A stretch of 64,000 bases of DNA. Source: Owenia fusiformis (taxonomy: Eukaryota > Annelida > Polychaeta > Sabellida > Oweniidae). A program made the position numbers and the translations under genes. Shown here in pieces: positions 1 to 64,000 of this stretch. The number at the start of each line of letters is the position of its first letter. The stretch's first letter is position 1. The stretch covers positions 32,053,151 through 32,117,150 of the forward strand of contig CAIIXF020000003.1 of NCBI GenBank assembly GCA_903813345.2, read 5' to 3'. The notes beneath the pieces are model-generated. The model ran no database searches, was not told the DNA's origin, and saw only the letters and a list, made by a program, of their open reading frames with translations.

Positions 1-301
1 ACTTGACATTTTTCTCTACTATTAGCAGTACCTTTACAATTCCAAGTAAATAGATGCCTTTTGACACAAAATTGTGATATTTCGACAATAAAAAAGTGAA
101 GGCCATTTCGAACGTCTGAGACATGTTTTGCTGAACCTTGTAGACGTTACAAATTGATGAAATACTTTCGAAGAGAAAAGATGATCAAAAACGAGCTGAA
201 CACTATTTTCGGTATGAACTCTTTGAGTGCTGGGTTTTTCGGAATTGTTATGCATCAAAATAAACGACGGAAACGACTAATGAGCCAGGCCACGGGAAAG
301 G
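1..301. other. Unassigned left edge
   Basis: AT-rich sequence with no recognisable protein or RNA. It abuts the truncated reverse-transcriptase frame that starts around 302, so part of it is the insertion target or a decayed upstream part of that element. Confidence 0.4.
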
Positions 302-1396
302 GTGTCTAATCACTTTTCCAAAGCGTTTGACACGGTGGCTCACGAACGCCTCTTGCTCAAACTCGACTATTATGGAATTCGCAATAATAACTTGAACTGG
401 TTCAGATCCTGGCTTGTGGGAAGATCACAACAGGTAGTGCTCGATGGTGAATCAAGTTCAAAAACTCCAGTAAAATCAGGAGTTCCTCAAGGAACAGTTC
501 TTGGACCACTCTGTTTCCTTGTTTATATCAATGATATGGGCAATAACCTATCATCCTCAGCCAGTCTTAAGCTTTTTGCCGACGACAGCCTTTTATTCAT
601 GACAGTCGAAAGCAAGCAAGATGCATTAACACTACAGGAGAATCTTGATAAACTGGTCTCCTGGGCATCAACATGGCAAATGAAATTCCATCCATCAAAA
701 TGCTATGTGCTAAATATTCACAAAGGTAAATCCCCTATCATGCACAATTACACCATGCTAGGGGAAAACCTTAAGTCGGTAACACACATCCCATACCTAG
801 GAATTGACATCACAAATAACTTACGCTGGACTACACATATTCAAACTATTGTATCCAAAGCCAATAAGGTGCTTGGATTTCTCAGGCGCAACCTCCATCA
901 ATGCCCTGAAAAAGTGAAGGCTCAGGCGTATAAGTCACTAGTCCGGCCTAATTTAGAGTATGCCAGCTCGGCATGGGATCCGTACCGACAAAAAGATATT
1001 GATATGTTGGAACAGGTACAGAGAAGAGCAGCCAGGTTTGTAACCAAATGTCACTCAAGGGAACCAGGCTGCGTCACCAAAGCTCTTCAAGACCTACAGT
1101 GGGAGCCACTGAAGGAGCGTCGAGAGGCTGCTAGAGTTTTCCTTTTCTACAAAGGAAAGCAGAACCTAGCAGCCATCGACGTGCCTCCATACTTCCGCCA
1201 ACAGATCAATACCAACACTAGGTTGTATCATCCTTCTAAGTTCATACAACCATCAACTAGAACGGATGCATACAAATTTAGCTATTTCCCTAGGACAATA
1301 GCTAAATGGAACACTCTACCTGGTGACATCTTAGACTGTGACAGTCTAAGTAGTTTTAAATCATCATACTATGCCTATGTCAATAACTGCAATTAA
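302..1396 (+). CDS. 5'-truncated non-LTR retrotransposon reverse transcriptase (jockey/CR1-like)
   Basis: An open frame of 364 codons that encodes the palm and thumb of a LINE reverse transcriptase. The frame opens with GTG only because the element is truncated, so there is no true start here. Visible motifs in order are palm motif A, SKAFDTV (catalytic Asp at residue 10), motif B, SGVPQGTVLGPL (residues 59-70), motif C, FADD (residues 92-95), and a thumb segment LGIDITNNLRW. The C-terminal part has the usual LPGDILDCDSLSSFK ending of jockey/CR1-type ORF2 proteins. The apurinic-like endonuclease and the finger motifs that normally precede motif A are missing. In a full element the protein copies its own RNA at a nicked chromosomal site. 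No stops interrupt the remaining frame, so the insertion may be fairly young, but the copy is immobile. Family assignment is from motifs only. Confidence 0.9.
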   Translation: MSNHFSKAFDTVAHERLLLKLDYYGIRNNNLNWFRSWLVGRSQQVVLDGESSSKTPVKSGVPQGTVLGPLCFLVYINDMGNNLSSSASLKLFADDSLLFMTVESKQDALTLQENLDKLVSWASTWQMKFHPSKCYVLNIHKGKSPIMHNYTMLGENLKSVTHIPYLGIDITNNLRWTTHIQTIVSKANKVLGFLRRNLHQCPEKVKAQAYKSLVRPNLEYASSAWDPYRQKDIDMLEQVQRRAARFVTKCHSREPGCVTKALQDLQWEPLKERREAARVFLFYKGKQNLAAIDVPPYFRQQINTNTRLYHPSKFIQPSTRTDAYKFSYFPRTIAKWNTLPGDILDCDSLSSFKSSYYAYVNNCN

Positions 1397-1673
1397 ATAG
1401 GTGTGTTTTTAATATAGATCTATGTTTTAATGTAAAGGGTCCCCAGTGCACAGCAACAAGCCTGCACTACTGGTAAAGAGGGGTGATGTCAACGCGGTTA
1501 GCCTGACAGTCTCCCCAGGTAAAATGAGTTGTAAACCATAGATCTATTTTTAAATGTTAAGGTTTTAAATTATATTCTATTCAAATTCTATCACTGTTAA
1601 ATTATATATCTGCTTTATATGGGCTTATTAGCCTTTTGCGGATTATTGACATAGACATAGATAGACATAGATC
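302..1673 (+). mobile_element. Truncated LINE copy with 3' UTR and microsatellite tail
   Basis: The element covers the reverse-transcriptase frame, a 3' UTR of about 250 bp, and a terminal run of short gacata/gatagacata repeats at about 1648-1673. Short tandem tails of this kind are usual at the 3' ends of CR1/jockey-group elements. The 5' boundary near 302-308 is where homology begins, inside the palm domain. I did not find a convincing target duplication. Confidence 0.7.
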
Positions 1674-2600
1674 ACAGTGTTTTCGATATTTTTATTTTTG
1701 CTTATCTTAAAAAAGCACAAAAGGACCTTTCAAATGAGCCATGGCTCATGTCTTACCAATCTATCCTTGCAGATATAGTTAAGAAGACGGATTTGAATTT
1801 AACATATTGTCTTCTTAAACTTGGGCACATTTTTGGCACTGTAGCACAATTTTAATTTTTGTGATAAGAACAGTTTTCCTATGGCCAGGCTCTAATATTG
1901 AAGACAATTTTGAAATGAGGTGGGCTTTTGAACTTGGTAACACATGTGCATTTTGTATCGGAGATTTATAGAAAGCTTAACAAAAGATCAATCGACAGAC
2001 ATTACAAAACGTGCCATTGATGTTGAAAGAAAGACAGACAGACAGACGGACGGATGAATGAACGAACGAGTGATTGCAATAACTAAAAGTGAGTAAAATA
2101 GACAATTGCAAGAGGCAAAAGGCATTTTAAGACTCCGACTATTTAAGATTGTTTATTTCCATATTTCACGTATTTCATGTATACAAATAATAACAATAAG
2201 ATGAATTTATGGTATGAATATTTTGACCGCGGGTGTGGATTCAAAAGTAAACGAAGCTAAGTCAAACGAATATGAAGCCAAACGATGAGTGAATTAGGAG
2301 CTGAAAAGCAAGTTTTCCAAATTGATAATAGCAAGTATTTTTAATGTGAAGAGTGTTACATTATCACAAGATGTTGCTGATAGAGTCTGGTGAGCACGCC
2401 GTGTATAAGTTAAGATGTTATTAATTGTGATAATTCCTTATCACCATGACAACGATATCATTAGACTCCAACAGATTACTGATTTCTCGCCTCGCATGTG
2501 TTGTGTGGAGCTAAAGTTTACATGTAGATGTAAGTTAGTGGTAGGAATATTTTTTATTTCGCAGATAATCATGATCATCTCGATTGCTGTTTTGTTTTTT
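1674..2600. other. Unassigned AT-rich interval
   Basis: No gene is recognised. A gacagacagacggacgg microsatellite lies at about 2033-2052. The short open frame at 2415-2615 has no recognisable domain and is probably chance. Confidence 0.4.
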
Positions 2601-2966
2601 GCCAACGAATTCTAATTTTATATTCATTATTATTATATCATTGTCATACTCCTCACTCTCTGATTGATCCATGTCCTACAAGTTATATTCACCAGTCACG
2701 ACTTAGTCCAGTGTAATTTTATATATCCCCAGGAGTACATCGTTATGATTGATTATACATCAATAGTTTGTTATTCCATTAATGTGAGTGAGAAATATAA
2801 GAGTGATTAATAAAACAAATATTTAATTCTATTTTCGGTGAATACCTGTGACACTTTCACAAGATGATATTCCACTAGCCCTCGCTTGTAGGACATGGAC
2901 CAATCAGAGAGTGAGGAGTATGACAATGATATAATAATAATGAATATAAAATTAGAATTCGTTGGC
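2601..2966. repeat. 82-bp inverted repeat flanking a 202-bp spacer
   Basis: Positions 2601-2682 and 2885-2966 are reverse complements with about one mismatch. The outer end of each arm reads gccaacgaattct and the inner end reads catgtcctacaag. The right arm ends directly at the truncated 5' edge of the next LINE fragment. Confidence 0.85.
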
Positions 2967-4271
2967 ACTTAATAAACTGTGGCGTTCCCCAAGGCTCAAT
3001 CATTGGTCCCATATTGTTCCTAGTATAAATAAACGACTTACCTGATAACCTAGACTCCAAATGTTTCATATATGCTGATGACACCTCAATATATTTCCCC
3101 GTTGACCCAAATAGCCCTAGTGACATTGATCAGACTGTTGCTCGTAATCTCCTTGCGGTTGAAAATTTGTCACTTACTTGAAAATTAACATTTAAACCTG
3201 AAAAGAGCTTTGAACTTATTTTCCAAAGTTCCAGAACCAATAATGTAAATATAAATCACTCAAACCTTTTCAACCAAGTTATTCAGAGAGTACCAAGTCA
3301 CAAACATCTGGGATATGTCTTTGACCAACTCCTATCAAATAAAGACCACACCTTAGGACTTCGAAATAAAATTACCAAACTCACAAATCCCCTTAAAGCC
3401 CTCGAATCTAAACTGACATCTTCTCAATTGGAAACACTTTTTAAGTCCTACATTCTCCCACACTTTGACAATGGATCACTTCTTTTTGACTCATCTTCCA
3501 AGTATTTACTTGGATATCTAAATAGTGCCTACTATCAATGTGCTCTTATCTGTTCAGGTTGTCTACCAGGAACCAGCACAACTAAAGTTCTTAACATATT
3601 AAATTGGCCAAGCCTAGAAACTAGACGAAAACTCCAAATTAACAACTTCATGTTCAACGTTAGTAAAGGTACATCTCCACCATACATAAACGATATTTTT
3701 GATAAGTTCCGATGTGATACTCAAAGAGAACTACGACATACTCGCCACTATAGGCTACCCAACCACGCCACTACCAAATACCTGAACTCCTGCATACCAA
3801 ATGCAATATCCCATTGGCTATCTGTACCAAAGAATATTCAAACAAGTAAAACCATCATTGCCTTTAAGAACAACAATCGCAAGCACCTTCTCAACCTTGA
3901 CATAAACATAATCCCTACCTCAAAGCTAAATATTTCTAGAAATGAAGAAACACTTATTAGTAGGTTAAGGGTAGACCATGCCCTTCAGGGCTCAACTCTT
4001 TGCCCACAATTACACCTTCATCACTTCTCCTAGCTGTTCTTGTGGTCTACCCGAAACTCCAAAACACTTCTTTTTTCACTGCCCTCTGAATGAAAATACA
4101 AAAACCACCTTTTTCAATACTCTCTATACTGAAACTCCTTTGATCCCCACTTACCAATCTACACTTTTAGAATACCTAGCCTTTGGCAATCGTAATTTTA
4201 GCAAGGATGAAAACACAAAAATCTTTACTCTGATTTCTGCCTTTATTACGAGATGGCTTACCCCATATTGA
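2967..4271 (+). pseudogene. Broken LINE reverse transcriptase, 5'-truncated
   Basis: A second, different non-LTR reverse transcriptase that begins at palm motif B (CGVPQGSIIGPILFLV). Motif C follows as YADDTS, then a thumb and C-terminal region ending in a Cys/His zinc-knuckle-like segment (CSCGLPETPKHFFFHCP). The frame is interrupted by TAA at 3026-3028 and TGA at 3179-3181. It then shifts frame near 3985, so the C-terminal part continues in the frame of 3978-4271. Two long open pieces remain, at 3428-4033 and 3978-4271. The endonuclease and the fingers are absent. This is a dead copy, clearly distinct from the 302-1396 element in sequence. Confidence 0.85.
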
Positions 4272-4531
4272 ACAAGACTATTCTAGAACCTATTGCACCC
4301 TGCCTTGTCTTGTAAATATAAATTACATTGTCCCTCTGCCCTGTATTTCCCCCAGTCCCAGCCCAGCTCAGACCCCCCCCTTCCACCCCTCTTCAACTTT
4401 TCCCCCGCTAGGCTAGAGTGCTTATAATGCCAAAATGGTGATTAGCACTTGAATATGCTCTCTTGTATTTACTATATTACCCCATGTACATCTATTTTAC
4501 ATAAATGAATAAAAAACAAAACAAAAAACTA
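4272..4531 (+). mobile_element. 3' UTR and A-rich tail of the second LINE
   Basis: A pyrimidine-rich 3' UTR with C-runs (4373-4380) ends in the A-rich stretch aaaaaacaaaacaaaaaac at about 4511-4529, consistent with the 3' end of a retrotransposed copy. Confidence 0.65.
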
Positions 4532-6012
4532 GCTCTTAAGGCTTCGTGAAATATCACTTGTGAAAGATGCACAGGTATTCACCTCAACAGAATTAGATAT
4601 TTGTATAATATCAACTTTATAGCCGATCTGTATTTCACACGCTATCATGTGTCTAATTTCAAGTTAGCCTAATCATAAATGGAAATGGATTGTGATTAGA
4701 GATTCCATTTGTAAAAAACACACTTATAGTGTGACAGTTGAGCACATGTTTGTTTCATCTTGACATGAGGCACTTTAACTCTAGTCTGGACCACCTGTGA
4801 TCCTTCGCTTGGGGTGCTTTCACGCGAATAGCAGACATTTTCAAATGTATATATTAGTTCCATGGGTACTTGCCTCACGTGGTGTTTCAATTTCAGTTGT
4901 ATTGAGTCATATTTTTACCTTTACAAGTTTGTAATAATAATTCAAACGAATGTAATAATCTACAAATTTTACAAGCAGGTTAATGCTCCGTAAGTTTTTT
5001 TAAAGAACGTATAAGAACAGAACACATTTGTGATTCCGGAGTTATGTATTTCTGAGCGACAAAAACGCAAGCCATTTTGACCCGAGTGTCATATATTTTT
5101 TTCGATAATGAACAAAATCGTATGAACAGAGGTTAGTAAACTCGCCACTATTGTTGATATACACAGACAGATGATGTGACGGACGGATGAACAGACACGT
5201 AATCATTGTCATAGTTCATCGTGTGAGCTGCGATATAAATCACGCTTGGCAATATCACGAAATCAATTAGATGATGTAGACGCGCGTTGTATATTTTGAA
5301 TTCCCAATAAACTTCAGTTATTTTTACCTTTCTCGGAAACCTCGTGTAGAGATAACATGTGGTATCAGGTGTTATTCACTCCCTCAAATGTTTTGCTGAC
5401 TCGGATTCCTGGCGTGTTATAATGAGAAAATCTATTTTCTTAATTGTTTTGTTTTCGAAGAAAATGGGTAAACTTCCTCGTATTTCAGGGTGAGACTTTC
5501 TATATTTAATGATATGTGCAATGAATGCACTTAACTACTTGCAGAAATAAAATAACTTTACTACTTTATGTATGTTTTAATACCTTTGACTGATGCTTTA
5601 TAATATACAAATGACAATTTTCATGATGGTGACAATTCATTGTGCTTCAAGTTCAACTATATGGCATATGTTTCAGGAGGTCATTAATGGATGTCTTTAC
5701 TTATTGTTATGTATTGTATTGAACTATATTGTATTGAATTGAATTATGTTGTATTGTTTGTATTTTATTTTTACTTTTAGTTACTTCTCTTGCCAAACTG
5801 CATGATGGTATAAAGCAAATATTTGTAATTGGGTCATTGTGGGTATTTATATTACACATGGGCATTCTCAAAGGCAGGGTATACATTAGGTGTGACCGCA
5901 CACCCTTTTTGAGCTAAAGTATGACAATTTGGGGCAGTTCTATATTTTAGGTCACTCTGTATTCTACTAAGGAACACGCAAGGATTGAAAATTTACTATA
6001 AAAAAATGATAA
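4532..6012. other. Intergenic interval downstream of MPPE1
   Basis: No gene is recognised. Contents are a short gacagatgatgtgacggacgg repeat near 5165 and a TATTG/ATTGA-rich simple repeat at about 5703-5760. Short frames on both strands have no recognisable content. Confidence 0.4.
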
Positions 6013-6018
6013 TTTATT
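6013..6018 (-). promoter_or_regulatory. Candidate poly(A) signal of MPPE1
   Basis: On the minus strand this reads AATAAA, about 45 nt after the MPPE1 stop codon. A second AATAAA overlaps the stop at 6058-6063. Position and hexamer fit a 3' end, but there is no transcript evidence. Confidence 0.5.
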
Positions 6019-6062
6019 GAGCAAAAGTTCCTATATACACAACCCTCTATTGCACTATTTAT

Positions 6063-9000
6063 TCAATGTGTTTTTCTAGCCCATGATATGTGTGTAAATC
6101 GTCTTGGGAATATGAGCCAAAGTACAGCTAATGTTCCTCCGCCAATGTAAAAGTTGACCACCGTGCTTTCCTTCGGCATGTAGCACTTGTTTACAGCAAA
6201 TGCAGAACTAGACACGGTCAACTGCAAATAGAAATAGAGTATAAGAAAGAAAAGTAAACAAGAACACAAATGTGTACAATATGTCCCCACCAATGGGTGA
6301 TCCCATCTAATGGTTATCCTGAAAATGAGTAGACAAGACTTTACTGCTACAATTTTGGAACGGAAAATGCAAAATGGCCACCTTAAAATTTACCAAGAAT
6401 GCCCAAAAAATTAGTCAGTTCTAGATTTTCATACTAAGAATCATCCCTAAAAATTTGAAATTGATCTACCAAACAGTTCACCTGAAAACACGTAGACAAG
6501 ACTTTACAGGCAAGATTTTAGCACGGAAAATCCAAAATGGCTGCCTTGACATTTACCCAGAATGCCAAAAAACTAATCAGATCTAGATTTTCATACTAAG
6601 AATCATCCCTAAAAATTTGAAATTGATCTACCAAACCCTTCACCTGAAAACGCGTAGACAAGACTTTACAGACAAGATTTTAGGACGGAAAATCCAAAAT
6701 GGCTGACTTGACATTTACCCAGAATGCCAAAAAACTAATCAGATCTAGATTTTCATACTAAGAATCATCCCTGAAATTTTTAATTGATCTACCAAATGGT
6801 TCACCTGAAAGTGAAAACGCGTAGACAAGACTTTACAGACAAGATTTTAGGACGGAAAATCCAAAATGGCTGCCTTTACATTTACCCAGAATGCCAAAAA
6901 ACTTATAAGATCTAGATTTTCATACTAAGAATCATCCCTGAAAATTTGAAATTGATCTACCAAACGCTTCACCTGGAAATGCATAGACAAGACTTCACAG
7001 ACAAGATTTTAGGACGGAAAATCCAAAATGGCTGCCTTGACATTTACCCAGAATGCCAAAAAACTAATCAGATCTAGATTTTCATACTTAGAAGCATCCC
7101 TGAAAATTTGGAAATGATCTACCAAATGGTTCGCCTGAAAACGCATAGACAAGACTTTACAGACAAGATTTTAGGATGGAAAAATCCAAAATGGCCGACA
7201 ATAAAAAAGTGATTATAAGTTTTTGCTGATTTCTTTTTACAAAATTAGCACATATAACTACTGTTAACAATAACATAGGCTTTTACAATAAAGTACACCT
7301 GAAATTTTTTATAAAGCTACTAAATAGTCTAAGTATGAAAACTCAAAAACACCATTCAATATGATACAAAGTATTATCGCACGCTAACTTTTCTTAAGAC
7401 ATTCAAAATGGCTGCCATGACTGGGCTAACAGGTCCAAAACCTAATCAGTTCTAGAATCAAGTGAGTTGAACAGGATGTTAAAGTTTTAAAAGCAACAGT
7501 GAAGCCATTTTTCAGACAAGGATTTTAGCATTTGACTTCAAAATGGCCGACAGGAAGTAGGTATCGAGTTGAAACTTTTTCGTCCACATCTGTATGCACT
7601 CATAAGTTATCCCTGAAAATTTGAAGGTGATATCTGTAGCGGTTTAGGAGAAAACTGCCGGACGTACGGACGGACAGACAGACAGACAAACAGACAGACG
7701 GACGGACGGACGCGCCTAGGCCGACAATATGGCCCCACACTATGGGGTGGGGACATAAAAATAAGTAAAAAGCAAGGGTACAATAATTTTCATTTGTACC
7801 TAAAAGTGAAAAATCGGAAAATAGATATAAGTCTAGCCTTACCCAAGTCGGTATTTTTTACTCATCCTGATCTTGAATTATTACCATAATAGAAATCAAG
7901 ATAAGTAAAAGAGACCGATTTGGGCAAGGCTAATATAAGTCCTGCATGTCATGAATCCACATTCATCAATTAAACCAATTATCTCATTTTGATCTACCTT
8001 TTTTGATTTATTAATGCAGTTTCCATTCAATATAATTATTTTACAAATTACAGCTTTGCAATAAAACATGGTGACTACATAAACAATTATTCACAGGTCT
8101 TCAGGGAATAAGCATTGACGCAAATAAGTAGGAGATCAACTCCTTGTAATTTAGCTAAATTGATAGTTATACATAGATCCCTAATTGAAATGTGATGCGC
8201 CACACCTGAGCTTCCACTTTGAATAAGAGATAAGAAATTTAAACTTATCTGTTATTACGATGCAATAATATAATGATTAAAAACCTGGAAAGGTCTCAGA
8301 AAAATGCTGGAGGAACAGGAAATACGAGACAGCCAAGAATATAACATGATACAAGAAGGCATGTGCAAAATGTCACCACCTGCTTTTAGTAAGTACGCCA
8401 ACCACCAAACGATTAATAAACTATTCTTGGACATTTTATGAATATCTACAGCTATTCAAGAATATCAATCAAATTTCCATGAACAGTAAAATTGAGTAAA
8501 TCAAAAGTGCTGAATCAAACTATATAAAGTATTTACTTATTGGGTGTCCAGGATTTTTACTTGAATATATATATTCTACAACAATACTTGTTCATAGATG
8601 GTTAACATCAGTTACACAGGGGGAATTTCCAAAAGTACAGATAATTCCATACACTTTATTACAAACCTCAGACCTTCTGGTTTGAATAAATGATTGAGGT
8701 AATGTGAGAAATAATTGAAAAACGTGATATCCCAGACATTGATACATTGTCATAATGTTACTTGATTTATTGGGCTGATAAAACATTCTAATAGGCAAAT
8801 ATCTTTTACAAATGGTTTACAATAAATAAATCGAAAGTTTAAAGGCCCTATGTTTGAAAATATGTTTTTATCATTCATCTATTATTTTACATGAAGTTTT
8901 TTTAAAGGTTTTTGAGAAATATTTTTTTTGGACAAAAAAGTTTTTATTTCTCAAATATTCAAATTTTTCGCCATTTCTCAAACAAAAGTTGAAATTTCCT

Positions 9001-12000
9001 TATCATCAAATATTTCACGCTACAGTGTTAAACATATTAACTTTCTAAAACCACTGCGAAGATTGAAGGGACATATACTATTTCAACACTAAAATGTCAT
9101 ATCAAAAGTGCTATTATATTTAAATGGTTTAGTATATTTAAAAAAATTTGCACCCAAATATATGTGTTAGATAGATTTGAAATTTATTTTAATTAAATTC
9201 CTGATTTTTCTGACAAAAAAGTTTCACATTTCACATTTTGATAACACTGGGTAGGACTACATTATAAGACAACATGGTTTAAACTTTATATGGGGCCTTT
9301 AAAAGGAAGTAAAATATCAAAGGTAATGTCATGGATAATGTTTTATTATAACACCTTTAACAATAAAATTAATTTAGAGTCTTTTAGCAGATTGCAAAAA
9401 TGTGACAATGTGCCAAATATCAGTTCTACAAGAGATGAGTTTGATGGATTTTATACATGGTGAAGCATGGGAATAGAAGAGAAATATGATGATGTTATAC
9501 ATAAGGCATAATTACCTGATTAAAATTTAATACTGGATTGATCTCATGGTATTTGTATTACCTGTATATTAATCATGTCTAAATATGAATTTACTAGAGT
9601 AAATGACACATCCGTTTTTTGCTTGCGATAAATTCTCAAAAAATCATCACATTCTCATAAAAACAGATTTGATCAAAGTTGTTCACAATAGATTTTACAA
9701 TGACTATATCTTGCTTAAGGTGTGTCAGGCTTAATTAATTATCTGGCTGAATAACATGACATCACATAAATTCAGTTCTACAAATAATACCACCTTAAGA
9801 ACTTACCAAAATAAAACTGGGATTGTTCTTGTTTCTCCAGCTAAATGAAGGCACAGTATATTCAGGAATGTGGTCTCTATGTAGTGTATAGCAACCATGA
9901 TGAGTGTGGCCTGACAACACAAGTCTTGGATCTAACCAGTCTAATAGCTGAAAATAAATTAAAACTTGGACTTTCTTGACTTACTCCAGCTAAATGAGGG
10001 TACGGTGTATTTTAGAATGTGGTCTATATGTAGTGTAAAGCAATTATAATGTGTTTGGCTTGACAGCACACGTCTCGGTTATACAAAGGCACAATAAGCT
10101 GACTTTAATTTGTTTCATTATGAGTGACATCTTTTAATACACAGAGAATAAAAAGCTATGTAATATTTGAAAAATAATAATGTCTTTATATTCAGTGATT
10201 TATAAAATGAAGTCTGTTTGAAAAATATGAGATAATCAAAAACAATTGCAGGCACCTCATAAGAAGTTGGGCAATAGGTATGTAGGTGAATTGAGACTGA
10301 TATACCATAGCTTTCAATTATTAAAAAAACAAAGTAAATGTGATTTTTATTCATCATTGAATATTTCTCAGATACATGAACAGAAATACATGTATACACG
10401 ATATCCAGCTTCAACCAAATAAAGTTGAGTTGTGTTTGTTTATCATATGAAATTGCTATTTACACGATCTAAAATAAAAAAAAAAAATGAAATTGCTAGA
10501 TTTAATACCTGGTTGGTAGACTCAGCAGAGAGGCAGTCATAGCGCTGTTTAAAGTGGTGGAAGCGCTCTCCCCCCTCCGCTGCATCCTCTCCGCTACAAT
10601 TGCGGTCAGAGTCACGATACAAAGGGAAGTGCTGGAACATTAAATACAAATTATACATCATTCATAGGGTTTTCAATCATGCTGTTCAAAATTGAATCAC
10701 ATCTTTACTATGGTAGCCATGTTTATTTTTCTAGACATGGTGATATTGAGCTGGTCCAGATCCAAATTAACTGGCAAGTCACTGCAATGAGTAAAGACAG
10801 AGGGAGTTAAGCAGAGAATTGATACAAATATAATGTTACGCACAGTATGGTATATGTGAATTAATAAAGAAAGCGCTATATAGTTTACCTGTAGAATGAT
10901 GACTTGGGAATCTGGTATGGCTTTTTCTTTCTCACATTCTTCAGTTGATATTCTACCCTGAAGATATGCAAAAAATATGTACAATAAGATTATCAAAATG
11001 CCTCATTTCTGTGTTGGTAACTTCTTAAGCCAAAACATATTTACATATTTGAATCATCTGTACTTTTCTTGAAAATTATCTTACCTGTAATTGTTCTATA
11101 TTATTGATAAGCCACATACATGTATATTTAACTCCTGGCTCTTAATTTCAGTGAATTGGAACCTGCATCTGGCTCCATGGCTTCATACATAATATACGAG
11201 GGGTGATCCAAAAATCTTGGACGCCCTGCTCTAATTTTGTTTGTTTTTGATAAAATTACTTTAAACTTTCCAATGATAAAGACCAACAACCTAACTACTT
11301 TGTGTATTAATTTCATGGAGAAATGATATATTTTATGTAGTTTTCTAGATAGTTTTTAATATAGGGACCCTGCCACCCGGAACGGTATTCGCACATGGCA
11401 ACTTTCATACCTGTGCACACTTCAAAGACTTTGAGATTTCTTTCAGTTTAGACTCTGCTTTCAGACACATATGGCAGCCATCTCCCTCCATCGCCATACT
11501 GTTGACGAGTATAAAATTACTGCCATCTATAGTGATATGTTCCACTGAGGATGTGTTAAAACCCTCTGTAAACCTGTGCACTTTATGCTTATTGGTTCTG
11601 AAAGAAAAATATTACAATTACTTTGAATAACCAACCAATATATGTATTTTTATTCTTTATAAAATATTGAAGCACATGAGGAACATTCTTGACAGTAATG
11701 AGAAATGGAGAGGTGTGTTTATTATATATACCTTAAGAGTAAGACCCCTTAGACTACATGTAAGCATCTGGCCCCTGAGGGGTACATATAAGAATACAGT
11801 TTTTTTTAATCTTAATGACCTCATTTAAATAACTACTATGGCATTTCTTTGCAGATTTTATACTCAAATGAGTCTTACGCAAAATGAAACCCAATGTCAT
11901 GGTTGCCTATAGCAACAAAGAGTTGTGTGGTGGAAGGATGACGGAACATCTTATGGAATCTCTGCACGTGCTCTGTGAATTCTGCATCACTACACCACTT

Positions 12001-13203
12001 TCCTTCATCTAAGATATCACCTGGAAAAAGCAACACCATTTTAGATGTTTCTTTTTATCAAGGGGAGGGGTAGATAATGTACAATACAAGGAACCCTGTA
12101 TTTATATTTCTTCTAAATTTTATTAGGGAGAGAGGTGTAAATGACAATTCTGTAAAAATATTGATTTTTTCAAAATTCAAATGGAAGGCAAATCAAGATT
12201 TTCAAGTTCTGTTAAATGGTGGAAGGGATGGGGGGGGGGGTGAAATCATCATGAAATTACTTCATTTGGAAACCATCCCTAGGTTGTTTTGAATCAATTA
12301 AAGCATTGATGAATACCAGTTGGTGTCACAACACAAACTACAAGGCCTGAAATCTCTATCTCAATAAATATTTTGTATTGCTAAACAGTAAAAATGACTT
12401 ACCTAAAATGAAGACCGCAGTGGGATTGTGGATTGACATGGAAGTCTGGAATGTTCTTTCCATTTGCCACTCTCTAGAAAAAATAAAAAATCTATTTATT
12501 TAATGGAACTTGGTTCTCCATCTTTTATCGAACAAAGCACATTTAGTTTAAGAAGGATTTAAGAAATTTATTTACTTCAATAAAAATGCCACATTAATAT
12601 ATTAAATATTCAGAAAATTTACTTGGTTTGAAAGAAGTTTGTTGAAAAAAAATTGAAGTAAAATTGTCCTATCCATGATTTTTTCTCAAATGTATCCAGA
12701 ATTCTTATTTTTTTAAATTTAGACCACATTTGGTTAACTATGCCTATTTTCATGTTTTGTCTCATTTCCAAGGAGGTGCAAATGGATTCTCAGGAAGGTA
12801 CAAGCCTGTTTTTAAAATCACAAATGGGTACAGCACCCTATGCTTCAATTCTAGTAAGAATACTAATATACATATGTACAAGTGTGTATGAATTTAACTG
12901 TTACATAGTAATTACTAAACTCTGGCTGAATTACCTTCTTATAAAACACCAATGATCTTACCTTCTAAGTTTATCAAACCAATGTCCCTGCCTTGATCCT
13001 AGTAAATGTGTGTCTGCTAGCACCATTGCTTTAATCACACCATTCTGAGAGCCATCTATCAATGGCCATGTGCACTGTAGAAGCACGATATAGTATATGA
13101 GGAACTCACAGAAAAACAGCAGGCCTATGAGTAATAATACAAAAATACCTAGTTCTCCCCGTGTAGGTACCATACTTCGCATTATTAAGCGTACTCTATA
13201 CAT
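6063..13203 (-). CDS. MPPE1: Metallophosphoesterase 1 / PGAP5, eight coding exons
   Basis: Orthologue of the ER/ERGIC enzyme that removes a side-chain ethanolamine phosphate from GPI anchors so that GPI proteins can leave the ER. Coding exons (minus strand, 5' to 3') are 13203-12962, 12473-12403, 12020-11879, 11597-11411, 10957-10889, 10631-10509, 9947-9807 and 6221-6063. All introns are GT-AG, and the phases join into 377 codons plus TGA (the human protein has about 396). Metal-site motifs are all present: LADTHLLG (D64, H66), GDILDEG (D106), GNHD (143-146), HFPLY (H238) and SGHTH (290-294). There is one membrane segment at about residues 20-42 and a second at about 346-364, with a basic RKTH tail reminiscent of ER-retrieval signals. 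The start is the first ATG after an in-frame stop at 13257; Met8 and Met11 are alternatives, and a 5' UTR intron is possible. Nothing looks broken. Confidence 0.95.
6282..7755. mobile_element. Possible TA-flanked element with TGTCCCCACC ends
   Basis: The left edge reads TA-TGTCCCCACC and the right edge reads GGTGGGGACA-TA, giving 10-bp inverted ends with a TA on each side. The interior is the tandem array plus a gacagacggacgg microsatellite at about 7672-7711. A Tc1/mariner-type origin is only suggested, because the ends are short and no transposase is seen. Confidence 0.4.
6317..7200. repeat. Tandem repeat, unit about 165 bp, five to six copies
   Basis: Each unit contains gtagacaagactttacag, then ggaaaatccaaaatggc, then tagattttcatacta and gaaattgatctaccaaa in the same order. 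The copies differ by scattered substitutions. The word aaaatggc recurs further right (7406, 7540), so a decayed relative extends to about 7570. Confidence 0.85.
7834..7932. mobile_element. 99-bp hairpin MITE with 9-bp target duplication
   Basis: The arms begin TAGCCTTACCCAAGTCGG and end CCGATTTGGGCAAGGCTA, and the pairing continues with a few mismatches almost to the centre. The element is flanked on both sides by ATATAAGTC (7825-7833 and 7933-7941). Nine-base duplications are typical of Mutator-like elements. The superfamily is inferred. Confidence 0.75.
8843..9298. mobile_element. TTAA-flanked insertion with AGGCCC ends
   Basis: TTAA at 8839-8842 and 9299-9302 bounds a segment starting AGGCCCTATG and ending ATGGGGCCT, giving short inverted ends. 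TTAA duplications are typical of piggyBac and Kolobok elements. No transposase is visible. Confidence 0.5.
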
Positions 13204-13639
13204 GTGTGCTAAGGGCAAAGAATCCTTTCCCTCAGATAAGTCCAAAAACAACTGTCAATTCTGTGTGCATCTAGCACTGGAGAGCTCATTACAGTTATTA
13301 TCTGCAAATAAAATATTATTATTATTATTTTATTTATTTATTTATTTTTATAAATAAATCTTTATTTTCACATATTATTTTTTACAGGTTATTAATGTTG
13401 TTTACTGTAGGAGAGAGAGAGAGAGAGAGAAAGGAAATAAAATATTATTAATAAATTTATTATTTGCAAACATTAATCTGGCAGCATGCATACATACATG
13501 TGTGACAGATAATCTTTTGGGTTAAAACCAACCTATTCCATCTATTACATAAACCCTACATGTATCATGTATGTGTACAGATACTGTCTGCAGATTATTG
13601 TTTTATATTTACTTATCAAGATTAAATTCAGAATAAGCA
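13204..13639. other. Region upstream of the MPPE1 start
   Basis: Likely 5' UTR and promoter of MPPE1. It contains TATTTATTTATTTATTT-type simple sequence at about 13325-13350 and a (GA)n microsatellite at about 13411-13430. No TATA box or CpG-rich core stands out. Confidence 0.4.
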
Positions 13640-13647
13640 CTACAAAA

Positions 13648-13741
13648 CACACAGAGAACTATTTACATATGATTTGTATCATATTAGTAGTAGATTATAC
13701 ACAATAAAACATTACAAATCATATGTAAATAGTACTCTGTG
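13648..13741. mobile_element. 94-bp hAT-type MITE with 8-bp target duplication
   Basis: A hairpin whose arms share actatttacatatgatttgta and its complement. It is bounded by CTACAAAA at 13640-13647 and 13742-13749. Ends of CA...TG and an 8-bp duplication fit hAT elements. Confidence 0.75.
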
Positions 13742-13749
13742 CTACAAAA

Positions 13750-14333
13750 ATCTCATACATGACTCAGTCAGTTCAAGACACTGGCTGTCATACTTAATTC
13801 TATATCAATTTCTGGTCAATTGAAAAATTTTGCAATTTCACATGTGATTAGCCTGTGAAAGATACTCAGATAGCAGAATCCTTTAAGACATAAAAATGAT
13901 TAAGTGAACAAATGAGGATGCTTAGTCTTTTTCTAGAGCTCCTGAAATTACAGATTTTCCCTGGGGGCAAATTACGTGCTAAGACAACTAATAAATACAT
14001 GTACTGCTTTCATGATTGATTCCAAAGAAAATACACCACAGAAGTATTGATGTATTGTCAGGTTTAGAAGATTCTTGAAGGAAATAAATATTTCCACCTT
14101 GTTCCTCACAAATTGCCTCACGTGGAATCTTTTATACAGTTACCTGTAATAGTATACAGCAGACTTGATATAAGGAAAAATGAATTTGGGAATAGAATTG
14201 TAAACACATGGAATAATCTTCCCCAATCCGAAATAGACACTACAAATATAAATTAATTCAAGAGTGGAATTGATACATGTAAGCACCTGATAAGACTGAA
14301 ATTTCTTCACCACAACTAAACCCATTTCCAGTA
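13750..14333. other. Unassigned interval
   Basis: No gene, RNA or clear repeat is seen. A short minus-strand frame at 14140-14355 runs into the next element and has no recognisable content. Confidence 0.4.
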
Positions 14334-14803
14334 AGCAATAAACAACACACACCACTGACTAATTAAGGTTCAGCTGGAAAGCAACATTTTGGTAAAAAAT
14401 TGCCATACCTGCACATGTTATTTTCTGGTACAAAATTTTGTATGAAGGCATGTGTGTATTTCCTTGCTTTTTTCAGGAAAGTATCATTACACTGTCTACT
14501 TTAAGTAAACCTGGAAACAGGTCAATGGTAGCTCTTGTGTTGTCCGGAAACTTTGAAAGAAAATTTGGAAAAATAGAAAGTGCGAAATATCAGAATTTCC
14601 TGCAGTTCCCATTGAACTCCTACTAGATATTCTTAAAGAAGACAATGTAATGATACTTTCCTGAAAAAAGCAAGGCAATTGACACATGTCTTCATACTTT
14701 GTTTTGTACCAGAAAATAACATGTGCTGGTATAGCAATTTTTTACCAAAATGTTACTTTCCAGCTGAACCTTAATTAGTCAGTGGTGTGCGTTGTTTATT
14801 GCT
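14334..14803. mobile_element. 470-bp inverted-repeat element
   Basis: The arms are about 165 bp, starting AGCAATAAACAAC and ending GTTGTTTATTGCT, and include matching blocks such as ccactgactaattaaggttc and its complement. A 3-bp GTA flanks both ends (14331-14333 and 14804-14806), which would fit PIF/Harbinger or CACTA-type elements. Short frames inside are mirror images of each other and not genes. Confidence 0.65.
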
Positions 14804-14928
14804 GTACCTTAAGGTCTCATGGAAGTTAACAGGAAGTGACAAAACAAAAAATGACAAAGCCATGCTGGATTTTGAAAATTTTTTGAACCAAGATAACAGA
14901 GTTCTGTTTGGACCTCCAGTCAGTTTAA

Positions 14929-15453
14929 CTAGTTCCACATATTATTTACATGACCAGGAACACAGTTGAAATGGTCAGAATGACCATAAACATGATAGAA
15001 TAACCTTTTCAGCCCTCTGAAAATGTGACTAAAAAATAGCTAAGAGTAGGTGCTCAGGAAAGGTCACTGAACAGAATATTTTGACTTTTTCAGAAAATGT
15101 GCCCAATATATTGCTCTAAATGATACAATTCAAAAAAATTTGATATCATTCTTAGAAAAAGAAAAAATTTAAAAAAACTGAATTGAAAATCGATCTATTT
15201 TCCTTTTTACTACAGCCATTATTGTTTCAGACGATTTTTTAAAATTTCAAAGATTGTGTCATTTAGAGCAATATATTGGACACATATTCTGAAAAAATCA
15301 AAAGATTCTGTTCATTGACCTTTCCTGAGCACCTACTTTTAGCTATTTTTCAGCCACATTTTCAGAGGGCTAAAAAGGTTATTTTATCATGTTTATGGTC
15401 ATTCTGACCATTTCAATTGTGTTCCTGGTCATGTAAATGATATTTGGAACTAG
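14929..15453. repeat. Palindromic module P, first copy
   Basis: A 525-bp imperfect palindrome with ends CTAGTTCCAC and TTGGAACTAG. The arms share ggtcagaatgaccataaac and tatattgctctaaatga blocks. The unpaired centre (about 15130-15250) sets the orientation. Confidence 0.85.
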
Positions 15454-15573
15454 TTAAGGTCTCATGGAAGTTAACAGGAAATGACAAAACAAAAAATGAC
15501 AAAGCCATGCTGGATTTTGAAAATTTTTTGAACCAAGATAACAGAGTTCTGTTTGGACTTCCAGTCAGTTTAA

Positions 15574-16098
15574 CTAGTTCCACATATCATTTACATGACT
15601 GGGAACACAATTGAAATGGTCAGAATGACCATAAACATGATAAAATAACCTTTTCAGCCCTTTGAAAATGTGACTGAAAAATAGCTAAAAGTAGGTGCTC
15701 AGGAAAGGTCAATCAACAGAATCTTTTGATTTTTTCAGAAAATGTGTCCAATATATTGCTCTAAATGACACAATCTTTGAAATTTAAAAAAATTGTCTGA
15801 AACAATAATTGCTGTTGTAAAAAGGAAAATAGATCGATTTTCAATTCAGTTTTTTTTAATTTTTTCTTTTTCTAAGAATGATATCAAATTTGTTTAAATT
15901 GTATCATTTAGAGCAATATATTGGGCACATTTTCTGAAAAAGTCAAAAGATTCTGTTCAGTGACCTTTCCTGAACACAGACTCTTAGCTATTTTTTAGTC
16001 ACATTTTCAGAGGGCTGAAAAGGTTATTCTATCATGTTTATGGTCATTCTGACCATTTCAATTGTGTTCCCGGTCATGTAAATGATATGTGGAACTAG
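15574..16098. repeat. Palindromic module P, second copy, reversed
   Basis: The same length and ends as the first copy, but the asymmetric central segment is its reverse complement, so this copy is in the opposite orientation. Confidence 0.85.
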
Positions 16099-16334
16099 TT
16101 AAACTGACTGGAGGTCCAAACAGAACTCTGTTATCTTGGTTCAAAAAATTTTCAAAATCCAGCATGGCTTTGTCATTTTTTGTTTTGTCATTTCCTGTTA
16201 ACTTCCATGAGACCTTAAACTGACTGGAGGTCCAAACAGAACTCTGTTATCTTGGTTCCAAAAATTTTCAAAATCCAGCATGGCTTTGTCATTTTTTGTT
16301 TTGTCATTTCCTGTTAACTTCCATGAGACCTTAA

Positions 16335-17147
16335 TAGGACACAATAATAAAATATAAAAAGATCAGGATCATACAGGACTACCCTTCTTTCCAGAAACAG
16401 GATACTGAGATGAAATTGATGTGATGGGTACCAGAGACTAAGCGTGGAGGAGATCCATGATTCCTGCGCAAATGTAAGTACAGTACTGGGTGTACATGTA
16501 TTCAATTTCAGAAGTTATGTGGGTGATAATTGATAATAAATTGAGTACCTACTGCATTTGAATCAATTTGTTGTCATTTACAAGCTGAAGAGTCCCTGTC
16601 TGATATCGAAACAAAGCTTCCTTTGAAATAATTGCAATTATTCTTCACTATGATGCGATTTTTCACATATAATTGTTCAAAACATTTAGAATTTTGATTT
16701 TTTGTTTTTTTCAAAAAAGTGAATTCTCGGGGTAATACTAAATACCACCTAGGTGTCCCGCACCTAGGTGCCCCCACCTGGGGACACCTAGGTGTCCCCT
16801 AGGGCACCTGGATTTTTAGACTACTGATTAACGATGTTTTAGTGAAGGAAACTCTTTGAAACTTTACAGTAAATTAAAAGGCTTTGTAAATATTTCGTTG
16901 GTTGATAAATTAATACGAGTCTGACATTGTATAGCATGAAAAAAGTGTTAAGAAGAGGGCTTCGACGAGAAAAAATAATATGGCCGCCACTTGGGTTTAC
17001 GAGTGGTCGTGTATGGTCGAAATACATAATGTTTAACGACGATATGCTTAATAAATTTGCTCACAATACCGAAATATTATCCACAAAAGTCACGAACTAG
17101 TATTTCTTGCGAAATTATGTTGCATAATGAGGTTAATCGACGGTCAT
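16335..17147. other. Unassigned interval with CACCTAGGTG cluster
   Basis: No gene is recognised. CACCTAGGTG occurs at 16746, 16761 and 16785 within a C-rich and G-rich 70-bp stretch. The same motif pair with the same 15-bp spacing recurs in the opposite orientation near 28489. Confidence 0.5.
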
Positions 17148-17152
17148 AATAT

Positions 17153-18315
17153 CACGGGATGTCATCGCCTGATTTGGTCAATGTTAGGGAGCAGGTCGTT
17201 TTTACAATAAATTTCAATATTTTCACACAAAATATTTTTTTACTGAAAAACTGCTCATTCGCAGAGAAAATGTACTAGCACATGCAATGACAATGTCAAT
17301 CACGCTTCTGTACTAAATTCGGCGGAAGTCTTTTATAATCTAATACGAAGTTACTAAAAAAGGCGCGAACGCCCTACACTCAAAATGATCGTTTTTCCAT
17401 TATAACTTTTTAACGTAATTTAACGAAGGCTTCTAATTATTATCCAAGATAGTCTAAATACCGATTAAATTATTTCTTACTTCAAACAGATACGCCATCT
17501 TTTATTCAATTTTTTAAAAAATAATAAAAAATAACTCTTGTCAATGTTAGGGAGCAGTCAATGTTAGGGAGCAAAATGATTTTATCAGAATATTAAAAAT
17601 GTACCAAATGGCCATTTAAAATATGTATGGCATTTATAAACTGAACAATTTTGTTTGTATGATTATTTGATACCCTTTGCCTTTGGGGAGGAAAGCGTTA
17701 AAATTGTAAGAAAATCATTGAAAATAAAAAATGCAAAATAACCTTTTCAATGATTTTCTTACAATTTTAACGCTTTCCTCCCCAAAGGCAAAGGGTATCA
17801 AATAATCATACAAACAAAATTGTTCAGTTTATAAATGCCATACATATTTTAAATGGCCATTTGGTACATTTTTAATATTCTGATAAAATCATTTTGCTCC
17901 CTAACATTGACTGCTCCCTAACATTGACAAGAGTTATTTTTTATTATTTTTTAAAAAATTGAATAAAAGACGGCGTATCTGTTTGAAGTAAGAAATATTT
18001 TAATCGGTATTTAGACTATCTTGGATAATAATTAGAAGCCTTCGTTAAATTACGTTAAAAAGTTATAATGGAAAAACGATCATTTTGAGTGTAGGGCGTT
18101 CGCGCCTTTTTTAGTAACTTCGTATTAGATTATAAAAGACTTCCGCCGAATTTAGTACAGAAGCGTGATTGACATTGTCATTGCATGTGCTAGTACATTT
18201 TCTCTGCGAATGAGCAGTTTTTCAGTAAAAAAATATTTTGTGTGAAAATATTGAAATTTATTGTAAAAACGACCTGCTCCCTAACATTGACCAAATCAGG
18301 CGATGACATCCCGTG
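17153..18315. mobile_element. 1.16-kb near-perfect palindrome, CACGGG family copy 1
   Basis: Arms of about 575 bp are nearly identical reverse complements around a spacer of about 18 bp near 17735. The ends are CACGGGATGTCATCG and CGATGACATCCCGTG, and both sides carry AATAT (17148-17152, 18316-18320), a 5-bp target duplication. Each arm has caatgttagggagca once near the end and twice in tandem nearer the centre. No coding capacity was seen. The 5-bp duplication and CAC end recall Transib/RAG-like elements. That placement is inference. Confidence 0.85.
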
Positions 18316-18320
18316 AATAT

Positions 18321-19135
18321 ATCAACTTATGATTTATAAATGTGTACAGGTCACATAGACTACAGTGTAGGCCTATAAGAGTCATTTCCGATTCGATTAT
18401 GTCAGTCAGTGTGTATATTAAACATAGCAAATTGTTGTTGCGATTGTTCATTTTAACACAGTAACACAAGGTTTACAATTTTATGATCGTCTCAGCCAAG
18501 ACCCATACCAGAAATTGCACTTTGCCAATGGATACCAATTATCCACATGACATTAGAATAATGAGGCCTGAATGATGACTATAATAATCATAGTTCAAAA
18601 TCCATATTATTTTGTTAGAATGACTACACACCATTTGTCCAAATTCAGATTGGATTCAGATTTGGACCAATGGAATTTGGCCTCAGATGATTCGGACTAA
18701 TGGGATTCGGACAATTTGGATTTGGATGATTGGGATTCAGCAATTGCGATTCGGACCCGGGGGGTTCACTGTATATAAAACTTGACGGGGGTCCTAGGCT
18801 GAAGCCTCAAATATCAATATGTTCCCATACCAATCTGTCAAATTTCAATATGTTCCCATACCAACCAAAATAACGCCCAAAGGCCATACCAAATGTCTGA
18901 ATGTCTAAATATAGGACCAATGCCATACCAAATGTCCAAATATAGGACCAATGCCATACCAAATGTCAAATTGTGGGACCAATGCCATACCAAATGTCAA
19001 AATGTAGCACCAATGCCATACCAAATGTCCAAATATGGGACACATTTTTCCCATAGATTAAATCCTCATGGGGCCTATGGGGAATCTCCCCGAACTAGAA
19101 ATCACATTTTCCCCATAGATTAAATCCTCAAAGTT
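18321..19135. repeat. Short tandem repeats: ggattcgga and 31-bp accaatgccatacca arrays
   Basis: 18630-18760 has degenerate repeats of gattcgga/gatttgga. 18890-19035 holds about five 31-bp units beginning accaatgccataccaaatg. 19045-19130 repeats the block ccatagattaaatcctca twice. The open frame across 18893-19123 is a product of the periodicity, not a gene. Confidence 0.75.
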
Positions 19136-19489
19136 GATAAGCAATTTTCAAAACCATATTTCTAGATGTACTTTAACATGTAGATTTCAGACATCACTTT
19201 GACTGAATTATGAATATTTAATGACGTAAGTATGGAGAATGGACAAAATATTATAAATATTGGAAAACATAACAGAACAACATAAACAGAGTGCATATAT
19301 ATTTTAGGACACCCTGTATGTTAAATACTGATCAAGTGCACTATAAGATGAAATTCACAGGTAAGGATTCACAAACATTTTAAGTGGTATGCAGTGGTTC
19401 CTAAAAACAATATTGACTCAAGATCTTTTTGTGTGTATAAATGAACTTTATTAGGAAAACTTGTTTTCTACATTCCACTTGTATTTTTA

Positions 19490-21880
19490 AATGATAAAAA
19501 ATAATGAAATAAAACATTGAATATTTAAACAACATAGTTGCATGTACATAATAATTAGATGTTAAGATTAAACCAGGCTAAGCATGATTAACATTGATAT
19601 TATCAAATTTGCATTTTCCCCTACCCCTAATGAGATGCCAACAAATCTACAAGTCAATTATTTCACAAAATAATGACATAAGACATTGAATATTAAAACA
19701 AGATGGTTTCATTTACATAATATATTAGATTTGATTTGATTTGAAAACTATATTTATTCTGGGTAGCTCTATCAGTACAAAACTGGTCTTCCTAGAGGCC
19801 CAGTGATAATTTACAATTATTAACAATATGTACAATAAATATATAAACATACAAATAGATATATAGGACATATAGAACAATTTGATATATATGCATCTTC
19901 AAAGTATGCATTTACATTTAACATAGAGAACTACTTACAAGAGAATTACATGAATAGGAACAATGTCTTTAAATAATGCATTTACATAATTTTCATTTTC
20001 TGATCTGATACACTTGTTAAAGATTAAACTAGTTTTAGCATGATATCAATGACAATATTGAAATTTTGTGTTTTCCCCTACCCCTAACAAGATGCCAAGA
20101 AAACTATTATTTCACAAAATAATGCCATAAGACATTGAATTTAAACAAGATGGTTTCATGTACATACTATATAAGATGTTAAAGATTAAACCAGTCTAAG
20201 CATGATTTCAATGACAATATTAAAACTACATTTTCCCCTACCCCTAACAAGATGCCAAGAAAACTACACGTCAATTGTGTGTGTATGTATATATTTATTG
20301 CCCTTTATATAAAGGAGATACATGTATACAAATTATGTTAAATTGAAAATAATCGCTATTTACAAACAAACAATGTTGTTGCTTTTTAACTGACGACGAC
20401 GCCTAGCTACCGCGTAGACGCACGCCGCCAACCAAGATGGGCCTAGCACCTAATTGTAACGCAATTATAAAAAAGTAACTATATTTTACAAACGCTCATT
20501 GCTTTGTTTGTTTTTGGGTTTTTTTGAACCGACGACGACGCCTAGCTACCGCATAGACGAACGCCGTAGGCCTAAATAGACCTGTTACCTAACACTCTTG
20601 AGATTAATCAAAAAATGACATTATGGAGCTGCATTTTCTATAAAATCAAAAAGAAGACATAGCATATCATCGTACCTTCCCCAAGGTCGGTACTGCAGTA
20701 CTGTATGAAAGTATGAGATGCTTTTAATATGTTGTAGGCTAGTAAAATAAATTTACAATTTATGTAAATTAAAGGTTGGTGGTGTTGCTATATGGTGCAA
20801 TTCTAAATTAGTATGTATAGTAAATGTACATAAATATAAATACAATTCTTAAAATCGCGGATTCGGTAGTATTGAATCTCTAATAAAGATGGCGCGAAAG
20901 TTTTTCCTTATAAGGTCAAAATATTTCCCATGATGCAGTTCGCGGGGGAACAAAATTTTTCTACCTTGTTTTTCCCCGTTGGTTTAACATGGGGATTTTC
21001 ATACCCATTTTTCAAGCGATATTTTCGATCGAATCTCCATGCGATCGGAGAAAACAAACTATCAGAAACAATTAGTCTTTTAATAATCTTTATATAACAT
21101 ATATTTTTTTTCATTTTATTGGCTCCTAACGGGGTGAAAACAATGATTGAAAATGGGAGTATATTCCGGAAGAGAAGAAGTCACGTGACTAGTCGCCATA
21201 TTGGAAAAAGCAATTCCATTCGACTTTCAACACGTTCATGCCAATATTACCGCACTACAAACTGTAACATCGATGCAACAACTGAATAAAAGTACTCATC
21301 TTCATATTACATTATAGAGTTACGTTGAAAACCCACAAACAACTGAGCATTTGACCAAAGAAGACACGTCGCTATTATCTAGGTCAAGTTTAGTGGTTCG
21401 AAAGCAAATCTTACATACTCGTTTCCGAATTTTGTTGTTAATTGTATAATCTTTTATTGATTAAATCTGGTATACTGACTATTAATTCAATGACAAAGAA
21501 GAAGAATTCCGATGGTGTCATTTTTTTATTTAGCTTGCGGGTGTAAAAACAAAATTGCGTAATTAATTTGATTTAGAACTTTCGGGTCTCACAAATAGCT
21601 ACACGAAATGCATCGTTGAAAAATATTGACCAATCAAATTTTGTCCTTTTTGAGTACATATATGCACCATATATGCGAACGTTCTGATTCAAAGAGCGAA
21701 CAGCGAAATGGAGAATTATTTCACAAAATAATGACATAAGACATTGAATATTTAAACAACATGGTTTCATGTACACATAATATTAGATATTAAAGGTTGA
21801 AAGATTCTAAGCATGATTTCAATGACAATTACATTAAAATTGAATTTTCCCCTATCCCTGACAAGATGCCAACAAGGCAT
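19490..21880. repeat. About 165-bp repeat family, four or more copies with interruptions
   Basis: Copies near 19490-19730, 19985-20160, 20105-20280 and 21710-21880 share caaaataatgacataagaca, catggtttcatgtaca and ttttcccctacccctaa. One interruption (about 19735-19985) looks like a LINE/SINE 3' tail. Another, larger one (about 20281-21710) contains two 40-bp CpG-rich direct repeats at 20391 and 20527. A minus-strand frame at 20908-21114 has no recognisable product. Confidence 0.65.
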
Positions 21881-21898
21881 AAATGACAACATTTCTGA

Positions 21899-22260
21899 GA
21901 ACTTGTAGATGATTTTGAAAAAATAAATTGGTCAATTTGAAACAAGATCAAAAAAGACCTTTTTGACCCTGAGAAGGTCATTAAAGGTCAAATCTTTTTT
22001 ACCATTTTTTAGCATCTTTTTTTATCATTGAAGGTCAAATCTATAGTCAGATTTGAATATTTGAGAACTTGTAGATGATTTTGAAAAAAGATATTGGTCA
22101 ATTTGAAGCAAGTTGAAAAAATACCTTTTTGACCTTTTTTGACTTGAGAGGGTCAGTCAAGGTTAAACATAAATGTAAAGTTAGATTTGAACTTCTGAAA
22201 ACTTTTAGATGATTTTGAAAAAAATTGAAGTTGGTCTAAACAGTATTTGTTAAGTTATTG
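21899..22260. repeat. Degenerate tandem repeat containing aaggtcaaatct
   Basis: Three diverged units, starting near 21900, 22064 and 22200, share acttgtagatgattttgaaa followed by tttgacc-rich sequence. Confidence 0.65.
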
Positions 22261-23053
22261 GAAGTTGTAAGAATTTGTTACAGATGCTGATTGCCAACCG
22301 CCAACCACCAACCGCTGTCAAAAAATGGAATATGTCACCACTTTTTGGTGATGACATAACAAAACTACAAGTCAATTATTTCACAAAGCAACAACATGAT
22401 GCATCGATAGCAGTAGATCCTCTTTTTATAACTATAGATACCATAGCAGTGCAAGTTTGAAATTATGCAAACTTCAAGCTTAGCTCTACAGTTCATTAAA
22501 GGGACTAATGCTATTCTCCCTAATCTATATGTTGGAGGAGGAGGTAGCCAGACAGAGTCAGTCATAATTGCTGATACGGTCAGCTTGAAGTATATGATCC
22601 ATAATGCACTATATAACTCAGGATGTAGTTTGAACTACATCTATATACATGTAATCCACAATGCAGAATACAATCCATGACGTAGTACATTCATAATAAT
22701 CTCTGATGTAATCCAGACTTTTAACTCATTATTGATAAAGTAGTTCACTTCATATATTAACAATCCAACACTGAGTGGTTATGGTTGATCAGATGCAGCT
22801 AGATTCTCACTATAAGTTTTATCTGCAGATCAAGGTACAGCTGTTTCTATGTCGGACCGTCCACACCTGGAATAAGGACTATGAGAGATGGCAACAGGGT
22901 ATTGCTGGTGGTAGTCATAGTTGGTTGTATATATCTCATACACCCTGTGCCAGGGCCAGATGGAGCAAGATGTTACGGCAGCATTAAAGTGGAGAACAGT
23001 TTACCGGCGACCTTCTCATAACTCTGTATCCTGCAATTACAGTATTAAGACAC
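22261..23053. other. Unassigned interval before the 372-bp array
   Basis: Several short frames exist (for example 22775-22987), but I recognise no domain and see no convincing splice structure. A host exon cannot be excluded. Confidence 0.35.
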
Positions 23054-25290
23054 AAATTATATTGTTATATTTCACTCACCTGCATAGCATTCTATATAGG
23101 CTACAGAGGCTCACCAAAACATCAAACGCAAATACAGTAACCTTAAAATGTTGAAATTTAGTGATTCTTTTCAAAAGAGTGCACCATGTTGTATAGTACA
23201 GGGAAAGAACATCAGAATGTCAAAGATAAAGCAAGTGAATGATTTTGGGTTAGAGCCGTTTTTCTGTTTTGAACATTTTACATTGAGTTCAGTAGGACCG
23301 ATCCCTAAAATTGATTTTTCTCTTAGTTACATCTTCCAAATTGAATATTGTTTTTAAAATTATCTTTATAATACGTTTCTTAACCAATAAAAAAAGGAAA
23401 ATCAAAAATGAATTTTTTATTTCTGTTATATTTCACTCCAACTGCATTAGCATTCTATAGGCTATAGAGGCTGAACCAACCCATCAAACGCAAACAACTG
23501 CAAAATGTTGAAATCATGGAATAATTTAGCGATTTTTTTCAAAAGAGTGCGCCATGTTGTATATTACAAGGAAAGAACATTAGAATGTCAAAAATAAAGC
23601 CAGCGAATAATTTTGGGTTAGAGCCGTTTTTTCTGTTTTGAACATTTCACATTGAGTTCAGTAGGACCGATCCCTAAAATTGATTTTCTCTAAGTTGCAT
23701 CTTCCAAATTGAATATTGTTTTTGAAACTATTTTTATAATACCTTTATTTACCAGGAAAAAGGAAAATCAAAGTTGAAAAATGATTTTTTTATTTTTGTT
23801 ATATTTCACTCCAGCTGCATTGGCATTCTATGGGCTACAGAGGCTCATCAAACCATCAAACGCAAATAACCGTAAAATGTTGAAATCATGGAATAATTTA
23901 GCGATTTTTTTCAAAAGAGTGCGCCATGTTGTATATTACAAGGAAAGAACATTAGAATGTCAAAAATAAAGCCAGCGAATAATTTTGGGTTAGAGCCGTT
24001 TTTTCTGTTTTGAACATTTCACATTGAGTTCAGTAGGACCGATCCCTAAAATTGATTTTCTCTAAGTTGCATCTTCCAAATTGAATATTGTTTTTGAAAC
24101 TATTTTTATAATACCTTTATTTACCAGGAAAAAGGAAAATCAAAGTTGAAAAATGATTTTTTTATTTTTGTTATATTTCACTCCAGCTGCATTGGCATTC
24201 TATGGGCTACAGAGGCTCATCAAACCATCAAACGCAAATAACCGTAAAATGTTGAAATCATGGAATAATTTAGCGATTTTTTTCAAAAGAGTGCGCCATG
24301 TTGTATATTACAAGGAAAGAACATTAGAATGTCAAAAATAAAGCCAGCGAATAATTTTGGGTTAGAGCCGTTTTTTCTGTTTTGAACATTTCACATTGAG
24401 TTCAGTAGGACCGATCCCTAAAATTGATTTTCTCTAAGTTGCATCTTCCAAATTGAATATTGTTTTTGAAACTATTTTTATAATACCTTTATTTACCAGG
24501 AAAAAGGAAAATCAAAGATGAAAAATGATTTTTTTATTTTTGTTATATTTCACTCCAGCTGCATTGGCATTCTATGGGCTACAGAGGCTCATCAAACCAT
24601 CAAACGCAAATAACCGTAAAATGTTGAAATCATGGAATAATTTAGCGATTTTTTTCAAAAGAGTGCGCCATGTTGTATATTACAAGGAAAGAACATTAGA
24701 ATGTCAAAAATAAAGCCAGCGAATGATTTTGGGTTAGAGCCGTTTTTTCAGTTTTGAGCATTTTACATTGAGTTCAGTAGGACCGATCCCTAAAATTGAT
24801 TTTCTCTAAGTTACATCTTCCAAATTGAATATTGATTTTGAAATTATCATTATAATACATTTCTTAACCAGGAAAAAGGAAAATCAAAGTTGAAAAATGA
24901 ATTTTTTATTTTTGTTATATTTCACTCCAACTGCATTAGCATTCTATAGGCTATAGTGGCTGAACCAACCCATCAAACGCAAACAACCGTAAAATGTTGA
25001 AATCATGGAATAATTTAGCGATTTTTTTTCAAAAGAGTGCGCCATGTTGTATATTACAAGGAAAGAACATTAGAATGTCAAAAATAAAGCCAGCGAATAA
25101 TTTTGGGTTAGAGCCGTTTTTTCAATTTTGAACATTTTATATCGAGTTCAGTAGGACCGATCCCTAACATTGATTTTCTCTCAGTTACATCTTCCAAATT
25201 GAATATTGTTTTTGAAATTATTTTCATAATACCTTTCTTTACCAGGAAAAAAAAAATTAAAGTTGAAGAATGTTTTTCTTTATTTTTGTT
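23054..25290. repeat. 372-bp tandem repeat, about six units
   Basis: Units repeat at 372-bp spacing, with equivalent ATGs at 23781, 24153 and 24525. The three central units are nearly identical over their full length and the flanking units are more diverged. Each unit contains cgcaaataaccgtaaaatg, gagtgcgccatgttgtat and cagtaggaccgatccctaaa. The 62-codon frame per unit is a by-product of the repeat. Homogenised centre units with divergent edges are typical of satellite arrays. Confidence 0.9.
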
Positions 25291-25673
25291 AACTTACTTA
25301 TGCTTGATGACATCACAATATTATATTATATCCTACCTCTAGTTATTTTTGAGACTATTGTTGCCTGGTTTAAATGAGTCAGCACAAACCATTGTTCATC
25401 TTTCTTGTTTTGTGTTGTGGTGTCCAAAACATGGAATTGCTCTTCTGGCTGAAATAACAGAAAAATCAACATATCTGTTTGAAAGGGTTTCGACCACTGG
25501 GTTATATTTTGACTGTAATGATACTTTTAAGTGCATACTCACAAATTATCATTAGACATATTATGTTATTATTATTACAAAATATACATAAAAAGCTAAG
25601 CTACATGCTATACACAATGACACCATGAGGCATATCAGCATTTACAATAGCAAAAAAACAATTTGACAATAAA
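25291..25673. other. Unassigned interval
   Basis: One 68-codon frame at 25349-25555 on the plus strand has no recognisable domain. Nothing else was seen. Confidence 0.35.
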
Positions 25674-25682
25674 CCTAATGAA

Positions 25683-27217
25683 GGCTTTGTATAAAAAACC
25701 TCCTACCCACGTACCCTCGTACCCACGTACGTGGGTCCTGACCCAGTCTTTAAAGAGTTAAATCTTTAACATTTTTTAAACATTATTCTATCTCAATGTA
25801 TGCTTAATTATGGATGAATTTATGTACCCATATGCCTTTATTTCTAGATCGGACATCTGTCTCGTCATAAAATAAAGCCGGCATTGCATAATGTTCATTT
25901 GAGCTATTTGAGTGTTGTTTTTGATATATCAAAGCGATTTTTTGTTGATCGGGCAGTCTTACAGTGTACAACCAATCTATTGCTTGGCGCAAATTCGACC
26001 AAGCGCATATATTTAGTATTTTTGTCAGTCATACTTTTAATAGTCCTATACCTTTTAATTTACCATAATGTATATAGAATTTTGTATAAATGAAGTGTAA
26101 TTATATCTATGACAATCTAAATAACGTTACAAAGATCGATGCGCAGATCCACGTTTTATTGAGTTTGAATCTCACGCGTCATGCACGTGTAGTTATTAGC
26201 CGCCTAAACTTCCCGGAAGAAGTCTGAATATTCACATTGGAAATTTGTTATACTCCTAGATTGCCTTTATATACGTTATATTAGACGATTATAATAGACG
26301 AATGCAACAAAATTAGGTAAATAACATGAATAATCTAATAACGACATATTTGAAAAGTAGAAGGATTCGCTATATTCGTTTTTAATCGCTTTTTGGCACA
26401 ATTTAAGGATAATTGTGCGCACTAGTTCAGTGAATCATTTAGATGGAATTAAAAGTTAGAGTTGCCAAACTTATGCAGGGGAGTGTAAATTTGGTTTTGT
26501 AAACTTCGACATTATTCATGGCCGTTTGATCCATAATTAGGTAATATGAAGAGTAGAGTTTTATTTTGACAATGATTTGATGTAAACTGGTTTGAATGAT
26601 AAAAGTTCAGCTTTGTAGTTTCTAGCTTTTTGCGCGTAAAACGTGAATACAATGGACAACATTACAACGACACCAAATCTTTGACTAACATACGTTAATA
26701 ACGTATAATATTCGTAAGAATGAATTCTAATAACATTTGAAATAAACATCTAATAAAATGTGGTGAATTTAATTGGTTGGAAACTCTAAGAAATATATTT
26801 TTAAAAAGATGTCAACTTTTGGACAAGGGTAAACTTCCCGGGACATTTACAATCTGCATGAGGTAACAGGAGGCACGGATTGCACTGAACGAAGGCTAGG
26901 AGATTGCTAATCAGCACTGATGTGTTATACAGGTAAGACTGCCCGATCAACAAAAAACATTTCGACATATCAAAAACATAAATCAAATAGCTCAAAAATA
27001 ATGAACATTTATGCACTCCGGCTTTATTTTATTTTACTAGAGAGATGTCAGACCTATGAATAAAGGCATATGGATGCATAAATTCATCTATAATTCAGGA
27101 TAAACTGAGATTGAATAATGTTTTATACATTTAAAAATTTAACTCTTTAAAGACTGGGTCAGGACCCACGTACGTGGGTACGAGGGTACGTGGGTAGGAG
27201 GTTTTTTATACAAAGCC
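25683..27217. mobile_element. Mutator-like foldback element with 9-bp target duplication
   Basis: The 1,535-bp element is bounded by CCTAATGAA at 25674-25682 and 27218-27226. The inverted ends start GGCTTTGTATAAAAAACC and the arms extend about 270-300 bp. They include the palindromic block cccacgtacgtggg and a gactgcccgatcaac segment. The centre (about 26000-26900) is unique, with no recognisable transposase. Long inverted ends plus a 9-bp duplication fit Mutator-like elements. Confidence 0.85.
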
Positions 27218-27226
27218 CCTAATGAA

Positions 27227-27649
27227 ATATTGATTAAATCTGTTCAATCAAATGAAATCCAGTATTAGAGCAATTTACATATGTACATAGATACTGATAA
27301 TTTCTTTTAGGTTATGCCTGGCATGTAGTGACAATAATTATTTGAACATAATATCAAACCTGATGATGATTCTAGTCTTGGGGAAAGCTTGGGTGAAGGC
27401 AAGCTTACACTTTCACACAGCCTTTTACTATTTCAGCATCATTTGGATCGGATTTTGTACAGCACTTTGATGGTGAGTTGTAATGCTGAAAGTGAATATT
27501 GAATGATTAGCTACAAGAATACTGTATTATTAAAAAAAAAAATGATGACTTAATTATTACAACGGTCATGTCAGGCCTAGAGAGATCATGAGATATCTTC
27601 TCAGCTGAATACTGAAGATGTAAAATTATACGTAAAGGCTAGAGTATGA
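27227..27649. other. Unassigned interval
   Basis: No gene or clear repeat is seen. A poly-A run lies at about 27532-27541. Confidence 0.35.
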
Positions 27650-27804
27650 AATTGTCGGCTCTCTAGCAAAAACATGTAGCAGCCACTTGCGTACCGACAA
27701 TTGTCGGTTCTCTATCTGGCACTACTAGGTGACAATAGAGTGCCGACAATTGTCGGTACCCCAGCAAATACCCCTTGACAGTCTCCAGTACCGACAATTG
27801 TCGG
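27650..27804. repeat. Array of the palindrome CCGACAATTGTCGG
   Basis: Perfect 14-bp palindromes occur at 27694-27707, 27743-27756 and 27791-27804, with a partial copy (AATTGTCGG) at 27650-27658. Spacing is 48-49 bp. Sequence between copies is only loosely similar, so the palindrome is the best-conserved part. Confidence 0.8.
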
Positions 27805-30244
27805 TCCTCGAGCCACTCCGAAAATTATAATGTACAATATTCTCATAGTACTGTTCATGGTTACTCGAGTCTCTAGCTTATGGAATATAGAGAAGGCTTT
27901 GGTCCTAAGTAAGTGCATGGGTTCAAAGTCTTGTACTTTTTATTGCTCAGTCTACATAAACATACACTTTTCCTAAGTACTGGACTTACTCTCTGACTTA
28001 CATGTACACTGGCTGCCTAGTCTATATCCAATATCAGACTAGAGGATATATAGTCTAACTGGCTAGGCCTACCAGGAACTGATATCTGGCTTTTGATAAA
28101 GAAAATCTGTGGGGTCCTGGGTCATCTTTGACAAGATAGTTGAATCTTCAGACTTGATGTAAACATCTCATATAAATGATATAACGATAAACACATACAA
28201 CAACTATTGGTTTTGTAATTAAAAAGACCAGTGTTTGGAATGCTGATAGAAAGTTGAGAGATTTTTATGTTCCGAAAGCAACATGGCGTCAGAAAAAAAA
28301 TCTAGAAAAAATACTTTTTTCTCTTAAAAATGTCACAAAAATACTTTTATTCTTACCTCATCAAGTAAAGTACAACTCCATTCATGCTCTAGTACTATTA
28401 TTTGACTTATATCAAGGTCTAATCGACCTATATTTCCCTATATTCCAAGCCCTACGCCGCCACCTGAAAAGGGACACCTGGAAAGGGGCACCTAGGTGTG
28501 GGACACCTAGGTGGTATTTAGTAACACCCAATTCTCGTTCTCGTACAAGTCTCGATTTGCACGAGACCAGCAATATTTCGATTTTCGAAAATCGATCTGT
28601 TTGTGGGAAAGTCAGTTTTAGAGCTGTAAGGTAGGATATTCAGCATTATTTTCAGTATGCATTTTTACATAATATCTCGGAAGATTGTGCAATTCCTTCA
28701 TATAGGTACCAGGTGTTTGAGTAATTTGTGAATATATTTAGGCTCTTCAGCTGTCAAAAATTCATTGATTTTTCAGTTTCGGTTTCGCTTTCTAAACTTT
28801 AAGTCTATAATCCAGACGTGGGTTCAGTGTAGCGGCTAAAATTATTTTGAGAATCTTGTCTTGACTATCATCTGACTTACAAGGAGCCCAAAATCTCATA
28901 TCTAAAATGCTCACCATAAATAAATGCCACCTGGATTTTCTATCATCCACAGGATCTTGTAGCACGTTTATGATGACTGATATGGGGCTGCCTGATATGG
29001 GGGTTTATAAAGAGAGAAGGATTATAACGCCGACAAATTTCGAAAATTGGAAGTAAAAAAAATATATGAATTATTGGTCAGAATTTTATAATTAGGGTCT
29101 CATTTTGAAAAAAAATCTTTCTTCTGTAAGATAAATGTCACTGCCTAACATTTAGATAAATTTAGATAAAAAAGTTTCTTTACTTTCTGATACCCATGCT
29201 AACGACCGTTAGGTGCTATACAACCAAAACTCACCTTTATAGCGATTTCTTTCGCCAATTAACTTGTCCTTTACTCGTAGAATCATTGACCCACTAGAGA
29301 TTTGTAGGGATGCTGCGCTTATGCTGTTCAGCCTGTAAAAATATGTTATTTTGCCGTTTTAAAATAGAATTATGAAAGGTCAGACGGGTCAAGTTTACTA
29401 CGTCATTATTTCAAGAGAATTGTCAAACACAGTCGTATTTTTAAAATTAGTATGCTTTTACACATTTTGGAACAATAATAGTACAATTGGAACAGCGTAT
29501 ACCATTGCGTATGTGTGTATTACAACTGGATCAAACCAGAGATCAATCGACGAAACATTGAGGGAGAAATCGATCGATAAGGTAAACTATGAAAAATATG
29601 TCTGTATAGGACTTCATGGTCTGATGCTAAGGTAACAGATAATACGAAAAAATCATATTTGCAGCGTGTCTACAAGAAATATACTGACATGTATGTTGCC
29701 GCTAAATAATTTTTCTTAAAAATGATACCCTTATTGTGGAATTCTGAACAATAGTTTTTTTTATTTTTTCATTTACAGAACCCGGAAGTAGTAAAGTGTT
29801 ATTCCCCTTATTACTTCTTATACTATAGGGCCTATCATAGTGCTCATCTCATATCATAGTGCTACATGTCTCTGTTATAGAGTGAATAATGCTGTCTAAA
29901 AGAGAGAATTTCTGAAAACCTGCAATTGCTTGGCAAGTTCATTAGTAAACAAGTGATCTGATTGGTCACTGCTGACCTCCCTGACCTCCACCAGTGACAA
30001 TCAGTTTCAGCTTGCCAGGCAATTGCAGATATCCATAGTTGTTGTTTTTAAAAAAAACAAAATAAAAATAAACTCTTACAAAACAGCAGTGTAAACCACA
30101 TCAGTGATAATACAAAGTGAAAAGTAGCACCAGAGACTATATAAGGTGGCATTAAAGCACCGCAAAACATTGGATATAAAAAAAAAAACAAGGTTTTATA
30201 TGCAGTATTATATGCAGTTTTTAGATAAAGATTTGAAAAAAACA
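27805..30244. other. Mostly unassigned, with two small repeat features
   Basis: 28489-28513 carries two CACCTAGGTG palindromes matching the 16746 cluster in reverse. 29918-30027 is a loose hairpin with arms ctgcaattgc(c/t)tggcaag. The 126-codon frame at 28254-28634 overlaps the repeat and is not a recognised gene. Confidence 0.45.
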
Positions 30245-30249
30245 ATGAT

Positions 30250-31250
30250 CACGGGGTACCATCGAATAATTTTGGCAACGTACCGGAGAACGACATTTTA
30301 CTAAGAAATGGCAATAATTTAGCACAATATATTTTTTAACTAGAGTTCTATTTTGATTTTGACAAAAGTAAGTACTCCATGCAATAACTATTTCATTCAT
30401 GAGTTTGTAGGAATTCTGTTGGAACCCAGTTCTGATCAAGTACGAATTTATTGAAATCGGCGCAGACGGACTTTACTCCGAAAGATGGTTTTTCGATTAT
30501 AACTTTTCACAACATTTAAGTATAGACTTTTGAAAAAAGTACAGAATAGTCCTTATACTTTTGAATAATTCTGTTATTTCTGATTCACACGACTCTGATT
30601 TGTTTAATTAAAAAAAAGTTTTAAAAATATAACTTAGGAACGTAACCGGAGCTGGGAACGTAACCGGAGCAGATCAGTTGAATTATTTAATCAAAAAAAT
30701 TAAAATATATGATTTAAAGCACATATACTAATTTAAAAACATACGGGATTGTTCGAATGCGTATTTATTAATATATATGCTTTAAATCATATATTTTATT
30801 TTTTTAAATTATATAATTCAACTGATCTGCTCCGGTTACGTTCCCAGCTCCGGTTACGTTCCTAAGTAATATTTTTAAAACTTTTTTTTTAATTAAACAA
30901 ATCAGAGTCGTGTGAATCAGAAATAACAGAATTATTCAATAGTATAAGGACTATTCTGTACTTTTTTCAAAAGTCTATACTTAAATGTTGTAAAAAGTTA
31001 TAATCGAAAAACCATCTTTCGGAGTAAAGCCTGACTGCGCCGATTTCAATAACTTCGTACTTGATCAGAACTGGGTTCCAACAGAATTCCTACAAACTCA
31101 TGAATGAAATAGCCATTGCATGGAATGCTTACTTTTGTCAAAATCAAAGTAGAACTCTAGTTAAAAAATATATTGTGCTAAATTATTGCCATTTCTTAGT
31201 AAAATGTCGTTCTCCGGTACGTTGCCAAAATTATTCGATGGTACCCCGTG
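30250..31250. mobile_element. 1.0-kb palindrome, CACGGG family copy 2
   Basis: Arms of about 480 bp are near-perfect reverse complements. The ends are CACGGGGTACCATCG and CGATGGTACCCCGTG, flanked by ATGAT (30245-30249, 31251-31255). As in copy 1, one motif lies near the end (caacgtaccggagaac) and a doubled version lies nearer the centre (gaacgtaaccggagc). The arms align in outline with copy 1, including the gcgc...tttttc-attataactttt block, but have diverged strongly. No coding capacity was seen. Confidence 0.85.
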
Positions 31251-31255
31251 ATGAT

Positions 31256-32414
31256 ATAAGTTTGAAAAACACTTTGAAGAAGATTTTGGAGAGATTTGGG
31301 AATACAATTTGATACCAGTAAGGAGAACTAGTGCCAAGACTAAAAAAATTTGAAAAATTTTCAATCTTACTTGTGGACCTGTCTCTTCTATATACAGCTT
31401 ACTATTACTTTTTCCTTGGCCTATGGTTCCTACAACATTGGAGAAAATACTACGTACTGTATTGCACACTTGAAATACCTACCTCGTTACATTCCTGAGT
31501 ATTTAAGGATTATTTTACTAATTCAATTGAATTACCAATTGTATACAGTGTAGGTACAGTATGTGTAATCGGCAGAACCATGGGCTTTCAATTTCTAGTA
31601 GAAAACCCATGGCAGAACGAAGAGGTTTTCGTGTTACATCGGGAATATCTCAGCACTTTTCAAGATGTTGGAAGGTGAATCCCCTTAACTAGATGGAGGA
31701 ATTTTGCGATTAAAAATGAAATTTTCCTCTTTCTGCCGATTAACCATACGATTGTAGATTTAACTGCATAAAAATTCAAAAAGAATTCTAATATTCAGTT
31801 ATTTAGTTTAATGTAGTCAAATCCATAATTGTAAGGGTTAATCGGCAGAACCAGGATGCATGTATTATTCTCCCATGTTGTAGAAACACTGCCTGAACAA
31901 TCATTGGTGTGCAATGGAATTGGATAAATCGAATCGGATAAGTGAATACCTACAGGTCAGGTGGTATTGGTTTGCCTATATACAGGGACTGTACTATCAA
32001 CTTTACTCAGGGTACAATGGGGCATTGTCCTTCAGGGTGGTGGTGTAATGATGCTCATTATAAGTTGCTACTTCAGTCTCAGCTGTACATGTATCAACAA
32101 ATTTGAAAGTAATTGTTTATAACTTGGCCTGCAATCCACTTCCTTTAGTGCTAGAGAGATTCATGTACTCTCTGGTGTTCAAACATTATTACCATAGTTT
32201 TTTGTGAAGTCCACTCATTTGATTATGATTTGGTAGTTTCGGGCATGTATAACTAACAAAAAATGTAACGACCCAAGGATGCTCATCTGGAGAGCTGTAA
32301 TGTAACAAGCCAGATACTGGACATGAAAGAGAATGTGCTAAGTCTTATCTGAGGACACTTGTCTGTAGCTTAACAAGCCAGATACTGGACATGAAAGGGA
32401 GAAAATGCCCTGCT
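31256..32414. other. Unassigned interval with taatcggcagaacca motif
   Basis: aatcggcagaacca occurs at about 31568 and 31840, with the complement tgccgattaacc at about 31735. No gene is recognised. Confidence 0.4.
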
Positions 32415-32560
32415 TTTGTTTCAAGCCCAGGACCTTCTTCTCTAAAGTCTTGCGCTCCACCTTTGAGCTACAGTACAGATCACTGGTGACATTTCACCTC
32501 ACCATCGAAAGTTGCATGGAACGACGCATCGATCAGTCCACCATTGAGCTATAATGGCTA
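32415..32560 (-). repeat. tRNA-like SINE fragment
   Basis: On the minus strand, TAGCTCAATGGTGG (near 32550) and TAGCTCAAAGGTGG (near 32470) resemble tRNA A boxes. The second is followed by GGTCCTGGGCTTGAAAC, a loose B-box/T-arm. It does not fold into a complete cloverleaf by eye, so I call it a degraded tRNA-derived repeat and not a tRNA gene. Confidence 0.35.
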
Positions 32561-34165
32561 GCCACTACAGCTGAAGCTGTTACAGTAGCAATAACTTGTT
32601 ATTGAGGATCATTACAATAGCAAACCTCAATAAATTCCTGAGTATTTTAAGATTATTTTTTGTTGTAGTTAAAACCCAAAAAGACATGAGACATGGTTCA
32701 TTGGTTGTTTTTAAGAGAAGATTTTATTGCGTGTCTATTGAAGGTAGTGGTAGTAGGGAATCCCCTGTTATAATAACTGACTATATCTAGCGCTTGGATT
32801 AATATACTGTACCAATTGATGGAGGAATTTGGGGAAGGTTGAAATATTGAGTTACATGTAGATTCAGGCCCGATTTCTCCCAAACTGGGTCCAACCACCA
32901 CTAGGTAGATATCTTTCAAAAATCAAGTTTTTATGGTTATCATAACCATATAGTTACCATGGCAATCAGGAAAATGGAGATTAAAATGAGATCTGAGCAA
33001 AAAGTTCCAAACTAAAAATTATTTTAGATATTTCGAGACAAACACTTTTTGAAGTTTGATATCATCCTAGACTAACAAATATCAAAATAAAGGTGTAGAC
33101 AATCACTGAAGATTTGGTGTGACCAAAGTAATTAGCACTCATTTTCACTTTAGTATAGGCTGCATTTTTGAATTGCCCGCGGGCTAGTGCAATTGCATAA
33201 TATTATATAATAAGTATTCCCCCTAGGTATCACGAAAAAGAACAAATAGCCCATGTATTGCAAATTACATCCAAGCATACTTAAACCGCTAATTACGCTG
33301 TGGCAACCTTGTCCGCTGCTCGTGTGTGTCAATTGCGCCTGCTTGTTGCTAGTGCACCACAGGAGTTCGATTGCAATAAAATATATATATATTAAAATAT
33401 TACGCAGCACGGCGGGCATACAAAAATATAGTCTAAATCACCTATTATTGCCCAAATGGCAACTTCACAAGATCTTTGTAAAAACGTAAAATCACAGAGA
33501 TTGAGGTAAACCTGCTTTCAAGGTCAACAGTCTTTTTCTGCCAGAACTGATCTTTGAGAGGTTCTTGTTTTAAAGTGGAGAAATCATGACATTTTGATAA
33601 TTTGTAGATATATTTGTAATGGTAAAGTCACTTGCTAAAATTCAGCATATAGAACTCTATTATTACTAATATACAGTACATACCTGCTGAATTTATCATT
33701 CTAAAGTATCCATAGCAACCTACAGACACATCAATGATTTACATTAGCATTTATTCCAGTTCATGAGCATTGCCCATACATATCATAGAGTTTGCTTATT
33801 GGAAATTTGGTTTTTAAAACATTTTTTTTAAAATTAACTTTACTATACTTATTGCTTAAATTAAGTACTTGTATTTTAGAATGAACCATTGTCTTTAAAT
33901 TTGGTTTTTTAAAAATTGTAAATCAAAATTTATTTAAAAATAATTCAGGTTAATTGAAACAACTGTGGTACCTCTTGAAATGTTCTTTAATCAGATTTGT
34001 TTAGTATAGATACATGTATTGCTTTGCCATTTTTAAGATCAAGAAGTGTAAGTCTTTGGTTAATTCTAAAATATAAACAAATCTGATTTATGAACATTTA
34101 AAGAGATACTGTCTGTATTTATATAACTAGTGTTTCATCTAAATTATTTGAACAGATCTTATTGA
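32561..34165. other. Unassigned AT-rich interval
   Basis: Short frames on both strands (32596-32790, 33150-33419, 33253-33489) overlap one another and have no recognisable domain. No clear repeat boundary was found. Confidence 0.35.
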
Positions 34166-35170
34166 TATATATTTAAAGTGGCACTACTATCTGTATTATT
34201 TCAATTTGATAGATATAATTAATATATATTTAGAATGGCGGTTACTATCCATATTATTTCATCCAAATCAATTTTAATAAATGTAAGATATATTTAACGT
34301 GGCAGTACTATATGTATTATTTCATCCAAAACAAGTTTAATAAATATATATTTAAAGTGGCAGTACTATCTGTATTATTTCAATTTGATGGATATAATTA
34401 ATTTATATTTAGAATGGCGGTTACTATCCATATTATTTCATCCAAATCAATTTTGATAAATGTAAGATATATTTAACGTGGCAGTACTATATGTATTATT
34501 TCATCCAAAACAAGTTTAATAAATATATATTTAAAGGCCGAGTTCCGGGAAATATTAACACAATTGAACATGTTGAACAACTAATATACATACTTTTTGT
34601 GGCTTGGTTGAATGGCTATTAATCCCAAGTTCGGATGTGCCTCATCAAGAAGACGATAGAAAGACAAAGATTATGTCAAGCCGGGTTTATAATTTTTGTG
34701 CAAATTTTCTTCTTGGATCGAAAAATTTCATTTTAATTCGATTAACTTACGATAGGTGGCAAAAGGTCTAAAGGTAGGTCACGTGACACAAAACAACGAA
34801 TCATATGACACGAAACAATGATTCATTCGCCAGATGGCGCAGTTAAATGAGGTCAATTTTACGACAAACGAAAACCGTTTAGCTCAGCTTCAATTTTGCT
34901 CTCGCAGTCGAACGAAACTGACACTTCTTTCGTTGATATCTAGGTGAGTGATTTTTTTCAGGCTCCGGTATTTTGACAAAAGTAAGTTCACGTCGTAGCC
35001 ATTCTTAGGGGCAGGTTTGAGGCACCAACGATTTATTTTGAAGATTTTCTAAGGAATTATTCCCGATTTCCAGTATTGTCCCTTTAATGTGGCAGTACTA
35101 TCTGCATTATTTCATCCAAAATAATGTTAATAAATATAATTAAGGACTATTTAAAGTGACATAACTATTC
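34166..35170. repeat. Tandem repeat, 181-bp unit made of about 60-bp subunits, interrupted
   Basis: Units at about 34166-34345 and 34346-34526 each contain three subunits of the form (tt)taa(a/c)gtggcagtactatctgtattatttcatcc. After an insertion the array resumes at 35084 with tgtggcagtactatctgc and decays by about 35170. Confidence 0.8.
34535..35083. mobile_element. 549-bp TTAA insertion splitting the tandem array
   Basis: TTAA lies at 34531-34534 and 35084-35087. Removing the insert leaves atatTTAAtgtggcag, which matches uninterrupted subunits of the array. The ends begin AGGCCGAG and finish TTGTCCCT, so inverted ends are short and imperfect. The insert is richer in CpG than its surroundings. 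It contains CACGTGAC at about 34789 and a splice-donor-like CTAG/GTGAGT near 34942. Confidence 0.7.
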
Positions 35171-35828
35171 TTAAATATTTCGTCCAAAATCTTTAAAATT
35201 TTACTCCTTCCGTATTTGGTATTTTGGCAAGAACTTATTTTTCTACCAAGATTTTTTCATTCTCACATAATTACATTCAAGCCTCTAGTATATATACCCA
35301 AATTGAAAATGTATTTAAAAGTAACATCACATGTTATCATCTTTCTAGTCCAGTGAAGCTAAAGAAATATAAAATGGCTACACAGATATGTTTAATCTTA
35401 AATCATGCCTTGATGCAGTTATGTGTCATGTTCAAAGGGGTTCTCTCTCACAATGATGGGATTGTGCACTAACAACTTTCCATGTAAGTCATTACACTGG
35501 AATTGTACATCACCACAAAGATACACCTTAAGTCCTTAATGTATGCCAAGTATGGTGCAGCATATATGTACATGGACTCAAATTTATATATACATAAAAT
35601 TTTAGTGATAATTTTAAATAAAAGTGAAAAATGAAATACTGATTAAAATAGAAAAAAGATCTCTGTTAAATATTGTATATAATATTTCTACTGGTAAAAT
35701 GGACTAGTCTAAGTCATCCCTCTGATAATATTTTTGCATAATTTCTATTTACGGGTTCGTGTTCAAAGGAATTAATCTATCGAGATTCCGCAACTACCAT
35801 GAAGCCGCCTACTCAATATTGGTTCCTA
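35171..35828. other. Unassigned interval
   Basis: One 82-codon frame (35224-35472) has no recognisable domain. Nothing else was seen. Confidence 0.35.
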
Positions 35829-35830
35829 TA

Positions 35831-38800
35831 GGTAGTAAGCTAGCACCCAAAAATGTATTAGTTCGTGAACAAATTGAAATTACTTGTTTCTTATGTATTT
35901 TTATATGATGCTTCAGAATTTTTTTGTCTGACGCGCCATATCCGGGGCGAAAATTGTCAAAATGGGGTTTTCGACCCTAAAATGGAAAATTACTGGGGGT
36001 ACTTTATCATCACTCGATAAATCATTCTGTTAGTCTTCAATCATCATAATAATTGTATGGGGAGTTGATTGGATCATGCTGAGGTAGTATGTAAAATTCC
36101 AATGCTCTGTCACTCATGGTTGTCATGGAAACCACAATTTTCGTTCAAAATATCCTTAATTTTGCAAAACCTGAACATGTACATCATGTAGAATATGGAT
36201 TATTTTTCGAATCAATACATATCAGCACATTTTAGCACACTCAAAATAACCAGTACAGTTCAAACATTTGTTTAAATATAAAGGATATTGCAACTTACAT
36301 GATTGGTCAGTGTCAAAGAACATACAATTACATGAGTGATCAAAAGTGGGCGTCGCCCCCATAATAGTAGATGATTGCTATACTCTATAAAAACAGAGTT
36401 CAACTTGACTTTTGAGATACATTTACACTAGACTTATTTGATTATATTTTATATCAAGCATTTCTGGTAAATAATGTACATCTAAGTGTTATAGTTATTG
36501 CATTGGGGGGGGGGGGTACAGAGGGGGGGGGGCTAGTAAAAGAATTGGGAGGAGGCAGAGCTAATCAGCCTTAAGTATAAATCTCATCTACATATATCTG
36601 GATTTCATGGGGTACGTCTTCTGCATGGGTCTTCTTCATATTCATCTCAGTATATGGGATATTACAACTTACATGATTGGTCAGTGTCAAAGAACATACA
36701 ATTACCCAAGTACAGTGTAATCAAGAGTGGGCGTCGCCCCCATACTAGAGTAGATGATTGCTATTCTCTGTAAAAACAGAGTTAAACTTGACTTGAGATA
36801 CATTTACATTGGACTGGTTATTGCATGAGGAGGGGTGAGGTTAGTAACAGAATTGGGAGGGGGCAGAGTTAATCAGCCTTAGGAATACTAATAAATTCTT
36901 CCTATTGACTTCTTCATAGAGTATTTTCTGGGTCTTCTTAGTTATCTCAATATACTGTATATAGTTATTGTATGGGAGGGGGGTAGTAACAGAATTCGGA
37001 GGGGTGGGGGGAACAAGTCAGCATTAAGTATCAATTTCATCTTCAGAGTTCTGGATTTCATAAGATACATCTTCTGTAGTCTTTCTGATTCATCTCCTGG
37101 TGCTATATCAACAATCATTTGTCTGAGAATACCAGTCAATACTCAATGCAATGGTGGAGTCATTCAGTTTCCATCCATATCCATCTTCTGCTGGAATGTC
37201 AGGGTTTACAATATGGGCCATATGCACGATAAGTGCTTTGTAGTAAGCTCTTGACAAGGTGGAAGAAGACTGATGTCGGTTCCTTCATAGTCTTTGATTG
37301 TTTTATGGGGTCTAAACTTCTATTTCAATTGGTTTATGTGGTTTTGCTGGTGTAAGACATTGTGGCTTAACATAAATGTTTTTTTATTATATTAATCAGT
37401 CTTCTTTTGTGTGTCCAGCACTACACTTTGCTGTATTCTGTGCTTATCCTAACACATTGATTGAAGGACTTATAAATGAAAGATATGTAATCTTTAAAAT
37501 GCACATGAGAGATGGATTGAAAATGTGTTTATTCCTTGTGACAATATTACTCGGGCCCATATCGGCCCTAAGGAAATATCATACTAAATTTCATGGATTC
37601 TCTGATGGGTTGTTTTGTTTCTGGAGCTGGCAGAAAATACATGTTTTTCAAGATACTTCTAACAGCAGAGTGATTATGTGATAATTAAATCCAAAATTCA
37701 TTAAACGAACCTGATAGGAGAAGGAGTGGGTGGTGGCACATCACCTTATCAAATGTAGAAATACATGAGTCCCTTAAGATTGGAATGAGTTCATGAATAA
37801 GGATGCAAACAAGAAGCAACTATACCAGTTACACTTAATAAGACCAGAATATGCCAAGAAAAAATCTACCGTGTAGCAGGTGGGAAATGCCATATCCTTT
37901 CTAGTGATCATCATGATAAACCATGAAATTTTATTTCTTCCCAGCCCTTCAGGTGAGACAGAAAGATGCTATGAGTATCAGAGCGTCTAGTCATGGCAAT
38001 ACAACAACTATAGATGAGCCTTCTCATAGTCTGATCATTTTCATTCTTGGGATTTATCGCATGATATTGATATATCAACAATCTCTCAAGAGAAAATACC
38101 ACTAAACACTTGCAGATTTGAGAGTCATTCAGCTGGGACTCAATATGGTGCTCCATCTTTTTAAAATGTGCTATCCTGCCCCTTCAACGCCTGGCACTTA
38201 CTTCATCTAGCGAAGGTATGAAGGCTGCATATATTATGCCAGACCCTAGATGGGAGTAGTAACAGAATAATTGGGAGGGAGTAGAGCTCCCTCCAAGGTC
38301 TGAAACCACTTCCCCACCCTCACCTCATATAAAAACTATACTACTAAACATATTTATGAGAAATGGTTTATATAAATTATATTTGAACATGACTGTATTC
38401 ACGCCTTCTATAAACTGTGAACAAAGTCAACATTTTACCCGGGGTATATATGTCAACACTACCCTTGGTAATACAAGTAATTTGTGACATCAAGAGGGCT
38501 GTAGTAACGGCAGACCATAAGTTGAATATTCGAAAAATTTTGGGGAGTTTTCATGTTTGAATTGTAATATATACCTCAGAGCAGGCGTGATATTGACAAT
38601 GACCCCTTAGGGCTAGGTACAAAAGCTTTCGAACCCCTCACTCTCTTGCATAGCCATGTGGAGTGTATTTGTCAATATAACACCTGCTCTTCAGTCTATA
38701 TTTCTTAAATAATAGAAGTATAGATGACGTATAGATGACAGTGATCTTCTAAGCATTAAAGCAAGCGGGCGCAGTACCCACCTGAGATTTTGAAAATAGG

Positions 38801-40236
38801 TTTGCACCCACCTGAAAATAGGTTTGCACCCACCTGAAAATCCATATGCACCCACTTGAAAGTTAGAAAAATCATGAAAAATCAGCATATTTTGACCAAT
38901 TTTGGTCTAAATTGTGAAAATGAAAATTTTATACCCACCTAAGAAGAAATCCTAGGGAGATCACTGGATGATCTTAAAACTCAAGTTGACCTCTGTTTGT
39001 AGAGAATGAACCATATGAGCCCCCTTCCAGTTTCTATTACTAGCCCCCCCCCCTCTCAACCTGCCTCTCATGCAATAACTATAAAACTCAGATGTCACTG
39101 GTCAGTATCGAGCGATGGTATATGCCATATAAGCCTGGTTTAGTTCAAATATCAAAGCGTTACATCAACTATAAAGTAGTTTAAGTCAATGAAAACTATA
39201 AGATATGAGATGTACATTATTTACCTGAAATGGTTGATATTAAGTATAATCAAAGAAGTATAAATGATAAATATATATATATATATCTTGAAAATTCTAC
39301 TTAAACCCTGTATTTATAGAGAATGGAAATCATCTACTACTATGAATGTGATGATGCCTACTTTTGATCACTTATGTAATGGTATGGTCTTTGACACCAA
39401 TCATGTAAAATGTAGTACCTATATATTGTTATGAAAATGAAGAAGACCCAGAAGATGTAACCTTTGAATATCCAGAACTATATAAATGAGAATTATACTA
39501 AGGCTGATTAGCTCTGCCCCCTCCAAATTCTGTTACTACCACCCCCCCCCCCCTCCGCTCCCCATGTAACAACTTTTACACTCATATGTACATTATATAC
39601 CAGGGATGCATGATATTAAGTATATTCAAAGAACTTCAATATAAATGTATCTCAAAAGTCAAGTTAAACTCTGTCTTTTCAGAGAATGGTAATCATTTAC
39701 TATAATGGGGGCGACACCCACTTTTGATCACTTATGTAGTAGTATGGTCTTTGACACTTACCAATTATATAAATTGCAATATCCTTTATGCTTAAACAAA
39801 TGCTTGAACTTCCCTGGCCATTTTGGGTGTGCTAAAATATTCTTATATCTGTTGATTTGAAAAATAATCCTCATTCTATATTATGTACCTGTACAGGTTT
39901 GGCCAAAATTAAGGATTTTTCAATGAAAATTGTGGTTTCCATGGCAACCATGAGTGACAGGTGATTGAACCTTAACATACTACCTCAGCATGATCCAATC
40001 AACTCCCCATAAAATTATTATGATGATTGAAGACCAACTGAAGGATTTATTCAATGATGATAAAGTACCCCCTGTAATTTTCCATTTTAGGGTCGAAAAC
40101 GCCAATTTGACAATTTTCGCCCCGGAAACGGCGCGTCAGACAAACATTTTCTGAAGTATCACATAAAAATACATAAGAAACAAGTAATTTCAATTTGTTC
40201 ACGAACTAATACATTTTTGGGTGCTAGCTTACTACC
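35831..40236. mobile_element. 4.4-kb element with kilobase-long inverted ends and TA duplication
   Basis: The ends are GGTAGTAAGCTAGCACCC and GGGTGCTAGCTTACTACC, each next to TA. The arms pair over at least 1 kb with moderate divergence (for example gtgggcgtcgccccca on the left and gggggcgacacccac on the right). Within the arms a block of about 300 bp is itself repeated (near 36290, 36650 and 39590), with long G or C runs at about 36507-36529 and 39540-39553. The central 37-38.9 kb has short frames, none convincing. No complete transposase was recognised. Confidence 0.75.
38780..38870. repeat. 22-bp tandem repeat gcacccacctgaaaatagg
   Basis: About four units of gaaaataggtttgcacccacct lie inside the 4.4-kb element. 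A related degraded copy lies outside it at about 41018-41080. Confidence 0.7.
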
Positions 40237-40238
40237 TA

Positions 40239-41722
40239 CTAGTTTCATCAGTTACTTTATTGATTTCTCAGCTTGTTCCCTCCATTAGGCATAACTAGAA
40301 GACAACCCTTTGGTAAGCTTATGCCAAATTCTATGCATTTCTACTCCTTTGAAAATGGAAGATTTGAAAATTTGTATCTTTGATGACATTGTTTGTAATC
40401 ATGTAAAAATTCCATCAAGAATTGGGCTGAAAATTCATATTGTTGTGACACCAATTCATGTATCCATTTGAGATTAATATAGCTGGTACTGTTGCCTTAT
40501 AGGATACATTGGGGAGTAATACATACACCAGTTTGGATGATAGATTTTTCTATAATCAAACTAGCTTGCCCATTAAGCAATAAGAAAGACATTTACAAAA
40601 TCTTTACTTTGTTTGCAGACATCTTTAAATGGCATCAACTGGATTTGTTTAAGACTCTGGATTTGCTAATGTTTAAAGAAAGAGTATAAGGGGTAAGTTT
40701 ATTTTATGGCATTCATCTTGCTTTTAGTCTTTTATTCTGATATTGAATAATTTCAATCGGCTAAGATGGGTAAAGCATACTATAGCATTCCTTAATTGAC
40801 AAGGATTTATTATCTTTGCCTGGTTATATTCAAGCTGATTCAATGGACATGTTTCAATGTACATGTATTATTAAACAGTCTCGCAATTTTGCTTTGTAAC
40901 CAAATTGTTTGTTCAGGGAGCAGATTCTAACATGGTGTCAGAAGAACATTTTACTTGCTCCTTCATTGATTTGAATACCATAGAGTGATGTTCCCAGCAC
41001 TAAAGGAATTGAGTGGAGCACCCAATTGAAACAGGCTTGCACCTACCCGAAAACCCCTTTTCACCCACTTGAAAATGAGTAGAATCAGAGTTTAGCATAT
41101 ATTTGAACTGAAACAGTTTTGTCAGAATTGTAAAAATAAGAATTGTGTCCTCATAAGGAAAGATCCCGAAAAGAACAATATCGTGCATGTACATGTATCT
41201 TCTGATCATGTTGTACATCACTGACTCCCAAATAGAGCAGGGGGGGGGGTTAAGGATGCTTCTATAAAGATTCAGTGATGGCCTCCATAAGGCTTCTTCT
41301 TTCCCATAGCAATGGTTTTTGGAAACCATTTGTATTCATATGCATTCATACCTAGTCAGGCCCAATAGTTTACCATCAGAATGCCTAAAATTTAGATTAG
41401 CTATTTCAAAATATAACTTCTACATGCAATTCCCTAATTCCAATTCTTGAAAGCACGTCTCACAAAGAGAGAAATTGACTGATTGTTATTGATTTTTCAG
41501 AGTGCAGCCTTCTGATTAGGAAGTAATGCTCCTATTTCACATATAGCATTCCGATACATTTCCTAATTATTTCATCGGGATAATCACAGGTCATTGCTAT
41601 GCGATTTACATATTATATTGCAGATTTTAATTGTCTAATGTAAGGATTGCAATTGTAAATTCATTCTTCACTTATTTTTTCCTTTCTGTCACTGGAAATA
41701 GTGTAAAACCAAGTCTAAGATA
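40239..41722. other. Unassigned interval with possible LTR remnant
   Basis: At 40931-40945, aacaTGGTGTCAGAAG resembles the end of an LTR followed by a tRNA-Leu primer-binding site. Upstream attaaa and tctcgcaattttgct would suit an LTR 3' region. No matching second LTR or gag/pol was found. The frame at 40492-40689 is not recognised. Confidence 0.35.
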
Positions 41723-41724
41723 TA

Positions 41725-42714
41725 CAGGGTGTCTCAAAAAATGTACCCAAAAGTATATCAAGAGCACAGATAAACCAATCAATATTTTCAGACATTTTTT
41801 GCATGGTCATGTAGCCAAAACATGAAAGTTTTCTCCCCAATACACCATTTTTATTTCAGTCATGTCTTTTTGATGCTTTAACCCTTTACCCTTTACACCA
41901 CATAATCGATGTAACCTCATTTTTCGATGACAGCCTGTATCCTTACTGATTCATTGTTCATTACATTTGATAATAATTCCGGTGGAATGTTTTGGATTTC
42001 TCTTTGGATGTTGTCCTTAAGTTGTTCTAGGTCTTTTTTCTTGGAATGAGCATTAAAACACTCCTTCAAATAGCCACAGAGAAAGATGTTTGAGGACGAC
42101 AATGGCAGAACAAACACAGATAATCAGGTCAATTATCGGCAAATGATTCAGGAGTTACCTTCCAGAGTTAGGCAGGCTAGCCTAGAGATCAAATGATATC
42201 CAAATGAAAACACAGTGGTCTCACATTGATACACACAACAAAAGCTACATTAGAATCGCAACCAATGCAGTTTCTTGAACCTCTGACCTCTCTGTATAAG
42301 GGGGCTATAAGACATTGTGAGGGCCTCCCTTATTCACCATATTTGACGGCCCATACTTTTTTCTTTGAGGCTATTTGAAGGACCAGTTTTATGCTAAACC
42401 CAAGCTAAGAGACCTAGAACAAGTTAAGACCAGCATCCGAAGAGAAATCAAAACATTCCACCAGAAATATCAAATGTGATGAACAATGTGGTAGTAAGGA
42501 TACAGAGTGTCATCGAAATATGAGGTTACATTGAATATGTGGTGTCAACGGTAACGGGTTTAGTATCAAAAAGGCAAAACTGAATTAAAAACTGTGTAAA
42601 GGGGAAAACACTTTCATCTTTTATCTACAAGACCATGCAAAAAATGTCTGAAAATATTGATTGGTTTGTCTATGGTGTTGATATACTTTTGGGTACATTT
42701 TTTTGAGACACCCT
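41725..42714. mobile_element. Foldback dimer of mariner-type element 3' halves
   Basis: Inverted ends CAGGGTGTCTCAAAAAATG and the matching complement lie next to TATA/ATA. Both arms encode the C-terminus of a Tc1/mariner-superfamily transposase in opposite directions (minus 41917-42117, and plus about 42340-42530). The shared peptide is NIPPE(L/I)xSNVMNN.xVRIQ.VIE. The catalytic DDE core is missing from both arms. Confidence 0.8.
41917..42117 (-). pseudogene. C-terminal fragment of mariner-type transposase
   Basis: The 66 codons contain FLCGYLKE followed by a charged helix and NIPPELLSNVMNN. This is the ending seen in IS630/Tc1-mariner transposases after the last catalytic acidic residue. 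The rest of the protein, which would cut and rejoin DNA at TA sites, is absent. The mirror copy in the right arm has an internal stop in the same peptide. Confidence 0.7.
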
Positions 42715-42715
42715 A

Positions 42716-43800
42716 TACATGTAGTTCTATCTTACTTGTTTCTCTCTGCCGTGTGAAACTCTTTTATTGCTAGAATTGGTAGGTGTCTGCCTTAGAACTG
42801 CTGGTTGACATGTATGTGTACATAGGAATACGGTACATGTAGGTCCACATGGTGAACTTCTTATGTAATTCCTGGATTATAATTGCCAATGATAAACCAA
42901 ATGGTTATTAATTTCAAATGAAATAGAATTAAAATGACATTTTTCATTTTTTTCAGTTTTATGTATCGTTACAGTCTCCATCTTTTTTTGTGGATGGTGA
43001 TTAACATTTGGTGGTTGGTGTCTGACTGTTAGCGTTAATGTCATCTAAAACAAATGGCAGGTGGTGACATTTGCATTATGCCTTGTTTGTGAAAGTGCGA
43101 TAGACAAACTTATATATTTAGCTGATCATCAAGGGGGAGATTGTTTAACTGCCTACATGGTAGACTCTCTGATTGCTAAATACTTTCTCCAAGGTTGATA
43201 CATTTGTTATGTGGTTACACAACCTGCATTAGATTTAAACTACCATTAGTTTGTTTTATCCTAATGAACAAAGTAGGGATATAGTGAAGCTCTCCATCAG
43301 TCCACCCATTACTACATTTATCATTCGTTCACCAGTCTGTATAGCATATAAGTCAAATAACAATAGTAATGGACTGGATACATGTATTCTGATAGTTAAG
43401 AAATGATCAGGTAAATCAGAGTGAATTCAACTATTTTACAAAAAAGCAATTCAATTCCAAGCCTGGTCCCAATGAGATTGATCCTATTCTTGATCTTATG
43501 ACCAAACAGATTGCATTTTGTCATTGCCCTTTAAGAATTCCTTAATCAAGGGGGTATGTTGGTCTCCTTAGATATTGAATTATTCAGGCGGTAATTGTTC
43601 ATTTCCTCAGCCACATACTTCAAGTACTTGCATCCGACTTTTGTCAATACTAAACTTTAAAGATTAATTGGTATTTAATCACTGGCTAAATGGATAAATT
43701 AACCCAAGAGAAGATGATAACTATGTGGAATATTAGAGAGTTTTGTTGAGATAAAAGAGAACTAGCACAGAAACTTGTTCGAATGTCCCAATACATTTGT
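42716..43800. other. Unassigned interval
   Basis: No gene is recognised. A short ggtggttggtg segment at about 43010 resembles, in complement, the ccaaccgccaaccaccaacc stretch near 22296. Confidence 0.35.
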
Positions 43801-44400
43801 ATATTCAATTTTGTAGGAAAGACTTCACCTTATTCCACACCTCTCTATAGAAATCATAATTCTCTTGGGAACACCTCTTCAAAGTAAACAACTCTAGGAG
43901 TTACCTTGCTTCTATTGTAAATATCTCTCCCAAAGAAACTTTCTCTTTTAAAATGTCCTTCCATAGAAATGTCAATTTACAGTAGAACATCTCTTCCAAG
44001 ATAACTCACAGAAAATCTCCTCTGTTAAATAAATAAATAAACACCCCATCAATAGAAAATATTATCCGAAAGAATCACCCCGACAGTAAAGATCCAAAAG
44101 AAAGACAACTCTTTTGGGATCTTCATATACTTTCTATAGTAAAACATCTCTTCCATAATAAGCACTTCCCTTTTTGATAAACACCTCTTCCTAAGGAACA
44201 TCCATCTATTAAAAAAATATTTTTAATAAGGAACATCCATCTTTTAAAAAAGCTATTTTTTCTAAGGAACACCCTTCTATAAAAAGTGATTTTTTCTAAG
44301 GAAAATCCATCTATTTTTCCAAGGGAAAACCCATCTATTAAAAACATTCCTAAGAGCATGCAAAGCTTTCTAAAATATTTCCATATAACAGGGGTTTCAC
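43801..44400. repeat. Degenerate repeats of ctaaggaacayccatctat
   Basis: Diverged units of about 45-60 bp, clearest at 44200-44340, each have taaggaacatccatct followed by an A/T-rich run. The 96-codon minus-strand frame reflects the periodicity (repeated FLIDG..LG). Related aacacct-containing segments appear at about 45690 and 47910. Confidence 0.6.
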
Positions 44401-44879
44401 TAGAATTTTTCACAACAGGCTAAATAATTGAAAACAACAGGTAAAATTAATGGAAATCATAGATTTAACATGGAAAAGTCCCTAAAAACTAAAAATCCCT
44501 AAAACAACAGGCGATTTTGTGAAAACAACAGGTGAAAATTGCATATTGCCTGCTGCTAATGAAGAAACCCCTGTATAAGAATAATGGCTTTTTCTAAGTG
44601 GATCCCTCTGCATTTAACACCTTTTTGTGACACAAGTGTGATTTTTACATAGACAACCCTTTAACTACAGACTGTTAAATATACTTCAGTGTTATCATGT
44701 TAAATGAAACTTAAGAGATGACGTTTCCCAATTCTCCTTTCTATTAGCTGAGGGGCTTAATTGCTGGTAAATTTCTGATTTTGAATAGAATGTAATTGAT
44801 TTTGCATTCTTGAGCACTGCCAGTATGTAGCTATGTCATTGATTTAACCTGTTTGTTTATAACACTGTTATGTTGTAGA

Positions 44880-45100
44880 AGCCATAAATAAGGTATTACT
44901 GGTCAGGCCCGTAGCCAGGATTTGCCAAGGGGGGGGTCAATTTTCAAAAATTTCCAGGGGGGGTTCACATTTGACAATTTTGCCCCAAATATGGCTAAAA
45001 TCACTTGAAAAGTGCTCAAAATGGTGAAAAACTGCATGATTTTGAAAGAATTTTTGGCCAGGGGGGGGTTCGCTACAGGCTTGCTGGTTTAATCACAGAA
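44880..45100 (+). repeat. Interspersed repeat with cccgtagccagg and G runs
   Basis: ggcccgtagccaggatttg is followed by long G runs and tttgacaattttgcc. Related sequences occur near 57850, 60953, 61170 and 62850 in both orientations. Confidence 0.55.
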
Positions 45101-47156
45101 TAGGACAAGAATAAATATTTGGATACTATAATATATTACTCATTCTTATAAGACACTCTTGTGCAAATCTATTGTGCTCCTGTACTATGACTTAACAGTT
45201 CTATATTCTGCTAATCACAATTGGAAAACTCATGAAACATTCCCTAATATTATCAATAATCATATATTTCAGCGTGGAAATAGGAAATATATACATTGTA
45301 TCATCCACAGAAGCAAATTTCCTGTATGATTCTATCACCATGAGAGCCCATTAATGCATATGCTATTTTCCAATGCAGGAAATGATGAAACATCTGCTGC
45401 CCCATATCAAAAATCACAGGCTCTGGGCCTCAACGGCCATTTTAATGTAGCAGTTGTAGCTCTATATAATATATTGATAGTACACCTGCAGTAATATTTC
45501 AAGCATTGAGGAATATTAGGGCCACGCCCATTGAATAATTTTTATCAATTTATTAATTTATTTCAACATGAAATATTTACAAAACATTCATAAAAATACA
45601 AATATAGTATAGAACATAGAATTAAAAAAAAAACGTGGAAGATATTTATGATATAGATTTGAAGTTTACTTAAATATTCCATATACAGTAAAACCTGTAT
45701 AGTAAACACCTATGAAACCACAAAAATGTGTTCACTGTAGGTAGATATTCACTACAGATAGGAAATTTTATGCTAGAATCAATGTAAAATGTGTCTTGAA
45801 ATGTGGAATGAGGGGAAATCCTGATACTCTGTGATTAGAAAATACATTTAATTTCCACATAAATCAATTGTGGAAATATCATACAATGAGATCAAAACGA
45901 CCTCTAGTTGTCATGTGTTTCCATAGAAACATATTTGTCACTGCCACTGAAGGATAATACGAAGAATTAATGTTTCCTAATATGGATCTAGTACTTATCT
46001 TCTCAAAAACTCAATCTTTAAATGTTTTTTTATTCTTTTTATTTATTAAAATCACTAACAATTTATATAACAGTGATAAAGATTTTCCAAGGGGACATTT
46101 GGCTTATCTAAGTGTATATGTATACATTATTGATTTACCTCAAATAAAAAAGAGATACATTCTGAAAAAAACATAAAAAGTACAAAAGCAAACCTATTTC
46201 ATAGACTAGCAGATGTCTGTAAGAGGCCAAGTAAGAACAACAAACATCAAATATTAATGTTTTTAGATCTAATGATGAAGATTTTTTTTGATCAACCCTC
46301 ACAGTTATTTATTGAATTACATAATACCTCGTAAAGGTTTTTTGCTACTCACTGATCACATGATTATATTTGATGGACAATAGAGAAATAAATGATATAC
46401 ACGAAGATGATGATATTATGAAGGGTGATTTTAATGATGAACCAATCCAGCTTTATCTGAACCATCCACAAGAACCTCTTTGAACTCAAGAGTAATATCA
46501 CTAATTATATAAACACTATTATCATATTTAGGATTTCTATTATACTAGTCAGTAATAATTACCCTAATGGCACTGAAAATGATATCTCTGGTATAAATTA
46601 CAATAAATCTTATTTTTTATTTCCCAAGAGCTGGAGTATCAGTATTGTTTTATTCGCAGATAATGCACTGACGTAAGTGGATATTTGTTAAGAGTGGCAG
46701 CTGAACAGATTCAGTTTTAGATTTCGTTTATTTTAACCCTTGTGTTACTCTTGTATTTTATTTCTGTCGAGTTCTCTACCCAGAGAAGGTGATCATGTGA
46801 TCAGTAGGTAGCAAAAATCTTTAACAGTTTAAGAAATCCATTTTTGCTTTCTTCATGACATTAAAGATTTTGTGGCTCATTTCAAATTTTGAACCCAGTA
46901 TTTATAGAATTCTTATATTTTCTAGAGTTCATGAAATTAGTTTACATAGAGAGGCAAATCTTTGAATTGAAGCTCCATTTTTCATGATTTTCAGGTCTAA
47001 ATCACAGCAGAGCAAGCTAGGATTGTGTGCTACTCAGGAATCGATTCAGTCTAGATTAAAAACCAATTTATATGGTAAGTAATGATAATAGGTAGCGTTA
47101 TATTATTCTCTGTAATTTTGCTCATCACAGCTTCCTATTTTTGCAACTGACAGTTT
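45101..47156. other. Mostly unassigned, one loose inverted repeat
   Basis: About 46336-46364 and 46788-46818 are inverted copies built around ctactgatcacatgat and could mark a decayed element of about 490 bp. A LINE-like tail with A-run lies at about 45545-45635. No gene was recognised. Confidence 0.4.
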
Positions 47157-47390
47157 AGAAATAAACGAATAAAATTCTGATGTTTCACCCGTATTGCTTT
47201 ATTTTTCTTCTATTATGGCTTAAGGTGGATTAATTGATATTAAGGGTCTCTAGTTTTAACTCATCCTTTGGTAGATCCTTTTTTGGTATCAGTACCATTA
47301 ATCCCCTTAGAAATAAACTAATAAAATCCTGATGTTACACCCTCATTGCTTTATTTTTCTTCTATTATGGCTTAAGGTAGATTAATTGGT
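47157..47390. repeat. Direct repeat of about 82 bp, 152-bp spacing
   Basis: tagaaataaac(g/t)aataaaat, cattgctttatttttcttct and attatggcttaaggt occur in the same order at 47157 and 47309. Confidence 0.75.
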
Positions 47391-48690
47391 ACTAAAAAGT
47401 ACATTATAACCTTTATAGCATGTCATCATACAGAATTAGAGTATTATGGTAATTGATTGACATTCTTGCTGGTATAGAAACTTAATTGAAACCATCATGC
47501 TTTGCGGGATTATCCAGGAAACTCGTAAATTGATGAAGAATAGAAATATTTGTTTGAAGTATAAGAACAAAAATTGCAACTTAATTTCAATTATTTTCAA
47601 TGGAATTACAAGTTGTAGTGCAATTTGATAGACAAGACGCAATGTTTCTTTAAATTAGTTTTGAGTAAAATCTCTGTATCTTTATATAACAGGGACGGGG
47701 GTGCTGAGGAAAAGTATGACTTATGAGAAGATGCTTGTAGATATTTCATTTTCCGGTGTTTTTTTCGCATTTGCGATGTGAGAACCATCGTTCGAGTTCA
47801 AGGAACGTAGGGAGGTCAGATCTGATATTTGCGTTGGTGGAAGTCTAGTAGGCCTGATCTAGGCTGTTAGTTTTACATATTACTGAAGAATCATCTTTCA
47901 CATACAGTAAAACCTGGCTTAGTGAACACCTGTCCCTAGTGGACTCCCTTGCTCCACACATTCTCTACTGACTTCTGTATAAATTACCTTATCTGTAGTG
48001 AACACCTACCAACACTGGACACTGAATATTTATTTTTTTTTTTTCTCTGCAAAAATGTTCAGTAGTGGAGTTAGTGGACAATTCTGACATAGATATCTAC
48101 AAAAAGTATCCTTATGTTTTGAGAATTTCAAATCCTCAAGTCTGAGCAATTCCATTTTCAACAAGGGCCTGGGTGTAAAGAAATTTAACAACTAGACAAT
48201 CTGGTGCATTGTCCAATTGATGCAATGTATGAGAGACAACTATGAATATAAGAAAAGGTTCCCAAGTACAACTCTAAATTGATTGATGGCTTAAAACTCT
48301 AATACTAACTCTGAAGCAGAACTGAATTATTAAAGGCCAGGAAGTTAATTGGGAAAAGAACTACTGGGATTTAACTAGAATAGAATAACAACATCTTAGA
48401 CAGAGATGTATGTTTAAGCAGATCAGCTCTTCAGTACTGACTTCCAAATATATGTCCCACCACTCCTCATAGGTGGGTTTACTTACCCTATAACTCTCTT
48501 ATCTTTTATACAATTTTACTGTTTGATAATTGTAAAACCCTAATAATCCTAATTCAGCTTTTGTTTTTTCCATACTGTATAGGTGTATCTAGCCTGGAAA
48601 AAGATGGCTCAGCTGCTTTAAAAATTGCGGGAATTTTTTGCATTTAGTGCTTTAGTTTTTCATTTTCATATATATATTTCACATATAATC
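47391..48690. other. Unassigned interval
   Basis: Two short minus-strand frames (47436-47642, 47606-47788) are not recognised. A tagtgaacacct-type repeat lies at 47905-48070. Confidence 0.35.
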
Positions 48691-48699
48691 GGTGTTTTT

Positions 48700-49100
48700 C
48701 AACCTGACAACCAGGGGCCGCTGTGCATGAGGCCCAGGAAAACAGGAATATTGGCTGATTTTGAGATTGTTCGGAAGTATAACTTGATTATACTCAAATG
48801 AAAAGCAATTTAGAGTAGATTGCAAATTTTGTATAATTTTTCTGATTTGGGCCTCAGAAAATTCTAAAATGGCTGCTTAATGTCTGATTTGCAATAGTTC
48901 CCTGATCTATTCAAAGTATGGCTATATTATACTCAAATTGAGGGAATTTTATAGTAGATCACAATTATGGTATTGTTTTTCTGATTTGTGCCTCAGAAAA
49001 TCCAAAATGGCTGCCAGGAACTCTTCAAAGTATGGTTACAACAATACATTAGATCTCAAATATTGTATTGTCTTTATGATCTGAGCCTTTGAAACTCCTA
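48700..49100. repeat. Degenerate tandem repeat with gcctcagaaaatyc
   Basis: Three diverged units share attatactcaaat, tagtagatcacaa and cagaaaatccaaaatggctgc. Confidence 0.6.
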
Positions 49101-49937
49101 AATCATTACTCATATTCTTAAATTGATGGAAATTCTGGTATATCTTCAATGTCTGTCTGTTATCTGCATCGTATTAAGGATAATTAAATGGTAAATACTA
49201 CATTTTGATGATTCAAGTTTATTGGGATTTGCAACTCAATGGAGTTGCCAATTTTTAGTTAAAGATTGCCAAGTTTTGAAGATTTCTGTTGTTCATACAT
49301 GTAGTAGACACTCAAAAGTGTCATGCTGACTTTTCTAAGTATGAAAAGTTGTAGTTCTGTGTATCAGGTATTAATGCAGTACATAGTTATATCATGAACA
49401 CAAATAAATTGAAGATTAGACCTCCTCAGTCCCATCTTTGTTAATTCAATTAAATGAGTTGTACAATCATAACCATCTACTAGTAAAATTTTAAATGTTT
49501 GAAAATACTTTGAATCTAAAAAATAAAAAATTAAAGGACCATATTGAAACAGTATATGTTAAAATAGAAACATTTATGCATGCCCTAACTTTTGTATATT
49601 TTAGTATGTTTTGTAGTTTAGCTATCATATCCACTTGGTAAAAATGTAAAAATAATATAGAATAAAATGTTTAATATACTGCAAAATAAGTTGCATTAAG
49701 AGAGAATCATAGAGAATATTTTTTCCAGTATAATAGGCAGTTATTTTTTGTATTATAGCGGAAAAAAATATAATACGTATTTTGAAGAATTATTTTTGAT
49801 TTAATAATATTATTCGTGTATTATTTAAAGGGAACAACATATAATACCATATAATATAGAATAATATTTTTGTCAGGAGCAAATAATATGTTGGCATCTG
49901 CAATCAAAAACCGATTATACGCGTTTATTTTCGAGCC
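49101..49937. other. Unassigned, very AT-rich
   Basis: No gene is recognised. 49700-49900 is dominated by taatat-type simple sequence. Confidence 0.35.
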
Positions 49938-52370
49938 GTTAATCCCTAATTATTCAATTCCTATGAAATAAGTTTCATTCATACTTATACTTAAGTAATT
50001 AATCCGTTTGTTATGGTTAATGGATTAATCTCTACAGCTGATGGCTCTAAAAAATTCCACAAAAATAATTTGCAGAATAAGTTTCTACATATATATTTGA
50101 TTGTATAATGTCCCTCATGTTATGATTAACATTGTGTTAAATTTTTGATTCAATCAATTAATTCATTGTAAAGTTAATTTTTGAATTTTTAATTAATTGG
50201 TTTTCCTCACATTTTTATTCCATTGTTTCTCTGTCACATTAGGTTTTTGGCAAACAACTCTTAAATCCCCCTCTTACACAGATACAAACATGGGCTTTCA
50301 ACTAGACCCATGATACAAACAACCACCTGTATTCACGTTGCCAACAAAAAACATTAATTAATAAACACATCACGCATTTTATACAGAACCATACTTAAGG
50401 ACCCCCCTCCCCGTGGCCAACGATTCTTTCAAATTCATATAGTTTTTCAACATTCACGTCATGTATTGACATTCCAGAGCAATATAATAAGTCAAACTTT
50501 AATCCCTAATTATTCAATTTCTATGATTTGAGTTTTGTTCACACCGATAAATAATCTGTTTGTTAGAGTTAATGGATTAATTTCTACAGCCGATGGTTCT
50601 AATTTCAACCAAAAAATAATTTGCAAATTTAGTTTTTCATATTTATTTGATCGTATAATGTCCCTTATGTTATAATTAACATTGTGTTAAAATTTGGATT
50701 TAATTGATTGACTCAATGGAAAGTTAATTTTTAATCAATGGCTTTCCTCACATTTTTACTCCATTTGGTTTCCTCACAATTTAAATCAATAGTTTCTCTG
50801 TCAAATTAAGCTTACAACAAACAAGACTTAAAGCCCTCTCTCACACAGACACAAACACCTTTATTCACTTCACAAACAACACAAAACATTGATGACACGA
50901 AACTGCTATATATCAATACATTACAAATTTGATACAGGTCCATGGCAAGGAAGGGGGGGGGGTCGTTGGGTTAGATTAAATCACCCTCCCCCTTGCCAAA
51001 ATTCTTTCAAAATCCTATTATCAATTGTGAACCCTTGGTATGTTTTGAAAATTGATCCGCTTGGCTAAAACTTATTACAAGCCTGTAATATATTGTATGT
51101 TTTGCTCCGATTTTTCTGACAAATCACTGATAATAAATAAGGAAACGTCCATTAGGTTAACCGATACAAGTGGTGTTAATCCATGCTAAAACAAAATAAG
51201 AACTTGTATTCTCTCACATTTCACAATTCGTGTGTTTTCTGTTATCCATATAATATCTGAGATATAAACCGGGGATATCCCGGGAGGGGGGATATAAACA
51301 TCAGATTAGTACATGATGTTATACATTTGTTTCTACTACAATTGGATCATTTCTTTTTATTACAACTTTCTTTGTTTTCCATTTCCAAATATATATATTC
51401 AAAAGGTGCGAGATTCGGTATGTTTAGTTGTTTGATAATGAAAATAAAGAAGTGGGCACAATTTAATGTTTCATCTGACAAAGCAATGATTACGCTTTGA
51501 GCAAATTGGTGCATGGTAGAACAAACTGATGTAAATAACATATTGACATACAGCATGTCAGAGCAATATGATCAGTAAAATGTTAATCCCTAATTATTTA
51601 ATTTTTTTAATATGAGCTTCATTAACACTGACAACTAATCTGTTTATTGGAGGCAATGGATTAATTTCCTACAGCCAACAGTTCTGAGTTCCACAAAAAA
51701 TTATTTGAAAATTAAGTTTTTCATATTTATTTGATTGTATAATGCCCCCTATGTTATGATTAACATTGTGTAAAAATTTGGATTTAATTGATTGACTCAA
51801 TGGAAAGTTAAGTTTTAATCAATGGGTTTCCACTCCATTGTTTCTCTGCCACATTAAGTTTACAACAAACAACCACCTGTATTCACTTTGCCAACCACAC
51901 TTTGCCTCTGACACAGAACTGCTCAATTTTTCAGTTAAATACAAGTACATTACGCATTTTATACAGGCCCGTACCTATCGAGTAACGATCCCCTCCCCTT
52001 GGCCAACAATTCTTTCAAAATCATGCAGATTTTCACCATTCACATACATGTATTGATGTCAGAGCAATATAAGTAATACCTTAATCCCTAAGTTTTTTCA
52101 ATTTCTATGAAATGAGTTTTGTTCACTGATAACTAATCCGTTTGTTAGAGTTAATGGATTAATATCAAGAACTGATTCTTCTAATTTCCACAAAAAATAA
52201 TAATTTGCAAATTAAGTTTTTCATATTTATTTGATGGTATAGTGTCCCTCTTTCTATGATTAACATTGTGTTAAAATTTGGATTGAATTGATTAACTCAT
52301 CGGAAAGTTAATTTTTTGATTTTTAATTGATGACTTTTCTTCACATGTTTACTCCATTGTTAACATTAAT
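49938..52370. repeat. Large direct repeat of roughly 0.5 kb, four copies
   Basis: Copies start near 49938, 50498, 51580 and 52080. Each runs through taatccctaattattcaatt, ccgtttgttagagttaatgg, tgattaacattgtgttaaa and, in the first three, cacaaacaacc-type sequence. The third copy is displaced by extra sequence at about 51060-51565. Minus-strand frame 51347-51556 lies in that insert and is not recognised. Confidence 0.75.
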
Positions 52371-52621
52371 TTTAATCAAATTAAATTTATTAATTTCTTC
52401 TAAATATTTATTTTGTAAATATGTTTCAAATAGAAATAGAACAATCAAAATAAAATGTATGTGTGACATTTGTAAGTAAAGGAGATGAGAAGGCCAGTAG
52501 AACGGTTAATCCTATTAACTGCCATGCTGTGCATTCTTTGTTTTGTTTGGTTAAGTAATTAACCAGATGGATTGTACATCAAGTTGGGCGAGAATAATTG
52601 CGTATAATATTTTTTAGAACC

Positions 52622-52925
52622 CAAGGAGGATTGGCTCCCAGAATCGAAGTCGATATTTTCCAACAATGAAAACGCCGAGATGTCGTTATTTTCTGAAATT
52701 ATAACCGATTATAAATTCAAAATAAACAGTTCAAAAGATTCGAACCAATATTTCGATCATTTCCTGTGAGTTTTAGAATTTTTCGTTAGGAAATAAGACC
52801 AAAATTCACGATTCAAATGTTGAAGTGAACAAAATGGCGGCTGTTGGAATTCAAATTTTGTAGCACGACATGCCCATATATGGGACAGAATATCGATGTT
52901 GCACTCTGGGAGCCAATCCTCCTTG
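52622..52925. mobile_element. 304-bp hAT-type MITE with 8-bp target duplication
   Basis: Perfect 21-bp inverted ends (beginning CAAGGAGGATTGGCTCCC) are bounded by TTAGAACC at 52614-52621 and 52926-52933. The interior has only a short frame. An 8-bp duplication with CA...TG ends fits hAT elements. Confidence 0.85.
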
Positions 52926-52933
52926 TTAGAACC

Positions 52934-53640
52934 CAAATAATACAATATAATTTGATATATTCTGTTCAGATTGGAAAATACAAGAAAATAATATTTTTTA
53001 GAATAGAAAAAAATTCTAAATAAACTGCAATCATCATATTTGGATCTCGCTTATTTCTAATTATATTATATTAATCTCTATATAATAGAGTATATTTTGC
53101 TGATTATATTTTTTTCCTTCATAATATAATATAATAATTACAATACTGAATGGAAATACTGTATTATTACGCATCTTTTTACACAAATATCCGAAAATAA
53201 AACATCTTTTTATATATTATTTTATTGATTTCACCAAGTGATCTGTGTCCTCTTATATTTTGATGCTTCTCTGCCATGTTATTTTCGAAAAATTTAACAT
53301 GGCTGAAACTCCCTAAATTACAAAAGGCCATAGCTTTGCTGCACATTATACATAACTATCTGAAAGATACAAAAGTTGACGACTTTTACATATGTTTCCA
53401 TTTTTTCATATACTGTTGCAATATAGTCATTTAATTGCTTATTTTTTAAATTCCAAGTAGTTCCAAACATTTTAGTGTAGTGTTACATCTTGAATTATGA
53501 ACACCAAGTCAATATCCTAGTCATGCTCACTTTATATTTTGTATTATTATATACCCAATATGTAACACTAATCCTGATTGGTCAATACCTAGTCACGTGT
53601 TCCGAAATAGATTTACTATTTCCCTCGGAAAGTTATATTC
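52934..53640. other. Unassigned, AT-rich
   Basis: Simple ataatat sequence to about 53220, then no recognisable gene. A 61-codon frame at 53490-53675 runs into the next hairpin and is not recognised. Confidence 0.35.
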
Positions 53641-53648
53641 CCTCAAAT

Positions 53649-53696
53649 GTGACGTCAGCGGGAATATACATTTGAACTATTGCCCGCTGACGTCAC
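53649..53696. promoter_or_regulatory. Hairpin with two perfect TGACGTCA sites
   Basis: The arms GTGACGTCAGCGGG and CCCGCTGACGTCAC pair perfectly across 20 nt. Each arm contains the palindromic CRE/ATF site TGACGTCA. A third TGACGTCA lies at 53969-53976. This may be a mobile hairpin rather than a promoter. Confidence 0.5.
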
Positions 53697-53762
53697 AATT
53701 GCAAGCTCTATTACCCTTGGAAACGTCTGCTCATCATCACTGCGCAGACGAAAAACAGAAAA

Positions 53763-53855
53763 ATGGAGGATGAGCACAAACACAAATCAACTCCGTTCAC
53801 CATGATAGACGTGCGTGAACGATACAATATAAGCAACGTGTATAAAGTTCCCTAA
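53763..53855 (+). CDS. Possible short ORF or first exon downstream of CRE sites
   Basis: A 30-codon frame (start MEDEHKHK, then DVRERYNISNVYK) opens with an A-rich leader and lies 70-110 nt after two CRE-like sites. Charged composition and higher CpG content set it apart from its neighbours. No domain is recognisable at this length. It could be the first exon of a spliced gene or chance sequence inside a repeat. Confidence 0.25.
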   Translation: MEDEHKHKSTPFTMIDVRERYNISNVYKVP

Positions 53856-54078
53856 GCTCAATACGTCTGTGTAATTTCAAGTGTTATGATAATCTATTCC
53901 GCGTGTTAAACGCGATTGAATTTGTCAAGTGAGAGTCTCAGAGGCAAAAATTTCTGTTGAGCATCTGATGACGTCACAGCTTATAATGCTAACAATGGAC
54001 CCGGGGAGGGGGCTTTCTAAGCCTTTTTGGCCTTCGCAGAGGAAACGGGACAAGAGTCAGTATAGGGTATATAATAAA

Positions 54079-54249
54079 ACAAATAGTGACTGCCTAATTT
54101 CGAGCAATAGTGTAAATGATTTCCCCTTGGGAATATCCTCTACAATATACTATTCCCTCAGCCTGCGGCTTCGGGAATAGTACATTGTAGAGGATATTCC
54201 CTCGGGGAAATAATTTACACTATTGCCCTCAATGGCAGTCACTATTTGT
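54079..54249. repeat. 170-bp hairpin repeat
   Basis: The arms run from caaatagtgactgcc and gcaatagtgtaaat, through ggaatatcctctaca, to tactattccc, and return in complement after a loop of about 20 nt. It has the form of a MITE. I could not read a clean target duplication. Confidence 0.75.
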
Positions 54250-54421
54250 ATACTGTATAATGTTAGTCTGTATCTTTATAGTCTTTGTCCATCATTCAAG
54301 ATTGGTCCTTCACTGCTTTCATAGCAGATAATGTAATGCAATGAATTACTCTTGGGCCAAGAATGTCTTTTTCCTGCTCAGAATCAAAATCTAGTGTTCT
54401 ATCTGAGAGTGAATCTCAATC

Positions 54422-54715
54422 TCAATCCCATATCTTGGTCATTCTATATTCTGTCTTTGTGTTATCCTCATGAAGCCACTCTACTTTAAGCACTGAACCT
54501 TTCCTGAGACCGTTATTGCCAAGGGAGTTACCCACCTTTTCTATTACATGTATATCCAGTAAGGAATGAAGCATATCACCCTCTTTGATATCATCTGCTT
54601 TGAGGTCTTCCTGCAGCAACATGTCCCACCAGGATGTGTCAGTGGTGTGCTTCACATGCTGCATGATCCATAGTAGGATAGCACATTCAACCTTCAAGAT
54701 CATAAGTTTTATCAT
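54422..54715 (-). CDS. Unrecognised ORF, possibly C-terminal exon
   Basis: The 97-codon frame extends upstream without a stop to about 54774 (WYKELEELPDINYPKR precedes the first Met). Amino-acid composition looks protein-like, with a helical ECAILLWIMQHVKH stretch, an acidic linker and an end in RMTKIWD. I do not recognise a family. It could be an exon, a decayed gene, or part of a transposon. No splice site was firmly identified. Confidence 0.3.
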   Translation of the reverse strand: MIKLMILKVECAILLWIMQHVKHTTDTSWWDMLLQEDLKADDIKEGDMLHSLLDIHVIEKVGNSLGNNGLRKGSVLKVEWLHEDNTKTEYRMTKIWD

Positions 54716-54774
54716 CCTCTTAGGATAATTTATGTCTGGTAGTTCTTCCAGCTCTTTGTACCATTGGTTTCAAT

Positions 54775-56100
54775 CCTATCAATACATTGCACAACGAGAA
54801 ACACTATATAATAAACATCAATACGACGAGATAATAGATTTATTATTCAAATTGAATAATAACTAATAAGATCAGTTACTGTTGAATAACATTCTTCCCG
54901 GGATTTGTTATTAATCATATAGAAATGTCTTATCCGAACAGCTTACATGTCCGTATTATCCGTTGCGGCCATTAACAATTTTACATATCTAATTAGCTAA
55001 GTAAATAAACATGCGTCGACACAGTCGCAGTTGACTATGAAAAGCTCAATCATCAATCTTATTTTTATTTTCTTGATTTAAAAATTTATTATGTTTAAAA
55101 AAGAAAATGTTTGATTTTTAAGTTCAACCTTTAATTCTTATTATCAAGAACGCGCATGCAAATTCGCCAACCATGTACATTGTTTGCAGTCTGAGCAATT
55201 TAATGTAAATCATTACGTATATTTTTCGATATACTGTAATACTATTCATTACTTGTAAAATTGAACCGAATATAATCTAAAATTAATCAGCTTTAAATAC
55301 ATTATATGTCATAAAAGTTGCCTTAAAACAATATAATTCGTGCGTTTGTAAATGCTCTAAAGCCCCGCTAGTATATGAACGAATCCTAAATAGAAATGAG
55401 TAAAATTCGTTCCCATTAGTGTGTACACGTTCTACACCGAGACTTTTCCTTTAAATCAAATCAGTCCACTAGTATGAGTTAAGAATGGACAGAGGGACGG
55501 ATGGCTTCATTCAATGGGATAATTAAGATATTTCAAAACCAGTGTCATTCTTCTATGCATACATCACTCCAATCATACCATAAAACAAGCTGTTTATTTT
55601 AAAACTATTCTTTACGAATCTATGATAAGTGTATAATGTTCAATCATACAAATCGCAGTCAGTGATTGTTCTCCACACTCACCCCCCCCCTTCCTGACAT
55701 GATGAACTATTTTGTAAAACCATTGACAGTGTGGAAAGGATTTTTACACTCGAGTGTCAAGGGGGGGGGGCAGTTACAGAAATATACAAGGCGATGGTTC
55801 AAATCAGACAATTTTCAAAACTGCCCAACATGGTGAAAACTTCACGTTTTTAAAGAATGCTTGCCCGGCGAGTGGTTTGCTCTGGATTGCGAGAGAACAA
55901 AAACTTTGAGTTAGGATTTTTCCTAATACTATCTATACTAAACAACTTTTTAAACTGTCTCTGACTACAAATCATGCCAATAAATACCATTATTGTGTTG
56001 ACAGGATTAAATATGATATCTATGGAATTATAATTTAATGAACTCAATAGTCTAAATGATAATAACTTCATAATTTAGTCTTGGCTGACTAGTCTTGCAC
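54775..56100. other. Unassigned interval
   Basis: No gene is recognised. C and G runs lie at about 55682-55690 and 55762-55771. The minus-strand frame at 55850-56071 is not recognised. Confidence 0.35.
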
Positions 56101-56109
56101 CATCAGAGT

Positions 56110-56430
56110 TGGATTGCAAATACCTCCCTAAATCAAATATTTAAAATTTACAAATTTACTAGTGTACGGGGTGGGGAAACAAGTCTCCATTCAACCACTA
56201 AAGTTTAAAAGGAAGACTATAGTGTCCCGTGAATTCATTATAATTATCTTAGACAATAGTGAAGCGGTACAATCATTGGAGTGTTAATTAATCGGAATGC
56301 AAGTTTGATTTAAAATAACTCCTTTGGATCAAATATTTAAATTCTACTAGAATGCGGGGAGTGGAAACAAGTCTCCATTCAAGCACTAAATATCAAAAGA
56401 AAGATTTCAGTACCCATTAACTTCACTCCC
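56110..56430. repeat. Diverged direct repeat of about 110 bp
   Basis: atcaaatatttaaa, then gtggggaaacaagtctccattcaa and ccactaaa, recur at about 56130 and 56326. Confidence 0.65.
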
Positions 56431-58558
56431 GGACTTTACTATTCACCACCACCTCTCCCCCTTCTCCAAGTATCCCTTATGACCCCAGAATGTTCGTTTC
56501 TGTGCCCCCCCCCCCTGTCCATGGCCAGTAAGTAATCTATGTGTATATATCTGTATAAAACCAGATGCAGGCATAGACATTAACAAGGTGAGGGGATTTA
56601 AATATAAAAATAATCTTGTTTTTGGCTCCGACTTAAATATTTTGGCACTGTTTAACGAAGCCGGTTTAAGGAATGAGAGGCAGAAATAATTCCTAGAAAT
56701 AAGATGGCCTCATCGCGATAGCCGCGACCCCTTTGTCTTTATCCTTCCACAATCGGCAGATAAGAGTGACTCTGGCATACCAGAATGAGATGGCCTGTCT
56801 TTACCGTAATCAAGATATGGTACCTAACCGCAGTTATTTTGGTTTTATAACGGGGATATTGCTCGAGCTTGAATAACAAATAAAAGGCATGTTCCTATTT
56901 CTGTATTCTGACCTTTGATTGTGTATTAAGTTGAGCTGCACGCCAAACGTTAAGATTGTTAAAACGCTGAAAATAAAACTTTATTCCTCTCAATTTACAT
57001 AAAAATGAAACAGATTAGATTCGAATCTCAGTCACACCAGCACCACTGGTCAAAGGAAGTACAAATATCTATATTAATCAAATGTCTGAGAATTTGATAA
57101 CTGTCTGGGATCCAATGTTAATTTTATTGAAGCAAACTAAGAAAAGATGAATTTTAAACGTTTAGAGGGAAAAGTCAAATATGCATTGTAACCCTAAAAA
57201 TAATTCATTAAAGTGTCGTACACATTTTATAACATTTATATAAATAAAACAAATAAAGCACAACCCTAATGCCCTATAATGAATTCATATCGGCGCTAAA
57301 CGGCCCTTGCAATAAAAACGCATCGAAGCAGGGAATGCTTGGAAAATTCTTCCGAGACTGACTTTTGTTATTTCAAAATTGAAATATGCCTAATTCCCAT
57401 GAACACGCGATCTTTTTCCCTGGGTTTTACTCTATTTTAAATTTACTAGAAAAATGTTTAGATGATTGCGTTTGCTTCTCACGAGTTCATTGAAACGTTC
57501 AGTCGTAAAACTTTAGAGATCAAAAGACTAATTAGGCACCTGATTGCGAAAGTTTGATTGCATTTCGATCGCCGGGATTTTACAAACGTATTGTTTAATT
57601 AGCGATCGTGTTCTTGGGATCTTGATAACTTCCTATTTTAAGTTTTGGGCTGAAAGCAATGAGTATGTCGGACTTTCTCAAGTCCACATAATGAAACAAT
57701 ATCCCTTTATATTAGTCCAATCGGAATTTGCATAAACATACCAGTTTTATATTGCAAAAAGAACTGTAATTAATAGCCTACATAAAAGCATCATGATAAA
57801 TGAAACATTGAAGCATATATAAAGCCTATTGTTATCGCACCCATCGCACCCCCCCCCCCTCCTGGCTACGCCTATGGATATTTTGGCAACTTTCACGTTT
57901 ACCCCGCCCCCTAATAATTCTTGCGCCCCCTCTAAATATCAGACCCGTCAGGCGTTGAGGCATGGATCAGGATACCCTGACTCCCAAGCTGTGCGACTTC
58001 TGGCAACCGCTACACCTATATTCCCGGGGAAAACGCTTTTAGAAAAATTGTCAAATATGGTCGTGTGTGGGCAAACACGGAGGAGGAGGAGAGGGGTGCG
58101 TGCATTGTGTGCGACCCTTCATCAGTTGTGTACCTTATTTTTTGTATGAATTTCTTCCGAATAGTTATGCTAGAGGGGTTCCGATATTTATTTCTGTTTT
58201 CAAATGAAATAATTTCACCCTTGCCCGACTGACTTGTAGATAATGCACGAATCAAATAGCATGGAGATCAGATAATCAGATTGATTCGTATTTTCGCAAT
58301 CAGAAGAATTAACTTATTGTTTTCTCTGATTAAAAGGCGGTTTGAAGCTACTTTTACAGGATTTGTAAATTCGCAATCAGACTAGCTTATTTTAATATTT
58401 AGTCAGTGCAAGAGGAGGGGACTATAATGTAGAAAATTGTTTTGGTTTCGACACTAACTGAATAATTTATCACAATTGTTAAATAAGCAAACAGAAACAG
58501 GTTTAAAAATGAGAATAGAGGCAAAAAAGTCTATACATAAAATGTAATTAAAACCCGG
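56431..58558. other. Unassigned interval
   Basis: No gene is recognised. The frames at 57544-57735 and 57829-58149 have no domain, and the latter starts in a C-run next to the ggctacgcc repeat word near 57863. Confidence 0.35.
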
Positions 58559-59230
58559 GAATTAAAAGCAATTTTAGACTGTTAGATGATCTCTTCTGTA
58601 ATCAAAGTGATGTTGGTACACTTCCGCCGTTAGAAAAACAAAGACTATATAGCAATTAATCCTTTTGTAATCATTAAATGTTAGATTCTTATTATTTTGT
58701 TGGACAATGTTCAGACTTCTGACCAAGATTAAATCATTTATGTTTGTATTTAAAAATAGTATTTCAATCAGACAGACGTTCTAATGAGTTAGAAAAATAC
58801 ATTTGTTTTACATTTCCTCTCAAGAAGTTTTCAAAGGTAATCAAGTCGATTTGTTTGAGTGTTTAGCATTGTTTTTCATAACTTGACGCTTCGATGAACA
58901 GAATGACTTTGAAATGAGTTTTTCTAATTTTAGCTTTTATACGGACATGCTTATTGTATATTTCTATATGAACGTTGTAGTTATGTGATGTAACATCGCC
59001 CCCCCCCCCCAATTACAGGTATACAAATTTGGGTCGGAATGCATTAACTTGCAATTAAAAGCAATTTTAGACTGTTAGATGATCTCTTATATAATCTAGG
59101 TGATGTTGGTACACTTCCTCATTTAAGAAAACAAAGACTAAAACAAAGAGAACTAAGCAATTAATCCTTTTGTTATCATTAAGTGTTAGATTCTCATTTT
59201 TTATTGGACAATATTAAGACTTCTGTCTCC
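58559..59230. repeat. Direct repeat of about 180 bp, two copies
   Basis: Copies at about 58561-58745 and 59056-59235 share ttttagactgttagatgat, gatgttggtacacttcc and agcaattaatccttttg. They have diverged by scattered changes and one insertion. Confidence 0.75.
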
Positions 59231-59505
59231 GATTGTTATGCAGGTATGTGTATAAAATCATGTGAACAACATTATCGTGGAAACTCCCATATTCATTCTC
59301 ATAATGTCTTACAGCTATTTCGCAAATGACATAATCCTAAACAACATATGGAAATAATAGTGCAGAACTGAGCGAAAAGAAAGGTGGAACAAATCAGATT
59401 AAGATATTTTATTTTTGAAATGCACAAAGGGCAACAGTTGAAGAACAAAAGTTAAAGGGGTTGTGAAATAGATCGTGCTTTTATATGATCCCCTTCTATA
59501 GTACC

Positions 59506-60708
59506 CTACCCTTTGCATTCGTTGGACTTCACTTCTCTAATGAGAGTTTCGTCTTCTCGTAGTTTACAATTAGACTCTGCACGCAGCGTAATAGTTCCCC
59601 TATTATCCATGTTCATGTTCTCATTTGATTTTCCATCAGTTATGACTTGGTATCATTCGTTCCGATTTTCATTACGGCGCCCGGCCGATTGAGTATTTTG
59701 TTCAGAATTGAATACAATTTTGAACAAAATACTCATCGGCCGGGCGCCGGTGCTGAAAATCTGAGCAAATGTGACCACGGCATTATAAAAGCATACTCTT
59801 TAATACACGAACAGATTCAAAATGAGACTTTATCTATCAGAGAAATAAAAATGGAAAATTTGTATTCTGAAAATATTAACTGATGCATTGGTTAGTATTA
59901 AATATTAAGTTTTACAGTCGGAAACCTCAAGGGGCGGGAAATTTGATTAAACAAAACGCCGGATTAATATGTGGACAACTTGCAAATGAAATGTAAGTAA
60001 CATGACAGAACGAGTATGTACGTCCAATAAATACTTTTATAGTTTTAATGTGCATTCAAAGGACCCCGTTTGTAAAATTGATAGAAATGAATAGTTTTAT
60101 TACCGGAAAAAACTGAGAAATATCTACCCGATTCGCCAGAATAGTCATCATCATATCAGTGCGAAAAATTAGCTATATTTATTTTCTATGCGATATACAC
60201 CTGATATTGATAGCCTTCCACAATCATGGTCCGTTGACATCATCAAACTTGTGATTTGCCATAAGTGATTAACCAACATTTTAAAACAATTTAAAGTCGG
60301 GGTTGACGTTTCTTGACTTTTCACACTGACATCCAAACAAAACATAATTTGAAAATAAAAGGCATAAAATGGCCATTAAAAGTACATTTTTGAACAAAAG
60401 TATCAACTTATATTACACTGCACGCAAATACAAAGTGAAAAGAACGTCTTCCCGGAGATTGAAATACGGATCGGTAAGTCAACAAATCTAACTGTTAAAT
60501 AAACAAGCTTAGCCTATGTCTGCGATTGTTTGTCTGAGTGGCCAGATGTTATCCGTTTCGGATAATAAATTTCTGAGAATACTACTGATATCTAGAATAC
60601 ATCTTCCGTGATATTTTTCATAAAACTACCCTTTGCATTCGTTTGACTTCACTTCTTAAAAGAGAGCTTCGTCTTAGTGTAGTTTAACTAGACTCTGTAC
60701 GCAGGGTA
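59506..60708. repeat. Direct repeat of about 83 bp, copies 1.1 kb apart
   Basis: 59506-59588 and 60626-60708 share ctaccctttgcattcg, gacttcacttct, gcttcgtctt-type and tagactctg(c/t)acgcag blocks. The interval between holds a stable hairpin and no recognised gene. Confidence 0.7.
59676..59748. repeat. Very stable GC-rich hairpin
   Basis: Arms 59676-59704 and 59721-59748 pair over 28 bp with a single-base bulge and a 16-nt loop. The outer part is ggcgcccggccgat, strikingly GC-rich for this window, and the inner part is gagtattttgttca. Confidence 0.8.
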
Positions 60709-60949
60709 TCGTAAAACAGGCTTCTTAGCTGCAATTTTGAATAATAGCGTAATTCATAGCAAAATATAAATTAACCCGCCTCTGTTTAATTCAAATATGC
60801 ATTACCCTTATGAATCATATACTTAGACACCTTTTCATTCTTGATTCGAATTTTTATCTTGTCTTCATCTAAATTTGTGGATTAATAACAGTTTTTAGTA
60901 TACAAATTGAACATACAAAATGTAGCGTATTGATTACACGTTACAGTGG

Positions 60950-61190
60950 CGTAGCCAGCTTTCAGTCGGGGGGAGGGGGGGGGGTGCGATCGTGGCATAA
61001 AAAATGTTTTTGAAGATTTGTTTTGAATTTTACAAAAATTGGTGCAACTTCGTTCAAAATCGAGCTAGAAGCTTCAAATAAAAAGCATTTTAAGACTTTT
61101 TTCTTCTATCTAATGGTTCTATTTTCATTGGTTATGGAGGGGGGGGTGCGATCGCACATTGCATCCCCATGGCTACGCCTATGCCCTATA
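60950..61190. repeat. ggcgtagcca/G-run repeats in opposite orientation
   Basis: tggcgtagccagc followed by G runs and tgcgatcg at 60951-60995 is mirrored in part by ggggggggtgcgatcg and tggctacgcctatg at about 61139-61182. Confidence 0.6.
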
Positions 61191-61366
61191 TTAATATAAC
61201 AAGGTTATCATATCATGCCAATAGTTATATGGTTAACTAATATTAACACAAAATAATAATACACGATAATTAAAAAAATAAACCTCGGTATTCGGGCCTA
61301 AAATCCAAGGATACGTGTACCATTACTTAAGTGTAAGCTGCAATACCATATCGAATACCTGTACCA

Positions 61367-62548
61367 TTACTCAATAATAACCAGTAGTAAGACCATAATA
61401 ACAAGCTTAATAACTAGCTTATCGCAACTTATTCCATACGATTTTGTCTTGTGTTGTTTCTCATGTGTGAAGAACTTGTTCACTATGTCATCAAGGCATT
61501 GTCCAACATTCTCATTCTGACAACCTCTTTGATGTTGGAGAAGTTGAGCATTTTGTATGAATATGAAGAACAAAATGGTTTTATTTTGAGATTTTTTTCA
61601 GTCAAATGATAGATAAATTTGAATGTCAGGAATAAATGATGGTAATTTGTTGATAATGTGTGTGTATTTGTATCATCCTGAAGTCCTGGATTTATAAGTG
61701 ACTTAGTCCAGTGAGTATATCTATTATTGCATTTTTCACAGTTCCCACTCTTACAAACCATAACGCACCTTCTCTGGGTCTCACTCGTATTCTCCACTGC
61801 AAAGGAGAGATCTATGTCTGTCGTACAAATGGGGGCACCAATCCGCAACCATACACTGGTACCATGTGGGTACAGATGTAGACTAATTGTTCCCAGTGGG
61901 TATGGAGACTGGGTCCTGATCATGATTTTTCTCATAAATGTACTCATACTTGTCAATGCCACTTAAGTACATATAGGAGTCAATGGCTGACTGCAATGCC
62001 ATAAGAATGCCTGTAGTCAATTTACTTGAACCAGGTTGACTCTGAGGAATAGTCCCATGATGTGATGATATCTGAGATGATCTGTTTGATCCACTCATAC
62101 CAGGTTCCTTCTCTGTAAGTATATCAGAAGGTAACATCTGGTGCAGATCACCATGTTTTATATTGATGAAACCATATCCCTGTCCTGCCAAATCACACAT
62201 CTCCCCCACCTCTTCCACATTGACTGCTTCGTCACCAGACCATGCAAAGATTGGAATATAATCATACTCGCTCAGTGATAAAATCTTAGTGCCTTCATAT
62301 GAACTGCCTCTTCTGATGATACTGCTAAATTTAAGTATTGGATTAGGTTTCCCTTTGTTAACAAAGGGGCTATCTTTAGGAATGTGCCTTCCAAAACCTA
62401 TACAGAAATCTTCCACAAACTTCTCAACATATTCAGTGTGTTCCTTCAGCTGCCCTGGTGTGTATCTGTTCTTGACATTAACTTTAGATGCAATATATTT
62501 CACAAATTCTGTTAAACGTTCTATTCCATTGGCGTTTGAAGTTAATAT
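61367..62548 (-). pseudogene. Mab-21/cGAS-like nucleotidyltransferase, frameshifted
   Basis: Three consecutive minus-strand frames (62548-61883, 61962-61483, 61573-61367) together read as one Mab-21-domain protein. The first carries the nucleotidyltransferase signature GSSYEGTK (at about 62308-62285) and the acidic pair of EYDY (Glu at 62269, Asp at 62263). The second carries the likely third acidic residue in TTDIDLSFAVE (about 61818-61812) and continues into the helical C-terminal lobe (FKFIYHLTEKNL, SSYSYKM). The third continues it (LLQHQRGC...QCLDDIVNKFF). Frame changes fall near 61884-61925 and near 61548. No good ATG precedes the frame, which starts after a stop at 62549. Family members include cGAS and invertebrate cGAS-like receptors, which make nucleotide second messengers when sensing nucleic acids, and developmental Mab-21 proteins. 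Which branch this belongs to is not decidable here. Sequence errors or an intron could mimic the breaks. Confidence 0.7.
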
Positions 62549-62551
62549 TTA

Positions 62552-64000
62552 ACTGCTCAAGGGTTTAATCATTTTCTGCATGAAAGTGAAAGAATGATAT
62601 AGAGTTGAAAATGAATAATGCACAAATTTATTAGCAAAACTATGATGTTTTATCTTAGGAAAATTGAGTTAGAATAAAATCTTAAAGCAACCATGTGTAC
62701 AAATTCAGGCTACATAGCATGTACATGTAGTTTCGATAGCTCAAGTAGTAAATGAGTGTGAGCAGGGGATCTTTTAAGCACAGGTCTTATTTTTTTAAAG
62801 GCACCATGCAAAGTTTTAAGAATGGGTTCGAGCAATATAATACTGACCTGGCCCGTAGCTTTGTGGGGGGGGGGGTTAGAATAGGTTTGAGGAACCCCTA
62901 CTGGCCAAAAGATCCTTCAAAACCATGCAGATTTTCACCATTTGAACTCATTTCAAAATTGTCAAATTTGAACTACCTCCCTCAAGAATTAAAAATTAAT
63001 CCTCTTGGCAAAAGCTAGCTATTGAATATGAATGTATTATATGTCAGCTATGACCATATGTGGTTTTAAATTTTCTGACTTTATATTCTATAGAGACAAG
63101 ATCAAATAACCACTTTGATTTGAAGAGTGAAGCTTAAGTCAAACTCTTATAAAGAGTAAATGCTGCAAGACATGACAAAATAATAATATCAGTAAAACAT
63201 ATTGACATTTCATTTCTATAAATCTGGACTTGAGGCATTATACTATGAACCCTTGTATTATATCAACCTACTCAATTAACTGCAACCTTATTGATACACC
63301 TCTCCAGAGATCCAGCATCTTATCGTGAATCAAAAAGAGAAATCAATGCTTTTTGAGTAAGATCTGTTTTAGTATCACCATGTTGTCCCAAATGTAAGAT
63401 TTTTAATTGACCCCTTGATCACAACTAAAATATAATATACAATATTTGAATTTTGCAAATGAAAATTTGTTATTTATTTAAAAATTAATGTATGACCCAA
63501 TAATGATTAATTTTTTTTCTTAGGGTGTACATTGGTACATTGACCTATGTTCCTGATATAGGGCTCAGTCAATTATTAATATATAATACAGTAGTTGTTC
63601 TGGATTAATGGGTTCATAATATGCATTTGTTTGGATCAAATCATGACATAGTTCATGATGAAGAATCATTACTTCAGGGGTGCCCCCTATAGATCTGTAC
63701 TCCCGCAGATTATGCACATAGTGGTATCTTTTGTTTTGCAATTGATCAACTCATTCATCAGATTTTCATGGCAGGGTTATTAACCAAATACACTGGTGTA
63801 GCATGGGTATTTTGTGAGTGTATGCCACGAGTGAGCGAAACGAAAATCTTTGAGGGGGGTTTTGGGTTGGGTTCTCCCCCCAAGAAAATTTGAAAATGAG
63901 TTTGCAATTGAAGCGTTGGGCATTTTAAAATACGAAATTCCGACTAATCATGGACTAATAAAATGTAAAATATTGGCCATTTTTATCCATGTTTAAAGTG
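62552..64000. other. Right edge: repeat fragment and unassigned sequence
   Basis: ggcccgtagctttg with a G run at about 62850-62875, then ccttcaaaaccatgcagattttcacc, matches the repeat near 51960-52040. The 88-codon frame there (62752-63018) is part of that repeat. No gene was recognised to the end. Confidence 0.4.

What the first reader, a model, noticed from the sequence alone, without database searches (positions are those of the whole stretch)
14809..16334. TTAA-punctuated module array with a self-nested layout
Seven TTAA sites divide the segment into modules of exactly 112, 525, 112, 525, 112 and 112 bp, ordered H+, P+, H+, P-, H-, H-. H+ and H- joined at TTAA form a perfect 228-bp palindrome centred on CAGTTTAAACTG, and P sits in that central TTAA. 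The order is explained by a composite H-P-H' inserted into a TTAA of another H-P-H'. Repeated use of the same 4-bp target inside its own copies would give a recursive, growing foldback. TTAA targeting is known for piggyBac and Kolobok; the recursion is inference.
Basis: partly seen in the sequence, partly recalled or inferred. Interest (0 to 1): 0.8.

Follow-up and report, generated by a model that had tools for sequence, protein, structure and literature searches.

The report
Hairpin transposon nested in its twin
Two copies of a short hairpin-shaped mobile element sit one inside the other at a TTAA site; the single copy is common in this genome, such self-nesting seems more frequent than chance would give, and the kind of event is already known.

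Summary
In detail: seven TTAAs at the stated places bound modules of 112, 525, 112, 525, 112 and 112 bp. They are chosen from 16 TTAAs in the segment, and no real H+/H- pair is a perfect palindrome (1-2 mismatches).

It is a nested pair of one ordinary element: a 765-bp palindromic MITE with TTAA duplications and GG...CC ends. The inner copy (15454-16218) sits in an internal TTAA of an outer copy (14809-15457 + 16215-16334), whose halves rejoin to 765 bp. The genome holds roughly 490-630 copies. Inner and outer differ by 25 of 765 bases, yet each is 99.2-99.5% like copies elsewhere, which speaks strongly against local duplication.

The nested-insertion reading is supported. P as an insert in an older H-H' is not: no H-H' joint, no P without H in 11 loci checked. 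Recursion is partly supported: other self-nests exist, one with three family members, but none was seen to move as a unit.

Self-nests, and stacks with another TTAA MITE, occur at certain TTAAs about 10-30 times more often than a uniform-TTAA model predicts. TTAA plus RR termini point to Kolobok; no coding partner was found. MITE self-insertion is known (recalled).

The parts
14809..15457 (-). Outer MITE copy, first part (H+ and P+), with TTAA at each end; 649 of its 765 bp
   Evidence: 100% identical over 649 bp to C8:744906, C5:28930255 and C5:25047631
15454..16218 (+). Inner MITE copy, complete, 765 bp with TTAA at both ends
   Evidence: nearest sampled copies 99.2%
16215..16334 (-). Outer MITE copy, remaining part (last H-) with terminal TTAA; 16219-16334 joined to 14809-15457 makes 765 bp
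15454..15457 (.). Left TTAA of the inner insertion (internal H/P TTAA of the outer copy)
   Evidence: equivalent junctions seen from both sides at C1, C7 and C11
16215..16218 (.). Right TTAA of the inner insertion
14363..14774 (.). Neighbouring copy of another TTAA MITE (family Q, 412 bp, TTAAGGTTCAGCTGG ends); elsewhere Q copies share a TTAA with this family
14334..14803 (.). Palindromic flanks (29 bp each side, 28 of 29 symmetric) around the Q copy, as if Q had landed in the centre of another palindrome

Best explanation
The segment is one palindromic, non-coding TTAA-specific MITE inserted in the internal H/P TTAA of a second copy of the same family. Shown: the unit is 765 bp with long inverted arms and TTAA on both sides; the outer copy is interrupted exactly at a TTAA that is now present twice; the two copies belong to different recently active sub-lineages; the same nest type occurs elsewhere with the lineages swapped. 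Inferred: a transposase supplied in trans, most likely of the Kolobok superfamily (TTAA target, RR...YY termini), cut a copy out of another locus and pasted it into this TTAA. Also inferred: such nests are frequent because TTAAs in or at the ends of resident TTAA MITEs are favoured targets (a measured part is a preference for G just outside TTAA) and because insertions there do little harm.
For: Single H-P-H' units are the norm: end motif 493 + 488; 77 complete copies parsed from 97 fetched loci, 45 exactly 765 bp; 75 of 78 sites (the 77 plus the window's outer copy) have TTAA on both sides. The outer copy without the inner and one TTAA is 765 bp. Inner and outer differ by 25 of 765, but the inner is 99.2% like L056 and L097, and the outer 99.5% like at least five other copies. 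At C1:53144132-53145483 a copy 99.7% like the outer's lineage sits in a copy that groups with the inner's lineage. Further nests at the H/P TTAA with both junctions seen: C7:10803928-10805454 and C11 near 28.269-28.271 Mb. Kolobok traits (TTAA, RR termini) are stated in PMC6004289 (passages) and PMC9587614 (part of Results).
Against: No autonomous partner was found: patterns for its ends in a non-MITE context gave 5 hits and 41 hits (with 1 in the reversed control), and the loci inspected (L025, L026, L119-L124) showed no recognisable transposase; no search with a transposase model was run. The assignment to Kolobok rests on four target bases and two terminal bases. The excess of nests is against a uniform-TTAA null that ignores selection and chromatin, and without the window (chosen for its nest) the H/P class alone is weak (2 against 0.19, P = 0.016).
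Confidence: 0.93

Rival explanations
1. Local duplication and inversion (or replication slippage at the palindrome) produced the array from one copy, as proposed for tandem CMITE arrays in corals.
For: Tandem MITE arrays ascribed to slippage are described in PMC2872659 (passages); long inverted arms are prone to rearrangement (general knowledge).
Against: Inner and outer are less alike (96.7%) than each is to copies elsewhere (99.2-99.5%); the breakpoints fall exactly on a TTAA present twice; both units are exactly 765 bp.
Confidence: 0.02
2. The 765-bp element is itself a composite: P, an independent TTAA MITE, landed in the central TTAA of a palindromic H-H' MITE, and the composite then spread.
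For: P begins and ends at TTAA and H-TTAA-H' is nearly a palindrome. Other elements here do sit at TTAA centres of palindromes: Q in the window (28 of 29 flank bases symmetric) and L083 (first 450 flank bases all symmetric). A composite TTAA element born by such an insertion, CMITE-IN, is in PMC2872659 (passages).
Against: 0 H-H' joints at up to 3 mismatches; H lies next to P in all 11 loci fetched because of a P end. In a palindrome every internal TTAA has a mirror TTAA, so the layout needs no insertion.
Confidence: 0.1
3. The nested pair moved as one larger composite transposon.
For: Its outer ends are intact and TTAA-flanked, so in principle it could move.
Against: Only two H/P junctions match exactly in the genome, and they belong to nests with the lineages in opposite order. 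The one pair of similar nests found (C11:11.645 and 11.975 Mb) shares kilobases beyond the nest, which I read as a segmental duplication.
Confidence: 0.03
4. The excess of nests is only regional: TTAA MITEs accumulate in permissive, gene-poor DNA, and exact stacking follows from that.
For: My null is uniform over all TTAAs; selection against insertions elsewhere could give a factor of a few (not measured).
Against: Among flanks of 77 copies, the 4 insertions in family Q are all at its terminal TTAA and none at its two internal TTAAs (a fifth flank, L068, holds a 23-bp Q piece away from the junction). Regional clustering predicts a spread over neighbouring TTAAs, though 4 cases are few. G next to TTAA is preferred also after removing flanks in known elements (38/134 vs 211/1528, p = 4e-5).
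Confidence: 0.3

Closest known systems
MITE multimers / self-insertions in rice and maize (Jiang and Wessler 2001, Plant Cell; recalled, not seen: one library search for it, listed a single citing candidate that I did not open)
   Same: As I recall, more than 10% of rice MITEs were in multimers, some families had many self-insertions, and each multimer was unique.
   Different: As I recall, those were plant families such as Tourist, not TTAA families; here favoured internal sites are located and two TTAA families stack on each other.
Kolobok T2-type MITEs of Xenopus (PMC6004289, passages)
   Same: Non-autonomous, TTAA target, purine-purine termini, high copy number.
   Different: T2 ends carry AGGRR; here GGTCTCATGG. 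No shared transposase shown; the words 'nested' and 'palindrom' have 0 occurrences in that text.
CMITE and CMITE-IN of corals (PMC2872659, passages)
   Same: TTAA MITEs forming arrays, and a new element made by insertion of one TTAA MITE into the TTAA of another unit.
   Different: CC[C/T]T (piggyBac) ends; arrays ascribed to slippage; CMITE-IN is built on 23-bp direct repeats.
KolobokP (PMC9587614: abstract, first of three parts of Results, one Discussion section)
   Same: Kolobok-type ends, multimers, short units able to move alone.
   Different: Long terminal DIRECT repeats of about 450 or 660 bp around a coding region, solo repeats with TSDs of 3-5 bp; here a 765-bp palindrome without coding region.
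piggyBac autointegration (PMC3952818, abstract)
   Same: A TTAA transposon inserting into transposon DNA of its own kind.
   Different: There an excised molecule integrates into itself; here one copy inserted into another copy of a different sub-lineage.

Membership tests
MITE (non-autonomous DNA transposon) | Short, high copy number, inverted termini, no coding capacity | tested here: met
   765 bp, roughly 490-630 copies; no ORF of 150 aa or more overlaps the segment
MITE (non-autonomous DNA transposon) | Constant-length unit with target site duplication | tested here: met
   61 of 77 copies are 764-766 bp; 75 of 78 sites have TTAA on both sides
Kolobok superfamily | TTAA target site duplication | tested here: met
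   trait from PMC6004289
Kolobok superfamily | 5'-RR ... YY-3' termini | tested here: met
   GG...CC; trait from PMC9587614
Kolobok superfamily | Shares its ends with an element coding for a Kolobok transposase | tested here: inconclusive
   No coding partner found by TIR patterns; no search with a transposase model was run
piggyBac superfamily | CC[C/T]T terminal motif | tested here: not met
   Ends are GGTCTCATGG; motif from PMC2872659
KolobokP | Long terminal direct repeats around a coding region | tested here: not met
   Arms are inverted and no ORF of 150 aa or more is present
Nested MITE multimer | Outer element interrupted by a complete inner element, target sequence duplicated, outer halves rejoinable | tested here: met
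   same at C7

The most novel reading that the evidence does not exclude
In this genome the terminal and TIR-proximal TTAAs of resident TTAA MITEs are preferred landing sites for other TTAA MITEs, of their own and of other families. Insertions therefore seed further insertions, and TTAA families grow into stacked arrays, perhaps because transposase bound at resident ends captures the incoming element, or because the target rule (TTAA followed by G) resembles the element's own end.
Probability: 0.3. Interest if true: 0.55.

Novelty: new member of a known kind. Interest (0 to 1): 0.33.

Why it matters
The locus is a clear case of a TTAA MITE landing in its own kind, with a reciprocal case elsewhere in the genome. 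If the preference for TTAAs at resident ends is real, it would be a simple way for cut-and-paste MITEs to build long inverted arrays (arms 321 to 649 bp here) and would give a testable target rule for Kolobok-type elements. As a single locus it is ordinary.

Tried and rejected
H-H' ancestor without P: 0 hits. P as a free element: not seen in 11 of 11 loci fetched because of a P end. Preference for palindrome centres as a general target rule: rejected; the mean symmetric score is 4.25 of 15 at 75 sites against 4.46 at 590 control TTAAs, with one striking exception, L083. A candidate longer element at C4:8243158-8247207 turned out to be a MITE copy with about 3.3 kb inserted near its left end. 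Six loci with MITE-like ends and other interiors (L119-L124) gave no ORF that I recognised as a transposase; this was by eye, without a family search; one of them (L121) is another self-nest. L026 (C7:16239952) has a 28-bp match (92.9%) to the MITE end and a non-MITE interior with possible short exons; Pfam gave nothing for two short peptides, and no fetch was left to extend it. Similar nests at C11:11.645 and 11.975 Mb looked like a mobile composite, but the homology runs kilobases beyond the nest, so I count them as one event. Not done: a search with Kolobok or piggyBac transposase models (genome search used 12 of 12), a genome-wide junction search for insertions in the interior of P, identification of the organism.

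Full report
1. Observation. The seven TTAAs and the module lengths 112, 525, 112, 525, 112, 112 are exactly as stated. The segment has 16 TTAAs in all, so the seven are a chosen subset. H copies differ by 1-2 of 112 bases, P copies by 22 of 525. The perfect 228-bp palindrome is an idealisation; the real H+/H- joins have 1-2 mismatching positions.

2. The unit. A search of the host genome (498 Mb, unnamed) shows that H-P-H' of 765 bp is a repeat in its own right (40 of 1799 candidates scored). Its end motif occurs 493 times forward and 488 times reverse at up to 3 mismatches, with none for the reversed control; the start of P occurs 612 + 643 times. Halving these gives roughly 490-630 copies. 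From 97 loci (L005-L101, of which the first 27 were picked for special features) I parsed 77 complete copies; 45 are exactly 765 bp and 61 are 764-766 bp. With the window's outer copy, 75 of 78 sites have TTAA on both sides. One copy folds into a single long hairpin. No ORF of 150 aa or more overlaps the segment. It is a palindromic MITE. A second subfamily ('B', e.g. L033; 83-86% identical over H and P) is related.

3. The nest. The inner copy is 15454-16218. The outer copy is 14809-15457 joined to 16219-16334, which gives 765 bp. The insertion point is the outer's H/P TTAA (position 646 as read on the plus strand). Inner and outer differ by 25 of 765 bases. Among 83 aligned copies the nearest to the inner are L056 and L097 (99.2%), and at least five copies are 99.5% like the outer. 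The first 649 bases of the outer are 100% identical to copies on C8 and C5. Local duplication would make inner and outer nearest to each other, which they are not. At C1:53144132-53145483 there is a second nest at the equivalent TTAA with the lineages exchanged: its inner copy is 99.7% like L081, L085 and L088, which group with the window's outer copy, and its outer copy (591 bp, with an internal deletion) is 99.7% like L083 and L099, which group with the window's inner copy (branch support not examined).

4. Other self-nests. At the H/P TTAA with both junctions seen: window; C1 (L018); C7:10803928-10805454 (a B copy in an A copy, followed by two Q copies, the second cut by the end of the stretch); C11 near 28.269-28.271 Mb (the outer copy is recognisable to position 601 only). 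One junction seen: C4:11236001 and C3:14880375. The C11 locus is a triple: one outer A with an A at its position-18 TTAA and a B at its position-117 TTAA, and a Q next to its end. The position-18 junction search gave 7 hits: one is an ordinary flank (L100), two are a likely segmental-duplicate pair, leaving 5 events; both junctions are seen in L102, L104 and L107, one in L105. L121, found by another search, is a further one with both junctions. Copies sharing one TTAA end to end: one search gave 4 places, 3 of this family (L016, L027, L028); the fourth (L030) has another end. One search gave 5 hits, 3 real; the other two are chance flanks (L020, L021).

5. A second TTAA family. The foldback beside the finding, 14363-14774, is family Q (412 bp, TTAAGGTTCAGCTGG ends; 650 + 651 ends genome-wide). 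Among the flanks of 77 copies, 4 insertions of this MITE are at Q's terminal TTAA (L043, L062, L066, L073), none at Q's two internal TTAAs; L068 has a 23-bp Q piece in its flank, not at the junction. Genome-wide, one search gave 14 places that join such an end to Q; I count 12, dropping two with a different end (9 of the 12 lie in fetched loci). One search gave 6 places with Q at the position-18 TTAA; in 5 of the 6 fetched loci family sequence continues beyond the pattern, in L129 little more than the pattern itself was recognised. L108, L110 and L111 show complete Q copies beside the MITE, L109 a truncated one. A third end, TTAAGGACAGGGTGC or similar ('R'), also abuts stacks (L018, L107, L121 and the flanks of L022 and L033); it was not studied.

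6. Is it more than chance? With 4.13 million TTAAs (174 in 21 kb of seven arbitrary stretches; the window's density would give 4.76 million) and 630 copies, a uniform model expects at most 0.19 events per site class. From the junction searches: 3 at H/P (2 without the window, which was chosen for its nest), 5 at position 18, 3 end to end; 12 against 0.40 for joins with Q; 6 against 0.20 for Q at position 18. Poisson tails are 1e-3 (0.016 without the window), 2e-6, 1e-3, 2e-14 and 7e-8; ratios are 10-30. The nests found incidentally (C7, C11 at H/P, C3:14880375, L121) are not in these counts. The null ignores selection against insertions elsewhere and target bias. One bias was measured: G just outside TTAA in 46 of 150 flank positions against 211 of 1528 in controls, 38 of 134 after removing eight sites in or beside known elements. 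That is a factor of 2-3, not 30. The interior TTAAs of P were not searched genome-wide, so I cannot say that they are avoided.

7. P as an older insertion. It may still be ancient history. Two loci show TTAA MITEs at palindrome centres: Q in the window (28 of 29 flank bases symmetric), and L083, between flanks symmetric at 450 of the first 450 positions and 47 of the next 50, then no longer. It is not the general rule: the mean symmetric score of 75 sites is not above that of controls.

8. Family. TTAA plus RR...YY termini are given as Kolobok traits (PMC6004289, passages; PMC9587614, abstract, first of three parts of Results and one Discussion section). The CC[C/T]T motif of piggyBac (PMC2872659, passages) is absent. 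No coding partner was found, so I call it Kolobok-like and not a proven Kolobok MITE.

9. Literature. Seven searches of the held library returned no listing that I recognised as describing this element; five papers were opened (PMC9587614 and PMC3952818 by outline and abstract, the first also in the sections named; PMC6004289, PMC2872659 and PMC3903597 by passages). Frequent self-insertion of MITEs is, as I recall, reported for rice and maize by Jiang and Wessler (2001), which I did not see. A TTAA MITE inserted into the TTAA of another unit to make a new element is in PMC2872659. One passage of PMC3903597 points the other way for plants: it says that MITEs serve as targets for other elements far more often than they target other elements. 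The phenomenon is therefore a known kind; I did not meet this family or the site-specific stacking in what I read.

Noticed in passing
window 14334-14803: Family Q MITE (14363-14774) sits at the centre of another palindrome (28 of 29 symmetric flank bases): a second foldback made by TTAA insertion, 5 bp from the nest.
   Followed up: partly
L083 with L115 and L116 (G000:C6:3970500-3973000): A MITE copy stands exactly in the middle of a palindrome whose arms are symmetric at 450 of the first 450 positions and end near 500 bp; an assembly artefact was not excluded.
   Followed up: partly
L112+L102+L113 (C11:28267500-28271500): Stack of Q, outer A, inner A and inner B, joined at TTAAs.
   Followed up: yes
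L018, L107, L121; flanks of L022 and L033: A third TTAA end (TTAAGGACAGGGTGC or similar) abuts stacks of the other two families.
   Followed up: no
L025 (C4:8242700-8247700): A MITE copy with about 3.3 kb inserted near its left end; the insert begins with CCCAGTTGTCCGAAA-like tandem repeats and 10 bp of the MITE occur on both sides of it; the middle was not examined.
   Followed up: no
L026 (C7:16239952, reading leftwards): 28-bp match (92.9%) to the MITE end followed by unrelated sequence with possible short exons; candidate end of a coding partner.
   Followed up: partly
L136+L132+L103 and L137+L133+L106 (C11:11.64 and 11.97 Mb): Two similar regions sharing several kilobases (up to 98% identity), with minisatellite arrays and an old self-nest; some blocks in different order.
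   Followed up: partly
window 17152-18316: Inverted repeat with 573-bp arms, 100% complementary, 19 bp apart: a very young or gene-converted foldback.
   Followed up: no
window 23109-25266: Tandem array with units of about 372 bp, six copies.
   Followed up: no
window 302-1396: Reverse transcriptase fragment (Pfam RVT_1, E 4.8e-21).
   Followed up: no
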